This document shows, in pieces, positions 1 through 64,000 of a stretch of DNA of 64,000 bases (position 1 is the first letter of the stretch; each line of letters starts with the position of its first letter). Origin of the DNA: Oceanobacillus luteolus (lineage in GTDB: Bacteria > Bacillota > Bacilli > Bacillales > Amphibacillaceae); assembly GCF_023715655.1 (NCBI RefSeq), contig NZ_JAMBON010000001.1, positions 310,001 through 374,000 on the forward strand, in the 5' to 3' direction. A program made the translations under genes and the position numbers. Under the pieces are notes generated by a model, which did no database searches, was not told where the DNA came from, and worked only from the letters and a program-made list of their open reading frames with translations.

Positions 1-1117
1 TCATTACTTTGCCGGCATCTGTTTCCAATGCGACTTGGAATGGAGTCCATTGTTTCATCAGTATTTCCTCTATTTTTTCAAGAAGATGTTGAATATCCTC
101 TGTTTCGTATGCCGATGACAATATATATGGATGATGTAGTGGCAGAAAATCATTCTCCAACAAATCTTTCTTATTGTAGACATACAACATAGGTAGATTA
201 TTTGCATCTAGGTCATCTAATAGTTCGCCTACTGTCTCGATATGTTTTTCATAATCAATATGTGATGCATCAATCACATGCAACAGGAAATCAGCCTCTG
301 TCACTTCTTCCAATGTTGAACGGAAAGCTGCAATCAAAGATGTCGGCAAATCTTGAAGAAAACCGACCGTGTCAGTAATCAACGCTTTAAAACCGGAAGG
401 GAGTTCAATTTTCCTTGTCAAAGGATCAAGCGTTGCAAATAATTTATCTTCTTCCAATGTGTCACTATCGGTCAGTCGGTTAAATAATGTCGATTTGCCT
501 GCATTTGTATAGCCAACGATCGCGATTTGAAATGTATCATTTTCTCTTCTCCGTTTACGATACTGTTCCCGCTGCTTTACCACTTGCTCAAGCCTACGTT
601 TAATGTCTACAATTCTTCGCTGGATATGGCGGCGATCCGTCTCCAGTTTGGTTTCACCAGGGCCCCTTGTACCAATTCCACCGCCAAGACGGGACAATGC
701 AATCCCCTGTCCCCGAAGTCTTGGCAGTAGATACTCCAATTGAGCAAGTTCAACCTGAAGTTTACCTTCCTTGGTCTGTGCGCGCTGAGCAAAAATATCA
801 AGTATCAACTGACTTCGATCGATGATTGGTATGCCTAAGTAATTGTTGAGGTTACGTAATTGTCCACTCGACAATTCATCATTCGAAATGACGAGGTCTA
901 TATCCTTTTCTTCAATTTCCCTCTTGATCTCTTCAAGTTTACCTTCTCCTATATATGTCGCAGGGTGAATACGGTTTCGGTTTTGGGTGATAACCCCTTC
1001 CACCTTCCCACCTGCAGTATTACTCAATGAAATGATTTCCTCTAAAGAAGATTCAAACCGTTCAACTAATTGTTCTGGCTTTCTTACTGCAATAATAATG
1101 ATTTTTTCTTCTTCCAT
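1..1117 (-). CDS. hflX: GTPase HflX, C-terminus cut by window edge
   Basis: Ribosome-associated GTPase HflX, which in studied bacteria splits or rescues stalled ribosomes in the cytosol. About 372 codons are visible from the ATG at 1117; the family is usually 410-430 residues, so the last part lies beyond base 1. Seen in the translation: an N-terminal glycine-rich HflX domain with the run GGGIGTRGPGETKLE, a basic helical stretch, then a G1 loop GYTNAGKST near residue 200, G3 DTVGF near 248 and G4 NKKD near 313. It follows spoVK with only 13 bases between them, so the two are probably co-transcribed. The same pairing occurs in B. subtilis (ynbA next to spoVK). The assignment is certain; only the end is missing. 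Confidence 0.95.
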   Translation of the reverse strand, partial: MEEEKIIIIAVRKPEQLVERFESSLEEIISLSNTAGGKVEGVITQNRNRIHPATYIGEGKLEEIKREIEEKDIDLVISNDELSSGQLRNLNNYLGIPIIDRSQLILDIFAQRAQTKEGKLQVELAQLEYLLPRLRGQGIALSRLGGGIGTRGPGETKLETDRRHIQRRIVDIKRRLEQVVKQREQYRKRRRENDTFQIAIVGYTNAGKSTLFNRLTDSDTLEEDKLFATLDPLTRKIELPSGFKALITDTVGFLQDLPTSLIAAFRSTLEEVTEADFLLHVIDASHIDYEKHIETVGELLDDLDANNLPMLYVYNKKDLLENDFLPLHHPYILSSAYETEDIQHLLEKIEEILMKQWTPFQVALETDAGKVM

Positions 1118-1130
1118 ATAATCCCTCTCT

Positions 1131-2054
1131 TTAAACGGGTGTAGTATCAAATTGAATATCAGTTGCGGTAATTTCTATCAAACGTTCTGCTTCATAATTT
1201 TCAGCTTGAACGAGACGATATGCCTGCATACGGATTGCCCGCTCCATTATATTTCTTACCGAACGTGCGTTGGAAAAATTCCTTTCTTTTACAGCTAGCT
1301 TTTGATAAAGATAGTTCCTTAATTTATTTTCAGCCTCTTTCGTCAAGCGATATTCCCTTGATTTTACCATGTGATGCGCTATTTCCATCAATTCTTCCAA
1401 GTTGTAATCAGAGAAGTCCAAGATGAATGGGAATCTGGATTCGAGGCCAGGATTTGTAGCTAGAAAACGGTGCATTTCATAAGGGTAACCAGCAAGTATG
1501 AGGATAAAATCATCACTGCCGTCCTCCATATGCTTTACAAGTGTATCTATCGCTTCTTTACCGAAATCTTTTTCTCCACCACGCGCGAGTGAATACGCCT
1601 CGTCGATGAATAGTATACCCCCCATTGCCTTTTCAATGATTGCCCTCGTCTTTTGAGCCGTCTGCCCAATGTATTCCCCTACTAGATCGGCACGCTCAGC
1701 TTCAATAAAGTGGCCTTTAGAAAGTATACCCAAATCAAAATAAAGTTTTGCCAGCCTTCTTGCTACCGTTGTTTTTCCAGTGCCAGGATTACCTCTGAAT
1801 AGCATATGCAAAACTTGAGCGTTCGAAGCCATCCCTAATTCTTTACGCTTTTCATTTATGAGATAGTAGGAATATATTTGTTTAATCGTCGTTTTAATTT
1901 GTTGAATGCCTACAAACTGAGAAAAAGCCTCATCTATTTGTTTAAATTGTTTGTTATAGTTTAAATTTCCTTTTCGTCGCTCTACATGAGGTGGAATATC
2001 CTGCAAAATAATATTGATGCGGCCGTTCCGATTTGCTGTCATTCCCGTCTCCAT
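1131..2054 (-). CDS. spoVK: Stage V sporulation protein K, AAA ATPase
   Basis: SpoVK is a CbxX/CfqX-type AAA+ ATPase required for spore maturation in B. subtilis; its molecular target is not well established. The 307-residue product has Walker A GNPGTGKTT at about 88-96, Walker B ILFIDEAYS at about 147-155 and a C-terminal AAA lid. The ATG start is preceded by AAGGAG seven bases upstream. It lies between hfq and hflX, as in other Bacillaceae. A terminator after hfq (2164-2189) separates it from the mutS-hfq block, so it probably has its own, presumably mother-cell, promoter in 2055-2160. I could not identify that promoter convincingly. Confidence 0.94.
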   Translation of the reverse strand: METGMTANRNGRINIILQDIPPHVERRKGNLNYNKQFKQIDEAFSQFVGIQQIKTTIKQIYSYYLINEKRKELGMASNAQVLHMLFRGNPGTGKTTVARRLAKLYFDLGILSKGHFIEAERADLVGEYIGQTAQKTRAIIEKAMGGILFIDEAYSLARGGEKDFGKEAIDTLVKHMEDGSDDFILILAGYPYEMHRFLATNPGLESRFPFILDFSDYNLEELMEIAHHMVKSREYRLTKEAENKLRNYLYQKLAVKERNFSNARSVRNIMERAIRMQAYRLVQAENYEAERLIEITATDIQFDTTPV

Positions 2055-2163
2055 ATACTCACTCCTTCGTCATCACAGTATACGTTTATCTCCATAAAAT
2101 GTGACAAACGCCCAGTGAAGCATAAGTGAGTTCCTGGAAAAATAAATAATAAGTTCATTAGAA

Positions 2164-2189
2164 AACGGATGCAGTAATTCGCATCCGTT
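2164..2189 (-). terminator. Intrinsic terminator after hfq
   Basis: Inverted repeat AACGGATGC / GCATCCGTT with an 8-base loop, just past the hfq stop codon. On the minus strand it is followed by a short T-run (TTTT). It probably ends the mutS-mutL-dps-miaA-hfq transcript before spoVK. Confidence 0.8.
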
Positions 2190-2194
2190 ATTTA

Positions 2195-2419
2195 TTACTC
2201 ATTTTCTAAGCTAACATTTTTAACTGGTGCAAAAGTTGAAATTGCATGTTTGAATATCAATTGCTGTTTGCCATCAGTTTCTAATAATACCGTAAAGTTA
2301 TCAAATGCTTTAATGATCCCCCTTAATTGAAAACCATTTGTTAAGAACACGGTAACTGAAACATGGTTCTTCCTCAATTGATTTAAATACTGCTCTTGAA
2401 TGTTAACGTTTTGTGCCAT
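2195..2419 (-). CDS. hfq: RNA chaperone Hfq
   Basis: Hfq is a hexameric Sm-like RNA-binding protein. The 74-residue product matches the compact Firmicutes form: a short N-terminal helix ([10 protein letters not shown]), the Sm1 core with [11 protein letters not shown], and the Sm2 motif IFKHAIST, with almost no C-terminal tail. A strong ribosome-binding site (GGGAGG) precedes the ATG. It lies 37 bases after miaA and is the last gene before a terminator, so it is probably translated from the long mutS-mutL-dps-miaA-hfq message or from an internal promoter. The miaA-hfq pairing is ancient and conserved from enterobacteria to bacilli. Confidence 0.97.
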
Positions 2420-2456
2420 GGTACTTCCTCCCTTTTCTATCTATATAATCTTAATT

Positions 2457-3392
2457 CTACTTCATTTCCAATATTCCTGCTACTTTAGATAAAATCATTG
2501 AAAACTTTTTATCTTTTTCCACTGGTTCAACGGAATACCAGTCTACTGGTAATTTATTTCTAAACCAGGTATATTGTCTTTTTGCATATCTTCGAGAGTT
2601 TTGTTTCAATATTTCAATGGTTTCATCCAATCCTTGCCTACCCTCTAGATATGGAATAAACTCTTTATAACCAATAGCTTTCATAGCTTGTGTATCTTTG
2701 TAACCCTTATTATATAGTGTAGTAACTTCTTCTAAGAGGCCGTTTTCCATCATCAAATCAACACGTTTATTAATCTCACGATAGAGCAATTCTCTATCCA
2801 TCTCTAACCCAATGAACAATACATTGTAAGGAGATTCAAGCTTTTGCTCTTTTTCCCATGTCGTTTTAGTCTTCCCGGTAGTTTCATATATTTCTAACGC
2901 GCGGATGACTCTGCGATGATTATTAGGATGGATCTTCTCTGCTTGTTCGGGATCCACTTCTGCTAAACGGTTATAGATCCTTTCTATCCCTGCTTCTCGT
3001 GCTTCCCTCATAAGTTCTTCTGTCCTATTATCATCCCTTGGGATACTAGGAAAATTATAATCATAGAGAGCGGCTTGTATGTATAATCCACTACCGCCTA
3101 CAATAATCGGTAGGCGGTCTTTGGCTGATATTTCATCAATCTTCTTTGAAACATCCATTTTAAAATCTGCTGCAGAGTATTCTTCAGCCGGTTCTTTTAT
3201 ATCAATTAGATGGTGAGGAATTCCTTCCATTTCTTCCTCACTGACCTTAGCAGTTCCTATATCCATTCCCTTATATACTTGCATGGAATCACCGCTGATG
3301 ATTTCCCCATTAAAACGTTTTGCCAACATAATACTGAGGGACGTCTTTCCGACGGCTGTCGGTCCAACAACTGCTATGACTGTTTTCTTCAT
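2457..3392 (-). CDS. miaA: tRNA dimethylallyltransferase MiaA
   Basis: MiaA transfers a dimethylallyl group from DMAPP to N6 of A37 in tRNAs reading UNN codons. MiaB, also in this window (9926-11482), then methylthiolates that base, so both steps of ms2i6A synthesis are encoded here. The 311-residue protein has the P-loop GPTAVGKTS at about 10-18, the substrate motif SGDSMQVYKGMDIGTAK at about 34-50, and GGSGLYIQA near 99. Length is normal for the family. ATG start with AGGGG eight bases upstream. It sits between the Dps-like gene and hfq with short gaps, indicating one operon. Confidence 0.97.
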   Translation of the reverse strand: MKKTVIAVVGPTAVGKTSLSIMLAKRFNGEIISGDSMQVYKGMDIGTAKVSEEEMEGIPHHLIDIKEPAEEYSAADFKMDVSKKIDEISAKDRLPIIVGGSGLYIQAALYDYNFPSIPRDDNRTEELMREAREAGIERIYNRLAEVDPEQAEKIHPNNHRRVIRALEIYETTGKTKTTWEKEQKLESPYNVLFIGLEMDRELLYREINKRVDLMMENGLLEEVTTLYNKGYKDTQAMKAIGYKEFIPYLEGRQGLDETIEILKQNSRRYAKRQYTWFRNKLPVDWYSVEPVEKDKKFSMILSKVAGILEMK

Positions 3393-3410
3393 CGGATTAC
3401 CCCTATATAC

Positions 3411-3869
3411 TTATTTCTCGTTTTGATAGCTGCGAAGCATCCATAACTCTTTCTCAAAAGCTGATAATTGCTCAATTAACATATCTGTTGTCGGCTCATC
3501 TTCATACTCCTCTGCTAAAAGAAGACCTGTTTCTCTAATTTCAGAAGCTACTTGCTCGAAGTCATGAATAAGCTGTGCAATTATTTCTTCTTCCGTATCA
3601 TCTGCGTTGGCCTCTTCCAAAGTGCCTTGCTTCAAATACATACTCATCGTTGCCAAAGGTTTTCCACCTATCATTAAAATTCTTTCCGCAACTTCATCTA
3701 AGAATTCTGAAGACCGCTCATACAATTCCTCAAAATATTCATGAAGCCGAAAGAAGTTTCTTCCTTGGATATACCAATGGTAACGGTGAAGTTTTACATA
3801 AAGAATAAAGTGGTTGGAAAGCAGTTGGTTTAAATGATTAATTAAACGTTGATTGTCCAATTTATTCAC
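3411..3869 (-). CDS. Dps/ferritin-like DNA-protection protein
   Basis: A 152-residue member of the Dps (miniferritin) family. Such proteins form 12-mers that oxidise and store iron and limit peroxide damage, some binding DNA. Residues typical of the intersubunit ferroxidase centre are present: the HRYHWYIQG segment (His near 31), LHEYFEELYE (His near 43), and FLDEVAERI with Asp and Glu near 58 and 62. The end KELWMLRSY also fits the family. It lies between mutL (50-base gap) and miaA (18-base gap), apparently in the same operon. I do not recall a Dps gene at this site in B. subtilis, so this looks like a lineage-specific insertion. Family assignment is firm; whether it protects DNA or stores iron is not visible. 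Confidence 0.9.
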   Translation of the reverse strand: MNKLDNQRLINHLNQLLSNHFILYVKLHRYHWYIQGRNFFRLHEYFEELYERSSEFLDEVAERILMIGGKPLATMSMYLKQGTLEEANADDTEEEIIAQLIHDFEQVASEIRETGLLLAEEYEDEPTTDMLIEQLSAFEKELWMLRSYQNEK

Positions 3870-3919
3870 CTCACACTGTTTTCTTATCAGTTTTGTCCTG
3901 CTTGTTGAATCTTATACCT

Positions 3920-5755
3920 TTACATAATTCTTTTAAACATTTTCTCAATTTCATAGGACGAAAAATGAATAATGATTGGTCTTCCGTGTGGACAAGTGAA
4001 TGGATCTACCGTTTTCCTTAAATCTTCCAGCAATCTAGCCATTTCTTCCAAAGTTAAATAATGATTCGCTTTGATGGAACGTTTGCACGACATCATAATA
4101 GCTGCTTCTTCACGAATACGTTCCACATTGATTTTTTCTTCTTTCATGACGTGCTCCAACATCTCGCGAATAACTTCTTCCTCAAAACCTTTTGGAAACC
4201 AATTCGGATGAGAACGAATGACGTAACTTGTACGGCCAAAAGGCTCAAAATAAAGACCGACTTTCTCCAATTCATCTTGATGGGCATCAATAAACAATGC
4301 CTCCTCATTGGAAAAATCAAAAGTTAATGGAATTAACAGTTGCTGTGATTCATTATTAGGTTTCCCTAGTTTTTCTTTATAAAACTCGTATTTTATTCGT
4401 TCCTGGGCAGCGTGTTGATCAATCATATAAAATCCTTCATCATTCTGACCAAGAATGTACGTACCATGAAGCTGACCAATTGGATATATCGGTGGAATCC
4501 GATCCGCAAATTGTGGCTCTGGCTCTGCCTCATCTGAAGTAGCTACAACAGGGTTCGGATTCGGCTCCTTTTCCTCCACTGTTATCGGTTCTCTTATCAT
4601 TTGTACTGGTTCTTCTGGAATTGTTGATTTTTCTATGTTTGGCTCAGTTTCAACAGCTGGTTTATTAGCAATAAATTCCTTCTCTTCTACCGGATTGCTA
4701 TCAAATGAAAATTGTTCTTGTGTAGAAATTGGCTTCTTTTTCGGCTCTTTATATTCCATTTCTGGTATGAGTGTCTCCTGCCGAAGAGCTGCTTGAATAG
4801 TCTCTTTTACTGATTCATATAAAGCTTTGTCCTTACTGAACCTTACTTCCAATTTTGTTGGGTGAACATTTACATCCACTAATATTGGTGCCATTGTAAT
4901 GTTAAGCACTACTAATGGATATTTCCCGATCGGCAATAACGTATGGTAGCCATCCACTACAGCTTTTGATAATGGATAGTTTTTTATATATCTTCCGTTA
5001 ATAATGGTCGAGATAAAATTTCTCGATGCCCTCGTCACTTCAGGTTTTGCTATAAAACCAGTTATTTCATAATCTAATGTTTTATGCTCAATCGGCAGCA
5101 TTTTTTTAGCAACAGACATCCCATAAATCTGGGCAATAACTTGTAATAAATCTCCACTTCCAGAAGTTTTAAAAAGAGTTCTGCCATTATGGATAACTTC
5201 AAAACGGATTTCTGGATACGACAAAGCTAGCCGGTTCAGCAAGTCTGTTACATGTCCTAACTCTGTGTGCAGACTCTTCATATATTTTAAACGGGCAGGT
5301 GTATTGTAGAACAACTCATCAACAGTTATCTCAGTACCTTTACGTGCATCACTTTTGCTCTTTTCAACGATTTCTCCGCCTTCCAAGTATAGACTTGTCC
5401 CAGCTTCTTCACCAGTTGATGTTTTTAAAGTCAATTTACTAACAGCAGCAATACTTGCTAAAGCTTCTCCACGGAAGCCGAGTGTACGGACATGAAATAA
5501 ATCATTCTCATCATTGATTTTACTTGTAGCATGAGGAAGAAAGGCTCTTTCACTGTCCTCAGAGCTCATTCCTTCTCCATTATCTGTTACTCTAATTCGC
5601 CCGATGCCGGCTTCTTCCATCTCAACCTTAACGAAACTGCTGCCGGCATCAATGCTATTTTCCACTAACTCCTTTACAACAGATGCAGGACGTTCGACAA
5701 CCTCTCCCGCTGCAATTTTATTAGCAAGTTGAGTAGGCATCTGTTTAATTTTCAT
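3920..5755 (-). CDS. mutL: DNA mismatch repair protein MutL
   Basis: MutL couples mismatch recognition by MutS to strand removal. The 611-residue protein has an N-terminal GHKL ATPase with ENSIDAG (about 33-39), DNGEGM, and HATSKI followed by [10 protein letters not shown] poorly conserved linker rich in Glu and Pro spans about 350-420, and the C-terminal dimerisation domain follows. The endonuclease motif [12 protein letters not shown] (near 445) and the late metal-site motif CPHGRP (near 588) are both present, so this is a nicking MutL, as expected in a bacterium without MutH. It starts 30 bases after mutS ends. Confidence 0.97.
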
Positions 5756-5785
5756 GCAAACATCCTCTCATATTTTCAAATACTG

Positions 5786-8362
5786 TTACTTCACTTTCTT
5801 TTGGAGTTTATATAATGCATTCATTGCTTCCATTGGTGTCATTTCAAATAAATTCAAGTTTTTAAGCTCATCAATGATATGATGTTCTTTTTTGGTCGGT
5901 TGTTTCTCATTTTCTTTCTCCCTCTCCTCAATGAAGAAAGAGAGCTGTCCAGACTCGATTTTTTCTGTAACTGGTGCCGGCTTCGAACCTTCTTCCAGTT
6001 CTATTAATATAGTATTTGCCCGCTCAATCAACGCTTCTGGTAAACCAGCCAGTTTAGCAACTTGAATACCGTAACTCCTATCAGCAGATCCTTCTTTGAT
6101 CTTGTGTAAGAATACAACATTCCCATCATACTCTTCGGCACGGACGTGAATGTTTTTTAACTGGTTCAAGTTCTTCTCCATGGCAGTCAACTCATGGTAA
6201 TGTGTCGAAAATAATGTTTTAGCACCAATATTATTATGGATATATTCCACAATCGCTTGTGCCAACGCCATACCGTCATAGGTACTTGTCCCCCGACCGA
6301 TTTCATCGAGAAGAATTAAACTGCGGTCCGTTGCTTTAGCGAGTGCATGATTTGCTTCAAGCATTTCCACCATGAACGTACTTTGGCCCGAAACAAGATC
6401 ATCTGCAGCACCAATACGAGTGAAAATCTGGTCAAAAACAATTAAATCCGCTTCATCACAAGGCACAAAGCACCCTATTTGGGCCATAATGACCGTTAAA
6501 GCCAGTTGTCGCATGTACGTACTTTTCCCAGACATATTTGGTCCCGTAATTAATAGAATACTATTTTCTTTATCCAATGAAACGTCATTCGGTACAAATG
6601 TACCATCTGACATCACTTTTTCAACAACGGGGTGTCTTCCATTTTTAATTGTCAGCTTATCTTCCACAAAACGTGGTCTAGTATAATTGTTTTCTTCACT
6701 AACCGTCGCAAAGGCCTGAAGACAATCGATTCTACTGATATGATCTGCTAATTGTTGGAATAGTGGTATATGATCTTTCATCTCTTCTCTTATATCAAGG
6801 AATAGTGCGTGCTCCAAGTCTATACTTTTTTCTTCCGCCTCCAAAATTAAAGTCTCTTTTTCTTTTAATTCTGGAGTAATATAACGTTCAGCATTAGCCA
6901 GCGTTTGTTTCCGCTCATATCTTCCCTCAGGCAACAGATGTGTATTGGACTTCGTGACTTCAATATAGTAGCCAAACACACGATTAAATCCTATTTTTAA
7001 AGATTTAATATTTGTTAAATCTTTTTCTTTTCGTTCCAGTTCTGCAATCCATTGTTTACCATTACGTGATGCATCACGATATGAATCTAATTGCTCGTTA
7101 TAGCCATCTTTAATAATTCCGCCTTCTGTAATCGAAGCTGGCGGATCTTCAATAATACTTTGCTCTAATATATCTACAATATCTTCAGGATAAACCAATT
7201 CGTCCGCTAACTCTTTCATTTCAGGTGCCGGAAACTGTTGAAGTATTTTTTTGATCTCCGGTATGTTACGTAAGGATTGTTTTAGTTGAATAAGGTCTCG
7301 TGCGTTCACATTTCCAAAGGCGATTCTTGCGGCAAGCCTTTCCATATCATATACAGATTTCAAAGACTCCCTCAGCATTTCCCTTTCCATAAATCCAGCA
7401 TGGAACGACTCAACGATATTTAATCGCTTTTCAATAGCTTGTTTGTTAAGCAAAGGCCGTTCAATCCATTTTTTCATCATCCGTGACCCCATAGCGGTAA
7501 CAGTTTTATCAAGAACCCAGAGTAAACTTCCGTGCTTCCCTTTTTTAATGATAGTCTCTGTAAGCTCTAAATTACGTTTGGAATACATATCTAAAGATAA
7601 ATAATCCTTCAATTCGATGATTGTTGCCTGTTTTAAATGATCTAAAGAGCGCATTTGCGTGTTTTGAATATAATTAAGAAGACGGCTGAACGCCTTCATT
7701 AATCGTTCATCATTTAAGTTTTCAGTCAAGCTTCTGTACTCCGCATTGAAGGTAACTTCATCCTGATAGGATAATGTAACTTGTAACTTCTCCCGTAATT
7801 GGGTTTGGAATTCTTCGCTCAACGTAGACGGAATCACAATTTCACGTATTGGTTGGTTGTATAACTCATGAAGAACAGCATCCCATCCCTCTTTAATCAG
7901 AGTGAGGCGGTTTTCTCCAGTTGACAAGTCGTTATAAACAACAACAAATGAGCCATCTTGGAAATGTGAAAGGCTGCAAAGGTAGTTATTCTCCCCCTCT
8001 TTTAACATCGTTTGAGACATGATCGTACCAGGAGTAACGATCTGAACAACTTCTCTTTTCACTACACCTTTAGCTGTTTTAGGGTCTTCCACCTGTTCAC
8101 AGATCGCAACTTTATATCCTTTTTCAATTAATGTTTTTATGTAGTTTTCTGCAGAGTGGTAGGGAACTCCGCACATTGGGATACCTTCCTTATCACCTTG
8201 TGACCCTCGTTTTGTCAGTGTTATTTCTAATTCTCTCGCTGCTTTGATTGCATCATCAAAAAATAGTTCATAAAAATCTCCAAGCCTATAAAATAAAAAA
8301 GCATCTTGATGCTCAGCTTTAATTTTCAAATATTGTTCCATCATTGGTGTGTGTTTTACCAT
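5786..8362 (-). CDS. mutS: DNA mismatch repair protein MutS
   Basis: MutS recognises mispairs and small loops. The 858-residue product has the mismatch-wedge motif (Phe-Tyr-Glu within [10 protein letters not shown] near residue 30), connector, lever and clamp regions, then a C-terminal ABC-type ATPase with Walker [10 protein letters not shown] (about 605-613), the STFMVEM signature region, DEIGRGTS and the FSTHYHEL segment. A short C-terminal tail ends in LQKKVK, near the usual place for beta-clamp or MutL contacts. It is the first gene of the mutS-mutL-dps-miaA-hfq run and is preceded by an extended -10 promoter at 8399-8407. It is divergent from cotE across a 484-base gap carrying a palindromic repeat. 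Confidence 0.98.
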
Positions 8363-8398
8363 GTATAAGCCTCCAAAAACCCTTAATCTTCTTCAATA

Positions 8399-8407
8399 AT
8401 TATAGCA
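8399..8407 (-). promoter_or_regulatory. Extended -10 promoter for mutS
   Basis: On the minus strand the bases read TGCTATAAT, a perfect extended -10 box, about 37 bases before the mutS start codon. I see no good -35 hexamer 16-18 bases upstream, which is common for extended -10 promoters. Called by eye. Confidence 0.6.
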
Positions 8408-8593
8408 TACATCATTCACTTAGCTCTATAAGACTGTTTTTTCTAATTGTTAATCGGCTAATTTCACAGTGAATTGAAAGGATAAGATTATAACTGATAT
8501 TAAATTTTAACTTAAAAGAAATTATTCAATTATGTGAATAAAGATTTAGCACAAAATTAATGATTTTTTTATTAATCAATGCTCCAACAAACA

Positions 8594-8707
8594 GCTCTGC
8601 TGGGAGCAGCCCCCGATACACCGAAGACTCCTGTGGGAGCAAAGGCATCTGTGAGCCTCCCACGGAAGCGAAGGTGTATCGGGGGCTGCGGACCGCCAGG
8701 AGAGAAT
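8594..8707. repeat. Long palindromic repeat, copy A
   Basis: Imperfect palindrome whose core arms are GCAGCCCCCGATACACC (8606-8622) and its exact reverse complement (8673-8689). Outside the core, CTCT and CTGG blocks pair again near both ends. Inside, GTGGGAG (8633-8639) can pair with CTCCCAC (8657-8663). The element sits in the 484-base gap between the divergent mutS and cotE starts, where apart from it I see only the two promoter regions and AT-rich sequence. It belongs to the same family as copies C and D. GC content is much higher than in the flanks. It has no T-run, so it is not a simple terminator, and it contains no credible gene. Confidence 0.9.
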
Positions 8708-8754
8708 CTCTGAATTAATCAGGAACCTGTATTTGCTGATAAATTAACAAATTT

Positions 8755-8763
8755 CATACGTTA
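8755..8763 (+). promoter_or_regulatory. Possible late sporulation -10 element before cotE
   Basis: The bases CATACGTTA fit the SigK -10 consensus CATANNNTA, about 84 bases before the cotE start. No convincing -35 partner was found at the expected distance. A second candidate of SigE type, CATAAAAT, lies at 8808-8815. In B. subtilis cotE is transcribed by SigE and SigK, which is why these were considered. Confidence 0.3.
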
Positions 8764-8846
8764 TATTTTTCTAAAAATCTTAGTATGCACTTTAGGTGTT
8801 TGCCCTGCATAAAATGACTATGAAAAAAGAGGAGGTAAATACAGCT

Positions 8847-9419
8847 ATGTCTTTTCTTAAAAAAGATTATAGAGAAATCATTACTAAAGCAGTGATCGGA
8901 AAAGGGCGTAAATTCACAAAGGAAACCCATACCGTAACTCCAAATAATCGTCCATCCAGCATTCTAGGATGCTGGGTAATTAATCACCTATATCATGCTA
9001 AAATGAAATCTGCAGATAGCGTGGAGATCCATGGAAGTTACGAAATCAATATTTGGTATTCCTATAATGATAATACGAAAACACAAGTCGTTACAGAAAA
9101 TGTAAAATATCAGGATGTCGTTCCCCTTTCCTTAAAAGACGAGAACTGCATAGATGATGATTTCGATGTAATTGCAAAAGTATTGCAGCAACCAAATTGC
9201 CTAGAGTGTAAGATTGAGAAAAAAGGCAATAAAGTCCTTGTAGAAGTTGAAAGGGAATTTGTCGTTCAAGTAATTGGTGATACAAAGTTACTTGTAAAAG
9301 TAGTACCTAGTTGGGAAGCGGATAAGTTGGAAGACGACGATGATGAAATCTGGGGCCACAAGGTTTCAGATGAGGAATTAGAAAATGTAAAAACAGATTT
9401 TATGAAGAAAAGAGATTAA
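8847..9419 (+). CDS. cotE: Spore outer coat morphogenetic protein CotE
   Basis: CotE directs assembly of the outer spore coat in the mother cell. It is the only plus-strand gene in the window. The 190-residue product aligns by eye along its length with B. subtilis CotE (181 residues): [19 protein letters not shown] near the start, [29 protein letters not shown], the conserved [13 protein letters not shown], and the acidic C-terminal tail. The ATG at 8847 was chosen because GAGGAGGT lies about ten bases upstream and the family begins here; an in-frame ATG at 8796 would add 17 residues with no such site. It sits between mutS and ricA, as in B. subtilis, and is followed by a terminator. Confidence 0.95.
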
Positions 9420-9421
9420 CA

Positions 9422-9455
9422 AATTACGAGGGAGATTTCTCTCGTAATTTTTTTT
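9422..9455 (+). terminator. Intrinsic terminator after cotE
   Basis: Stem AATTACGAG / CTCGTAATT followed by eight Ts, starting a few bases past the cotE stop codon. Confidence 0.9.
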
Positions 9456-9470
9456 GAAAAGAATCCAAAA

Positions 9471-9502
9471 AAAACCAAGCAGTTGCCTCTGCTTGGTTTT
9501 TT
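9471..9502. terminator. Bidirectional terminator between cotE and ricA
   Basis: A 12-base-pair stem AAAACCAAGCAG / CTGCTTGGTTTT around the loop TTGCCT, with T-runs on both strands. It separates the convergent cotE and ricA genes and is mainly the terminator for the miaB-ricA transcript on the minus strand. Confidence 0.92.
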
Positions 9503-9505
9503 CTA

Positions 9506-9925
9506 CTACTCTGATATGTTAGTTAATGTTTTGCCCGTTTTGCCTTCTAAAACATTTCCGCCAGTTGACTCGATAATTCGATTAGTTACTTCACGGGAAA
9601 TCGTAGCGGATACGAGTTGAAGAACATCGTTTACAGTCACTTGGATTTCCTTGAATTCAGAAACGATTGGAATTCCATCCAGCTCTTCCTGCATGCGATC
9701 AAGTTCTTCTTCGACACGAGTTAATGCTTCTTTTTTATCATACGCTTGTAAATTTACAGCTTGTTTTTGTAAAGCTTTAATCTTTTTAATCAAACTTTGG
9801 ACCTTAATATTTTGATTGATCTTTACTTCCAGTTCTTTGAAACGATCAATCTCCTCAGTATTTGCAAGCATTTCTGCTAATCTCTTTGCTTCTTCAAGCA
9901 CTTCTTTTCTCGTATATTGTGCCAT
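9506..9925 (-). CDS. ricA: RicA/YmcA, RNase Y-associated Y-complex subunit
   Basis: RicA (YmcA) works with RicF (YlbF) and RicT (YaaT) as a complex that directs RNase Y cleavage and influences competence, biofilm and sporulation in B. subtilis. The 139-residue, mainly helical product belongs to the YlbF/YmcA family, with the conserved run IKALQKQAVNLQAY and the C-terminal part NDVLQLVSATISREVTNRIIESTGG. Its ATG follows the miaB stop directly (9926), indicating translational coupling. Oddly, the translation contains no cysteine at all, although the B. subtilis protein is reported to contribute a C-terminal cysteine to the complex's iron-sulfur clusters. Its functional partner rny is about 3.5 kb away. 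Confidence 0.92.
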   Translation of the reverse strand: MAQYTRKEVLEEAKRLAEMLANTEEIDRFKELEVKINQNIKVQSLIKKIKALQKQAVNLQAYDKKEALTRVEEELDRMQEELDGIPIVSEFKEIQVTVNDVLQLVSATISREVTNRIIESTGGNVLEGKTGKTLTNISE

Positions 9926-11482
9926 TTATGTCACCTCAATTTTATTTTCTACCATAACCCCATCTAAGGACCAGGTTTTTGTTTCTGTGATTTCTACATC
10001 AACGATTTGTCCAATCGCTGATTTTGGCCCTTTAAAGTTCACAAGTTTATTTTTCTCTGTATAACCTGCGAGAATTTCAGGGTTCTTTTTACTTACACCT
10101 TCAACCAGTACTTTAACGGTTTTACCTTTATATTTCTTCATTGACTCTGCTGCTTGCCTGTTTACTAGCTCATTCAGACGATACAAGCGTTGTTTCTTCA
10201 CTTCTTCTGGTACATCGTCTTTTTTCATGGCTGCAGGCGTTCCCTCTCTAGGAGAATAAATAAAGGTATAGGCTGCTTCAAAGCCCACTTCTTCCATCAA
10301 TGTCATTGTCTCCTCGAACTGTTCTTCTGTTTCATTCGGGAAACCGACGATAATATCTGTTGTTAATGTGACATTTGGGATAGCAGCTTTGATTTTACGT
10401 ACTAACTCGAGATAATCTTCTCGTGTATATTTACGGTTCATTTTCTTAAGTATTTCAGAGCTCCCAGATTGGACTGGCAAATGGATATGGTCTAACAAGT
10501 TTCCACCTTGTGCTAATACTTCTATTAGATGGTCGTCGAAATCACGTGGATGAGACGTGGTAAAACGGACTCTCGGGATATCGATTTTATGGATGTCGTT
10601 CATTAGATCCCCAAACGTATAATCAATGTCCTCAAAGTCCTTCCCGTATGCGTTCACATTTTGACCTAGCAAAGTTACTTCTTTATATCCTTGTGCGACT
10701 AGATGTCTCACTTCTTGGATAATATCCTCAGGTCTTCTACTTCGCTCTTTACCCCTTGTCATCGGTACGATACAGTACGTACAGAACTTGTCGCAACCAT
10801 ACATAATATTAACCCATGCTTTAATCTTACCATTACGGGCTTTTGGCAGGTTTTCAATAATATCGCCTTCTTTTGACCAAACTTCCACGACCATTTCCTT
10901 ACCAAACATCGCTTCTTTAATCAAGTGAGGAAGACGATGGATATTATGGGTACCAAAGATAAGATCAATATGCTGATGTTTCTTCAAGATCCTATTGACT
11001 ACGGACTCTTCTTGAGACATACAACCACAAATCCCTATGATTAAATCTGGATTTTCCAGTTTCAATGGTTTTAAATGTCCTATTTCACCAAACACTTTAT
11101 TTTCCGCATTTTCACGGATGGCACAAGTATTTAGTAAAATTACATCTGCATCCTTTACATCGTCAGTTGCGGTATAGCCCATTTCTATAAAAATACCGGC
11201 CATCACTTCCGTATCATGTTCATTCATTTGACAACCATATGTCCGGATCAAGAACTTTTTACCCTGTCCGATTGTTTGCATATCTTCCGGAATTGTGAAG
11301 TCATATTTAAATTGAACTTCTTCTCTTTTTCTTTTTCTAGCTTTCTTTATATCTGGAGTTTGAGGTGAATAGCTCGTATGGAAATACTTAGCGATCATTT
11401 CATCACTTGAGGTATTTCGGATACGCTCAACATTTTGTTCCGGACTAATTTGAGCCTGCTCTTTCCTTTGCTCCTCGTTCAT
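9926..11482 (-). CDS. miaB: tRNA methylthiotransferase MiaB
   Basis: MiaB converts i6A37 to ms2i6A37 in tRNA using two 4Fe-4S clusters. The 518-residue protein has a roughly 75-residue polar N-terminal extension found in Bacillus MiaB. Then come the UPF0004 domain with three cluster cysteines ([10 protein letters not shown] at about 84, [20 protein letters not shown]), the radical-SAM CDKFCTYC motif near 229-236, and a C-terminal TRAM domain (about 440-505). It forms a tight pair with ricA. MiaA, which makes its substrate, is also in this window. A conventional ribosome-binding site precedes the ATG. Confidence 0.97.
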
Positions 11483-11589
11483 GACTGATCTCCTTTCAAC
11501 TAATTGTCATGTATGTATAAGGGTACATTATACTAGTATAAGGCTTCTAAATAAATTTAACAATATATACAGATAAACTGCAAATAAAA

Positions 11590-11613
11590 ACCTTCCTTTC
11601 AGATAAGGAAGGT
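11590..11613 (-). terminator. Intrinsic terminator after spoVS
   Basis: Stem ACCTTCCTT / AAGGAAGGT with a six-base loop; on the minus strand it is followed by a T-run (GGTTTTTATTT). It lies just past the spoVS stop and isolates spoVS from miaB. Confidence 0.9.
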
Positions 11614-11631
11614 GTAGAAGCTACTTCAGTA

Positions 11632-11892
11632 TTACCTCGGTTCAATGATTAATTTGATTGCTGTTCTTTCTTCATTGTCAATTAATATATCTGTAAATGC
11701 TGGTATACAAATAAGGTCTACTCCACTAGGCGCAACAAACCCTCTGGCAATCGCTACAGCTTTAATTGATTGATTTAATGCTCCTGCACCGATTGCTTGT
11801 ATTTCTGCAGTTCCTCGTTCCCGCAGCACATTTGCCAGAGCCCCCGCGACCGAATTTGGGTTAGATTTAGATGAAACTTTTAATACTTCCAT
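11632..11892 (-). CDS. spoVS: Stage V sporulation protein S
   Basis: SpoVS is an 86-residue Alba-like protein required for stage V of sporulation and affecting septation in B. subtilis; its biochemical role is unclear. The sequence is typical and extremely conserved: MEVLKVSSKSNPNSVAGAL at the start, AEIQAIGAGALNQSIKAVAIARG in the middle and AIKLIIEPR at the end. A good ribosome-binding site precedes the ATG. The gene is monocistronic, flanked by a terminator below and an intergenic region above that holds a possible SigH promoter. Confidence 0.97.
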   Translation of the reverse strand: MEVLKVSSKSNPNSVAGALANVLRERGTAEIQAIGAGALNQSIKAVAIARGFVAPSGVDLICIPAFTDILIDNEERTAIKLIIEPR

Positions 11893-11935
11893 TACTAGTA
11901 CCTCCCTTACCTCAGTTTTGTGGTCCTATCACTAC

Positions 11936-11965
11936 TATATTCTTGGAGTTGTACGCTTATTCCCT
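11936..11965 (-). promoter_or_regulatory. Possible SigH-type promoter for spoVS
   Basis: On the minus strand AGGGAAT (11959-11965) and GAATATA (11936-11942) resemble the SigH -35 (AGGAWWT) and -10 (GAATWW) boxes, with near-correct spacing, about 45 bases before the start. In B. subtilis spoVS depends on SigH. Both boxes have deviations, so this is only a candidate. Confidence 0.35.
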
Positions 11966-12018
11966 TAACCTGTATAAAGCTGACAATGAAGAAATTCTGA
12001 TACTTTCATAGTAAGAAA

Positions 12019-12816
12019 TCAGCTGAAAAAGGGATGGTCATCATTGATCATGATCCGTTCAATTTTTGTTGACTTCCCACTTTTTGTATCAACGGAAACA
12101 AGCACTGCGTTTAATTGGTTTTTACCCTTTTTTGTAATTTCAAAACGTACAGGTAAGGAGGTGAGAAAACGTTTTAATACCGCTTCTCGTTCGACACCTA
12201 GTATTCCCTCATAAGGTCCCGTCATGCCTACATCTGTTATGTATGCGGTGCCTTCAGGCAAGATTCGTTCATCCGCTGTTTGCGTATGGGTGTGCGTTCC
12301 CACAACTGCACTAACTCGGCCATCGACGTACCAACCAAAAGCTTGTTTTTCACTTGTGGCTTCAGCATGAAAATCCACAAAAATTATATTTGTCCTTTTG
12401 CTCGCTTCATTAATTAATTCATCGATTTTCTGGAAAGGATCGTCAATTGCCGGAAGAAAAGTTCTTCCTTGAAGATTAATAACAGCTACTTCTATATTGT
12501 TAACTGTTAAAAATACCAGACCTTTCCCAGGGTTATTCTCAGGAAAATTCGCTGGTCGAATAAGATATTTTGCGTCATCAATGAAGTCGAATATTTCCTT
12601 TTTGTCCCAAGTATGGTTACCCATCGTTATGGCTTGAGCACCCCATTCAAGGAAGTTTCGGTAGATCTCTTCGGTAATCCCTTTTCCTGCCGCAGCATTT
12701 TCACCATTCAATATCGTAATGGTTGGTCTGTATTTTTCTTTTAGTTTAGGGAGATATTCCTTCACCATATCCCGTCCTGGAGAACCAACCACATCACCAA
12801 TAAATAATATTTTCAT
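12019..12816 (-). CDS. ymdB: Metallophosphodiesterase YmdB
   Basis: YmdB is a calcineurin-like phosphodiesterase that hydrolyses 2',3'-cyclic nucleotides and affects biofilm and motility gene expression in B. subtilis. The 265-residue protein shows the di-metal ligands in order: Asp8 in GDVVGSPGRD, Glu39-Asn40 in NGENAAAG, Asn67-His68 in MGNHTWD, His150 in DFHAEATSE, and His175/His177 in GTHTHTQTAD. Length matches the family. It follows rny, as in B. subtilis, but here 618 bases holding two repeat elements separate the genes, and rny has its own terminator, so the two may no longer be co-transcribed. Confidence 0.95.
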   Translation of the reverse strand: MKILFIGDVVGSPGRDMVKEYLPKLKEKYRPTITILNGENAAAGKGITEEIYRNFLEWGAQAITMGNHTWDKKEIFDFIDDAKYLIRPANFPENNPGKGLVFLTVNNIEVAVINLQGRTFLPAIDDPFQKIDELINEASKRTNIIFVDFHAEATSEKQAFGWYVDGRVSAVVGTHTHTQTADERILPEGTAYITDVGMTGPYEGILGVEREAVLKRFLTSLPVRFEITKKGKNQLNAVLVSVDTKSGKSTKIERIMINDDHPFFS

Positions 12817-12890
12817 TCTTTAATCATCCTAATCTTTAATAATTTATTTATAGTCTTTGCAAATTAAGAATAGAAACCTTACTATCTAAA

Positions 12891-13027
12891 GTCCGAGTCC
12901 AAATACTTTTCGCTTTCAACAGGCGGCCCGTGAGCCTCCGACGGAAAGGCCGTGGCATTCTTAGTCTGACGGGGCCACGCTCTTTTCCATCCTCCTGCAG
13001 GAGTCTTGAGGTTTTTAAACTGCTCCC
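12891..13027. repeat. Decayed palindromic repeat, copy B (inverted)
   Basis: Resembles the reverse complement of copy D: AGTCCAAATAC followed by TTCGCTTTC, GAGCCTCC, TCCTGCAGGAGTCTTGAGG and a degenerate right arm (TTTTTAAACTGC). The arms are no longer perfectly complementary and there are small gaps. It lies in the 618-base gap between rny and ymdB, about 170 bases from intact copy C and in opposite orientation. An open reading frame crossing it (12848-13048) has an arginine-rich, repeat-derived translation and is not a gene. Confidence 0.75.
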
Positions 13028-13186
13028 TGCTTTAAGTTTATTTGGCACATCGTACTATACCCAGCATAGAGCTATAACATTCACTTGGCTAAAAAATATA
13101 TAATAATGCCATATTTTCAATGCTAAATTACGGTCTATATGTGGCTAGCTTTACTCAATAATGCAAAGTTCAAACTTTCGATTTCG

Positions 13187-13322
13187 CTCGGAGCAGCCGC
13201 CGATACACCGAAGACTCCTGTGGGAGCAGAGGCAAAGGTGAGACCCCGCAAGGCGTTTGCGCCTGAGGAGGCTCACCAGCCGCCCACGGAAAGCGAAGGT
13301 GTATCGGCGGCTGCGGACTACC
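13187..13322. repeat. Long palindromic repeat, copy C
   Basis: Core arms GCAGCCGCCGATACACC (13193-13209) and its exact reverse complement (13298-13314). Nested inside are GTGGG (13221-13225) pairing with CCCAC (13282-13286), GGTGAG pairing with CTCACC, and a small apical stem AAGGCG TTTG CGCCT. It is the longest and best preserved copy in the window. Relative to copy A, one arm position has changed C to G with the matching change in the other arm. The rest of the rny-ymdB gap (12817-13407) is AT-rich with no gene I can support. Confidence 0.9.
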
Positions 13323-13407
13323 AATAGTAGTCTTGGGATATTTTAAGTTAAGTAATTTGCAGCTTATTATATAATGTATCCCCACTGTTTAACTAAACAA
13401 ATAGAAA

Positions 13408-13440
13408 AAATAAAAGCAGTCGAAATGACTGCTTTTATTT
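13408..13440 (-). terminator. Intrinsic terminator overlapping the rny stop codon
   Basis: A perfect 14-base-pair stem AAATAAAAGCAGTC / GACTGCTTTTATTT with the loop GAAAT; the last rny codons and stop lie in its upstream arm. T-rich tail on the minus strand. Confidence 0.93.
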
Positions 13441-15000
13441 GGCATATTCAACTGCTCTTGTTTCTCTAATTACAGTCACTTTAATGTGACCTGGATAATC
13501 AAGCTCGCTTTCGATTCGATTTCGAATATCTCTCGCCACTCGAACGGATTCAAGATCATCAATTTCATCAGGTTTAACCATAATGCGAATTTCTCGTCCC
13601 GCCTGAATAGCGTAAGATTTCTCTACTCCTTCAAAGGACTCGGAAATCTCTTCAAGCTTTTCTAAACGCTTAATATAATTCTCCAGTGTTTCACTTCTTG
13701 CACCAGGTCTAGCTGCTGATAAAGCATCAGCTGCAGCGACTAATACAGAAATAATTGAGGTAGGTTCTTCATCACCGTGGTGTGAAGCGATAGAATTGAT
13801 AACAACCTCATGTTCTTTATATTTTTGAGCAAGCTCTTTACCAATTTCTACGTGACTGCCTTCAACTTCATGGTCAACTGCTTTCCCGATATCATGAAGT
13901 AAACCAGCTCTTCTTGCTAATATTACATCTTCTCCTAGTTCTGCAGCAAGCAAACCGGATAAGTAAGCAACTTCCGCTGAATGTTTCAATACGTTTTGAC
14001 CATAGCTTGTACGATATTTTAGACGACCTAGTATTTTAACTAGATCAGGGTGCAGTCCGTGCACACCAACTTCGAATGTCGTTTCTTCACCGACTTCACG
14101 GATATATTCATCAACCTCACGTCTCGCCTTATCTACCATTTCTTCAATTCGCGCTGGATGGATTCTACCGTCCTGTACGAGTTTTTCTAATGCCATACGG
14201 GCGATTTCCCGGCGAATTGGGTCAAATCCAGATAAAATAACAGCTTCTGGTGTATCATCAATGATTAAATCAATACCAGTCAACGTTTCTAATGTCCTTA
14301 TATTTCTTCCTTCTCGTCCAATGATGCGACCTTTCATCTCATCATTAGGAAGGTTTACGACAGATACGGTTGTTTCAGCAACATGATCTGCAGCACAGCG
14401 TTGTAAAGCTAATGAAAGGATATTTTTCGCTTTCTTGTCCGCTTCCTCTTTCGCCTGATTTTCTGCTTCTTTAATCATGATAGCTGCTTCGTGCTTAACT
14501 TCTTTTTCAATGCGTTCTAAAATAATTTGTTTAGCTTGGTCCGTTGTATATCCTGAAATACGTTCAAGTTCAGCCTGCTGCTCATCTTTTAAAGCTTCCA
14601 CTTTGCTTTCTAATGCTTCAATTTGTTGTTGTCTCTCTGCTAAAGAATCTTCCCTTTTTTCCAGTGATAATTCACGTGTATCAAGGGTGATACTCTTCTT
14701 GTCAAGAAGATCTTCTTTTTGAGTCAAACGATTTTCTTGCCTCTGGAGTTCCGCACGACGTTCACGCAGCTCATCCTCTGCTTGCTGACGTAATTTATGG
14801 TTCTCGTCTCTTGCTTCAAGGAGGGCTTCCTTTTTAGCTGCATCCGCATTTCGATTTGCTTCCTCTACTATTTGCTTTGCCAAGTTTTCTGCACTGGAAA
14901 TTTTAGCCTCAGCAATCGATTTACGAATCAGATAACCAACAAACAGACCTATGATAAGGATGAATACTAGCAAAAGGGAGATGATTAAAGGGTGGTCCAT
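13435..15000 (-). CDS. rny: Ribonuclease Y
   Basis: RNase Y is the membrane-anchored endoribonuclease that starts bulk mRNA decay in Firmicutes. From the chosen start the protein has 521 residues, the normal length. It has an N-terminal membrane segment ([21 protein letters not shown]), a long Glu/Lys/Gln-rich coiled coil to about residue 190, a KH domain with [10 protein letters not shown], an HD domain with [12 protein letters not shown] near 366, and a C-terminal domain. The ATG at 15000 has AGGAGGTG six bases upstream; an in-frame ATG 12 codons earlier does not. A consensus promoter lies at 15103-15130. RicA, which directs its cleavages, is in the same window. Confidence 0.97.
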
Positions 15001-15102
15001 AATTTCACCTCCTATTGCTATAAAGTTGTTGTACAATTCATTATTTTCTTCATGTACCCATTATCAATGCAAGGATTAATAATTAACGTATAATTGAATA
15101 AA

Positions 15103-15130
15103 ATTATACATTGTTAATTTTAATTGTCAA
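15103..15130 (-). promoter_or_regulatory. SigA promoter for rny
   Basis: TTGACA (15125-15130) and TATAAT (15103-15108) on the minus strand, both perfect hexamers 16 bases apart, about 100 bases before the rny start. Confidence 0.8.
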
Positions 15131-15175
15131 TTTACTTATTGTCAAGGAAACATAGGCAGTATTTTACATAAAAAA

Positions 15176-15208
15176 AGCTGTTCACCCAATGTAATTGGAT
15201 GGACAGCT
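15176..15208 (-). terminator. Intrinsic terminator after recA
   Basis: Imperfect stem with end blocks AGCTGT / ACAGCT and inner block CCAAT / ATTGG, followed on the minus strand by seven Ts. It lies just past the recA stop codon. Confidence 0.88.
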
Positions 15209-15214
15209 CGCTTA

Positions 15215-16264
15215 TTATATATCTAAACTTTCTTGCTCTTCTGGTGAAGCTACGTCGTCCTCATTCACATTTGCATTTGCTTCAAGAGAATAATGTTTAC
15301 GGATCTCACTATTAACTTCGTCAAAGATTTCCGGATTTTCTTTCATAAATTGTTTTGCATTTTCCCTACCTTGACCTAGACGTTCACCTTTATAGGAATA
15401 CCAAGCTCCACTTTTTTGGATGATATCCAGCTCAGCACCCACATCGATGATCTCGCCTTCTTTAGAAACACCTTCACCATACATTATATCCACTTCTGCT
15501 TGTTTAAATGGCGGTGCTACTTTATTTTTTACAACTTTGACACGAGTTCGGTTACCGATCATTTCATTGCCTTGCTTCAATGTTTCCGCTCGGCGCACTT
15601 CTAGACGGACGGATGAATAGAACTTCAATGCTCGTCCCCCCGGAGTCGTTTCAGGGTTACCAAACATGACACCAATTTTTTCACGTACTTGGTTGATGAA
15701 AATGGCAGTAGCGTTCGATTTATTGATTGCACCTGATAGTTTACGAAGAGCTTGTGACATTAATCGAGCCTGTAGACCCATATGAGAGTCTCCCATTTCA
15801 CCTTCAATTTCAGCCTTCGGTACAAGAGCCGCAACTGAGTCTACAACAATGATATCTACAGCACCGCTTCGTACAAGAGCTTCTGTGATTTCAAGAGCCT
15901 GCTCACCCGTATCAGGCTGGGATAACAGCAATTCATCAGTGTTTACACCAAGTGCACGAGCATAATTCGGATCCAATGCGTGCTCAGCATCGATAAAAGC
16001 AGCTTGTCCACCTTGCTTTTGCGCTTCTGCAATTGCATGTAAAGCAAAAGTTGTTTTACCCGAGGACTCAGGACCGTAAATCTCTACTACTCTACCTTTT
16101 GGATATCCACCAATTCCTAGCGCAACATCAAGTGCTAAAGAACCACTTGGGATGGTAGCTATCTTTTGATTTTGTTCTTCCCCAAGCTTCATGATCGATC
16201 CTTTACCAAATTGTTTCTCTATTTGTCTCAAAGCCATATCTAATGCTTGTTTTCTCTCACTCAA
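15215..16264 (-). CDS. recA: Recombinase RecA
   Basis: RecA forms filaments on single-stranded DNA, catalyses strand exchange and triggers LexA self-cleavage. The 349-residue protein has Walker [10 protein letters not shown] (about 64-72), the [12 protein letters not shown] Walker B segment, the L1/L2 loops including [17 protein letters not shown], and a short acidic C-terminal tail. The start codon is TTG at 16264, set by GGAGG eight to nine bases upstream and by family alignment ([23 protein letters not shown]). Promoter and LexA box lie directly upstream. It follows cinA, as in B. subtilis, with its own promoter and terminator. Confidence 0.98.
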
Positions 16265-16294
16265 TGAATTTACCTCCTCAAATTATCTATCTCC

Positions 16295-16323
16295 ATCATA
16301 CGCTTTTTTTCACCATTTGACAA
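16295..16323 (-). promoter_or_regulatory. SigA promoter for recA
   Basis: On the minus strand TTGTCA (16318-16323) and TATGAT (16295-16300) are separated by exactly 17 bases, about 30 bases before the TTG start codon. Confidence 0.8.
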
Positions 16324-16331
16324 GCAAAAAA

Positions 16332-16345
16332 CGAATAAACGTTCG
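16332..16345 (-). promoter_or_regulatory. LexA (SOS) box upstream of recA
   Basis: The minus strand reads CGAACGTTTATTCG, one mismatch from the Gram-positive LexA operator CGAACNNNNGTTCG. It lies eight bases upstream of the -35 box of the recA promoter, a suitable place for repression. Confidence 0.8.
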
Positions 16346-16439
16346 ATAATTTTCATACTGGATTAAGATGTCATTTTTAAGTTTTCAATAGAGTTGGAGA
16401 CTAGAAAGGTGAAGCTATAAGTGATTAAACCGATAGATA

Positions 16440-17690
16440 TTAAAGTTTTATAGCGTTTAAAATTAATTCCAGTCCTTTTAAAAGTGCACGGTTACGAATC
16501 ACATTACGATTTCCCTGTAACTGGAAACTATAAACTCGATCTTCCTCACCCTTGATAGACAATCCGATATGGACTGTTCCCACTTGTTTGCCTTCCATTT
16601 CTCCAGGACCAGCAACTCCTGTGAAACTGATTCCAATAGCTGAATTTAATTTATCTCTTACGTTTCTAGCTAACAGAATCGCGCACTCTTCACTTACAGT
16701 ACCTTTTTCTTCAATGAGTTGTTTGGGAATTTCCAATAGATTCATCTTCACGTCAGGGCTATAACATACAATCCCGCCCTGAACTACTGCACTTGCACCT
16801 GGAACAGTGACGAGACGCTCAATAAACTTGCCACCAGTCAAGCTTTCTGCAGCTGCAATCGATACTTTCTTGTGGTTCAATCTCTCAACAATCACTTGTT
16901 CAATTGTTTTTTCTCCCTCAGCTACGAAATAATCTCCTACCCTGTCAAGAATATCTGCTTTAGTTTTTGCTAGGAGTCTTTCCAAGGCTTCACTTGAATC
17001 TGCTTTGGCAGTCAGTCGAATGATAATTCCATCATCGGTTGCTAAAGGGGCTATCGTCGGATTCGTTTGCTTCTGAATTAAATCTTGCAATTCATGTTCT
17101 AACGTCGATTCACCGATACCAAGAAATTTTAAAATAGTTGATCGGATCATCTGTTCTTTACCTGTTAGTTTATAAAGATACGGTAAAATCTCATCGTTGA
17201 ATAAGGACTTCATCTCTCGTGGGACACCAGGAAGGAAAATCCAAGTCCTCTCATCAAATTGAACAATCATTCCTGGTGCCATGCCTTGTTTATTCTCTAA
17301 AACAGTAGCAGTTTCAAATACACGAGCCTGTTTACGATTATTCGGTGTCATCGTCCAACCAGTTTTCTGGAACCAAGTCTCTATCTTTTTCATAGAAGCT
17401 TCATGTTCCGTCATGGAAAGATTACTGAATGCCTGAAACGCTTCCCTTGTCAGATCGTCTTCAGTCGGTCCTAAACCTCCTGTAACAATGATAATATCCG
17501 AACGCTCATGGGCTTGTTTAAATGTATCTGTCACACGTTTTAGATTATCACCAACAACCACATGGTTAAAAACATTGATCCCATATAATGCTAGCTGTTG
17601 CGAAATCCATTGAGCATTCGTATTAGCAATTTGACCTAAAAGTAATTCGGTCCCGACTGCAACAATTTCAGCTTTGTACTGTTTCTTCAC
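16440..17690 (-). CDS. cinA: CinA: competence/damage-inducible protein
   Basis: CinA-type proteins combine an N-terminal molybdopterin-binding-like (COG1058) domain, in several bacteria acting as an ADP-ribose or nucleotide pyrophosphatase, with a C-terminal CinA domain that in some homologues deamidates NMN. The 416-residue length matches B. subtilis CinA. Seen: VGTELLLGQIANTNAQW and TGGLGPTEDDLT near the N-terminus, and AAAESLTGGKFIERLVTVPGAS near the C-terminal domain. The GTG start overlaps the pgsA stop in a GTGA, so translation is probably coupled. recA lies downstream. Confidence 0.93.
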   Translation of the reverse strand: MKKQYKAEIVAVGTELLLGQIANTNAQWISQQLALYGINVFNHVVVGDNLKRVTDTFKQAHERSDIIIVTGGLGPTEDDLTREAFQAFSNLSMTEHEASMKKIETWFQKTGWTMTPNNRKQARVFETATVLENKQGMAPGMIVQFDERTWIFLPGVPREMKSLFNDEILPYLYKLTGKEQMIRSTILKFLGIGESTLEHELQDLIQKQTNPTIAPLATDDGIIIRLTAKADSSEALERLLAKTKADILDRVGDYFVAEGEKTIEQVIVERLNHKKVSIAAAESLTGGKFIERLVTVPGASAVVQGGIVCYSPDVKMNLLEIPKQLIEEKGTVSEECAILLARNVRDKLNSAIGISFTGVAGPGEMEGKQVGTVHIGLSIKGEEDRVYSFQLQGNRNVIRNRALLKGLELILNAIKL

Positions 17691-18265
17691 TTCGAATCCC
17701 TCATTACATGCCAGTTTTTATAAAAATATTCAATACCAGATACAACAGTGAAAAATAAAGCTAAGTAAAGCATGATGGTTCCTAGAGGAAAGTTCAAGTA
17801 AGAGAACGGAAAATTATGAAGCAATAACAAAATAATAGCAATCATCTGTGTTGCTGTCTTTAATTTACCCATGTTCCCCGCAGCCATAACGATTCCTTCT
17901 CCTGCAGCAACGAGTCTTAAGCCAGTAACTGCAAATTCTCTACTGATAATGACGATAACAATCCATGCTGCCGCTAAATCCATTTCAACCAACATGATTA
18001 ATGCCGCAGATACAAGAAGCTTGTCTGCTAATGGATCAAGAAACTTACCAAGATTGGTGATGAGATTATATTTTCTTGCGTAATATCCGTCTACCCAATC
18101 TGTGGCAGAAGCGATGATGAATATCATTGCCGCGATGAAATGATGGATAGGTAATAAAGTGTTTCCTATATCCCACGCTCCGAAGTCTAGTGGTAAAGAG
18201 AGTATAAGGATAAATATCGGAATTAGAATGATACGAGAAATAGTAAGTTTGTTAGGTAAATTCAT
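17687..18265 (-). CDS. pgsA: CDP-diacylglycerol-glycerol-3-phosphate 3-phosphatidyltransferase
   Basis: PgsA makes phosphatidylglycerol-phosphate from CDP-diacylglycerol and glycerol-3-phosphate in the membrane. The CdsA that supplies CDP-diacylglycerol is also in this window. The 192-residue protein has several hydrophobic segments and the CDP-alcohol phosphatidyltransferase signature, DG-YY-AR, then eight residues, then G-KFL-D-PLA-D (about 62-86). The ATG at 18265 has GGAGG seven to eight bases upstream. Longer in-frame starts to 18367 add unrelated polar residues. It overlaps cinA. Confidence 0.95.
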   Translation of the reverse strand: MNLPNKLTISRIILIPIFILILSLPLDFGAWDIGNTLLPIHHFIAAMIFIIASATDWVDGYYARKYNLITNLGKFLDPLADKLLVSAALIMLVEMDLAAAWIVIVIISREFAVTGLRLVAAGEGIVMAAGNMGKLKTATQMIAIILLLLHNFPFSYLNFPLGTIMLYLALFFTVVSGIEYFYKNWHVMRDSK

Positions 18266-18420
18266 TGACTTTCCTCCTTGATTTTCCAATGATAATTTGT
18301 AATATCGAAATTTTATTAAGAATGGACCATAATTATAAAAATCTTTCGTGCTACTCCGTACACGCATTACCCGTAAATTCGTTAATCAAGTCCCAGATTT
18401 TTCTTATTATACCATAATAA

Positions 18421-18448
18421 AACCCTTCCGCATGCATTTGGAAGGGTT
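18421..18448 (-). terminator. Intrinsic terminator after rodZ
   Basis: Stem AACCCTTCC / GGAAGGGTT, loop about ten bases, followed on the minus strand by a TTTTATTAT tail. It separates rodZ from pgsA. Confidence 0.82.
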
Positions 18449-18461
18449 AATGCTCAAGACT

Positions 18462-19367
18462 TTAATTAACATTGAACCATAACCGCTGATGGTCTCTTTC
18501 ATTTGGATCAACAGGATATTCAAACGGAACACCATTGATATCAATTTCTAAGTTAGGGGTACTTCCAATGTTCAAATAGATTGCTTCTTCTCCAGTCAAA
18601 TCAACCTCTACAGGTGAATTAGCTGTTGTAACGAAATCAGCGAAGAAAGCCTCCCCTGCGGTATTTTTAACATCCAACCACACATTCGTACTGGATTCGA
18701 ATGTAAATATCAATTCATCATTAGGATTAGTTAGGGATATGGTGGATTCAGGCGTAGAACCGGTGCCAACCTCTTCCACTTCAATAACTACTTCCTGACC
18801 TTCTTCATCCTTTGAATCTTCTTCAGTTGTACTCTCTTCGTCAGTCTCTTCAGCTGTGTCGTCAGAATTTTCATCGTCACCAACTGCTGACTCACCATTA
18901 TCTTGAGTATTATTATCATCTGTTATTATTACTGTATCCGACTCTTCAATTTTTTCTGGTTCATCTGATGATGACGCTTGATTATAGAACCAAATACCAG
19001 CACCAATAATACCTACGATCAACAAAACAACTATTATTTTAGGGAGTAACGAGAAAAAGGTATTTGACCGTTCGGCTGAATTCTCTCTTTGCGCACGTTC
19101 TACTCTTGTATATTGGATTTCACTATCACTTTCTGACTTAGGTATTTCTTCTTTATGCTCTTCAAGCAATTCATCAGAATCTATACCGACAGCAGATGCA
19201 TATTCTTTAATAAATGCACGAGCATAAAATTTACCAGGTAATAAGTGAAGATTTCCTTCTTCGATTGCTACTAAATATCTTTTTTGAATCTTTGTTGTTT
19301 CTTGTACACTTTCCAATGAAAGGCCTTTTGCGATTCTCGCTTCTTTCAGCCTAGCACCTACATCCAT
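18462..19367 (-). CDS. rodZ: RodZ-like cell-shape protein (YmfM)
   Basis: RodZ links the MreB cytoskeleton to the membrane and wall-synthesis machinery. The 301-residue protein has an N-terminal XRE-like helix-turn-helix (VGARLKEARIAKGLSLESVQ through the KFYARAFIKEYA segment), a membrane helix (IIVVLLIVGIIGAGIWFY, near 110-128), a long acidic Asp/Glu/Thr/Ser linker (about 130-200) and a C-terminal DUF4115 beta domain. The ATG at 19367 has AAGGTG at proper distance; a GTG three codons earlier overlaps that site. It begins 17 bases after ymfK, probably in one transcript, and is followed by a terminator. Confidence 0.92.
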   Translation of the reverse strand: MDVGARLKEARIAKGLSLESVQETTKIQKRYLVAIEEGNLHLLPGKFYARAFIKEYASAVGIDSDELLEEHKEEIPKSESDSEIQYTRVERAQRENSAERSNTFFSLLPKIIVVLLIVGIIGAGIWFYNQASSSDEPEKIEESDTVIITDDNNTQDNGESAVGDDENSDDTAEETDEESTTEEDSKDEEGQEVVIEVEEVGTGSTPESTISLTNPNDELIFTFESSTNVWLDVKNTAGEAFFADFVTTANSPVEVDLTGEEAIYLNIGSTPNLEIDINGVPFEYPVDPNERDHQRLWFNVN

Positions 19368-19384
19368 AATTAACACCTTCCATC

Positions 19385-20176
19385 TCAGAAATCAAACATA
19401 TTAAAACCACTATTCTGACTTAAGGATTGACTTTCAATTGAGTCGTATGTAATTTCTTCATCTTCGTGGCTTCTTAATTCAATAATGTAATCAAAATCAT
19501 CCAACGTATATTCGGTCGCCTGTACAAAAATATCAGGATGCTCTACAACTTTTACAGCCGGCAAATGCATCACTTCACGAATCAGCCGCCAATGTTCTTC
19601 ATTTGCTCGTTTTTTTGAGACAACACCGTCAATAATAAAAATATTATCCGTATTATATTCACCGGCAATCAGTTTATTCCTTACGGTTTGTTTAATCATT
19701 GTACTCGAAACAAAGAGCCAACGTTTATTTGCCGAAACACTTGCTGCAACGATGGACTCTGTCTTTCCAACACGGGGCATTCCTCTTACACCAATTAATT
19801 TATGACCATCTTGCTTAAATAATTCTGCCATAAAATCGACAAGAATTCCAAGTTCATTCCTCACGAACCGAACTGTTTTCCGATCATCATTATCTGTATG
19901 GATATATTTCCCGTGCCTGACGGCCATACGGTCTTTAAGTTTGGGTTTACGTATTTTTAACACTTTAATAATATCTACAGTCTCTAAAATGGACTCCAGT
20001 CTTTTGATGTTTTCATCATGTTCGGAGAGCAGCAACAAGCATCTTCTTGAATTTTCAAGCCCGTTTATTGTGATGATATTTATCGAAAGCATACCTAATA
20101 AAGATGAAATATCACCTAATAAACCTGGGCGGTTAATTTGGTTTTCATATTCGAGATACCATTCTGTTCTTTCCAT
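19385..20176 (-). CDS. ymfK: YmfK-like DUF3388 protein (ACT plus P-loop-like region)
   Basis: Conserved Bacillaceae protein of unknown function (263 residues; B. subtilis YmfK is similar in length). Residues 1-75 look like an ACT-type ligand-binding domain (YENQINRPGLLGDISSLLGMLSIN). The second half contains GMPRVGKTE, which fits a Walker A pattern, then hydrophobic strands (RWLFVSST, NIFIIDGVV) and HPDIFVQATEYTLDDFDYIIELR. It lies directly upstream of rodZ, a pairing conserved in B. subtilis, which suggests a link to envelope or cell-shape control, but that is inference. Catalytic activity is not established. Confidence 0.85.
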   Translation of the reverse strand: MERTEWYLEYENQINRPGLLGDISSLLGMLSINIITINGLENSRRCLLLLSEHDENIKRLESILETVDIIKVLKIRKPKLKDRMAVRHGKYIHTDNDDRKTVRFVRNELGILVDFMAELFKQDGHKLIGVRGMPRVGKTESIVAASVSANKRWLFVSSTMIKQTVRNKLIAGEYNTDNIFIIDGVVSKKRANEEHWRLIREVMHLPAVKVVEHPDIFVQATEYTLDDFDYIIELRSHEDEEITYDSIESQSLSQNSGFNMFDF

Positions 20177-20206
20177 TACAATTCTCCTTTATAATGAAAC
20201 ATCAAG

Positions 20207-20231
20207 TAGTGGGGTCCTCTAATCCCCACTA
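20207..20231 (-). other. Hairpin in the ymfK leader
   Basis: Perfect stem TAGTGGGG / CCCCACTA with a nine-base loop, 31 bases upstream of the ymfK start. It has no T-run, so it is more likely a leader structure than a terminator. The rest of the gap to the ymfJ terminator (20232-20387) is AT-rich and probably holds the ymfK-rodZ promoter, which I could not pin down. Confidence 0.5.
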
Positions 20232-20387
20232 ATAGACAATCAAATGGAACAGGATTAATGCCTCAGTTTTACATATTTCAGACTGATGGTCACCTGTTTT
20301 ATAATGGCAGCATTTACGTATGTTTTCTATTTCTACTATAAATCATTTTTTAGTCCGTGAAAAGCGAAATATAAAACAAATGGAAAA

Positions 20388-20416
20388 GAAGCTGTATAGT
20401 TTAACTATACAGCTTC
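20388..20416 (-). terminator. Intrinsic terminator after ymfJ
   Basis: Near-perfect palindrome GAAGCTGTATAGTT / AACTATACAGCTTC with a one-base centre; the minus-strand tail is CTTTTCC. It closes the ymfF-ymfJ region before ymfK. Confidence 0.85.
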
Positions 20417-20425
20417 TTCCACTAT

Positions 20426-20689
20426 TTATCCATTATTATTGCCTTGTTTTTCCACCAATCTCACCATGGAGCTAGCGATTGCTTGTTGCTCCTCTTCAGA
20501 TGCTGCATTCCAAAGTTCTTTCAATACAGCTTCTTCTTTATTTTTAGCATCAATATTTGATGCTAAATAGTCTCCCACTTCATGTGCTACATTTGTAATT
20601 GTTTCATGATCCATCCCACTGTTTTTTGCTTGTTGTAATCGATTGGCAAGAAACCCTTTCCATGAATCGAAATTATCGAGAATAGACAT
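20426..20689 (-). CDS. ymfJ: DUF3243 protein YmfJ
   Basis: Small cytosolic protein of 87 residues, DUF3243 family, function unknown. Typical features: MSILDNFDSWKGFLANRLQQA at the start, the middle GVANYDxGxYLA-like run (here NVAHEVGDYLASNID), and an EEQQAIASSMVRLVEK end. It appears helical and acidic, with no cysteine or membrane segment. It follows ymfI by 75 bases and precedes a strong terminator. The position between ymfI and ymfK is the same as in B. subtilis. Confidence 0.88.
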   Translation of the reverse strand: MSILDNFDSWKGFLANRLQQAKNSGMDHETITNVAHEVGDYLASNIDAKNKEEAVLKELWNAASEEEQQAIASSMVRLVEKQGNNNG

Positions 20690-20764
20690 TAAGAAAGCCT
20701 CCTTTTTCTAGTGATACGTTTAGTATTTTACATTTCACTTACTTTATACACTTAGAAAAAGAAG

Positions 20765-21481
20765 TTAAATCATCCATCCTCCTGTAATCGGAAGGATTTG
20801 GCCGTTCATAAAAGGATGATTCAATATAAAATCGACTGCCTCAGCTACTTCACGGGGATAGCCAGGTCGTTTTAAAGGAATTTCTTGAAATATTTCCTTT
20901 TTCTCATCTTGAGATAAACTCGCGTTCATCTTCGTATCAATGAATCCCGGACTAATTCCATTTACTGTAATATTACTTGGTGCAACTTCTTTCGCAAGAG
21001 CTTTAATAAAACTGTTTTGTGCACCCTTCACTGTCGAATACAGCACTTCATAGCTTGCTCCGATATCCCCCCAAATCGATGTAATGAAAATAATGTTGCC
21101 GAAACTGTTTTTAATCATCGAAGGAAGCAGTTGCTGTGTAATTCTCCACGGTGCTTCAATATGGAGCTTAAGCATACTGTCCATCGATTCGTGACTCATC
21201 TCTTGAAACAAGCCAAATTCAGTTTTTCCGCTTGAGAAGATGATAATATCAACATGAAACACAAGATTAGCTAGTAGTTGTTCAATTCCTTCCGTTCGTG
21301 ATAAATCTGCCTGTATAATTTGGAGAACTTGATCAATCGCTATTTCGTCGGCTAATTCATTAATCCTTGTCTTATTCGAATGATAGTGGAGAATTAATTG
21401 GTCCCCTTTTGCCGCTCTTTGTTTCGCTATCTCTAATCCAATATCGCTGCTTGCACCAATAATCAAAACCGTACGCTTCAT
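20765..21481 (-). CDS. ymfI: SDR-family reductase YmfI
   Basis: Short-chain dehydrogenase/reductase of 238 residues. B. subtilis YmfI reduces the 5-aminopentanone group on elongation factor P to 5-aminopentanol, and orthology by position suggests the same role here. Seen: the NAD(P)-binding motif IGASSDIGLEIA at about 7-18, FSSGKTEFGLFQE, the catalytic serine in FITSIWG, the active-site YSTVK motif, and the SPGFIDTKMN segment. It follows ymfH by three bases, as part of a ymfF-ymfH-ymfI-ymfJ operon. The reaction is inferred from gene order and family, since SDR substrates cannot be read from sequence alone. Confidence 0.88.
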   Translation of the reverse strand: MKRTVLIIGASSDIGLEIAKQRAAKGDQLILHYHSNKTRINELADEIAIDQVLQIIQADLSRTEGIEQLLANLVFHVDIIIFSSGKTEFGLFQEMSHESMDSMLKLHIEAPWRITQQLLPSMIKNSFGNIIFITSIWGDIGASYEVLYSTVKGAQNSFIKALAKEVAPSNITVNGISPGFIDTKMNASLSQDEKKEIFQEIPLKRPGYPREVAEAVDFILNHPFMNGQILPITGGWMI

Positions 21482-21484
21482 TGA

Positions 21485-22771
21485 CTAGCCTTTCTTAATC
21501 GTACAAACAGCAAGTCGATCTTCATCTATCCATTCTTTCAGGAAATTATTGAAATCCGAAATTGTCAAAGCTTCAATTCGAGAAGTCATTTCAAAGAAAT
21601 TAATTCCATGTCGATGATAGTCCACAAACTGGTTAGCAATATACTCTAGGGAATTCATTGCTCGGAGCGTACGTCCAATTTTCTTTTTCTTCATTCGCGA
21701 AAACTCTTTTTCTGTAATTTCCAGATTTCGGGTCGATAAGAGCAACTCTTTTACTTTTGAAGCAAATTCAGTAGGTTTTGTCGTATTACCGCCAATTAAT
21801 GTATAGCCAAAGTTAAAATCAATATTCGTTTCAAACGAAAAACTTCCGTCAATTAATTCCGCCTGATACAGTTCTTGATAAAACTCTCCGCCTTTTGCAA
21901 AATAATGATCGACCACCATCGTAGTCAATAATTCCTTTGTAAGAAATTCATCCTTTTCCAAAGCGCTGCTTGACTCTTTAATTCCAACCGTACATTTCGG
22001 TATCGAGACTGGCATATTAATTTCTAAATTTTTCGTCGCAACTTCCCTTGGCTCGTCTGGGAATTTCCGTTTAATATCGCCCATTGCTTCAAAGCTCTTT
22101 CCAGCTTGGTTGTTTTCAATCAGTGTAAATAAAGATTCAACATTAAAATTACCAATAATGAATAAAGTCATATTTTCGGGATGATAAAACGTATTGTAAC
22201 ATGTATATAGATCATCCTTTGTAATTTTCATGATAGAATCTACCGTACCAGCAATGTCAATATTGACAGGATGGTTTTTAAACATAGCTTTAATCGTACC
22301 CATAAACGACTGCCAATCCGGTTGGTCATCATACATTTTTATTTCTTGAGCGATAATCCCTTTTTCTTTCTCGACGGTCTGTTCTGTAAAATATGGATCT
22401 TGCACAAAATTGATTAATGTCTCTACGTTATCTTCAATATGATCGGTTGCTGTAAATAAATATGCCGTTTTTGTGAAAGAAGTAAAAGCATTAGCTGAAG
22501 CTCCCAGCTTTCCAAAGTCAGCAAACACGTCACCGTCTTCTTTTTCAAACAGCTTATGCTCAAGAAAATGCGCTACTCCATCCGGAACCGTAACCATTTC
22601 AGATTCGCCAATTGGAACAAATGTCTGGTCTATAGAACCATACTTCGTTGTAAAAATTGCATACGTCTTCTCCATTTCAGGCCGCGGCATCAAGAATACG
22701 GATAAGCCATTTTCTAATTTTTTCGTATAAATCACTTCATCAATATCCTGGTATATTTTTTTATCCATCAT
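21485..22771 (-). CDS. ymfH: M16-family zinc peptidase YmfH
   Basis: Member of the M16 (insulinase-like) peptidases, 428 residues. The inverted zinc motif HXXEH is intact (AHFLEHKLFE, about 69-78), followed by the FTKTAYLF region and a distant glutamate-containing KEKGIIAQEIKMY helix. It is presumably the catalytic partner of the adjacent ymfF product, since M16B enzymes often pair an active subunit with an inactive one. GGAGGG lies six bases before the ATG. The ymfF stop is immediately adjacent, indicating coupled translation. The physiological substrate is unknown. Confidence 0.92.
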   Translation of the reverse strand: MMDKKIYQDIDEVIYTKKLENGLSVFLMPRPEMEKTYAIFTTKYGSIDQTFVPIGESEMVTVPDGVAHFLEHKLFEKEDGDVFADFGKLGASANAFTSFTKTAYLFTATDHIEDNVETLINFVQDPYFTEQTVEKEKGIIAQEIKMYDDQPDWQSFMGTIKAMFKNHPVNIDIAGTVDSIMKITKDDLYTCYNTFYHPENMTLFIIGNFNVESLFTLIENNQAGKSFEAMGDIKRKFPDEPREVATKNLEINMPVSIPKCTVGIKESSSALEKDEFLTKELLTTMVVDHYFAKGGEFYQELYQAELIDGSFSFETNIDFNFGYTLIGGNTTKPTEFASKVKELLLSTRNLEITEKEFSRMKKKKIGRTLRAMNSLEYIANQFVDYHRHGINFFEMTSRIEALTISDFNNFLKEWIDEDRLAVCTIKKG

Positions 22772-24052
22772 TTAATTCCCTCCTTCTGAAGTGAGGAGAT
22801 ATAGCGTATCTTCCTGGATTTTTTCTCCAACACGAACAACTTCTTCTTTTGTCACTGCAGAAATCTTAGTAATGATTTCTTCTAGGGTCCGCTCATAATT
22901 TGCAAGTTTTTGCTGATAAAACAATTCGACTAGTCCATGATTGTTATCCATCGTCTCACGCAAATAATGGATGATCATGTCTTTCGCCTCATTCATTTCT
23001 TGTTCCGTAAAGTTTCCAGCCTTCATTTCCTGCATTTGTTCCCTAATAATATCTCGTGCTTTTTCATAATCTTCAGGTGCGATTCCACTAAAGACAAAAA
23101 GCAGTCCTTTATGACTTTCTACTTGAGAAGAAGCATAATAGGCAAGGCTATTTTTTTCCCTTACATTCATGAACAGCTTAGAACTCGGGAAACCACCAAA
23201 CAGACCATTAAAAACTTGTAAAGCTGGATATTCTTTATCAGAATAAACCGTATTTGTCCTATAACCGATATGCAGCTTTGCCTGTTGTATTGGTTCTTTT
23301 TCTATAATTTCTTTTGGTTTATCAACCTGTTTCTCAGTTTTAGTTTGATTGGCTCCTGCTTTATTTATGGAATCTCGTTCAAATATAGTAGTTATTGCCT
23401 CTTCAATATATTGAGGATCCATATCACCGACAACATAAATATCCATTTCGTCAGTTTTCACCATTTCCTTATAATAAGCAAATAGATCTGCTCCTGTAAT
23501 GGTCTCAAGTTCATCTTCATAGCCATTTACATGTATGGAATAAGCTTCACCTTCACACATTTCTTCAATTAACCGCATATTTGCATAACGGATTTTGTCA
23601 TCGCGGATTGCTTGAATTCTTTGCTTCAAAGTTGCCTTTTCACGATTTACAATTCTTTCTGCAAATGAATTATTTTCAAGATGTGGAGCAAAAATCAGTT
23701 CTGATAAAAGTTGGAGAGCCTCTTCTGTTATTTCTTCTTTCTCTGGGAGATATCTTTGATTGGCCACTTCCAAACGGAAGCTGATGATATGATCTTCTCC
23801 TTTTTTTGCCCCATCAACAGATAGTACCGCTCCATATAAATCATCCAACTTTAATTGTAATTCCGTCCGACTTGGATAATTCTTCGTTGCCTCTCTTAAT
23901 ACATTTGGCAACAGGGCACGCTTGGTTATCGTATCTTTGTTTAATGGCGCTTTCGACTTAATAACAAAAGTGAGTGTCTTAAATTTTTTCGTTGGGATAA
24001 AATGAATATGATAACCGTTTTTATTAACGGTTTGTTCCTCAATTAAATTCAT
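22772..24052 (-). CDS. ymfF: M16-family protein YmfF, lacking the zinc motif
   Basis: An M16 peptidase-like protein (426 residues from the ATG chosen) without a recognisable HXXEH motif. The corresponding region reads TKRALLPNVLREATKNYPSRTEL. The later segments YGAVLSVDGAKKGEDHIISFRLEV and the SKLFMNVREKNSLAYYASS R/Y-type motif are present. That pattern fits the non-catalytic half of an M16B heterodimer with YmfH. The ATG at 24052 is favoured over the adjacent upstream GTG because AGGAGG is about seven bases away. First gene of the ymfF-ymfH-ymfI-ymfJ cluster; a terminator at 24186-24223 isolates it from the nup operon. Confidence 0.9.
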   Translation of the reverse strand: MNLIEEQTVNKNGYHIHFIPTKKFKTLTFVIKSKAPLNKDTITKRALLPNVLREATKNYPSRTELQLKLDDLYGAVLSVDGAKKGEDHIISFRLEVANQRYLPEKEEITEEALQLLSELIFAPHLENNSFAERIVNREKATLKQRIQAIRDDKIRYANMRLIEEMCEGEAYSIHVNGYEDELETITGADLFAYYKEMVKTDEMDIYVVGDMDPQYIEEAITTIFERDSINKAGANQTKTEKQVDKPKEIIEKEPIQQAKLHIGYRTNTVYSDKEYPALQVFNGLFGGFPSSKLFMNVREKNSLAYYASSQVESHKGLLFVFSGIAPEDYEKARDIIREQMQEMKAGNFTEQEMNEAKDMIIHYLRETMDNNHGLVELFYQQKLANYERTLEEIITKISAVTKEEVVRVGEKIQEDTLYLLTSEGGN

Positions 24053-24185
24053 CACACGGCCTCCTATAATGATATCTTATTATTCATATTAAATATTCTA
24101 CACATCTTTCATAGGTTCATCCATTAAAAGATACTTATTTTCCACGGCTTAAGACTATTTTAGTTCCCGTTATCGGATGATATGA

Positions 24186-24223
24186 AAAAAACTGACTTGA
24201 TTTCAAAAATCAAGTCAGTTTTT
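24186..24223 (-). terminator. Intrinsic terminator after the nup operon
   Basis: Long stem AAAACTGACTTGATTT / AATCAAGTCAGTTTT with loop CAAA and a T-run on the minus strand, ten bases past the stop of the last permease gene. Confidence 0.93.
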
Positions 24224-24233
24224 CCTGTACTAT

Positions 24234-25184
24234 TTAACGGCTCCCTTTAATATATGGTACTCCGTTTGCCTTTGGCGCATCGGCACGGCCAATCAGCCCT
24301 GCAAGTGCCAAGATAGTCAACACGTAAGGGGCTATCAACAGAAACACTTGTGGGATATCTTCAATTACCGGAATAGAAGATCCGACAATGCTTAGACTTT
24401 GAGCAAATCCGAAGAAGATTGCTGCTCCCATTGCACCGAGCGGATGCCATTTCCCAAAAATAACAGCTGCGAGGGAAATGAATCCCTGTCCTACTATTGT
24501 TGATTGAGAGAAGTTAGAAACGATAGTAAGCGCGAATACGGATCCGCCTAAACCACCTAAGATTCCTGATAAAACAACTGCAATATAACGTATTTTTTTC
24601 ACATTAATTCCGTTTGTGTCTGCCGCCATTGGATGTTCACCAACAGCACGTAAACGTAGACCGAAAGTCGTTTTATATAAAACAAACCAAGCAACAAAAG
24701 CTAAAATGATTGCTAAATAAGAAGTCGCATAGACCCGTTCAAAGAAAATAGGACCGATGACAGGAATATTCGACAATACAGGTATATCAGTGCGGAAAAA
24801 ACCTTCCACCATATCTGTTTGCCCTTTATCATACCACTGCTTTGTCAAATAGACACCGATGCCAAGCGCGAGCATATTAATCGCTACTCCACTCACGACT
24901 TGATTTGCGTAGAATGAAACGGAAGCCACAGCATGGATGATAGAAAAGATTCCTCCAATAATTGCTGCTACTACAATGGCGATCCAAGGTGTTAGAGCAC
25001 CGAATGTACTCTGATAAGTCAAGCTAAATACTATACCAACAAATGCACCAATTACCATTAATCCTTCTAATCCAATATTAACCACACCAGAACGCTCACT
25101 GAAAACCCCGCCTAAAGCCGTCAATATTAATGGTGCGGAGAAGAACAGTATAGTGGGTACTATCGATTGTAATAAATCAATCAT
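24234..25184 (-). CDS. nupQ: Nucleoside ABC transporter permease (NupQ-type)
   Basis: Inner-membrane permease of 316 residues in the BPD_transp_2 family. Multiple hydrophobic helices are evident, with conserved GGVFSERSGVVNIGLEGLMVIGA near the N-terminus and TFGLRLRAVGEHPMAADTNGINV in a cytosolic loop, typical of the second permease of nucleoside importers. It abuts the other permease gene with no gap. With nupP, nupO and nupN it forms a complete importer, in B. subtilis used for guanosine and other nucleosides. Exact substrate range here is inferred. Confidence 0.9.
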   Translation of the reverse strand: MIDLLQSIVPTILFFSAPLILTALGGVFSERSGVVNIGLEGLMVIGAFVGIVFSLTYQSTFGALTPWIAIVVAAIIGGIFSIIHAVASVSFYANQVVSGVAINMLALGIGVYLTKQWYDKGQTDMVEGFFRTDIPVLSNIPVIGPIFFERVYATSYLAIILAFVAWFVLYKTTFGLRLRAVGEHPMAADTNGINVKKIRYIAVVLSGILGGLGGSVFALTIVSNFSQSTIVGQGFISLAAVIFGKWHPLGAMGAAIFFGFAQSLSIVGSSIPVIEDIPQVFLLIAPYVLTILALAGLIGRADAPKANGVPYIKGSR

Positions 25185-26234
25185 TTATTTCCCCTCCTTT
25201 TTAAAGCGAAGGATTGCCAAACGTATGATATAACTTGACGCAACAAAGAATATAATCAACGCGATGATTATATCTACCAATTCAATGGGAACCCCTGCAG
25301 ATGTAGGCATTTGTCCTGCACCCTCTTTTAAAGAACCAAATAAAAAGGCTGCAATAACTACACCGAGTGCATGGTTACTGCCTAATAGAGCTACTGCAAT
25401 ACCATCGAATCCTAAATTAGTAAAACCAGACATAAGATGGATATTTCCATATGTACCGAGGCCTTCCATTGCTCCAGCCACGCCAGCGAAACCTCCAGAT
25501 ATCACCATTGAAAGGATAATATTTTTTTTGACGTTCATCCCCGCATATCTGGATGCAAATTGGTTGTACCCGACAGACTTTAATTCATATCCAATAGTCG
25601 TCCGTTCGATTAAGAACCACATGATAGCGGCTGCAAATATTGCAATCAAAATACCGTAGTGAACACGGGAATACATGGTCAATGATTGTAACCATTCAGC
25701 TGACAGGGATGCACTGCTAGCGATTTGTTCGGTCTTCGTTGCATGATCGGTTAAAACAGAACGAATGATTTCGTTTGATACATATAGCGCAATATAGTTC
25801 ATCATAATTGTCACGATAACTTCGTGTACACCAAGAGTTGCTTTCAATAATCCTGGGACTAAACCCCATAAAGCACCAGCAAGCATTCCAGCTAAAATAG
25901 CAAGTGGTAAATGAATGATCATCGGTGCTTCAATTCCTATTCCCACCCAAACAGAAGCTAACCAACCTACAATTACTTGTCCTTCAGCTCCTATATTGAA
26001 TAGGCCGGATCGAAATGCAAAAGCAATAGCCAAGCCTGTTAAAATAAGTGGTGTTGTTCGTCTAATTGTTTCACCAATCGTAAAGGCATCACCGAATGCA
26101 CCTAACCATAAAGCTTGATAGCCTGCAATTGGATTATATCCAGATATAAGCATGATAATGCCGCCGACGAGGAGTCCAAGTAACACGGATATAACAGGAA
26201 TTAATAATGGTGCAAATTTTTTATTGAATATCAT
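25185..26234 (-). CDS. nupP: Nucleoside ABC transporter permease (NupP-type)
   Basis: First permease subunit, 349 residues, with about eight to ten membrane segments. It begins with a hydrophobic helix (LLIPVISVLLGLLVGGIIML) and shows the family motif FRSGLFNIGAEGQVIVGWLASVW and the loop GYELKSVGYNQFASRYAGMNV. It overlaps the ATPase gene by four bases (ATGA type) and is followed at once by the second permease, giving tight translational coupling of the membrane complex. Confidence 0.9.
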   Translation of the reverse strand: MIFNKKFAPLLIPVISVLLGLLVGGIIMLISGYNPIAGYQALWLGAFGDAFTIGETIRRTTPLILTGLAIAFAFRSGLFNIGAEGQVIVGWLASVWVGIGIEAPMIIHLPLAILAGMLAGALWGLVPGLLKATLGVHEVIVTIMMNYIALYVSNEIIRSVLTDHATKTEQIASSASLSAEWLQSLTMYSRVHYGILIAIFAAAIMWFLIERTTIGYELKSVGYNQFASRYAGMNVKKNIILSMVISGGFAGVAGAMEGLGTYGNIHLMSGFTNLGFDGIAVALLGSNHALGVVIAAFLFGSLKEGAGQMPTSAGVPIELVDIIIALIIFFVASSYIIRLAILRFKKEGK

Positions 26235-27763
26235 TTTGAAACACCTGCCTTATCGGTTCCGCTTCCGGCCATCAATAAACCTAATTCTCTTTCATTTGTT
26301 TCTTTTGCATCTAAATCTGCTACAATTCTTCCGTCATAGATGACAACAATTCGATCACTTACATCTAAAATTTCATCCAGTTCAAATGATACTAGTAGAA
26401 TCGCTTTTCCTTTATCTCGTTCTTCAACCAACTTTTGATGTACAAATTCTATTGCTCCTACATCAAGCCCTCGGGTCGGTTGTGCTGCAATTAATAATTC
26501 AGGCGAGCGTTCGACTTCACGAGCAATGATTGCTTTTTGTTGGTTACCACCAGATAATGCTCTGGCTGGAGTAAAAGCACTAGGAGTGCGAACATCATAC
26601 ATCGCGATAAGCTCTTCAGCTTTTTTATAAATAGCATCATGATTGAGAATCGTGTTTTTTGAATATGGTTTCTGGTAGTACGTTTGCAACACAATATTTT
26701 CTCCGATAGTATAATCAAGGACAAGTCCATACTTATGTCTATCTTGAGGTATATGCCCTAGTCCGCTTTCAGTTACTTCTCTAGGTGTTTTATTCGTAAT
26801 ATCTTTTTTATTAAGTAATATGTTTCCTCTATAACTTTTCGTAAGCCCTGTAATTGCCTCAATAAGCTCTGTTTGACCATTGCCGTCGATCCCTGCAACT
26901 CCAACAATTTCGCCGGCTCGTACCTTTAAATCAAGTCCTTTGACAACGTCAACTTTTCTAGAGTCCTTTACATAAAGGTCTTTTACTTCAAGAACCTCGT
27001 GCTTCGGCTCAGCAGGTGTTTTGCTTACTTGAAAATTCACATCTCTCCCTACCATGAGGGATGCCAATTCATTCACAGTTGTTTCTTTTACATCCACCGT
27101 TCCAATGCCCTTGCCCTTGCGAATAACCGTACAACGATCGCAGGCTTCCATAATTTCTTTCAACTTGTGGGTAATCAAGATGATTGATTTACCTTCTTTG
27201 ACTAGAGATTGCATGATTTCAATTAACTCAGTTATTTCCTGTGGTGTAAGTACTGCTGTTGGTTCATCAAAAATAAGCACTTCAGCACCACGATATAACG
27301 TTTTTAAGATTTCAACACGCTGTTGCATCCCAACTGATATATCACGTATTTTTGCTGTCGGATCTACTTTCAAACCATAACGGTCCGATAATTCCTGGAT
27401 CTCTTTTTCTGCTTTTTTAAGGTTTATCGTGCCAAATTTAGTTTTCGGCTCGCTTCCAAGGATAATATTCTGAGTAACCGTAAATGGTTCGACTAACATA
27501 AAATGTTGATGAACCATACCAATGCCGAGATCGTTGGCAATGTTCGGATTCGTAATTTTAACAGGCTTGCCATTAACTCGAATCTCTCCTTGTTCAGGCT
27601 GATACAGTCCGAATAATACATTCATCAGAGTAGACTTCCCTGCACCGTTTTCGCCTAGTAAAGCATGTATTTCACCTTTCTTTAATTGAACCGTAATATT
27701 ATCATTTGCAACTATACCTGGAAATTCCTTACGTATATTTAGCATTTCTATTACGTATTCCAC
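26231..27763 (-). CDS. nupO: Nucleoside ABC transporter ATPase (NupO-type, fused double NBD)
   Basis: A 510-residue ATPase with two nucleotide-binding domains in one chain, as in sugar and nucleoside importers. The N-terminal half has Walker A GENGAGKST (about 37-45), a QQRVEIL signature region and FDEPTAVL. The C-terminal half has a degenerate Walker A region GIDGNGQTEL (near 290), as usual for this family, followed by LSGGNQQKAIIARE and AAQPTRGLDVGA. Thus only the first site has a full P-loop. Located between the lipoprotein and the permeases. Confidence 0.93.
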   Translation of the reverse strand: MEYVIEMLNIRKEFPGIVANDNITVQLKKGEIHALLGENGAGKSTLMNVLFGLYQPEQGEIRVNGKPVKITNPNIANDLGIGMVHQHFMLVEPFTVTQNIILGSEPKTKFGTINLKKAEKEIQELSDRYGLKVDPTAKIRDISVGMQQRVEILKTLYRGAEVLIFDEPTAVLTPQEITELIEIMQSLVKEGKSIILITHKLKEIMEACDRCTVIRKGKGIGTVDVKETTVNELASLMVGRDVNFQVSKTPAEPKHEVLEVKDLYVKDSRKVDVVKGLDLKVRAGEIVGVAGIDGNGQTELIEAITGLTKSYRGNILLNKKDITNKTPREVTESGLGHIPQDRHKYGLVLDYTIGENIVLQTYYQKPYSKNTILNHDAIYKKAEELIAMYDVRTPSAFTPARALSGGNQQKAIIAREVERSPELLIAAQPTRGLDVGAIEFVHQKLVEERDKGKAILLVSFELDEILDVSDRIVVIYDGRIVADLDAKETNERELGLLMAGSGTDKAGVSK

Positions 27764-27973
27764 TCTCTTTCCACCCCTTTTACATAAAGCTGCCTATCTA
27801 ATGTTCACACAGGCCAAATATTGGATTAATCAACTAAGATTCACATCCTGTTGAAATATCTATTTCATCACTCACTTGATAGAGAATAGATATGGCAACA
27901 GCATGCGGTGTGAATGAAAATAAGGTTTAATCGTAAGGAAGGGAAAAGAGCTTGTACTCTTTTCCCTACATTT

Positions 27974-29077
27974 TTAAAGTGAGTCTAAGTATTCTTCTAA
28001 AGCTTCACGTGTGTAAGGAATTTCAATGTCACCATTTAGAATGCTTTCTTCCCATTTTTTGACTTCGTTTATTATTTCTTCTGTCATAGCTTCTTCGTTA
28101 GTAGTAGCAACAGAAATCGCATTCTCTTCCAGACCAAACTCCAACTGTTCTCCACCAGGGAATTCACCATCCATTGCTAGTTGTGCAACATCCTGGACAG
28201 CTACGTCTACACGTTTAACCATGGAAGTAAGTGTTACGTTATGTTCACCAATTTGCCCTTCATCATGTTGGTCGCGGTCTACTCCGATTACCCAGATAGC
28301 GCGCTCTGGATCTGCGTTTTTAAGGTCTTTTGCTTCATTGAAAACCCCATTACCAGTTCCACCGGCAGCATGATAAATGATATCTACTCCAGAGTTATAC
28401 ATATCATTAGCTATCATTTTACCTTTAGATGCATCCCCGAAATGTTCCGCATATTGCACATCAACTTCAATGTCAGGATTAATTGATTTTGCTCCAGCAA
28501 TAAAACCAGCTTCAAATTTATTGATTAATGGGGAGTCAATCCCACCGACAAAACCAAGTTTATTTGTTTCCGTTTTCATAGCAGCTGCTACTCCAACTAG
28601 AAATGATCCTTCATGTTCTTTAAAAGTAATGCTGACTGTATTATCGCCTTCTACAACATCGTCAACTATTCCGAAATAGACATCTGGGTTTTGGTTGGCT
28701 AAGTTTTGAATATCTTCTTTCAACTCAAACCCAATACCGTAAATTAAGCTATAGCCTTCACGAACCATACGGGTAATATTTGGAACGTAATCCTCTGGTG
28801 CATTGGATTGTGCATAATCAAATCCGTTTCCTTTCGATAGACCATGCTCTTCTCCCCATGCACTAATTCCTTCCCAAGCGGATTGGTTAAAGGATTTGTC
28901 ATCTACCCCACCAATGTCCGTAACCATCGCAACGGAAAAATCAGATGAATCTTCACCTTCATTAGCGTTACTGTTGTCCGTATCGGCGGTTTCGTCACCG
29001 TTACCACTTCCGCAAGCGGCAAGTAGCGCCACAAGTCCCACAATCAATGTAATCCAAAACAACTTACTCTTTTTCAT
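27974..29077 (-). CDS. nupN: BmpA/Med-type nucleoside-binding lipoprotein (NupN-type)
   Basis: Extracellular, lipid-anchored substrate-binding protein of 367 residues. The signal peptide KKSKLFWITLIVGLVALLAAC ends in a lipobox (LAAC, Cys near 22), followed by a Gly/Asp/Asn/Ser-rich linker (to about 48). The BMP-family core follows, with VTDIGGVDDKSFNQSAWEG, a sequence pattern used for nucleoside binding. It captures nucleosides for the NupOPQ complex. A 210-base gap separates it from nupO, common where the binding protein must be made in excess. The upstream region is unusually long (about 476 bases) and holds an inverted repeat. Confidence 0.92.
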   Translation of the reverse strand: MKKSKLFWITLIVGLVALLAACGSGNGDETADTDNSNANEGEDSSDFSVAMVTDIGGVDDKSFNQSAWEGISAWGEEHGLSKGNGFDYAQSNAPEDYVPNITRMVREGYSLIYGIGFELKEDIQNLANQNPDVYFGIVDDVVEGDNTVSITFKEHEGSFLVGVAAAMKTETNKLGFVGGIDSPLINKFEAGFIAGAKSINPDIEVDVQYAEHFGDASKGKMIANDMYNSGVDIIYHAAGGTGNGVFNEAKDLKNADPERAIWVIGVDRDQHDEGQIGEHNVTLTSMVKRVDVAVQDVAQLAMDGEFPGGEQLEFGLEENAISVATTNEEAMTEEIINEVKKWEESILNGDIEIPYTREALEEYLDSL

Positions 29078-29553
29078 TGCAATGCCCCCTTATTCCTTTC
29101 TTTTCTCACAAAACAGTCATGATGGATGAATTTACTCACATATCTTTTTCTATAAATAGATTAATAGATATCGTAACCATTACTCGAAAAGATACTATGT
29201 CGATTCACCCTTGATGTCATACGTATCATGCCACAGTAACGTTGCAAATGAAAAGGTTTTCCACACAAAAAATAAGCAACAACCTGATTATTTATGACTA
29301 CGCTTTCAAGGTTTTGTAAAAAAAATCAGTCTGTCCCTTATCAACAATCGATTATTTCAGTGATATATCGACCTTTTTCCTAAAAATCAACGAAATACTG
29401 AAAGCATTTACAACTGCGAGCATGCTACTAATGACATATGACGATTTTGTCATAAAATACTATATCACTATTAAGGTAATAAATAAATAGAAATGCTAAA
29501 TTTTATTATTAAACTGCTATAAATGATCAATATTGAATCCATAGAATAAAAAA
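29078..29553. other. Long non-coding region upstream of nupN
   Basis: About 476 bases with no gene I can support. It is AT-rich and must contain the nupN promoter; I saw several weak -35/-10 combinations but none convincing. The only clear symmetry is TATGAC GATTTT GTCATA at 29437-29454, listed separately. In B. subtilis a gntR-type regulator gene (ymfC) lies between spoIIIE and nupN; no remnant of it was recognised here. Confidence 0.6.
29437..29454. promoter_or_regulatory. Inverted repeat upstream of nupN, possible operator
   Basis: Perfect six-base arms TATGAC / GTCATA separated by six bases, with a second overlapping near-palindrome (TGACATATGAC) on its left. It is about 360 bases from the nupN start, which is far for an operator, so function is uncertain. 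Confidence 0.3.
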
Positions 29554-29624
29554 TCAGGTCGCTAGCTCCACTACATCTTCATTCGATTAAATTCGAGTAA
29601 AGATGTAATAGGGCAGCTCCCTGA
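29554..29624 (-). terminator. Long imperfect hairpin terminator after spoIIIE
   Basis: The outer arms (29554-29579 and 29600-29624) share TCAGG, AGCT, CTA-TTACATCTT-type blocks and form a stem of about 25 pairs with several mismatches. On the minus strand it is followed by TTTTTTA. It begins 12 bases past the spoIIIE stop and is much longer than the other terminators of the window. Confidence 0.75.
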
Positions 29625-29636
29625 CTCTTATCGTCC

Positions 29637-31916
29637 TTACACTGTAGGTGCTTGTTCCTCGGTTTCAGTATTCGACACTAGGACCGTGCGTGGCTTGCTG
29701 CCTTCGTAAGGCCCTACAATTCCTCTTGCTTCCATTGCATCAATTAGACGTGCAGCACGAGTATAACCGATGCGGAATCGACGCTGAAGCATCGATACAC
29801 TTGCACTTTGAATTTCGATGACCAATTGGACGGCATCGTCATATAGTTCGTCATCCACCTCTTCGACGACTTCATTCGTATCCTCAGGAATCATTTCCTC
29901 TTGATAGGAAGCTTTCTGCTGATCAATACAATGATCAACCACTCGTTCTACTTCCGAATCTGATAAAAATGCCCCTTGGACACGGATTGGTTTAGACGAT
30001 CCAACAGGGAGAAACAGCATATCTCCACGTCCTAATAGTTTTTCCGCTCCACCAGTATCCAATATCGTCCGAGAGTCCGTTTGAGAGGAAACACTAAACG
30101 CGATTCTAGATGGTATATTTGCTTTAATTACCCCAGTAATAACGTCTACCGATGGACGTTGAGTTGCGATGATTAAATGAATACCAGCAGCACGGGCCAT
30201 TTGAGCTAGTCTTGTTATTGCATCTTCCACGTCACTGGAAGCAACCATCATCAAGTCAGCAAGTTCATCAACAATGACAACAATAAATGGAAGTTCCGGC
30301 TCTTCTTCTCCAGCAGTTTGATTATATTTGCGGATATATTCATTATAACCTTGGATATTTCTTGTTCCTGTTTCAGAGAATAAATCATACCTTCTCTCCA
30401 TTTCTGCTACAACTTTCTTCAATGCGCGAGATGCCTTTTGTGGATCCGTCACAACTGGTGCAAGTAAGTGAGGAATACCATTATATACATTCAGCTCCAC
30501 TTTTTTCGGATCAATCATCATCATTTTCACTTCATGAGGTTTTGTCCGCATTAATAAAGCCGTGATAATGCCATTGATACATACACTTTTTCCGCTACCG
30601 GTAGATCCTGCAATGAGCAAGTGCGGCATCTTGTTCAATTCGGTCAAAATGGCATCTCCAGAAATATCTCTTCCTAAAGCGACGAGTAGTTTCGATGACT
30701 TATTTCCCCATGTATCTTCCATAACTTCACGTAAAGAAACCATAGCAATATCTTTATTAGGCACTTCAATCCCGACTGCTGATTTACCTGGAATCGGTGC
30801 TTCAATACGAATATCCTTAGCTGCTAGAGCAAGAGCGATATCATCATGCAAGCCAACAATTTTGCTCACCTTTACTCCTGCTTCAGGATAAATCTCGTAC
30901 TTAGTGACAGCAGGGCCTACATTTACTTTCGTAACTTTTGCTCTAACTCCGAAACTTTGGAAAGTCTTCTCCAAAGTTCTTACAGTTGCCTGCACTTGAG
31001 ATTTATCATATTGTTGACTCGTTTGTTCTGGTTCATTAAGAAGGTCTAATGAAGGTAAGATATATTCAGGATTTTCACTTTCCACCTGTGAAAGAGCTGG
31101 TTCATCAATTTCATCTTCTTCCGTCGGTTCAGAAGTCTCCTTCACAGCTGGTGGAGCTTGCTCCTCTTTATAAGCTATCTCTGTAAAATCATTGATAAAT
31201 GGTTCATGATCAGGCGTTGCGTCTTCTATATGCGGTTCAACAGCCAATACAGCTTCATCTTTTTTCTCTTTCTTATTCTTATTAACCGTACGCTGCTTAT
31301 CTCTCAAACTAGAAAAATGCTTTTTGAAAAATTCTAGACACTTGGAAACCAAATCTCCAAGTGAAACATCTGTAATGAATAATAAGCCAATAATAATCGA
31401 AAAGATGGAGACGATAATGGTACCAGTATAAGAAAACAGGAAATATGTAAGTGCAAATAATATGGCACCAACCATTCCACCCCCAGTTTGACTGGATGGA
31501 ACTTGTCCACCAATATACGATAGGAAAGAATCCCAAGTCGAAGCTAAGACTGAAATATTTTGATTCTCTCCTATGATTGGTTCATATATTTGAACATGTG
31601 TGACAAGTAAGACACCAGCAAACAATATATAAAACCCGACCATTTTTCTTGTAAAGTAATTAGGATATTTTCTTTTTATCAACAGAACAATTCCAGTTAC
31701 AAATAGAAATACTGATGCCACAAAATACCATATACCAAAGAAAAAATGGAAAAAGTGTTCCAACCAACCTGGAATAGCTCCTTCACTAATCGCACTTGCT
31801 CCACTTCCAAAAATAGCTAAAAAGATATATAACAGACCTAATAATTCATATTTTAATAGTTTTGAGCTTTTCGTTGACTTTTTTCTCTTGCGTTTTCTTT
31901 TTGCCAACTCCTTCAC
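29637..31916 (-). CDS. spoIIIE: DNA translocase SpoIIIE/FtsK
   Basis: Septum-located motor that pumps the chromosome into the forespore and clears DNA from division septa. The 759-residue protein starts with a very basic segment ([14 protein letters not shown]), then four membrane helices (to about 190), an acidic linker (about 210-300), the alpha/beta motor with Walker [10 protein letters not shown] near 437 and a [10 protein letters not shown] Walker B, and a C-terminal gamma winged-helix domain ([26 protein letters not shown] onward) that reads SRS/KOPS-like sites. The GTG at 31916 is used; a TTG three codons later is possible since ribosome-binding signals are mixed here. A hairpin with T-tail lies just 25 bases upstream. 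Confidence 0.94.
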
Positions 31917-31940
31917 CCCACATTGCTTTACTGATTTATA

Positions 31941-31970
31941 AAACCCTTACCTCAAATTTGGTAAGGGCTT
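31941..31970 (-). terminator. Terminator or attenuator between ylzJ and spoIIIE
   Basis: Stem CCCTTACC / GGTAAGGG (extended by AA/TT) with an eight-base loop, followed by GGGTTTTAT on the minus strand. It can end the tepA-ylzJ transcript. Because a good extended -10 box (31988-31996) lies upstream of it, it may also sit inside the spoIIIE leader. Confidence 0.8.
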
Positions 31971-31987
31971 ATCAATTATCTCTTCCT

Positions 31988-31996
31988 ATTATAGCA
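31988..31996 (-). promoter_or_regulatory. Extended -10 promoter candidate for spoIIIE
   Basis: The minus strand reads TGCTATAAT, a perfect extended -10. It lies about 72 bases before the spoIIIE start, with the terminator-like hairpin between. No strong -35. Confidence 0.5.
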
Positions 31997-32041
31997 TACT
32001 TTGCCAATTGATTTCTCTACTAATTATCAGAGATTGAATGA

Positions 32042-32248
32042 TTAATGAAGCGGACTTCCAGGTTGATAATTTTCATTCAAGTAATCGCTAGGGTTGGATG
32101 AAATCAGCTGTGCTAATCTATATTCACCATTCGGATATTTGTCAATACAGAACATCTTTCCTTCATGGGTAACATAAGAGCGTTCAGGTTTAACTTCATC
32201 TTTATTTGCATACACTTCTTCTAACATAAGAGGCGTATATAGGATCAC
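32042..32248 (-). CDS. ylzJ: YlzJ-like small protein
   Basis: A 68-residue conserved Bacillaceae protein of unknown function, YlzJ family. It starts [19 protein letters not shown] and contains [25 protein letters not shown], which is the conserved part. It overlaps the end of tepA by four bases, so the two are almost certainly translated together, as in B. subtilis. No membrane segment or catalytic motif is evident. Confidence 0.85.
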
Positions 32249-32967
32249 TGTAACAACCCCTTTTCATCCTGTTTATTTTCTTTAATCAATTCATTGATTT
32301 TCGCCAGTGCTTCTTTTATGCCACCTACCTCATCAATGAGCCCATGGGAAACCGCTTCTTTGCCTATAACATTTGTTCCAATATCTCTCGTCAAGTTACC
32401 TTTGGCGAACATTAATTCTTTAAAGGTTTCTTCTTCTATTTTGGAGTGGTTGATAACAAATTGGATGACACGATCTTGCATTTTATCCAAGTATTCAAAT
32501 GTTTGTGGCACACCTATTACCAATCCAGTCAATCGGACCGGGTGGATCGTCATTGTTGCTGTAGGTACAATAAAGCTGTAATTGGTTGCGACCGCGATTG
32601 GTACCCCAATGGAATGACCCCCACCAAGTACAACAGAAACAGTCGGCTTGGACAAGGAGGCAATCATTTCTGACAGTGCCAATCCAGCTTCGACATCCCC
32701 ACCCACTGTATTCAATAATACAATTAACCCTTCAATCTTTGGGTTTTGTTCGATTGCTACAAGCTGAGGCAGCAAATGCTCATACTTCGTTGTTTTATTT
32801 TGTGGAGGCAGCTGCATATGACCTTCCACTTGACCTATAATCGTTAATACATGAATATTCGAATCTCCTGCTTGTGGGACATTTGTTTGACCGAGTGCTT
32901 GAATCTTTTCCACTAACGTATCTGATGGGTTATTTTGTTTTTCTCCTGGATTTTCTTCTTTATTCAT
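32245..32967 (-). CDS. tepA: ClpP-like protease TepA
   Basis: TepA (translocation-enhancing protein) is a ClpP-class serine protease made in sporulating cells of B. subtilis and linked to degradation of spore proteins and to secretion. The 240-residue product has the crotonase-like core: [23 protein letters not shown], then [24 protein letters not shown] containing the candidate nucleophile serine in HSIG, then [13 protein letters not shown]. The first roughly 45 residues are polar and rich in Asn/Gln/Glu. It precedes ylzJ and spoIIIE as in B. subtilis, but the genes expected upstream (rnjB, dapA) are missing. Confidence 0.9.
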
Positions 32968-33053
32968 TCATACACACCCTCCACCTTTTAATGATTATCA
33001 TTAGTATGTTCATTGATTACATATCCATGTATAACTCCTCAAAGAAACTAAAA

Positions 33054-33086
33054 AAGGACGTATGACCTTTCAGGTCACAAGTCCTT
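33054..33086 (-). terminator. Intrinsic terminator overlapping the dapG stop codon
   Basis: Stem AAGGAC...TGACCT / AGGTCA...GTCCTT with a short loop, with a T-run on the minus strand (GTCCTTTTTT). It ends the dapG transcript before tepA. Confidence 0.87.
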
Positions 33087-34317
33087 ATCGATAAATAGGG
33101 ATTTCCTCACTTAAACTGAACGTGTCATGTAAAGCGTTGACAGCAGTCGCCAAATTATTCTCATGCACTAAGACCCAAATCGTCGTATGGCTGTCTGCGG
33201 CCTGTAAAATTTGAATATCTTTCCTTGCTAGAGCAGATACTACCTTGGCAAGTATCCCAGGCATCCCACTCATACCCGCTCCGACAGCAGCCACTTTGGC
33301 GCAATCTTCTGTCACCTCAGCGTGGATATTCAACTTTTTAAAGATTTGCTTAGCATGACTTAAAATGGACACCGGGAGGGTGAATGCGATTTGATTTGGT
33401 GATAGATTAACAAAATCGATTGAAATCCCATGAGCGGCTAATGCTTTAAATATTTCCGTCATAGAGTATGTTGGATTTGCCCTTTTACTAATTTTTACTT
33501 GAGCAATTCCGGCCAAATGAGCAATTCCTGTAATTGGCTTATCCTCGATTTTAGCACTTTTCTGTAATGCCCTCTTACTTGAGATTAATGTACCCTTAAA
33601 TCGTTTCGAAGTAGAACGGACATGAAGAGGAAGTTTTGCTTGCATGGCAATTTCTACTGCCTGTGGATGAATAACTTTAGCTCCTTGATATGCTAAATTA
33701 CATGTTTCTGTATACGTGCAGTTTGGTAAAACCCGTGCAGAACTCACAATCTTTGGATCGGCTGTCATAATGCCATCTACATCCGTGAATATTTCAGCCT
33801 TAACTGCTCCTGTGGCGACGGCCAATGCTGCAGCTGTTGTGTCACTGCCTCCCCTTCCTATCGTGGTGATATCACCACTTTCGGTTTCCCCTTGAAATCC
33901 TGCCACTACAATACAATCATGTGTATCTAAGGCCTGCAAGATCCGCTTAGGGTTTACACTTTTTATTTTTGCATTTGTATGAGTGTCTGATGTAATAATA
34001 CCTGCTTGGGCACCCGTAAATGCTGCTGCGTTTACTCCTGCTTCTTTTAATTCATTTGCTACAACTACGGCGGAAATGATTTCACCACAAGATAATAGAA
34101 GATCCAGTTCACGATCAGAAGATTTAGTATGAGGATAGTTTACTAATCCAAGTAGAGAGTCTGTTGCATAAGGTGTTGGTTGTTTACCGAGGGCTGATAC
34201 GACGACGATTACTTTATTTTGAGTTTCAAGTGCATTTTTCACGTGATAAATTACATGTTTACGTATTTTTTTGCTTTGTAAGGAGGTACCACCGAATTTT
34301 TGTACTACAATTTGCAT
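33085..34317 (-). CDS. dapG: Aspartokinase (DapG-type)
   Basis: Aspartate kinase, first step from aspartate to lysine, threonine and methionine and, in sporulating cells, to dipicolinate. The 410-residue protein has the kinase motif VQKFGGTSL at the start, SCGEIISA, GFQGETESGDITTIGRGGSDTTA, FTDVDGIMTADPK, and two C-terminal ACT domains. In B. subtilis the dapG enzyme is inhibited by diaminopimelate. The ATG at 34317 has AGAGGTG at good distance; an upstream GTG overlaps that site. Directly after asd and near dpaAB, indicating supply of precursors for the spore. dapA does not follow, unlike in B. subtilis. Confidence 0.93.
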   Translation of the reverse strand: MQIVVQKFGGTSLQSKKIRKHVIYHVKNALETQNKVIVVVSALGKQPTPYATDSLLGLVNYPHTKSSDRELDLLLSCGEIISAVVVANELKEAGVNAAAFTGAQAGIITSDTHTNAKIKSVNPKRILQALDTHDCIVVAGFQGETESGDITTIGRGGSDTTAAALAVATGAVKAEIFTDVDGIMTADPKIVSSARVLPNCTYTETCNLAYQGAKVIHPQAVEIAMQAKLPLHVRSTSKRFKGTLISSKRALQKSAKIEDKPITGIAHLAGIAQVKISKRANPTYSMTEIFKALAAHGISIDFVNLSPNQIAFTLPVSILSHAKQIFKKLNIHAEVTEDCAKVAAVGAGMSGMPGILAKVVSALARKDIQILQAADSHTTIWVLVHENNLATAVNALHDTFSLSEEIPIYR

Positions 34318-34402
34318 TGACACACCTCTTTCGTTAAATAACGCAGCTATAATTACTTTTCGTCTATATGATGAATGTAATTATAGCTGCCGTTTCAGTT
34401 CT

Positions 34403-35449
34403 TTATAACCAATTGTTTTTAACTAATGAATGAGCAATCTGCACAGTGTTTAAGGCAGCACCTTTTACGAGATTGTCAGATACAATCCATAAGTGGAAAC
34501 CGTTTGATTTATCAGGGTCTCTTCTGACACGTCCAACAAAGACTTCATCTTTATCCGCTGAAGATAACGGAGTAGGATATACTTGTTCAGCAGGACGATC
34601 CTCCAAGATTACACCTGGTGCAGTTTCTAGGACTTTCCAGAAATCTTCAACTCTAACATTATCTTTATCAATTTCAATATATACGCTTTCCGCATGTGAA
34701 GTGAATACCGGTAAACGAACACATGTCGCTGCAACAGATAAATCTTCATCATGCAAAATCTTTTTCGACTCGTTGATCATTTTCCATTCTTCTAGAGTGT
34801 ATCCTCCCTCGGAGAACACATCGATTTGCGGAAGTGCGTTAAATGCAATTGGGTAATGCTTTGCCTCAGATTTTACTGGCAATATGTTTGCTTCCATTGC
34901 ATCACCATTAAGATGTTGTGCTGTTTGCTCTTCCAATTCAGCAATCGCTTGATCCCCTGCACCCGATACAGCTTGATAAGTGGAAACAATGATTCTCGAG
35001 AGTCCAAATGCGTCTTTGATCGGTTTTAATGCTGCGACCATTTGAATGGTGGAGCAATTCGGGTTTGCTATGATTCCTTGGTGGCTCTCGATGTCTTGTT
35101 CATTCACTTCAGGAACAACAAGAGGTACATTTTCAGCCATTCTGAATGCACTCGTATTATCTACGACAACCGCTCCACGTTGTACTGCTTCGTGAGCCAA
35201 AGCTTTAGATACAGACCCGCCAGCAGAAAATAATGCAATATCAACCCCGGAAAAACTTTCAGGAGTAGCTTCCTCAATTACATAATCATTATTAGCAAAT
35301 TGGACAGTTTTTCCCGCTGAACGTTTAGATGCTAAAACCTTCAATTCATTCACTGGGAATTCAGTCTTCTCTAATGTTTCTAAAATTTTTGTGCCTACAG
35401 CTCCAGTCGCCCCAACAACAGCTATATTATAAGCATTTTTTACTGCCAT
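34403..35449 (-). CDS. asd: Aspartate-semialdehyde dehydrogenase
   Basis: Reduces aspartyl-phosphate to aspartate semialdehyde with NADPH, the branch point metabolite for lysine, diaminopimelate and dipicolinate. The 348-residue protein has VVGATGAVGTKILE (about 10-23) for NADP binding, the active-site cysteine in IANPNCSTIQM (near 132), and QAVSGAGDQAI. SerGly and acidic catalytic regions look intact. It lies between dpaB and dapG with a small AT-rich gap (35450-35521) before it. ATG start with AAGGGAG upstream. Confidence 0.96.
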   Translation of the reverse strand: MAVKNAYNIAVVGATGAVGTKILETLEKTEFPVNELKVLASKRSAGKTVQFANNDYVIEEATPESFSGVDIALFSAGGSVSKALAHEAVQRGAVVVDNTSAFRMAENVPLVVPEVNEQDIESHQGIIANPNCSTIQMVAALKPIKDAFGLSRIIVSTYQAVSGAGDQAIAELEEQTAQHLNGDAMEANILPVKSEAKHYPIAFNALPQIDVFSEGGYTLEEWKMINESKKILHDEDLSVAATCVRLPVFTSHAESVYIEIDKDNVRVEDFWKVLETAPGVILEDRPAEQVYPTPLSSADKDEVFVGRVRRDPDKSNGFHLWIVSDNLVKGAALNTVQIAHSLVKNNWL

Positions 35450-35521
35450 TTCTGGTTTCTCCCTTCAATTGTACAAATTATTATATTATTATATTATTAG
35501 CTGTTAATTATAACATTATTT

Positions 35522-36109
35522 TCAACCAAATGAAATAAGAACAGGTTGAATCTGTTGTTTTTTTACAGCATATTCAACTGTATCAATAAGGGATGGCCAG
35601 TCTGCAACAAGGGAATTTGGCTTCTTATAAGGATCATCTTGACCGAATGGAACAAAAAATATATTTTTTGTCGCCATTAACTTCATGAGATTCATCCCAT
35701 TCAAACCCAAAGCATCATTGGTGGAAACTCCTAAAACGACAGGTGAATCATTTCTTAATGTTGATTTAGCAGCCATTAAAACCGCATTATCGGTATGAGC
35801 ATTCGCAAATTTACTCATTGAATTTCCTGTTAGAGGAGCAATTACCATACAATCCAGAGGATTCTTCGGTCCGAATGGTTCTGCTTCGACAATCGTGGAC
35901 ACAACGGGATTTCCTGTAATATCTTCCAGCTTTTTAATTTTATCCTCAGCTTTTCCATGCACAGTATCTGTCACTTTTACTGCATCAGTTATGAACGGAT
36001 ATACTTCAGCCCCTTCTTCAACCAACCGGGTAAGTTCCTTAAACACAAATACATGGGAATGATGAGATCCCGTAACACCAAATCCAATTTTCATTCCTGA
36101 CAGTGTCAT
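35522..36109 (-). CDS. dpaB: Dipicolinate synthase subunit B (SpoVFB)
   Basis: Flavoprotein-like subunit of dipicolinate synthase, which in the mother cell converts dihydrodipicolinate (or its hydrated form) to the dipicolinic acid of the spore core. The 195-residue protein has the flavodoxin-like start MKIGFGVTGSHHSHVFVF and the motif MVIAPLTGNSMSKFANAHTDNAV. It overlaps dpaA by four bases (ATGA), consistent with one bicistronic, sporulation-specific message. Its substrate derives from the aspartate branch; asd and dapG lie directly downstream. Confidence 0.94.
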   Translation of the reverse strand: MTLSGMKIGFGVTGSHHSHVFVFKELTRLVEEGAEVYPFITDAVKVTDTVHGKAEDKIKKLEDITGNPVVSTIVEAEPFGPKNPLDCMVIAPLTGNSMSKFANAHTDNAVLMAAKSTLRNDSPVVLGVSTNDALGLNGMNLMKLMATKNIFFVPFGQDDPYKKPNSLVADWPSLIDTVEYAVKKQQIQPVLISFG

Positions 36110-36987
36110 GCCAATCTCCTTCCTTCTAAAATCTGTATGATTACATTTGCTAATATTTTTCCTGATGTCTTTGGTGCGACGACTCCTGGAAGACTCTTTG
36201 CCAATATTGCTTTAATCCCCCGTTTATTTGCAAATTCAAAATCAGTGCCGCCGGGTTTTGATGCTAAATCAATAATAACTGTGTGGGCAGGCAACTTCTC
36301 TATCGCTTCTTGCTTAATGACGAGAGCTGGTATGGTATTGATTAAGATATCACAATTATCCAGATGTTCCGTCAATTGGTCCAAAGGTATAGCATGAAGA
36401 TTCATTTCTGTGATTCTTGCGAGGTCACTTAGATGATGGGAAGCTACACTAACCTTCGCACCAAGACTTGAAAATTTGTTAGCGATTGTATGACCGATCC
36501 TTCCAAAGCCGGTCACCACCACTTTTGAAGAATGTATCGTGTAATCTGTATGCTCAATCGCCATCATGATCGCACCTTCTGCTGTCGGTATGGAATTGTA
36601 GATTGCTACGTCATCCCGGTTGAGCAAGGGTACGAGTTCTAATCCAACTTGTTCCGTTACTTCGGTTAAATAAGGATTTGCCATACCTGTAAAAATGATT
36701 GCTGATTTATCTAATTGTTTAAACCAATCCTCAGTCAATTGAATTGGCCGATCAGAAAAAACAGCCTCTATATTACCGTATTCATCCGTACCAGTAATCG
36801 GTAAAATGACAACATCAAGATCAGCAGGCTGGATCTCATTAAAATCAGTCTGTTTTAAACCTGTAAAGCTTTGTTCTAATTTATCGTAGCCAACTAGAAC
36901 AATGGAAACGTTTGGCAATGCTTGCATCTGGCGAATTAATTCCAGATAGCGGGCATCACCACCAATTACAGCAATGAGTTGCTCCAT
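36106..36987 (-). CDS. dpaA: Dipicolinate synthase subunit A (SpoVFA)
   Basis: NAD(P)-dependent subunit of dipicolinate synthase, 293 residues from the selected ATG. A dinucleotide-binding motif VVTGFGRIGHTIANKFSSLGAKV is clear (near 155-177); the N-terminal half starts MEQLIAVIGGDARYLELIRQ. The start at 36987 is chosen because AGAGG lies seven bases upstream and the family begins so; an in-frame upstream start (37059) adds 24 residues and lies beyond the promoter. A SigK-type promoter is at 37024-37050, fitting mother-cell expression. Confidence 0.93.
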   Translation of the reverse strand: MEQLIAVIGGDARYLELIRQMQALPNVSIVLVGYDKLEQSFTGLKQTDFNEIQPADLDVVILPITGTDEYGNIEAVFSDRPIQLTEDWFKQLDKSAIIFTGMANPYLTEVTEQVGLELVPLLNRDDVAIYNSIPTAEGAIMMAIEHTDYTIHSSKVVVTGFGRIGHTIANKFSSLGAKVSVASHHLSDLARITEMNLHAIPLDQLTEHLDNCDILINTIPALVIKQEAIEKLPAHTVIIDLASKPGGTDFEFANKRGIKAILAKSLPGVVAPKTSGKILANVIIQILEGRRLA

Positions 36988-37023
36988 TATTGCCTCTAAC
37001 CTCCAAACATGATTTTCTCTATA

Positions 37024-37050
37024 TAGAATATGATGATAGTAGTTTAGAGT
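37024..37050 (-). promoter_or_regulatory. SigK-type promoter for dpaA-dpaB
   Basis: On the minus strand AC (37049-37050), 16 bases, then CATATTCTA (37024-37032), which exactly fits AC-N16/17-CATANNNTA, about 37 bases before the dpaA start. The spoVF operon of B. subtilis is SigK-dependent. Confidence 0.7.
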
Positions 37051-37078
37051 GATTCCCAACCAGTCAATAAATAAAAAA

Positions 37079-37104
37079 AGGCTGATATCTGCCGATATCA
37101 GCCT
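37079..37104 (-). terminator. Intrinsic terminator after ymxH
   Basis: Perfect 11-base-pair stem AGGCTGATATC / GATATCAGCCT with a four-base loop and a T-run on the minus strand. It insulates ymxH from the dpaA promoter. Confidence 0.95.
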
Positions 37105-37106
37105 AA

Positions 37107-37352
37107 TTAGTCGCTGAGACTATCCGATTCCACTACAATCATATCTTCTCCAATCACTTTGATATTTCTCCATCGGATTAAGACTTCATCACTTTCCTTT
37201 TTCAATCCGAACCATTTATAACTTGGTACGATGAAAGCTTCAATCTGTCCGGTTTGTTCATCGATTTCCAAATCCGATTGGCCAAGCACCCCTAGTTTAA
37301 CTCCTTGATTCACATCAATAATTTCTTTTCCACTGATTTCCTTAAAGCGCAT
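37107..37352 (-). CDS. ymxH: YlmC/YmxH-family PRC-barrel protein
   Basis: An 81-residue protein of the YlmC/YmxH sporulation-associated family, with a PRC-barrel-like fold. Seen: ISGKEIIDVNQGVKLGVLGQSDLEID, then IEAFIVPSYKWFGLKKESDEVLIRW and VIGEDMIVVE. The function is unknown; B. subtilis ymxH lies at the same place before dpaA. The ATG at 37352 has GGAGGT eight bases upstream; the ATG two codons earlier is too close to it. It has its own terminator. Confidence 0.87.
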   Translation of the reverse strand: MRFKEISGKEIIDVNQGVKLGVLGQSDLEIDEQTGQIEAFIVPSYKWFGLKKESDEVLIRWRNIKVIGEDMIVVESDSLSD

Positions 37353-37445
37353 GTCCATGACCTCCTCATTAATTTTATGCTCTTGTTGAGTAATTCATGA
37401 ACATTTATCACTAAATTAGCTGTACCAAGTGAAAGACATTAAAAA

Positions 37446-37469
37446 AGCGAGCCAAATATTAGGCTCGCT
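37446..37469 (-). terminator. Intrinsic terminator after mlpA
   Basis: Stem AGCGAGCC / GGCTCGCT, eight-base loop, T-run on the minus strand (CGCTTTTTT), just past the mlpA stop. Confidence 0.93.
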
Positions 37470-37485
37470 GTAAATATGTACATTA

Positions 37486-38706
37486 TTAATTTTGATCAGA
37501 TGCAATAATCGCTGTAGCTGGCTTTGTTAGAAACACCTTGTCGATTACAGAACGTATAGAACTTTGAGAAACCCGATCAATTTCTTGAATCATTTCATCC
37601 AAAGAACGATGTTTCCTTAACAGCAGCTCATTTCTGCCATTCCTGCTCATCCTGCTATTTGTGCTTTCCAAACTTAGTACAAGATTTCCCTTCAGTTGTT
37701 CCTTACTATTATGTAATTCTTTATCTGTAATCCCTTTTTCCGTAAGTTGTTCTATCGAATCGGTAATCGTCTGTTTTAATTTATTTAATTGATCGTTACC
37801 CGTACCAGCATAAATTGTCAGCAATCCTTGATCGAGATAAGAAGTATGGTAAGAGAATACAGAATAAGCAAGTCCTTGCTTTTCACGAACCTCTTGAAAC
37901 AGTCGGGAACTCATGCTTCCACCTAATATATTGTTGAGTATAATCAAACTATATGTTGATGGATCATTAATTGGCAGGCCTTCATAGCCTAAACAAAAAT
38001 GCGCTTGTTCTGTATCTTTCTTGCGATTAATTGAATCCGCAACAAATACAGGTACCGCTTTACTATCATGTTGTTCGGCACCAGAAAAAGATCCAAAATA
38101 TCCATCGATGGTGTGTATAAATGAATCATCAACATTTCCTGCAACAGAAATAACAATATTTTCAGGGGTATAGTGGGAATGTGTATACTCCCTTAATAGT
38201 TCAGGATTGAATGTTTTTAATTGTTTTTCTGAACCTATGATAGGAAATCCTAATGGATGATCACCAAAGGCTGCTTGCGCTAAGATATCGTGAACAATAT
38301 CATCTGGTGTATCCTCATACATTTTAATTTCTTCATAAACAACTTTTTTCTCCCGCTCCATTTCTTCTTCATCGAATTTGGAGTTGAAGAACATATCAGC
38401 CAATATCTCTAGAGCCAGCTCCTTATGGGTGTCGAGAACCTTTGCATAGAAGCAGGTATATTCCTTTGCAGTAAATGCATTAATCTGCCCGCCAATAGAA
38501 TCAAAGGCCTCCGCAATATCCTGTGCAGTCCGTTTCTTTGTTCCCTTAAATAACATATGCTCGATGAAATGGGCGATACCGTTATTTTCTATATTTTCAT
38601 TTCGTGAACCGGTCAGTATCCAAATTCCTATTGTGACTGAACGAACGGTAGGGATACTTTCCAACACAATTCTTAGCCCATTTTTACTTTGATGTTTTTG
38701 AATCAA
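37486..38706 (-). CDS. mlpA: M16-family zinc peptidase MlpA (YmxG)
   Basis: Insulinase-type M16 peptidase of 406 residues, homologous to mitochondrial processing peptidase beta. The zinc motif HFIEH is at 46-50 (GIAHFIEHMLFKGT), with the third metal ligand expected in the KKVVYEEIKMYED helix. In B. subtilis MlpA is implicated in regulating extracellular protease expression. The start codon is TTG at 38706, with GGGGGAG upstream. It follows ylxY by 27 bases. It is the third M16 protein of this window, after YmfF and YmfH. Confidence 0.92.
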   Translation of the reverse strand: MIQKHQSKNGLRIVLESIPTVRSVTIGIWILTGSRNENIENNGIAHFIEHMLFKGTKKRTAQDIAEAFDSIGGQINAFTAKEYTCFYAKVLDTHKELALEILADMFFNSKFDEEEMEREKKVVYEEIKMYEDTPDDIVHDILAQAAFGDHPLGFPIIGSEKQLKTFNPELLREYTHSHYTPENIVISVAGNVDDSFIHTIDGYFGSFSGAEQHDSKAVPVFVADSINRKKDTEQAHFCLGYEGLPINDPSTYSLIILNNILGGSMSSRLFQEVREKQGLAYSVFSYHTSYLDQGLLTIYAGTGNDQLNKLKQTITDSIEQLTEKGITDKELHNSKEQLKGNLVLSLESTNSRMSRNGRNELLLRKHRSLDEMIQEIDRVSQSSIRSVIDKVFLTKPATAIIASDQN

Positions 38707-38733
38707 TATTACTCCCCCTATATATCCTCCTAA

Positions 38734-39675
38734 TTATCTTTCCGTACTGAACAGCGTATCGAGCCTCCCTAATCGATAATCCTTCTCTTTAAGGAGTGTG
38801 ATTAATTCGCCTAGCCCTTCAGCAATGACTGGTGTTGGATGCATTAAAATAATGGCACCAGGGTGAACTTTGTTGCTTACTCGATTTATCATAACAGAAA
38901 CAGAAGGTTTCTTCCAATCTATCGTGTCTGTTGTCCAAAGAACAGTCTCCATTCCTTCCTCGGCAGCAACCTTCACAACCTGATCATTAAAGCTACCGCT
39001 AGGCGGGGTGAAATATAATGGAGTATCATCGAGAATGGCCGTAAGGATCTCATTTGTTTGTTTGATTTGCGTCTGTATTTCCGATAAATTTATTCTAGCC
39101 ATATCTGGATGGTTGTATGCATGATTTCCGATCAAATGACCTTTCTCAGCAATCATCTTCACTAGGTCAGGATTTTCTCTTGCCCATTTTCCTTCTATAA
39201 AAAAGTTTGCTTTAACCTTATGTTCCTGAAGGGTATTTAAAATAGCGGGTATATGTTCACCGCCCCAAGAAACATTTATCATAAAAGAAACCATCATCTT
39301 CTCTGGATGTCCACGGTAAATAGGTGATGGACCTAGATCTGCTAATGTCACACTCGGTTCAATTTGGTCAAATACAAGTAAGTCCTCATCAAATACTCCA
39401 GTTTCCTTCATTTTTTCATAGGATTGTTCAACATTAATTTTCCTTCCGTTCCTGCCTGGTGTCTTTTTCCAGACACGGTCAATATATGGTTCGGAAGGGG
39501 CTTCGTAATATTGTTCATCGTCCGCCTTTTCAACGAGTTCTTCATATAATGCGTCAGCGCTTAACTGAACTACCGGCAGTACATTCCATTGAAAGTCTTG
39601 AGGTTCTATTCTGAAGGCAGAAACTATGATGAGAATAAATAATAGTAGATTGACATACTTTTTATATGTTTGCAT
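38734..39675 (-). CDS. ylxY: Polysaccharide deacetylase-like sporulation protein YlxY
   Basis: A 313-residue protein with an N-terminal membrane anchor or signal segment (VNLLLFILIIVSAF) and a NodB-homology domain. The usual TFDDGP motif with its catalytic aspartates is replaced by MINVSWGGEHI. The HXXXH metal motif is kept (GNHAYNHPDM), as are an altered TPPSGSFND and the late ILMHP motif. As far as I remember, B. subtilis YlxY has the same replacement. Lost catalytic acid suggests it is not an ordinary deacetylase. The ATG at 39675 is preceded by GGGGGAGG; the upstream in-frame ATG (39729) would put a polar segment before the anchor. Confidence 0.88.
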   Translation of the reverse strand: MQTYKKYVNLLLFILIIVSAFRIEPQDFQWNVLPVVQLSADALYEELVEKADDEQYYEAPSEPYIDRVWKKTPGRNGRKINVEQSYEKMKETGVFDEDLLVFDQIEPSVTLADLGPSPIYRGHPEKMMVSFMINVSWGGEHIPAILNTLQEHKVKANFFIEGKWARENPDLVKMIAEKGHLIGNHAYNHPDMARINLSEIQTQIKQTNEILTAILDDTPLYFTPPSGSFNDQVVKVAAEEGMETVLWTTDTIDWKKPSVSVMINRVSNKVHPGAIILMHPTPVIAEGLGELITLLKEKDYRLGRLDTLFSTER

Positions 39676-39733
39676 AATACCTCCCCCTGCACTCAATTTA
39701 TGCTGTAATGGGACAAGGTATGCAAACACTAAA

Positions 39734-39769
39734 AAAAGAAACTGAAATTAATCAATCAGCTTCTTTTTA
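39734..39769 (-). terminator. Intrinsic terminator after pnp
   Basis: Stem AAAAGAAACTGA / TCAGCTTCTTTT with one mismatch and a ten-base loop, with a run of seven Ts on the minus strand. A smaller hairpin GGGAT / ATCCC lies between it and the pnp stop (39785-39798). Confidence 0.8.
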
Positions 39770-39807
39770 TCTTGGGTAGAAAACGGGATTTCTATCCCAT
39801 TTTCCGT

Positions 39808-41928
39808 TTATTCTTGATTAGCTTTTTCTTTTCTTTCTTTTTCTTCAAGAAGAACTGCTTTTCTTGAAAGGTTTACACGACCTTGGTTATCAATTTCTTT
39901 GACCTTAACAAGAATTTCATCACCAATCGATACGACGTCTTCCACTTTGTTGGTCCGTTCAATTTGAAGCTCAGATATATGGACTAATCCATCTTTTCCT
40001 TTAAATAATTCAACGAAGGCGCCGAATTTCTCAATACGCTTCACCGTACCAAGATACATTTGTCCTACTTCAACTTCACGAACAATATCTTCAATAATCT
40101 TTTTAGCTTTATCGTTCATAGTCTGATCGGTAGAAGAGATATAAATTTTACCGTCTTGTTCAATGTCGATTTTAACTCCCGTTTCATCAATGATTTGATT
40201 GATTTGTTTTCCACTTGGTCCAATCACATCACGGATTTTATCAGGGTTGATGGACATGGTCATAATTTTAGGTGCAAATGGTGATAGTTCATGCTTAGGT
40301 TGAGATATCGTCTCAAGCATTGATTTTAAAATTTGCATACGGCCATTTTTCGCTTGTTCGAGTGCTTCTTCTAAAATTTGTTGAGATAATCCTTCAATTT
40401 TGATATCCATTTGGAGCGCAGTAATCCCTTTCTCGGTACCTGCTACCTTGAAGTCCATATCGCCAAGAGCGTCTTCCATCCCTTGAATATCTGTAAGAAT
40501 TGTATAGTCATCTCCAGTTTTTACAAGGCCCATCGCGATTCCGGCAACTGGAGCTTTGATAGGTACACCTGCATCCATTAGTGCCAATGTGCTTGCGCAA
40601 ATACTCGCTTGCGAACTGGATCCATTAGATTCAAGTACTTCAGATACAAGTCTAATCGTATACGGGAAGTCTTTTTCAGAAGGAATCACTTTTTCTAGTG
40701 CTCGTTCACCTAAAGCTCCGTGTCCGATTTCCCTTCTACCAGGACCACGCATTGGACCAGTTTCACCTACACTATACTGTGGGAAGTTGTAATGGTGCAT
40801 AAATCGTTTTGATTCTTCCAAGTCCAACCCATCCAATATTTGCACGTCACCTAACGCACCTAAAGTACAAACACTTAATGCTTGTGTTTGACCACGTGTG
40901 AAAAGACCTGATCCGTGAGTACGTGGCAATATAGAAACACGACTGGAAAGTGGGCGAATCTCATTTGGTTTTCTTCCATCAGGACGAATTTTTTCTTGAG
41001 AAATTAGACGACGAACCTCTTCTTTTACCATTTCATCAAGAATACTTTTTGCTTGTTCAAGGGTCTCTGCTTCCGTCTCCTCATCATACTTCGCTAAAAT
41101 TTCGTCCTTCACCGCTTTAATAGCATCTTCTCGTTCATGTTTTTCCTTCACTTGAATAGCTGCAGTAAGTTTCTCTTTTGCTTCTTTTTCAAGTTCCTTA
41201 CTCAACTCTTCATTCAGTTCAAATAACTCCACTTCAGATTTTTCAATCGTCAATTTGGAAATGATTTCTTCCTGAAATGCTACTAAACGTTTGATTTCTT
41301 CATGTCCGAACATGATTGCTTCAAGCATCACTTCTTCTGATACTTCTTCAGCTCCTGCTTCAACCATGTTGACGGCATCTTTTGTTCCAGCAACTGTCAG
41401 TTCAATATCACTTTTTTCCTGTTGCTCAACAGTAGGGTTAATAATGAATTTCCCATCAACTCGTCCAACTTGCACTCCAGCAATCGGTTCTTTAAAAGGA
41501 ATGTTGGATATACTTAATGCAATTGATGATCCAATCATAGCAGCAATTTCTGAAGAACAGTCTTGGTCTACACTCATTACTGTACTGATAACCTGTACTT
41601 CATTACGATACCCATCTGGAAACAGAGGACGGATTGGACGGTCGATGAGGCGAGATGCAAGAATAGCCTTTTCACTCGGTCTTCCTTCCCGTTTAATAAA
41701 ACCACCTGGAATTTTACCAACCGCATATAATCGTTCTTCATAGTTCACTGTTAGAGGAAAGAAAGGTAAGTCCTTTGGTTCCTTTGAACTTGTAGCTACT
41801 GCAAGCACCGAAGTATCTCCATAGTGGATCATCGCCGCTCCACCAGCCTGTTTTGCAAGCTCTCCTATTTCTACTCTGAACGTAGAGCCTGAAATTTCTG
41901 TGGAAAAAATTTGTTTTTCTTCTGCCAT
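39808..41928 (-). CDS. pnp: Polynucleotide phosphorylase
   Basis: PNPase degrades RNA from the 3' end with phosphate. The 706-residue protein is complete: two RNase PH-like cores (first about 10-220, second about 310-540, the latter with [15 protein letters not shown] and [15 protein letters not shown]), a helical linker, a KH domain ([20 protein letters not shown], near 560-580) and a C-terminal S1 domain ([26 protein letters not shown], near 625-650). It lies directly after rpsO, the arrangement conserved in most bacteria, with the rpsO terminator between them. Confidence 0.98.
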
Positions 41929-42097
41929 CTAATATAGTGCTCCTTTCAATACAACATCATCTTAAATGTATTAAATCGGAAAATCATCCGCTTTCCTAAA
42001 AACAGTCATTCTTACTCTAGAATAAACGATAGTAGTATGAGAATCAAACTGTAAGTCTATTCATGTGCCATCCATCAACTAATTTTAATTAAAAGAA

Positions 42098-42119
42098 AAA
42101 GCAGGATTTCTCCTGCTTT
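42098..42119 (-). terminator. Intrinsic terminator after rpsO
   Basis: Perfect stem AAAGCAGGA / TCCTGCTTT with loop TTTC, followed by TTTTTCTTTT on the minus strand. Confidence 0.92.
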
Positions 42120-42130
42120 CTCTAAAAATA

Positions 42131-42400
42131 TTATCGACGTAGACCAAGTTTTTGAATTAAATCGCGGTAACGTGTAACATCTTTGTTACGTAGGTAGTTT
42201 AATAGGTTACGACGTTTACCAACCATTTTAAACAGACCGCGGCGTGAGTGATGATCCTTCTTATGAACACGAAGATGCTCATTCAGTAGATTGATTTCTT
42301 CTGTAAGTACAGCAATTTGTACTTCAGGAGAACCAGTATCAGTTTCGTGAACTTTAAATTCATTGATCAGTTCATTTTTACGTTCTTGTGAAATCGCCAT
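42131..42400 (-). CDS. rpsO: 30S ribosomal protein S15
   Basis: S15 binds the central domain of 16S rRNA. The 89-residue product is nearly identical in pattern to B. subtilis S15: [47 protein letters not shown] and [14 protein letters not shown]. The ATG at 42400 gives the family length and is preceded by AGGAGG; the in-frame ATG three codons earlier lies too close. It has its own promoter (42489-42517) and a leader that may be autoregulatory, and precedes pnp. Confidence 0.98.
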
Positions 42401-42480
42401 TGGGTCCACCTCCTATATCTTAAAATTAACCCCAGTCACCTAGCAATCGTCGGAGTTACGATTTGCCAAGAGATGGTTTA
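42401..42480 (-). promoter_or_regulatory. Possible S15 autoregulatory leader
   Basis: The leader between promoter and rpsO contains a short stem ATCGT / ACGAT (around 42440-42462) and a G-rich run (GGTGACTGGGG on the minus strand) near the ribosome-binding site. S15 represses its own mRNA through leader structures in Geobacillus and other bacteria, so such an element is expected. The match to a specific S15-binding fold was not tested. Confidence 0.35.
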
Positions 42481-42488
42481 TCTTTATC

Positions 42489-42517
42489 AGTATATCTTTC
42501 CTCGACAAAAAAATCAA
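42489..42517 (-). promoter_or_regulatory. SigA promoter for rpsO
   Basis: TTGATT (42512-42517) and TATACT (42489-42494) on the minus strand, spacing 17 bases, about 90 bases before the rpsO start. Confidence 0.65.
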
Positions 42518-42537
42518 GGTTTTACACTTAAAAATAA

Positions 42538-43473
42538 TTAGTGGAAATAATTTCGAATGTCAACTTCATCACGGGCTAGTTGTTCGATTAAGCTTTCAGC
42601 ATCCGGGAACACCTGTTCCTCACGGATAAATTTATGCCATTCTATTTGTAATTCTTCCCCATATAAGTCGTTATTATAATCAAAGATATTCACTTCAACT
42701 GATAAATTACCTTGATCCTCTTTGAATGTCGGGTTTGTCCCGATACTTGCCATACCTTCATACACAGCGTTTTTATAAATGACTCTTACAGCATATATAC
42801 CGATTTTAGGAAGTAAAGCATCTTCAACTATTCTTAGGTTTGCAGTAGGATAACCAAGATCTCTTCCTCGTTGTGCTCCACGTATCACGACGCTTGTGTA
42901 CTTCAATGGCCTTTTGAGCAATTTATTAACTGTTTCAACATTTCCTTGTTTCAACAGTTCTCTGATACGTGTTGAACTCACCTTCTCGTCATCCAAGGTA
43001 ACTTTATCGATAACAGTATAGTCAAATTTACCACGGGTATAGTCGGAAATATTCGTCATATTCCCTGACCCTTTATGTCCAAAACTATAATCAAAACCTG
43101 CTACAAGGTGTTTTATGTTCAAACCGATAATAAAATGATCGATAAATTCTTGCGGACTTAGCCCAGATAGTTCTTTATTAAACTCGATTATATATAATCT
43201 GTCCACATTCATCTTTTGCAGAATTTCTTGCTTTTCTCGTAAAGGTGTAATGTATTGCACATGTCTTGTTCCTTTTTTCAAGACAACCGATGGATGTGGG
43301 TGAAAAGTTATCACAGCACTTTCCATGCCGTTTTCTTGCGCGACTTGTACAGCTTTACCAATGACTTGCTGATGTCCTTTATGTATACCGTCAAAAAAAC
43401 CTATGGCACATACGGTTTCGGGCATATCATCCACTTCAAAATGATGTGGATAAGTCAACTCGAATGTTCTCAC
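42538..43473 (-). CDS. ribF: Bifunctional riboflavin kinase / FAD synthetase
   Basis: Makes FMN from riboflavin and FAD from FMN; called ribC in B. subtilis. The 311-residue protein has the N-terminal FAD synthetase nucleotidyltransferase domain with IGFFDGIHKGHQQVI (near 26-40) and SSTRIRELLKQGNV, then the riboflavin kinase domain with RGRDLGYPTANLRI and GIYAVRV. The start codon is GTG with a GGTGA site upstream. It follows truB by 17 bases. It ends shortly before the rpsO promoter and has no clear terminator. Confidence 0.96.
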   Translation of the reverse strand: MRTFELTYPHHFEVDDMPETVCAIGFFDGIHKGHQQVIGKAVQVAQENGMESAVITFHPHPSVVLKKGTRHVQYITPLREKQEILQKMNVDRLYIIEFNKELSGLSPQEFIDHFIIGLNIKHLVAGFDYSFGHKGSGNMTNISDYTRGKFDYTVIDKVTLDDEKVSSTRIRELLKQGNVETVNKLLKRPLKYTSVVIRGAQRGRDLGYPTANLRIVEDALLPKIGIYAVRVIYKNAVYEGMASIGTNPTFKEDQGNLSVEVNIFDYNNDLYGEELQIEWHKFIREEQVFPDAESLIEQLARDEVDIRNYFH

Positions 43474-43490
43474 GTCAATTCACCTACTTT

Positions 43491-44387
43491 TTATAAAGCT
43501 TTAAAGATCCGGACCGGTTTTATTTCATGCTCATTCTTTTCATGCAGTTGATAAATAGCTAACAATTCATCTTGATGCATCATAAGAAATGGAGTGCTCT
43601 CCGGAATCTTATCTGGCATCGGTAACTTTTGTCCATATGAAATCTTTTGTTTTATATATTCATCCACTTCAATTTGTGATAAGTGATTCAATCCTGACAC
43701 AATCGGCTGCAATAATTTTTGGAGTTTATCTTCCTCCTGAGCCTGATGGATATCATCGAATGTGTATGAACCGTCTTTATCGAAGCTTCCGGTTTTAATT
43801 CTTTCAAGAAAAGACATATGTGCGGGAAAACCGAGTTTTTTTCCGATATCAACACAAAGCGTTCTGATATAAGTTCCCTTTGAACATGTTACCTGAAATT
43901 TGATACTATGGTCCTCTTCATTAACCAGTAATCGATCAATCGAATAAATATGGATGGTCCTTTTTGGACGTTCGACCGATTCGTTGGCTCGCGCATATTC
44001 ATATAATTTCTTTCCATTCACTTTTACTGCAGAATACATTGGCGGGATTTGTATTGTGTCACCAAGGAATGATTGAAGCACTTTGTCGATCTGTTCTAGA
44101 GAAGGCATGGAATTTACTTCCGCTGTCTCTACTACTTCCCCATAGCTGTCTTCCGTTTCCGTTGTTTTGCCAAGTTGCACTTCTGCGATATATACCTTTT
44201 TCGTATCCATTAAATAAGGCACAATTTTAGTAGCTTGACCAATACAAATAGGAAGGACCCCTTCTACTTCAGGGTCTAAAGTTCCGGTATGGCCGACTTT
44301 TTTAGTTTTAAAGATTTTGCGTATTTTCATAACGCAATCATGGGAAGTCCAACCTCTTGGCTTCCATAATGGAAGGATTCCATCCAT
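43491..44387 (-). CDS. truB: tRNA pseudouridine synthase B
   Basis: TruB makes pseudouridine 55 in the T-loop of tRNAs. The 298-residue protein has the catalytic motif VGHTGTLDPEVEGVLP (Asp near 38) and the RNA-binding segment KVNGKKLYEYAR, plus CSKGTYIRTLCVDIG. The ATG at 44387 is chosen since GGGAGTG lies seven bases upstream; the in-frame ATG five codons earlier overlaps that site. It is followed closely by ribF. A structured 160-base spacer separates it from rbfA. Confidence 0.96.
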   Translation of the reverse strand: MDGILPLWKPRGWTSHDCVMKIRKIFKTKKVGHTGTLDPEVEGVLPICIGQATKIVPYLMDTKKVYIAEVQLGKTTETEDSYGEVVETAEVNSMPSLEQIDKVLQSFLGDTIQIPPMYSAVKVNGKKLYEYARANESVERPKRTIHIYSIDRLLVNEEDHSIKFQVTCSKGTYIRTLCVDIGKKLGFPAHMSFLERIKTGSFDKDGSYTFDDIHQAQEEDKLQKLLQPIVSGLNHLSQIEVDEYIKQKISYGQKLPMPDKIPESTPFLMMHQDELLAIYQLHEKNEHEIKPVRIFKAL

Positions 44388-44434
44388 TTTATTCACTCCC
44401 ATAACTCATATAAATAAAAAAGGGCAATGAAAAG

Positions 44435-44543
44435 TTCTGACTCTTCAAATCGAATAGTTGATCCTCATCTAAAACCATCTTTTAGGTGAGGACCAATCCA
44501 TTTCGCAGTCTCTGCTTAAGAAAATAAGAACGAGGAGTCAGAA
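44435..44543 (-). other. Structured spacer between rbfA and truB
   Basis: Outer arms TTCTGACTC (44435-44443) and GAGTCAGAA (44535-44543) are perfectly complementary and enclose an inner hairpin, TCCTCATCTAAAA (44462-44474) against TTTTAGGTGAGGA (44480-44492), with one mismatch and a five-base loop. On the minus strand the outer stem is followed after about ten bases by a T-run (CCCTTTTTT). It could be a terminator, an attenuator or a processing site. I know of no family that it matches. Confidence 0.6.
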
Positions 44544-44549
44544 TCTCCA

Positions 44550-44891
44550 TTATTTATTCAGATCCCTGAGAATCGTTTCAATCCGGTTCCCATATTCATA
44601 TGCTTCATCAAATTCAAAAAGGAGCTCAGGAGTTTTTCTGAGACGGATTCTTTTACCAATCTCCGAACGGATAAATCCCTTAGCTTTCGTGAGCCCAAGA
44701 AGTGTTTCTTGTTTCTCTTTATCCGTCCCTAATACTGAGATATAAATGGTTGCTTGTTGTAAGTCACCAGTAACTTCTACATCAGTCACCGTAACAAATC
44801 CAACTCTAGGATCTTTTATTTTTGCTGTTAAAATCTCGCCCAGTTCTTTCTTCATTTGTTCGGCAACACGATTGGCACGTAATTCAGACAT
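44550..44891 (-). CDS. rbfA: Ribosome-binding factor A
   Basis: RbfA binds the 30S precursor and helps 16S maturation, especially in the cold. The 113-residue protein has the KH-like fold typical of the family: [41 protein letters not shown] and the [17 protein letters not shown] end. It follows ylxP by 40 bases in the rimP-nusA-infB operon, and is followed by the structured spacer described above. Confidence 0.96.
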
Positions 44892-44931
44892 GTTATCACC
44901 TCATTAGTGAATCATTTAATTATTTGAAGAG

Positions 44932-45210
44932 TTATAGTTTATCAACGGTAGTTATAGTGCGCTCCAGTTCTGGAAATTGATCTACAATCCTCAATACTTG
45001 TTGAATCACCTTCTCAGCATGATTCGAATTGGATGAGATAGTCACGATTCCGAACTTTGTCCGTTGCCATAAATCTTGATAATCTAATTCAGCTACAGCC
45101 ACATTATGATCATTCGTCAATTTTGCAAACAATCTCTTCAAGATGGAACGCTTATCCTTCAGCGAATTCCCATCATAGAAAAAACATTCTACTTCAGCGT
45201 ATAAAATCAT
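44932..45210 (-). CDS. ylxP: DUF503 protein YlxP
   Basis: A 92-residue conserved protein, DUF503/YlxP family, of unknown function, found between infB and rbfA across Firmicutes. Recognisable features: [47 protein letters not shown], which suits a small alpha-beta, possibly RNA-binding, fold. It overlaps infB by four bases, so its translation is coupled to IF-2. A role in translation or ribosome assembly is an inference from its neighbours. Confidence 0.9.
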
Positions 45211-47357
45211 GTACGTTTGATTTCCTCCATAATAAACGCTTCGATGATATCTCCTTCTTTGATATCGTTAAAGTTAGTGATTGTAATTCCACATTCATAG
45301 TTCTGTGCCACTTCTCGGACATCATCTTTAAATCGTTTCAATGCTTCGATTTCACCTTCAAATAAGACTACTCCGTTACGGATAATCCGAACACCGGCAT
45401 CTCTTGTGATTTTACCATCGGTCACATAACTTCCAGCAATTGTACCGATACGGGATACCTTAAATGTTTCACGAACTTCCGCTTGTCCGATTACTTTCTC
45501 CTCATACTCTGGATCAAGCATTCCTTTCATCGCTGCTTCTATCTCTTCAATGGCTTTATAAATTACACGATGCAATCTCACATCAACTTTTTCTCTTTCT
45601 GCAGCGTTTCTTGCATTCACATCTGGTCTAACGTTGAATCCTATAATGATGGCATTTGATGCTGATGCCAAAATAATATCGGATTCTGTTATTGCTCCAA
45701 CTCCAGTATGGATAATTTTAACTTTAACACCTTCCACCTCGATCTTCTTCAGGGATGAGGAAAGTGCTTCTGCAGATCCTTGTACATCTGCTTTAATGAT
45801 AATATTTAAATCCTTCATATCACCTTGTTTGATTTGTTCGAACAAATCATCAAGACTGACTTTCGATTGGGCACCACGATTTTCAACAATGAATTTTTGT
45901 TGACGAGCTTCCCCAATTTGTCTTGCTTTTTTCTCATCTTCAAATACGAGGAATTGATCTCCGGCTTGTGGAACATCATTCAATCCTGTAATTTCAACAG
46001 GAGTAGATGGTCCTGCCACTTCTACACGGTTACCCTCATCATTAACCATTGCTCTTACACGGCCGTATGTGTTTCCAACTACGAGTGCGTCCCCAACATG
46101 CAGCGTTCCATTTTGTACAAGTAGCGTAGCAACTGGCCCTTTACCTTTATCAAGCTCTGCGTCAATAACAGTACCAGATGCATTGGCATCAGGATTCGCC
46201 TTCAATTCTTCCACTTCAGCAACAAGTAATACCATTTCAAGGAGGTCATCGATTCCATCGTGCTTGATTGCCGAGATATTAACAAATATTGTATCTCCAC
46301 CCCAGTCCTCAGGTATCAACTCATATTCCGTCAATTCTTGCATGACTCGGTCTGGATTCGCTGTTTCTTTATCCATTTTATTCACAGCAACGATAATTGG
46401 AACCTCTGCAGCCTTCGCGTGATTAATTGCTTCAACGGTTTGAGGCATGACTCCATCATCCGCTGCAACAACTAAGATAGCAATATCCGTTACTTGTGCA
46501 CCACGTGAACGCATGCTTGTGAAAGCTGCGTGTCCAGGTGTATCAAGGAATGTGATTTTCTTATCATTTACTTCAACTTGATAAGCTCCGATATGCTGAG
46601 TAATTCCCCCAGCTTCTCCTGCAGTTACCTTTGTTTGACGGATAGAATCTAAGGTCGTAGTTTTACCATGGTCAACGTGTCCCATAATAGTAACGACAGC
46701 TGGCCTTTCTTTTAGATCCTCTTCTTTTTCTTCTACTTTATACTTTTCAAAATCAGTATCTTCTAACACAATTTCTTTCTCGACTTCCACACCATATTCA
46801 CTGCAGATCAATTCAATGGTATCGTCGTCCAAGTCCTGGTTTTTCGTAGCCATTACTCCCATGAACATGAGCTTTTTAATGATTTCAGATTCTTTCTTAT
46901 GCAGCTTGCTTGCAAGATCACTTACAGTTAAAGTGCTGCTATATGTGATTTTGTCAGGTGTTAAATCAGGTGCAGGTTGAACTTGTTGCTGTCTGCCTCT
47001 CTGATTACCTTTTCTTCTCTTTTGATTATGATTTCGATTTCTGTTGTTGTTAGGTTTACTTTGCTTGTTTTGCTCTTTTTTCCCTGTCATTTGTTGGCTC
47101 CCTTTATTAATTTGTTTCTTCTCAGAAGACTTAGGCCGTTCAGATTTAGCCTGATTGGATTGTGAATTACTCTTCTGTTTAGTTTCTCCTTGGCTTTCTT
47201 GCGGGTTAAATTTTTTATCGAGTAACTTTATTGTATTCTCTGAAATTGTAGACATATGATTTGTTACTTCAACTTCCATATCTTTCAGATGGTTTATTAC
47301 TTGTTTACTCGTCAAGTTATTCTTTTTGGCATATTCATATACACGCATTTTAGTCAT
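45207..47357 (-). CDS. infB: Translation initiation factor IF-2
   Basis: GTPase that brings initiator tRNA to the ribosome. The 716-residue protein has the N-terminal IF2_N motif ([21 protein letters not shown]), a low-complexity segment rich in Lys, Asn, Gln and Arg (about 50-130), a second IF2_N motif, the G domain with GHVDHGKTT (near 225-233), DTPGH and NKMD, and C-terminal domains II-IV. The linker is short compared with enterobacterial IF-2, as usual in bacilli. It lies between ylxQ and ylxP in the nusA operon. Confidence 0.98.
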
Positions 47358-47377
47358 ACATTCACCCCCGAAATTGA

Positions 47378-47677
47378 TTACCCAAAGAACGATTTAATTT
47401 TCTTTGCAAATCCTGCATCAAGAATAGCGATCGCAACCCTCTGGGATTTGCCTATTGCATGGGCTATTGTTTCCCGATCCTCATCCACAATGATATATGG
47501 AACCTTATAATAGGTGCATTTATCCGTTAATTTCTTTTTCGTTTGCTCACCGGTGTCTTTTGCAAGGATGACTAGCTTTGCTTTTTGACTTCGTACATCT
47601 CTTAATATTGCATCTTCACCAGTGGAACACTTGCCCGCTCGGAAGGCAAGTCCGAGTAGATTCAAATAATTTTTCAT
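47378..47677 (-). CDS. rplGA: L7Ae-family ribosomal protein YlxQ
   Basis: A 99-residue protein of the L7Ae/L30e family. Members bind kink-turn RNA; YlxQ of B. subtilis (RplGA) is a proven k-turn binder of unclear role. Seen: [50 protein letters not shown], the typical GKCxxGxxxV-like surface, and [34 protein letters not shown]. It overlaps ylxR by four bases and is 20 bases before infB. Confidence 0.92.
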
Positions 47678-47946
47678 TCATTTGTCCCCACAAGTTTCCT
47701 TAACTCTTCATAGATTACTGGGTCAATTTCTGTGTTCAACACACGGGATAGGACGTTCGTTTTTTCTGCCTTATCAATTACTTCTAAACTTCCAGTCAAA
47801 TAAGCACCCCGTCCGTTTTTCTTACCTGTCGGATCGACAAAAACTTCCCCTTCTTTATTGCGTACGATGCGGATCAATTCTTTCTTCGGCCGCATTTCAC
47901 CTGTAACGACGCATTTTCTTTCTGGAATCTTACGTTTTGTTGCCAT
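47674..47946 (-). CDS. ylxR: YlxR-family RNA-binding protein (DUF448)
   Basis: A 90-residue nucleic-acid-binding protein of the YlxR/DUF448 family, called RnpM in B. subtilis, where it is reported to modulate RNase P. It has RKIPERKCVVTGEMRPKKELIRIVRNKEGEVFVDPTGKKNGRGAYL, with the conserved GRGAY motif. It sits between nusA (11-base gap) and ylxQ. The functional link is from the literature as I remember it; sequence shows only the family. Confidence 0.92.
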   Translation of the reverse strand: MATKRKIPERKCVVTGEMRPKKELIRIVRNKEGEVFVDPTGKKNGRGAYLTGSLEVIDKAEKTNVLSRVLNTEIDPVIYEELRKLVGTNE

Positions 47947-47957
47947 ATTCTTTCCCC

Positions 47958-49073
47958 CTATTCAAATAAATCATTATCATTCATTGAATAAGTTTCGTCT
48001 TCCACGGTGTTATCTGTTTCTTCTGTTAATAGCCCTTGATTTCTAGCTTCCGTTTCACTCTTAATATCGATTTTCCAACCGGTTAATTTTGCAGCTAATC
48101 TCGCATTTTGGCCACGTTTACCAATAGCCAATGAAAGCTGGTAATCAGGTACGATCACCGTTGTCGCTTTTTCTTCTTCATTCACGATCACTTCAATTAC
48201 CTTAGAAGGGCTAAGTGCGTTAGAGACATATACAACAGGATCTTCATCCCATTCCACGATGTCGATTTTCTCACCTTTCAATTCATCTACGATTGCTTGG
48301 ACTCGCTGACCTCTTGGTCCGACACATGATCCAACTGCATCTACGTCCGGATTATCTGCATAAACTGAGATTTTCGAACGGTCACCAGCTTCTCTTGCAA
48401 CCGATTTGATCTCTACTACTCCATCGTAAATTTCAGGGACTTCCATTTCAAATAGACGTTTTAAAAGTCCAGGATGCGATCTAGAAATATAAATCTGTGG
48501 ACCTTTGCTTGTATTTTCAACCTTTGTGACATAAACTTTGATTCGATCATGGATATTGTATTCTTCTGTAGGCATTTGTTCAGCTTCAGCAAGTTTTGCT
48601 TCAATTTTACCTAAATTAATGTAAACGAATCTTGGGTCTTTACGTTGGATAATGCCTGTCATTACGTCATCTTCCCGATCAACGTATTCTGAATAGATCA
48701 CACCGCGTTCAGCTTCTCTTACTCTTTGAGTTACAACTTGTTTAGCTGCTTGAGCGGCAATACGTCCAAAGTCCTTCGGTGTCACTTCAACCTCAATTAC
48801 ATCGTCAATTTCATAATTGGGGTCAATTTGTTTCGCTTCTGAAAGTGAAATCTCTTGTTGTGTATCCTCCACTTCATCGACAATTGTCTTTCTGGAGAAT
48901 ACCTTCATTGTTCCTTTTTCTTCATTAAGCTCTACGCGCACATTAGTGGCAGACTTAAAGTTTTTCTTATAGGCTGAAATTAAAGCAGCTTCAAGAGCTT
49001 CTATCAATATTTCCTTCTCAATGCCTTTTTCCTCTGCCAAAAATTCAATTGCATCAAACAACTGACTACTCAC
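47958..49073 (-). CDS. nusA: Transcription termination/antitermination factor NusA
   Basis: NusA binds RNA polymerase and nascent RNA and promotes pausing and intrinsic termination. The 371-residue protein has an N-terminal polymerase-binding domain, an S1 domain (VMTGIIQRKDPRFVYINLGKIEAKL, near 130-160) and two KH domains (CVGPRGQRVQAIVDELKGEKIDIVEW; IGKRGQNARLAAKLTGWKIDI). It lacks the long acidic repeats of enterobacterial NusA, as in other Firmicutes. The start codon is GTG (49073) with a GGGGGA site. Second gene of the rimP-nusA operon. Confidence 0.97.
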   Translation of the reverse strand: MSSQLFDAIEFLAEEKGIEKEILIEALEAALISAYKKNFKSATNVRVELNEEKGTMKVFSRKTIVDEVEDTQQEISLSEAKQIDPNYEIDDVIEVEVTPKDFGRIAAQAAKQVVTQRVREAERGVIYSEYVDREDDVMTGIIQRKDPRFVYINLGKIEAKLAEAEQMPTEEYNIHDRIKVYVTKVENTSKGPQIYISRSHPGLLKRLFEMEVPEIYDGVVEIKSVAREAGDRSKISVYADNPDVDAVGSCVGPRGQRVQAIVDELKGEKIDIVEWDEDPVVYVSNALSPSKVIEVIVNEEEKATTVIVPDYQLSLAIGKRGQNARLAAKLTGWKIDIKSETEARNQGLLTEETDNTVEDETYSMNDNDLFE

Positions 49074-49089
49074 TTCATAATCCCCCTTA

Positions 49090-49560
49090 TTAGAACATTA
49101 CAGCTAATCTTGCTTTAGCTATTTTTTCATATGGTATGTCAATCTGTTTTTTCATTGTCTTCACTTTGTATTCAATGGTGAGCACATCATCTTCAAGTTT
49201 TTTTAAAATGCCCTCGTACGATTTCTCACCATTAATTGGTTCATACAACGTTACATAGACGTTTTTACCGACACTGTCAGCAATATCCTGTTTTGTTTTT
49301 AATGGCCTTTCAGCACCAGGTGAAGAAACTTCGAGAAAATAGGCCTCTTTAATCGGATCAGTTGCATCAAGCTTTTCACTGAGTTTTTCCGACACCATCC
49401 CACACTCTGTGATATCTACACCACCTGGTTTATCAATAAACACACGAAGGAACCAGTTTTTACCTTCCTTCACATATTCAATATCAACTAATTCCAAGTC
49501 ATTTTCTACTAAAATTGGTTTAACAAGTTCTTCTGTTGTTTCAATTACTTTTGAACCCAT
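49090..49560 (-). CDS. rimP: Ribosome maturation factor RimP
   Basis: RimP assists 30S assembly. The 156-residue product matches the family in length and sequence: [54 protein letters not shown] and a C-terminal SH3-like domain. The ATG at 49560 is used since GGAGG is six bases upstream; an ATG two codons earlier abuts that site. It leads the operon rimP-nusA-ylxR-ylxQ-infB-ylxP-rbfA. Confidence 0.96.
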
Positions 49561-49640
49561 CGTCATCCTCCTTCTACAAGCCTATATTCCTTATTATGTA
49601 CAAGTTTAATCTTTTTCATATTTAAAGTGACAATATAAAA

Positions 49641-49667
49641 CCCTAGCCTAATATAAAGGGGCTAGGG
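49641..49667 (-). terminator. Intrinsic terminator in the polC-rimP gap
   Basis: Perfect eight-base-pair stem CCCTAGCC / GGCTAGGG with an 11-base loop, followed on the minus strand by GGGTTTTAT. Confidence 0.88.
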
Positions 49668-49697
49668 ACAAAAATTAAAGAATAAGTTCTTAAGAAG

Positions 49698-49723
49698 AAG
49701 GAGTGGGTTATCACCCACTCCTT
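49698..49723 (-). terminator. Second hairpin after polC
   Basis: Perfect 11-base-pair stem AAGGAGTGGGT / ACCCACTCCTT with a four-base loop. The minus-strand tail is CTTCTTCTT rather than a T-run, so it is weaker or serves RNA stability. Together with the preceding hairpin it forms a double stop after polC. Confidence 0.75.
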
Positions 49724-49799
49724 AAACGTTCAATCGATACTTTCCGAAAATTAGTATACCATAGGTAAAATATGTTTGCAAGTAGTCTACTGGAATATG

Positions 49800-52700
49800 T
49801 TAAAACAGAGATAATTGGTTCTTCTCTTCCATACCCTCCAAAGCACCATGCTGTTCTAGATACTCTAACACTGATTTTCCAATCCTGCTACGTTCCTGTA
49901 AATCTTCCTTGGATAAAAATTCTCCATCTTTTCTTGCTTCAACTATATTTAATGCAGCGTTTGTTCCAAGTCCATCTACAGCATTAAACGGAGGAAGAAG
50001 CGAGTCACCATCTACGATAAACTCAGTAGCACTTGAGCGGTACAAATCAACTTTTTGGAAAGAGAATCCACGTTCACACATTTCCAAAGCAACTTCTAAC
50101 ACGGTTAGAAGTGACTTTTCTTTAGGTGAAGCATCATTTCCTTTTACGGTTATGGATTCGATTCGTTGTCTAAGTGCTGCCGAACCTTTTATCATCGTAT
50201 CAAGTTCAAAGTCGCTTGCCCTAACTGTGAAGTAAGCGGCGTAGAAAAGAATTGGATGATGTACCTTGAAGTACGCAATCCGGATCGCCATCAAAACATA
50301 TGCAGCTGCGTGGGCTTTCGGGAACATATATTTAATCTTTTTACAGGACTCAACGTACCAATTCGGCACATCGTTCTTTCTCATTTCTTCAATCCATTCA
50401 TCCTTGAGTCCTCTGCCTTTACGTACGGACTCCATGATGGTAAATGCTAAAGCTGGTTCTAACCCTTTTTGCATTAAATAAACCATAATGTCGTCACGAC
50501 AACCAATTACATCTGACAACTCACATATACCATCATTAATCAATTCTTGCGCATTCCCTAACCATACATCGGTACCATGCGATAGACCTGAGATAATCAG
50601 AAGTTCCGCGAATGTGCTAGGTTTCGTATCTTCCAGCATTTGCCTTACGAACTTCGTACCGAATTCAGGCACCCCTAAAGTTCCTGTTTTACAATTGATT
50701 TGTTCTGGAGTCACTCCTAAAGATTCTGTACCCGAGAATATTTTCATCACTTCGGGATCATCTGTCGGAATGTCTTTTGGATCGATACCACTGAGGTCTT
50801 GAAGCATACGAATTACGGTCGGATCATCATGTCCCAGAATATCAAGCTTCAACAGATTCTCATCAATAGAGTGGAAGTCAAAGTGAGTTGTCTTCCATTC
50901 ACTTTTTCTATCATCAGCTGGATACTGGATTGGAGTAAAATCATATATTTCCTTATCGTCAGGTACAACAATGATTCCTCCCGGATGTTGCCCAGTTGTC
51001 CGTTTTACACCGGTACAGCCCTGAACAAGCCTGTCAATCTCTGCCCGTTTAATTTTTAGATTATTATCATTCGCATAACCTTTCACATATCCATAAGCTG
51101 TTTTTTCTGCAACGGTACCGATTGTTCCCGCACGATAAACATAGTCTTCTCCAAACAGCTCTTTTGTATAGTTATGCGCCCTTGGTTGATAGATACCGGA
51201 GAAGTTCAAATCAATATCAGGCACTTTGTCTCCTTTAAAACCTAAGAAGGTTTCAAACGGGATATCTTGTCCGTCTTTAGCTAAATTTTCTCCGCATTCT
51301 GGACATGCTTTATCAGGTAAATCAAACCCACTCGCATAGGATCCATCGGTAATAAACTCATGATACTGACACGAAGGACATATATAGTGTGGCACTAATG
51401 GGTTTACTTCTGTAATTTCTGTCATCGTGGCAACGAAAGAAGAACCAACGGAACCACGTGAACCTACAAGATAACCATCATCCAATGATTTTTTCACCAG
51501 TTTATGGGAAATCAAGTAGATAACCGCAAATCCATTACCGATAATACTGTCTAATTCTTTCTCTAAGCGGTCTGTTACTATCTTTGGTAAATCTTCACCA
51601 TAGATTTCCTTCGCTTTTGTATAACATAACTCCCTCATCTCTTCTTCAGCGCCTTCAATCGTCGGTGCAAATAATCCATCTTTTATTGGAGAGACATTTT
51701 CAAGGCGATCAGCTAATTCTTGAGTGTTGCTCACTACAATTTCATAGGCTTTCTCTTTACCAAGGAATGTAAAACAATTTAACATTTCATCCGTTGTCCG
51801 GAACGGAGTATTTGGCAATGAATGTCTGTTTAATGGGTTTCCAGCCTGTGAACGGATTAAAATTTGACGATATTGCTGGTCATTTTCATTCAAATAATGG
51901 ACATTACCAGTTGCCACTACAGGCTTATTCAATCTACTTCCTAAATTTACAAGCTTTTTAATAATATCTATGATTTGTGCTTCATTTTGAACCAATTCTT
52001 TTTCAATTAAATGTGTGAAGTTCTCAGGTGGCTGCACTTCAATGTAATCGTAAAACTCGGCTACCTTTTCCGCTTCATCCTCAGATTTTTGCATCATTGT
52101 TTCGAAAACCTCGCCTTGGTCACAAGCAGTACCAATCAGTAATCCTTCACGATGACTTTCTAAAACAGAACGCGGGATACGCGGTACTCGATAGAAATAA
52201 TTAATATGTGCATAAGAAACAAGCTTATATAAGTTTTTAAGACCTGTGTCATTTTGAGCGATAATTGTACAATGGAACGGACGCGAACGTTGGTAGGCAT
52301 CTCCCTCACCCATATGATCATTTAACTTATTGTGGTTCGTTATACCTTGTTCAAGCAATTTATTTACTAATTTCCATGTCAAATATCCAGTTGCTTCAGC
52401 GTCATAAATTGCACGGTGATGTTGCGTCAATTCGATATCCAAATGCTTACATAATGTATTTAGACGGTGATTTTTCAATTGTGGAAGTAGAAATCTTGCA
52501 AGTTCTAATGTATCAATAACAGGATTTTCCACTTTCCCTAGTCCGATTTTCTCGAATCCCTGGTTAATGAATCCAATATCAAATGTTGCGTTATGGGCCA
52601 CTAAAATATCTTCGCCCATCCATGTGTGGAAATCTTTTAAGACGTCGTCAACTTCTGGTGCGTCTTGGACCATTTCATCCGTAATGCCGGTCAGATTAAT

Positions 52701-54086
52701 TGTTGTTTCTGATAGGGCATGATGGGGATTCGCAAAAGATTCGAAACGATCGACAATCTCACCTTGCTGTATCCTGACGGCAGCCAGCTCAATAATCGTA
52801 TCGTATACAGCTGAAAGTCCTGTTGTCTCTACGTCAAAGACTACAAAGCTTGCTTCCTCCAATTCAATATCTTTCGGATTGTATGCAATAGGCACACCAT
52901 CATCCACTAAGTTTGCTTCCACACCGTATATCACTTTTATACCGTGTTTTTTACTTGCTGCATAAGCTTCAGGAAAGCCTTGTACACCAGCGTGGTCTGT
53001 AATTGCCACAGCTTTATGTCCCCAATTTGCAGCTTGAGCAACTAATGCACTTGGCGATACAACCGCATCCATTTGACTCATCGTAGTATGGGCATGAAAT
53101 TCCACCCTTTTTTCATCTTCGGGTGCAGTATCTTCCCGCTCTTTCACTTCTACTTGTTGAATATCATTCGCCATCATAGCTAATTCATTGGAGTACATAT
53201 CTGTTTGAATGCTTCCTCGAGCCTTTATCCACATTCCCTTCTTGGCAGCTTTGAACTTTTCTGCATCTTCTTCCCCACGCGAGAACATTTTAATCTCTAG
53301 GGAATCGGTATAATCTGTCGCTTTCAAGATAAGCAGGCTTCTACCTGACCTCAGTTCTCTTATTTCACAGGAGAAGACATATCCTTGTATGGTAACTTTT
53401 CTTTCCTCGTCCTGAATATCTTCCATCGCCATAGGTTCATCAGGGATACGGTATCCAAGCAACAGAGGTTTATTTTCATCCTCTACACGGGCTTGATCAC
53501 GTTTCTCCTTTTCTTTCACCGTTTTCATGACGATTTGTTTATCTTCCTGAGCAGTCTGCTCTCTAAACCGTTCAATTTCCACTAAGTTATTGTCCACTTT
53601 CAATTCAAGCAGCAAATGAGGAGCACCAATACTTGAGAAATATTCTTTCATCGCATCACTTAAACGGTTTTTTAAAGCCTGTGCTTCTGCTTCGTTTCTA
53701 ACAGTTAACATAATCTTATTATTGTTTACTTCCGGTTTTTGTTGGGCGACTAACTCTCTATACGCAGGCGATAGTGGAGGTAGGTTTTGTAGAAAATCTT
53801 TCCAATAGCTTGTAAAATTATCTTCCGTTATATTTGTATTTCCAGTTTCTATCGTTAGATTCACTTTTGCGATATCTTGGAAAGCTTCGGTTAGTTTCAA
53901 ACGGAAAACTTCATATACTTGAAAAGGAAGGATAGAATCTAAATATATATTAAAATGCCAGGCTCTAGTATTTTTTATCACTACTAATTTATTTAAAAAA
54001 CTATTTGAAAAATGATCCATCATATCTTGAGGCATGTCTATCTGCTCAAGTAGGATATTCATTTTCTCACGTTTGGATAAATCCAT
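49800..54086 (-). CDS. polC: DNA polymerase III alpha subunit, PolC type
   Basis: Gram-positive replicative polymerase with built-in proofreading. The 1428-residue protein has an N-terminal region, an OB domain, the PHP domain ([16 protein letters not shown] and [12 protein letters not shown]), inserted into which is the DnaQ-like exonuclease ([44 protein letters not shown]), a zinc-type cysteine cluster CPSC...CPEC (near 910-945), the polymerase core (DIDLNFSG) and tRNA-like and helix-hairpin-helix ends. Length is normal. The ATG at 54086 has GGGGAGG upstream; the one ten codons earlier does not. proS, which usually precedes polC, is missing here. Confidence 0.98.
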
Positions 54087-54179
54087 TACTTCTCCTCCCC
54101 TTTGATAATAGTCCATTCTATATAATAAAAAGTAACACTTCTTCAGCGAGGTTTTGCATAGCCCACTAATGCGTAATAA

Positions 54180-54212
54180 AACCCTTGCTCTCTATTATAA
54201 GACAAGGGTTTC
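54180..54212 (-). terminator. Intrinsic terminator-like hairpin upstream of polC
   Basis: Stem AACCCTTG / CAAGGGTT with a loop of about 15 bases and a minus-strand tail GGGTTTTATTA. It lies 94 bases before the polC start. It is probably the terminator of the transcript arriving from rseP, or of a lost gene. Confidence 0.65.
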
Positions 54213-54283
54213 TGATTTTGTACCTTTTTAATTGAATTTGTCGTTTTGTGGGTTTTGCTTTGAACTTTCTATTGGAAGTATCG

Positions 54284-54341
54284 CCTTGTGGGGCCTCACC
54301 AATGCCTCTCATCCTCCAGGCGTCTTTGGTGTTTCGGGGCT
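54284..54341. repeat. Decayed half-copy of the palindromic repeat, copy E (inverted)
   Basis: Matches one half of the reverse complement of copy C: CCTTGTGGGGCCTCACC, then TGCCTCT, CAGGCGTCTTTGGTGT and TCGGGGCT, with scattered substitutions. The other arm is gone. A 73-codon open frame crossing it (54166-54387) is not a convincing gene. Confidence 0.65.
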
Positions 54342-54470
54342 TTTCCGAAATGTAACAATAGCCAAATTTAAATAATGCGATAACCATTCACTTATAAACT
54401 TTTTAAAACAAACTCTAGAATACATAGTCACTTTATATCAAATAAAATTCAATCATATTAATAATAGAAT

Positions 54471-54604
54471 AACTGTGAGCAGTCCAAATACCTCGAGACT
54501 CCTGCGGGAGCAGAGGCCTAATGGAACCCACAGAGCGCTTGCGCTCGAAGAGGCTCCACAGCCGCCCGCGGAAAGCGAGAGGTATTTGGACTGCGGACTG
54601 TGAT
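54471..54604. repeat. Long palindromic repeat, copy D
   Basis: Core arms GCAGTCCAAATACCTC (54479-54494) and its exact reverse complement (54579-54594). Inside are GCGGG (54504-54508) pairing with CCCGC (54565-54569) and an apical hairpin GAGCGC TT GCGCTC (54533-54546). The right end comes within nine bases of the rseP stop codon. Arm sequence differs from copies A and C at many positions but is still perfectly self-complementary. Apart from copies D and E and one hairpin, the 526-base gap between polC and rseP holds nothing I can support. Confidence 0.9.
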
Positions 54605-54612
54605 AGAACCAA

Positions 54613-55887
54613 TTACAAGAATAGGCGTTGGATGTCATTCCATGTTACGACAAGCATGAGTAGCATGAGGAATACAAAGCCTACGAAGTGGAAAAGTCCT
54701 TCTTTTTCAGGTGGGACTGGTTTGCCACGTAATAATTCAATTCCCACAAACAATAATCTTCCACCATCAAGCGCCGGTAGAGGCACCAAGTTGATGACCC
54801 CTAAGTTTACACTAAGCATTGCTGTCCATAGTAAGAAATTCCAAAAGCCGGTTTGAACTATTTGATCAGTTGCATCATAAATCCCAACTGGACCTGATAA
54901 TAATTCAATTGAAACCTGCCCTGTAACTAACATCATTAAATTTGTGAGTATTAGTTTTGTGGTATCGAAAGTACGTTCAAACCCATTTGTAATTGTACCA
55001 ATGACAGACTTTTCATATGCAGGATATACACCTAGCTGTCCTATTTGAATCGGCTCACCAACTTCGTTTACCGATTCAACTTCATTCGGAATGACTACAA
55101 TCTGCTCTTCTTGACTGTCTCGTAAAACGGTCATTTGCAATTCTGTAGATGGATTTTCCCGAATGATGGAAGTAAATTCCTCCCAAGTTGAAATAGGAGT
55201 ATCATCAATACGGACAACTTCATCTCCAGTTACAAAACCCGCTTCATCTGCCGGGGAATCCTCAATAATTTCTCCCATTCGAGCTTCTTCCACCTGTGTC
55301 CCTTGAACAATACCAAGAATGATAAAAATAAAGATCGCAAGCAAGAAATTCATCATTGGACCCGCAAATAATTGCATTGCCCGCTGTCCAGGTGATTTGG
55401 AAGCGAATTGTCTGTTGTACGGAGCTATTTGAGTTTCTCGCTCATCCATAATAAAGAAAGCTTTTTCGTCCACCTGGAATGTAAGCTTCGTATCTTCATC
55501 ATCAAGTTCATATCCCTCGATGATCAATTCATGATCCAAATCCACCCGTTCAACTTCAATAACTCTTGCGTGTGGATGCTTATCCTTATTATTTACAATA
55601 ATCTTGTCTATTTTATTGTTCTCATTAAACTCAATTCCAATATGATGTCCAGGTTTTAATTCAATAATTTCAGGGTCTTCACCTGCAACACGCACATATC
55701 CACCTGCTGGAATGAGTCGTATGGTATACAATGTTTCATTTCTCGTAAAAGAAAAGACTTTAGGACCAAATCCGATTGCAAACTCACGAGCCAACATTCC
55801 GGCCCGTTTGGCAAAAATCAAGTGTCCCCATTCATGGACAAACACAAGCAGGCCAAACATAAAAATAAATGCGATAACTGTGGTCAA
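54613..55887 (-). CDS. rseP: Site-2 intramembrane protease RseP (RasP)
   Basis: Zinc metalloprotease acting inside the membrane; in B. subtilis RasP cleaves the anti-sigma factor RsiW and FtsL. From the TTG at 55887 the protein has 424 residues. Seen: the HEXXH motif HEWGH in the first membrane helix (VFVHEWGHLIFAKRAG), GFGPKVFSF, a PDZ domain (about 195-265, SPADEAGFVTGDEVVRIDDTPI), and the second metal-ligand motif VPLPALDGGRLLF. The TTG is selected because AGAGAGG is eight bases upstream and the family starts here; a TTG six codons earlier overlaps that site. dxr, normally between cdsA and this gene, is absent. Confidence 0.95.
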   Translation of the reverse strand: MTTVIAFIFMFGLLVFVHEWGHLIFAKRAGMLAREFAIGFGPKVFSFTRNETLYTIRLIPAGGYVRVAGEDPEIIELKPGHHIGIEFNENNKIDKIIVNNKDKHPHARVIEVERVDLDHELIIEGYELDDEDTKLTFQVDEKAFFIMDERETQIAPYNRQFASKSPGQRAMQLFAGPMMNFLLAIFIFIILGIVQGTQVEEARMGEIIEDSPADEAGFVTGDEVVRIDDTPISTWEEFTSIIRENPSTELQMTVLRDSQEEQIVVIPNEVESVNEVGEPIQIGQLGVYPAYEKSVIGTITNGFERTFDTTKLILTNLMMLVTGQVSIELLSGPVGIYDATDQIVQTGFWNFLLWTAMLSVNLGVINLVPLPALDGGRLLFVGIELLRGKPVPPEKEGLFHFVGFVFLMLLMLVVTWNDIQRLFL

Positions 55888-55964
55888 ATGAAGCACCTCT
55901 CTCAATCTAAAATCTATTTCTTACTTCTTCAACTTACTCTATACTTTAATTGCATTTTTTTCAT

Positions 55965-56756
55965 CTAAATGAATTGGATTAAATGTAAGAAAGGCAGAAC
56001 AAAAAGCAGGCTATCGAAACGATCTAATATACCACCGTGTCCTGGCAGTAGTTTACCGGAGTCTTTCACTCCATAATTCCGTTTAAACGCAGATTCCACT
56101 AAGTCACCAACTTGTCCTACTATCGAGGCGAAAATTGATACGATGATGACAATAACTAGTGAATGGGGAAATGGCTGTATCAAATGGAAAATAACTGCAA
56201 CTATTACAGCAGCAAGGATACCACCAATTGCACCCTCTACCGTTTTGTTCGGACTAATGTCTGGCCAAAGTTTCCTTTTCCCCAATGCCCTACCTACAAA
56301 ATATGCACCTGTATCTGTTGCCCATATAATAAAAAATGCAAATAGAATATTGCTGAAGCCTTGTGTTCCCAGTCTTGTCTCAACCAAGAAATAAAAGCCT
56401 ATTCCAACATATAATGTTGTCAACAGAACAAATCCTGCTTCATCAAACGTGAATTTATTGCGGACTAATACAGTATAAGCGAGTAGAAATAAAATAATGA
56501 CAGTATATATGTCAGTTATCGATAGAAAACCTATTGGAAATATAGCTGACTGGTCCGGTAAAAGGATAAGCCATAATCCTATCATCCCTATAAGTCCCGG
56601 AATAGAAACGAGCGGGATGTGTCTCATCCGGAGCAGCTCCATTAATCCTATCGTTGCAATCAAATAAATAAATAGTGTGAACGGCAGGTCTCCAATGATT
56701 ACAATTGGCAGGAATACAATTAATGCTAGTATTGCAGTTATAATGCGTTGCTTCAT
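55965..56756 (-). CDS. cdsA: Phosphatidate cytidylyltransferase
   Basis: Makes CDP-diacylglycerol from phosphatidic acid and CTP, the precursor for PgsA and other phospholipid enzymes. The 263-residue protein has about seven hydrophobic helices and the C-terminal signature SAFKRNYGVKDSGKLLPGHGGILDRFDS (written here only as its key residues S, KR, KD, PGHGG, DR, D). Length matches the family. It follows uppS by 15 bases, forming the usual uppS-cdsA pair, and is 77 bases from rseP. Confidence 0.96.
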   Translation of the reverse strand: MKQRIITAILALIVFLPIVIIGDLPFTLFIYLIATIGLMELLRMRHIPLVSIPGLIGMIGLWLILLPDQSAIFPIGFLSITDIYTVIILFLLAYTVLVRNKFTFDEAGFVLLTTLYVGIGFYFLVETRLGTQGFSNILFAFFIIWATDTGAYFVGRALGKRKLWPDISPNKTVEGAIGGILAAVIVAVIFHLIQPFPHSLVIVIIVSIFASIVGQVGDLVESAFKRNYGVKDSGKLLPGHGGILDRFDSLLFVLPFLHLIQFI

Positions 56757-56771
56757 ATACCTTTCATCACC

Positions 56772-57533
56772 TTAAATACCTCCGTAACGTCGTTTCCTTT
56801 TTTGATAATCCTGTATAGCTTCGTTAAATATATTTTCATCCATATCAGGCCAAAGTACATCCGTGAACCAAAATTCACTATATGCCAATTGCCAAAGCAA
56901 GAAATTGCTTAATCGTTTCTCGCCACTTGTACGTATTAGTAAATCTGGATCAGATAAACCATCCGTGTAAAGATATTTTGAAAACATTTCCTCATTTAAT
57001 GAATCAAGTGTAACTTTGTTTCCATAAATATCGTCCATTATTTGTTTAATTGCTTGCATTATTTCGTATCTGCTACCGTAATTCAAGGCGAAATTCAGCA
57101 AAAGACCATCATTATCTTTTGTTTTGTTTTTTGCATATTGTACTGCTTTCTGTGTATGTGCAGGGAGTGCGTCGAAATCTCCAATCGTTTCCACACGAAC
57201 GTTATTTTCCATCAACTCAGGAAGATAAACATGTAGAAATTCTTTTGGTAACTTCATGATGAAGTCGATTTCTGATTTGGGGCGATTCCAATTTTCTGTG
57301 GAAAAGGCATACAAAGTTAATATTTTAACCTTTGATTGATTTGCAGCCCGAACGACTTTCATGACTGCTTTCACACCTTCTTTATGCCCAGCTACCCTAG
57401 GTAATCCGCGTTGCTCTGCCCAACGTCCATTTCCATCCATTATAATGGCTACATGGTTTGGGACATTATCGGAAAAACTCACCATTGGGTTTCTTTGCTG
57501 CTTGCTTTTAATAAAAGGTATTTTCATAGACAT
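56772..57533 (-). CDS. uppS: Undecaprenyl diphosphate synthase
   Basis: Adds eight isopentenyl units to farnesyl diphosphate in cis to make the C55 lipid carrier for wall synthesis. The 253-residue protein has HVAIIMDGNGRWAEQRG (catalytic Asp near 34), GHKEGVKAV, TLYAFSTENWNRP and DLLIRTSGEKRLSNFLLWQLAYSE (given as motif reading). The ATG at 57533 has GGAGG seven to eight bases upstream; a longer frame to 57581 has no such support. It precedes cdsA. The isoprenoid units come from a pathway whose dxr gene is not here. Confidence 0.96.
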   Translation of the reverse strand: MSMKIPFIKSKQQRNPMVSFSDNVPNHVAIIMDGNGRWAEQRGLPRVAGHKEGVKAVMKVVRAANQSKVKILTLYAFSTENWNRPKSEIDFIMKLPKEFLHVYLPELMENNVRVETIGDFDALPAHTQKAVQYAKNKTKDNDGLLLNFALNYGSRYEIMQAIKQIMDDIYGNKVTLDSLNEEMFSKYLYTDGLSDPDLLIRTSGEKRLSNFLLWQLAYSEFWFTDVLWPDMDENIFNEAIQDYQKRKRRYGGI

Positions 57534-57732
57534 CTCAGGTCCTCCGAATTTCTTGATTTCGTCATATCCTTTTAGATGCATAATGTAAAGGAAAGAAAAG
57601 ACATTTCATATTTTGAACTTTATTTACCAATTATATGCGAGTATAGCCTATTTCATTATTCATATCAGAAAGAAGCGTTTCGATATATTATGTAAATCAT
57701 TCTCATTATAACGGTTTACTCATAAGAATACA

Positions 57733-57760
57733 AAAGCCCCCTTTATCAAAAGAGGGCTAT
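57733..57760 (-). terminator. Intrinsic terminator after frr
   Basis: Stem AGCCC-CTTT / AAAG-GGGCT with a small loop and TTTTGTATTC on the minus strand. It separates frr from uppS. Confidence 0.85.
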
Positions 57761-57805
57761 TTCAAATTTTACACGTTTTGCAACTAATAATAAAGTGTTA
57801 TTGCG

Positions 57806-58363
57806 TTAAACTTCCATTATTTCTTTTTCTTTTTCTTTTGCAAGCTGTTCAATTTTTCCGATGAACTGATCGGTTTCTTTTTGCACATCATCTTGTAGTT
57901 TACGTAGTTCATCTTCGGTAATCTCAGATTGCTTTTCTAAAGCTTTTAATTGGTCATTTGCATCTCTGCGAATATTTCGAACTTGAACCCGTGATTCCTC
58001 AGCAAATTTCCCGACAACTTTCACCAGTTCTTTTCTTCGTTCTTCTGTTAGTGCAGGAATATTGATTCGAATGACATTTCCATCATTGGATGGTGTAAGT
58101 CCAAGATCTGCCTTTTGAATTGCTTTCTCGATTTCTCCAAGCGCTGTTTTATCATAAGGCGTTACAACTAGCAGACGAGCTTCCGGTGCTCCGACAGATG
58201 CAAGTTGATTCAATGGGGTAGAAGCACCATAATAATCAACAAACACACTGTCCAATAGGCTGGGATTCGCTCTTCCAGCTCTTACAGTAGCCAAGTTTCT
58301 GGAGAATGCTTGAACAGCCTGTTCCATTTTTTCTTTCATTTCTGTGAAAACAGTATTTGACAT
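57806..58363 (-). CDS. frr: Ribosome recycling factor
   Basis: RRF with EF-G splits post-termination ribosomes. The 185-residue protein shows [22 protein letters not shown] near the N-terminus, [27 protein letters not shown] and [16 protein letters not shown], and a helical C-terminus. Four bases separate it from pyrH, the conserved pyrH-frr pair. ATG start with a good ribosome-binding site. Confidence 0.97.
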
Positions 58364-58367
58364 CGTC

Positions 58368-59132
<765 letters not shown>

Positions 59133-59164
59133 CTAATTCATACGGTGTTGTATAAAAACATGGT

Positions 59165-59193
59165 AAAATAGGGAACGATACGTTCCCTATTTT
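59165..59193 (-). terminator. Intrinsic terminator after tsf
   Basis: Perfect 13-base-pair stem AAAATAGGGAACG / CGTTCCCTATTTT with a three-base loop, directly after the tsf stop codon. Confidence 0.95.
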
Positions 59194-59196
59194 AGT

Positions 59197-60078
59197 TTAC
59201 TTTTTAATTTGGCTCATAACTTCTTCAGCAAAGTTTTCTTCACGTTTCTCCATACCTTCGCCTACTTCATAACGGACAAACGTCTTAACAGTTGCACCTT
59301 TATCTGCTACAAATTTCTTCACTTTAACATCTGGATCTTTAACAAATGCTTGTTCAACTAGAACGATTTGCTCAAAGAATTTACCAAGACGGCCTTCAAC
59401 CATTTTCTCAACGATTTTCTCTGGCTTACCTTCATTTAGTGCTTGTTGTTTTAGAACTTCACGTTCGTGATTCACTTCATTTTCCGGAACATCTTCACGG
59501 TTTACATAACGAGGGTTGATTGCTGCTGCATGCATTGCTACATCTCTAGCAACTGCTTCATCATTTGTGTTTTCCAATACAGCAACTACACCAATTCTTC
59601 CTCCCATATGCAAGTAAGAACCGAAAACATCATTATCGGTTTTCTCAAAAATTGTGAAACGACGTAGAGAGATTTTTTCACCAATTGTAGAGATAGCACG
59701 AGTGATGACTGCTTCTAGTGTTTCGTCACCTTCAACTTTAGTTTCTAGTGCTTCTTCAACTGTTTCAGGCTTTTTATTTAATAGTGCTTTACCAATTTTT
59801 CCAAGTAACTCAAGGAACATTTCATTTTTCGTAACGAAGTCTGTTTCACAGTTTACTTCAAGTAAAACTGCTGTGTTGCCATCGATTTCAACATGTGTAA
59901 GACCTTCAGCTGCAATACGATCTGCTTTTTTAGCAGCAGATGCCATACCTTTTTCACGTAGAAAATCAATAGCTTTATCAATATCACCATTTGTCTCTTG
60001 TAGTGCTTTCTTACAATCCATCATACCTGCACCAGTTTTTTCACGAAGTTCTTTAACCATTTTAGCTGTAATTGCCAT
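59197..60078 (-). CDS. tsf: Elongation factor Ts
   Basis: Nucleotide exchange factor for EF-Tu. The 293-residue protein matches B. subtilis EF-Ts in length. It shows the N-terminal UBA-like domain ([23 protein letters not shown]) and the core motif [13 protein letters not shown]. The ATG at 60078 has GGAGGATAT upstream; the frame stays open to 60192 but without family similarity. It follows rpsB after a 217-base gap that contains a hairpin at 60249-60279. Confidence 0.97.
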
Positions 60079-60248
60079 TGTTATATCCTCCTTCAAATCA
60101 TAAAGTGAATCTTCTTTTAACCAGGTTCTACTTCCCCGTATTAACGGGCAATACTGAATGCTGTGGCTACTATGTATTTGTAGCATCTCCAAATATATTT
60201 GGAACTTACAGCCAGTTCACCTGAAACAAAGCTTTTTCTTTAAAAAAA

Positions 60249-60279
60249 GGTGATAAAAGGTAATTATCCTCTTATCACC
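60249..60279 (-). terminator. Terminator or attenuator between rpsB and tsf
   Basis: Stem GGTGATAA / TTATCACC with a partly paired 15-base interior, and a minus-strand T-run (CACCTTTTTTT). Since tsf lacks another obvious promoter, this may be a partial terminator that lowers tsf output relative to rpsB. Confidence 0.8.
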
Positions 60280-60295
60280 CTCATCATTTTAAAAA

Positions 60296-61069
60296 TTACT
60301 CTTGAGTTGAGGCTTCTACTTCAGCTTCCACTTCAGTTTCTTTTTCTGTTGCTTCTTCAACTGGAGCTTCAACTTCTGCAGTTTCTTCACCTTGTTTACC
60401 TTCTAAAATAGCATCAGCGATTTTACCAGTCAACAATTTAACTGCACGAATTGCATCATCGTTAGCTGGGATCACATAATCAATTTCATCCGGGTCACAG
60501 TTTGTATCAACAATACCAATGATCGGTATATTTAATTTGTGCGCTTCTGCAATTGCAATACGCTCTTTACGTGGGTCAATAACGAATAAAGCATCTGGAA
60601 GCTTCTTCATTTCTTTGATTCCACCTAAGAATTTTACAAGACGTTCTTTTTCTTTTAGAAGAAGTGTTACTTCTTTTTTAGGAAGTACTTCAAATGTACC
60701 GTCTTCTTCCATTCTTTCAATTTGTTTTAATCGTTCGATACGTTTACGGATAGTCTCGAAGTTAGTAAGTGTTCCACCTAACCAACGTTGGTTAACATAG
60801 AACATTCCTGAACGGATTGCTTCATCACGAACAGAATCCTGTGCTTGTTTCTTTGTACCTACGAAAAGAACTGTTCCGCCATTAGCCGCTAATTCTCTTA
60901 CATAGTTGTATGCTTCATCAACCTTTTTAACTGTTTTTTGCAAGTCGATGATGTAGATGCCGTTACGCTCAGTGAAGATGTATTTCTTCATCTTTGGATT
61001 CCAACGGCGTGTCTGGTGACCGAAATGTACACCAGCTTCAAGTAATTGCTTCATTGAAATTGCTGCCAT
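60296..61069 (-). CDS. rpsB: 30S ribosomal protein S2
   Basis: S2 is a late-assembling 30S protein. The 257-residue product has [56 protein letters not shown] and [19 protein letters not shown]. It ends in a Glu/Ala/Val-rich acidic tail of about 30 residues, longer than in B. subtilis S2. AGGAGG precedes the ATG. Own promoter at 61214-61242 and a leader of about 140 bases. Confidence 0.98.
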
Positions 61070-61208
61070 TTTAAATTCCTCCTAAGGGTTTTATATTTTC
61101 CTCCGACCAGTTCATTTCCACTTATAGACCATTGGCAGTGGCACCTTACAAGTGAATCCCCAATCGTGTGTTTTGCCTTGCCTTCATTCGACAAGAGTTT
61201 TACACCAG
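61070..61208 (-). promoter_or_regulatory. rpsB leader, possible autoregulatory RNA
   Basis: About 140 transcribed bases between the rpsB promoter and start, containing several short complementary blocks. Many bacteria control rpsB or rpsB-tsf through S2-binding leaders; whether this is one cannot be told by eye. The open frame crossing it (61051-61242) is not a gene. Confidence 0.35.
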
Positions 61209-61213
61209 AAATT

Positions 61214-61242
61214 AATATATCATAACTGGGGCGCGGAAGCAA
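61214..61242 (-). promoter_or_regulatory. SigA promoter for rpsB
   Basis: TTGCTT (61237-61242) and TATATT (61214-61219) on the minus strand with exactly 17 bases between them. An overlapping TATGAT lies inside the spacer. Confidence 0.6.
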
Positions 61243-61261
61243 GTTTATCTATAAAATAAAT

Positions 61262-61717
61262 TTACTGATTATAAAGCTTTATAATCAATTCCGCCTCCGT
61301 TTTACCACAATTTAAGGTTTTTGCGATTTCCTCCACATTTTTTCCTGCGGCATATAATTGCAAAACTCGAGATTCTAGGGACGCTTCCACTTTATAACCA
61401 GAATCTGTACCCAATAGACGATCTATATCATCTTGTGGCTTCTCATTTTTTACAGGTACCCTCTGCTTATCCGAAGTTGATTCTTTCTTGATTTTTGATT
61501 GAATTTTCTTCTCTGACACAGGTTCCTTGTGATCTAATAATGCTTGCAGACGATTATTTTCCTCTTTAATTTCCGCTAAGGAGCGTTCCAGAGCTTGGAC
61601 AATTTCATCAGAAGCAGTGTCGGATTCTGATGCCGGGATTTTTTTGACCAACTGGAAAATTGCCGCCAATGTGATTAAATGTAATAAAAAACTTATGATT
61701 AAAAGAAATGAAACCAT
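61262..61717 (-). CDS. swrB: SwrB-like motility protein (YlxL)
   Basis: A 151-residue membrane-anchored protein in the position of B. subtilis swrB, which promotes flagellar basal body completion and SigD activity. One N-terminal membrane helix (MVSFLLIISFLLHLITLAAIFQL), a polar coiled-coil-like middle (Glu/Lys/Ser-rich), and a C-terminal helix-turn-helix-like end (RVLQLYAAGKNVEEIAKTLN... TEAELIIKLYNQ). Similar DUF6115-type ends occur in Bacillaceae homologues. Sequence identity to SwrB is low except at the C-terminus, so the assignment rests on location and architecture. Confidence 0.75.
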   Translation of the reverse strand: MVSFLLIISFLLHLITLAAIFQLVKKIPASESDTASDEIVQALERSLAEIKEENNRLQALLDHKEPVSEKKIQSKIKKESTSDKQRVPVKNEKPQDDIDRLLGTDSGYKVEASLESRVLQLYAAGKNVEEIAKTLNCGKTEAELIIKLYNQ

Positions 61718-61729
61718 ATCAACGCCCCT

Positions 61730-62017
61730 TTAACCGTTATAGTCGATACGTTTTCCAAGAAAAGGATGCCTGGATGTTGCCCCTCCACTTTGCTTTCCGT
61801 ATACATCTTGCTTTAAAGTATCAGAATTCTTTTCTAAAAAAGAATTGGTGTTTTCTAATTCCTGTATCCTGTTCCGTTTGATTTTATCCTCCTTGAGTTG
61901 CGAAGCTGTTAGGGTACTCTGAACATGTTCTCCTTGTTTATGCACTTGTTCTTGAATCTTACCTGAATCCTGCGTACGTGGTAATGCTACTTGCATTTCA
62001 ATCGATTTTAGCCCCAT
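61730..62017 (-). CDS. Small conserved unknown protein in the sigD region
   Basis: I do not recognise a named family. The 95-residue product from the ATG at 62017 (MGLKSIEMQVALPRTQDSGKIQEQ) is polar, rich in Gln, Lys, Asn and Ser, probably helical in the middle (ASQLKEDKIKRNRIQELENTNSF), and has no membrane segment or cysteine. A GTG at 62038 would add seven residues but has no ribosome-binding site, while GGTGGAGG abuts the ATG. It lies 12 bases before swrB and 37 bases after the FapA gene, so it is probably co-transcribed with sigD and could serve motility. I believe similar small proteins occur at this place in related genera. Confidence 0.75.
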   Translation of the reverse strand: MGLKSIEMQVALPRTQDSGKIQEQVHKQGEHVQSTLTASQLKEDKIKRNRIQELENTNSFLEKNSDTLKQDVYGKQSGGATSRHPFLGKRIDYNG

Positions 62018-62054
62018 TCCTCCACCGATCCTTTCCACTTACTGAACAAATCGT

Positions 62055-63428
62055 TTAGAACAATTGCTGAAGTTCTATTTCTTTCTGATATAAACTTAAC
62101 TGAACATAATGATAATTGGAATGCATGATTCGCTTATATTTCCCGAAAGCCACAATAACATTTTCGTAAATATTATTTCTTACAGTTAAGCTTGATTTAT
62201 TTTCGTCTCCTATATCAGCGTCCAATTCAGAAAGTCTTTCCTTTACACGATCAAGCTCCTCTGCAACCAGCTTCATAGAGTGCTTTTGCCGCAACTTCGA
62301 AATCCGGACCCTTGGATTCATTGGGTCTTTTACAGCCAGCTTGTCACCGAGTAATTTAAGTTTTAATTGCTTCTCTTCCAATTCTCGATGCTTTTTATTT
62401 AGGGATTCTATCGTATCTGCCATTATTTTATTTATCCCTAGATGAATTTCCGTCTTCGTATTTAATCTAGATCCGATATCTCTAGCTTCAATTGTTTTAC
62501 CAGCAGATAATATTCCGCCTATAATATTCCCTTTTTGGGAATAAACATGACCGCATACTACACACTCGCTATGAAGGATGGAATTCTCGACGTATAGGTC
62601 CTTTCCAACTGATACTTTCGCCTGATTGATATATCCTATCTTTAGGTTATCCCCTGCCTGCAGGACCCCTTTATCTTGGCCGGCAATGCCCTCAGCAACA
62701 TATATCGATCCTCCAGCAATAATTGTTGCCGCTTCCACCATGCCGAAAATTTTTATATCGCCTGCAGCTTTAACTGTGTAACCAGTTGGCACATCTCCAT
62801 GAATAATCACGGTCCCTATAAAGTCAATATTACCGGTCTTCATCGATACCGTTTCGTTCACATGAAATTCAGGTAGTACTTGAATATGCTTCCCCTTTAT
62901 ACTGAATTGCCCATCTTCTGTAGCATAATAACAATTATCCAGAGCATTAAATACAACATTCTTCCCTGGTCTTAATACTACAGATTTCCCGGGAGGTGCT
63001 TTTACGACCTCCCCCATTACGTTCTTACCATCAATACCTGAAGTGGGTTCTGAAATTTTAGCCAGCTTTTGACCTTTCATCACCGAAGGAATTTTCATTA
63101 CTTCTCGAAAGTTCCAGTTTTCACTTATCTGCATTTCTTGCTCTATATCCACAAGATATTCAATTTTACCGTCTATACCGTTTACAGGGGATAATCCTTT
63201 CGCAACGACAATAGGGTATTCCATGTCCGTCGGGTCCTCTGCCAACTGCGCGATTGCTTGATATTGGATACCGAACCTAACATTTGATGCAGTTAAAAAA
63301 CTCTTCCAGATATCGATATCAACTTCCAACTTTTCCTCAAGCTCCAAAAACGGTTCCCTACAATCCACTTCCGCTATCATGTCTTTCTCTCTAAAATGAA
63401 TTCGAAAATACTGCCGTAATCTTTCCAA
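62055..63428 (-). CDS. FapA-family (DUF342) protein
   Basis: A 457-residue DUF342/FapA-family protein. The central part is a repetitive beta-helix-like region (GNIDFIGTVIIHGDV, AAGDIKIFGMVEAATIIAGGSIYVAEGI, KDLYVENSILHSECVVCGHVYSQKG), rich in regularly spaced Gly, Ile and Val. Near the C-terminus a helical coiled coil follows (MADTIESLNKKHRELEEKQLKLKLLGDKL and onward). The start codon is TTG with GGGGGA upstream. It follows sigD by 21 bases. FapA of Vibrio is linked to glucose-dependent flagellar assembly or polar localisation, but function in bacilli is unproven. B. subtilis does not have it at this place, as far as I recall. Confidence 0.88.
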   Translation of the reverse strand: MERLRQYFRIHFREKDMIAEVDCREPFLELEEKLEVDIDIWKSFLTASNVRFGIQYQAIAQLAEDPTDMEYPIVVAKGLSPVNGIDGKIEYLVDIEQEMQISENWNFREVMKIPSVMKGQKLAKISEPTSGIDGKNVMGEVVKAPPGKSVVLRPGKNVVFNALDNCYYATEDGQFSIKGKHIQVLPEFHVNETVSMKTGNIDFIGTVIIHGDVPTGYTVKAAGDIKIFGMVEAATIIAGGSIYVAEGIAGQDKGVLQAGDNLKIGYINQAKVSVGKDLYVENSILHSECVVCGHVYSQKGNIIGGILSAGKTIEARDIGSRLNTKTEIHLGINKIMADTIESLNKKHRELEEKQLKLKLLGDKLAVKDPMNPRVRISKLRQKHSMKLVAEELDRVKERLSELDADIGDENKSSLTVRNNIYENVIVAFGKYKRIMHSNYHYVQLSLYQKEIELQQLF

Positions 63429-63449
63429 ATTGATTCCCCCAAGATAACG

Positions 63450-64000
63450 TTAATGCTCTGCAACCTTCGCTAGAATATCTTTCAGTTTATAAATTGCTTT
63501 TTTATGTATTTGTGAAATTCTAGAGGTAGTTAAATTTAATACTTCTCCTATTTCGGTCAATGTCAATTCATCGTAATAAAAAAGACTGATAACCATTTGT
63601 TCATTTTTATTTAGACTCTTCAAACCTTCTATCAGTTCTTGTTTTAATTCGTCTTTAGTCATGTTCTCTTCTGGAGAAGCTGCATTTACATCGGGAATGG
63701 TGTAACCAATACCTTCACTGAATTCTTGTTCTTTTTTCGGTTTTTCTTCAATTGATAATACATTTGAAAATAGAGCATCTCTGACAACGGATTCCACTTC
63801 ATCTTCAGACATCTCTAAACGATTGCCAATTTCTTTTGATGTAGGTATCCGTTGTAATTCTTGTTCCAATTCCTGAGAAACCCGTTCAACTTTTTTCGCT
63901 TTTTCCCTTAAAGAGCGCGGAAGCCAGTCTTCCTTCCTTAAACCATCAATTATTGTTCCTTTTATTCGGAAGGAAGCATATGTATCGAATTTTAAGTTTC
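63450..64000 (-). CDS. sigD: RNA polymerase sigma-D (FliA/WhiG type), N-terminus cut by window edge
   Basis: Sigma factor for motility, chemotaxis and autolysin genes. About 183 codons are visible; the start lies beyond base 64000. The translation enters in region 2 (FDTYASFRIKGTIIDGLRKEDWLPRSLREK), passes through region 3 (VSQELEQELQRIPTSKEIGNRLEMSEDEVESVV), and ends in region 4 with the helix-turn-helix (LTEIGEVLNLTTSRISQIHKKAIYKLKDIL). The reading frame is open to the edge, so the ATG at 63869 is only an internal methionine. It is followed by the FapA, unknown and SwrB-like genes. Confidence 0.95.
   Translation of the reverse strand, partial: NLKFDTYASFRIKGTIIDGLRKEDWLPRSLREKAKKVERVSQELEQELQRIPTSKEIGNRLEMSEDEVESVVRDALFSNVLSIEEKPKKEQEFSEGIGYTIPDVNAASPEENMTKDELKQELIEGLKSLNKNEQMVISLFYYDELTLTEIGEVLNLTTSRISQIHKKAIYKLKDILAKVAEH

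Follow-up and report, generated by a model that had tools for sequence, protein, structure and literature searches.

The results presented here indicate that an operon-internal, partial intrinsic terminator probably lies just after the rbfA stop codon of Oceanobacillus luteolus; from sequence comparison we estimate the probability of this reading at about 0.75. Polymerase coming from rimP-nusA-infB-rbfA would transcribe a hairpin and a U-tract just past that stop codon, where a fraction of the transcripts would end while the remainder would read through into truB-ribF, so that expression of truB and ribF would be lower than that of the upstream genes. The principal evidence is that a hairpin followed by a T-run is conserved at the rbfA-truB junction but not at the neighbouring junctions, and that its pairing has been maintained. 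In the species studied here polymerase would meet the same stem with a loop insertion forming a second hairpin and with an interrupted U-tract. We infer that termination takes place in the cell, that it is partial, and that the output ratio is the object of selection.

The site is located in a stretch of 64,000 nucleotides (the window), on the minus strand of which infB, ylxP (DUF503), rbfA, truB and ribF form one operon, as judged from open reading frames and Pfam matches (Table 1). An earlier sequence-only reading, which left the strand unnamed, had proposed about 160 structured bases between rbfA and truB. Same-strand open reading frames flank the structure, and its position is thus internal to the operon, between co-directional genes, and not at the operon end. 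The gap measures 162 nt (44388-44549), and the preferred truB start is the ATG at 44387, preceded by GGGAG (44396-44400); the ATG at 44402 is also open. As that reading had it, most other junctions in the window are short or overlapping (infB-ylxP overlap, ylxP-rbfA 40 nt, truB-ribF 17 nt), but the ribF-rpsO gap of ∼128 nt is also long. Folding confirmed that the structure is real and above chance: the sense strand of the gap (165 nt) folds at -52.1 kcal/mol versus -34.5 +/- 3.7 for shuffled sequences (z -4.8), and none of 200 shuffles was equally stable. Rfam covariance models gave no gathering-level match in the window, leaving riboswitch, T-box and ribosomal-protein leader families all unmatched; the best sub-threshold match, rli36, reached 21 bits versus the 50 required and lies on the opposite strand.

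Table 1. Positions of the features discussed (window coordinates, except for the last line, which gives loci).
Feature	Position	Strand	Remarks
rbfA	44550..44891	-	Pfam RBFA PF02033, E 2.6e-38; upstream of the structure
Stem 5′ arm, RNA UUCUGACUC	44535..44543	-	6 nt past the rbfA stop codon; matches the AATCTGACTC arm of relatives
Nested hairpin in loop	44452..44504	-	inside a stretch of ∼70 bases that O. indicireducens and O. alkalisoli lack
Stem 3′ arm, RNA GAGUCAGAA	44435..44443	-	outer pair U-A; A-U in 47 of 50 related distinct sequences
First U-rich tail, CUUUUC	44429..44434	-	adjoins the stem; can pair in part with the GGAGA that precedes the 5′ arm
Second T-run (U6)	44416..44421	-	GCCC between the extended stem and U6
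truB	43491..44387	-	Pfam TruB_N PF01509, E 2.1e-58; first gene downstream of the structure
ribF (FAD synthetase / riboflavin kinase)	42538..43473	-	Pfam FAD_syn and Flavokinase; second gene downstream
rpsO 3′ terminator	42094-42123	-	stem AAGCAGGA/TCCTGCTT or AAGCGGGA/TCCCGCTT in most of 53 loci
nrnA-like gene at the junction	L191, L193-L195, L199-L201, L203-L213, L226, L227		DHH/DHHA1

A hairpin was scored as terminator-like when its dG was <= -8 and at least 5 of the next 8 bases were T. By this rule 76 of the 80 named loci carry a terminator-like hairpin between rbfA and truB, versus 0/80 at infB-ylxP, 2/80 at ylxP-rbfA and 1/79 at truB-ribF in the same loci, and between 9 and 22 of the 80 rbfA-truB gaps passed after shuffling (10 dinucleotide-preserving rounds). 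Among order-level genomes the hairpin is present in 89 of 98; the figure for relatives is 88 of 97, since the window's own row was scored through its nested hairpin and is removed (the 98-genome count omits L001, L037, in which truB is incomplete and whose genome was re-fetched as L110, and L072-L081). The named and unnamed sets overlap, their 178 rows representing 154 distinct gaps. A passing hairpin was found in 142 of these on the sense strand, at a median distance of 10 nt between stop codon and stem, and in 88 on the antisense strand; an antisense terminator is accordingly the weaker interpretation, though antisense termination may occur as a side effect. Twelve distinct gaps lack a passing hairpin, three of them (L036, L039 and L041) because of their TTTTCCC tails. 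In the relatives the T-run directly follows the 3′ side of the stem.

At the rbfA-truB position at least five stem sequences occur (AATCTGAC, AAAACCCTTGT, AGGATAGAC, ACTGATCC and AAGCCTGC), several of them unrelated. The occurrence of several stem sequences at one position argues for selection on pairing and not on one particular sequence. Covariation, for which the sequence-only reading had proposed a search in relatives, was analysed in one of these groups, class A, which comprises 50 distinct sequences. Of the cells of its 10-pair stem, 98.4% form pairs, and 22 cells are changed on both sides versus a mean of 2.8 after shuffling, a value reached by none of 500 shuffles. Similarly, the covariation score of 0.203 (0.146 +/- 0.009 when shuffled) was reached in 0/500 shuffles, and pairing falls to 19-46% when the partners are slid out of register. 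These values have to be read with the knowledge that the class-A sequences are related and were selected by a pattern requiring TCTG and TCAGA, which also favours part of the pairing elsewhere in the stem; the four pairs that never vary prove nothing, because they are imposed by this selection. Earlier runs used 45 of the 50 sequences (without L013, L031, L041, L086 and L144) and were repeated with all 50. The changes on both sides indicate that the pairing has been maintained, conservation of pairing in close relatives being one of the points on which the earlier reading had staked its proposal.

A genus-wide search of 28 genomes, with a model built from many of the same rbfA-truB loci and with 150 candidates per genome scored, placed all matches at E <= 0.01 at the rbfA-truB junction (20 genomes); weaker matches occur elsewhere in the genomes. 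A regulon of similar terminators was rejected on these grounds, matches at E <= 0.01 being confined to rbfA-truB in the 28 genus genomes. The best class-A model match in the window is a bidirectional terminator-like hairpin at 24179-24230, between the open reading frames 22772-24055 and 24234-25184, with the similar stem AAAACTGACTTG...CAAGTCAGTTTT.

The hairpins of the relatives have a dG of about -12 to -25 and are thus as stable as ordinary terminators, which would also be expected if termination were complete, the operon ended at rbfA, and truB-ribF were transcribed from their own promoter. Long gaps in some relatives would leave room for such a promoter. Many gaps, however, are only 70-90 nt long, with ∼30-45 nt remaining between the hairpin and the truB start codon, and promoter-like sites are no commoner in the window region than chance would give (14 against an expected 16.9), none being well placed in the gap. 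Since the short gaps would cramp a promoter and promoter-like sites do not exceed chance, we infer read-through into truB. A promoter within rbfA would not change this, as its transcripts must still pass the hairpin. Complete termination therefore appears unlikely to us. If polymerase runs ahead of the ribosomes, as is stated for B. subtilis (PMC9226507), a ribosome standing at the end of rbfA would not necessarily prevent the hairpin of the proposed partial terminator from forming; we assume by analogy that the same would hold for Oceanobacillus.

Once RNase Y or RNase III has cut, the hairpin might instead shield the upstream mRNA at its 3′ end, in which case the ratio would be set by decay. 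Stem-loops between genes reportedly do so in clostridial SRPS operons (PMC8219983 and PMC4423207); stabilising a 3′ end after processing is another role open to hairpins followed by a T-run, and the stem extends into part of the U-tract. Processing, however, needs no T-run, and in the class-A alignment the T-run that follows the stem hardly varies, whereas the bases preceding the stem do vary. This pattern fits sense-strand termination better, and we regard a processing or stabilising element as improbable.

The window copy of the stem has peculiarities of its own. In agreement with the sequence-only reading, which had described nine-base-pair closing arms about 90 bases apart and a T-run, TTCTGACTC (44435-44443) and its 9-bp partner GAGTCAGAA (44535-44543) pair without a mismatch across an interval of 91 nt, and on the minus strand they are followed by CTTTTC and then by T6. 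In the RNA the order is CUUUUC next to the stem, then AUUGCCC, then U6. The nested hairpin was described there as having 12 pairs and one mismatch; the mismatch is correct, and the pair count is slightly higher, the 39-nt core (44458-44496, minus strand) containing 9 + 6 pairs around one internal mismatch. Against the terminator reading, the window copy, with its loop of ∼90 nt and imperfect U-tract, was missed both by a simple terminator scan and by the class-A covariance model.

The nearest named RbfA proteins are those of O. indicireducens (94%) and O. alkalisoli (93%), whose rbfA-truB gaps of 84 and 85 nt contain the plain hairpin AATCTGACTCC...G(A/G)GTCAGATTTTTCCATG. Aligned to both species, the window retains the stem and what follows it and has ∼70 more loop bases; the borders of the insert are uncertain because the loops cannot be aligned. 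The outer stem pair shows a compensatory change, from A-U in the relatives to U-A in the window; the related distinct sequences other than those with A-U comprise one with G-U and two, L031 and L086, in which the outer cells are unpaired. In the other 27 genomes of the genus nothing beyond short, weak matches to the nested hairpin was found, and its own genome gave no second copy with up to 3 mismatches allowed. It thus looks like a lineage-specific insertion. A mobile repeat was rejected as its source, the sequence being single-copy in its own genome and without a match among plasmids and phages. The insert is flanked by AGAG, a possible 4-bp direct repeat that is too short to mean much. The insert could be without effect or could weaken the terminator; as the genome is a draft of 206 contigs, it could also be an error of the assembly. 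The long loop and interrupted U-tract suggest weaker termination, and the window terminator would be slower-folding and probably leakier. The window copy may therefore serve as a natural experiment on the effect of a long structured loop on terminator strength. In four other Oceanobacillus loci (L029, L032, L034 and L110) the rbfA-truB gap is 742, 673, 615 and 864 nt long, respectively; their long inserts sit downstream of the same hairpin and are GC-rich and repeat-like.

The stability of the nested hairpin, far above that of shuffled sequences (z -4.9 for the core, for which 0/200 shuffles were as stable, and -4.7 for a 59-nt form), would be expected if it formed, together with the outer stem, a species-specific attenuator sensing a ligand or a protein. 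Its apparent restriction to a single site among the 28 genus genomes searched argues against this, however, as do the lack of an Rfam match and the minimum-energy and centroid folds, which contain no mutually exclusive antiterminator, and we consider such a sensor very improbable. The sequence-only reading had offered three options: an attenuator setting the ratio of truB-ribF to the upstream genes, a sensor, and an RNase Y processing site. The first gives the best fit, given the conserved terminator-like stem, the T-run and the covarying pairs, but its sensor-type, multi-stem form does not, and the sensor itself found no support. The proposed multi-stem RNA is a real structure but not a new RNA class, its multi-stem look being due to the nested hairpin. 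The site looks more like an ordinary, constitutive partial terminator than like a multi-stem sensor.

Similar arrangements have been described elsewhere. ABC-importer operons of Ruminiclostridium cellulolyticum contain internal intrinsic terminators with measured efficiencies of 20.7-96.1% (PMC9045158). As in the present case, these stem-loops lie just after an operon gene and have U-poor or partly paired U-tracts (their types II-IV), for which partial read-through is expected; they belong, however, to another operon and another bacterial class, whereas the rbfA-truB position is found order-wide in a core translation operon and is known from sequence. The partial terminator between secA and prfB of B. 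subtilis (PMC8073009) is likewise operon-internal, is found in a member of the Bacillales and parts the genes of a translation-related transcript, but it is a different locus and was established by Rend-seq. The rimP-leader, a conserved terminator with a GGGc...gCCC stem before the first gene of the rimP-nusA-infB operon (PMC2965389), belongs to the same nusA-infB operon. The rbfA-truB site, by contrast, is mid-operon, has several stem sequences and lacks the GGGc...gCCC motif; identity with the rimP-leader was rejected, as the window stem TTCTGACTC/GAGTCAGAA is located between rbfA and truB and not upstream of rimP. In the literature searched, whose scope left out B. subtilis Rend-seq of this junction, we found no paper describing an rbfA-truB terminator. 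If termination is indeed partial, the core translation operon of this order would have a fixed step-down between rbfA (ribosome assembly) and truB-ribF (tRNA modification and flavin synthesis), and annotations treating rimP to ribF as one equal unit would be wrong.

At the class level, 40 genomes were chosen from 299 searched, and truB is within reach in 38 of these loci (not in L193 and L212). Twenty of them have a DHH/DHHA1 gene between rbfA and truB, identified by Pfam for the L195 protein and by tblastn similarity to it for the other 19. We take this gene to be nrnA, a family presumably usually found between rbfA and truB. First-scan hairpins at these loci fall inside the nrnA gene itself, and a separate junction test was therefore used: the nrnA-bearing junctions are tight and terminator-free (rbfA-nrnA 0/20, nrnA-truB 0/18). 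A hairpin is found in 18 of the 20 class-level genomes without nrnA at this position. Hairpin presence thus coincides with absence of nrnA from the junction, and the hairpin may have arisen with nrnA loss; through this coincidence the origin of internal terminators becomes testable. A more elaborate scenario, which we regard as speculative and rather doubtful, is that the terminator replaced nrnA in the ancestor of the order and provides feedback: NusA, the product of an upstream gene of the operon, would strengthen this terminator with its weak tail, and high levels of NusA and of the upstream translation genes would thereby throttle truB-ribF and with it tRNA pseudouridylation and the supply of FAD, the Oceanobacillus insert having retuned the site.

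The 3′ terminator of rpsO was used for comparison. Its stem (AAGCAGGA or AAGCGGGA) is conserved to a similar degree, so that conservation of stem sequence alone points to no regulator, and the idea that the conserved rbfA-truB stem is a sign of a binding protein is unsupported. In the same loci, the 10-nt tail contains on average 6.73 T at rbfA-truB versus 7.59 at the rpsO terminator. For the 49 of 72 loci matched by the tail patterns used, the rbfA-truB value was lower in 32, equal in 10 and higher in 7 (Wilcoxon p 1.8e-5, a value that ignores kinship). The T-poorer tails speak mildly for a leaky terminator and deviate in the same direction as the leaky internal terminators described in PMC9045158. 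Upstream of rpsO, the ribF-rpsO gap (42410-42537, minus strand) gave no Rfam gathering match in the window. Ahead of rpsO, most of the listed named loci share a strongly conserved block, ACC-TCGCTTGGCA...TAACTCCGACG...TTGCTAGG...TGGGG, which we presume is probably the S15 autoregulatory leader.
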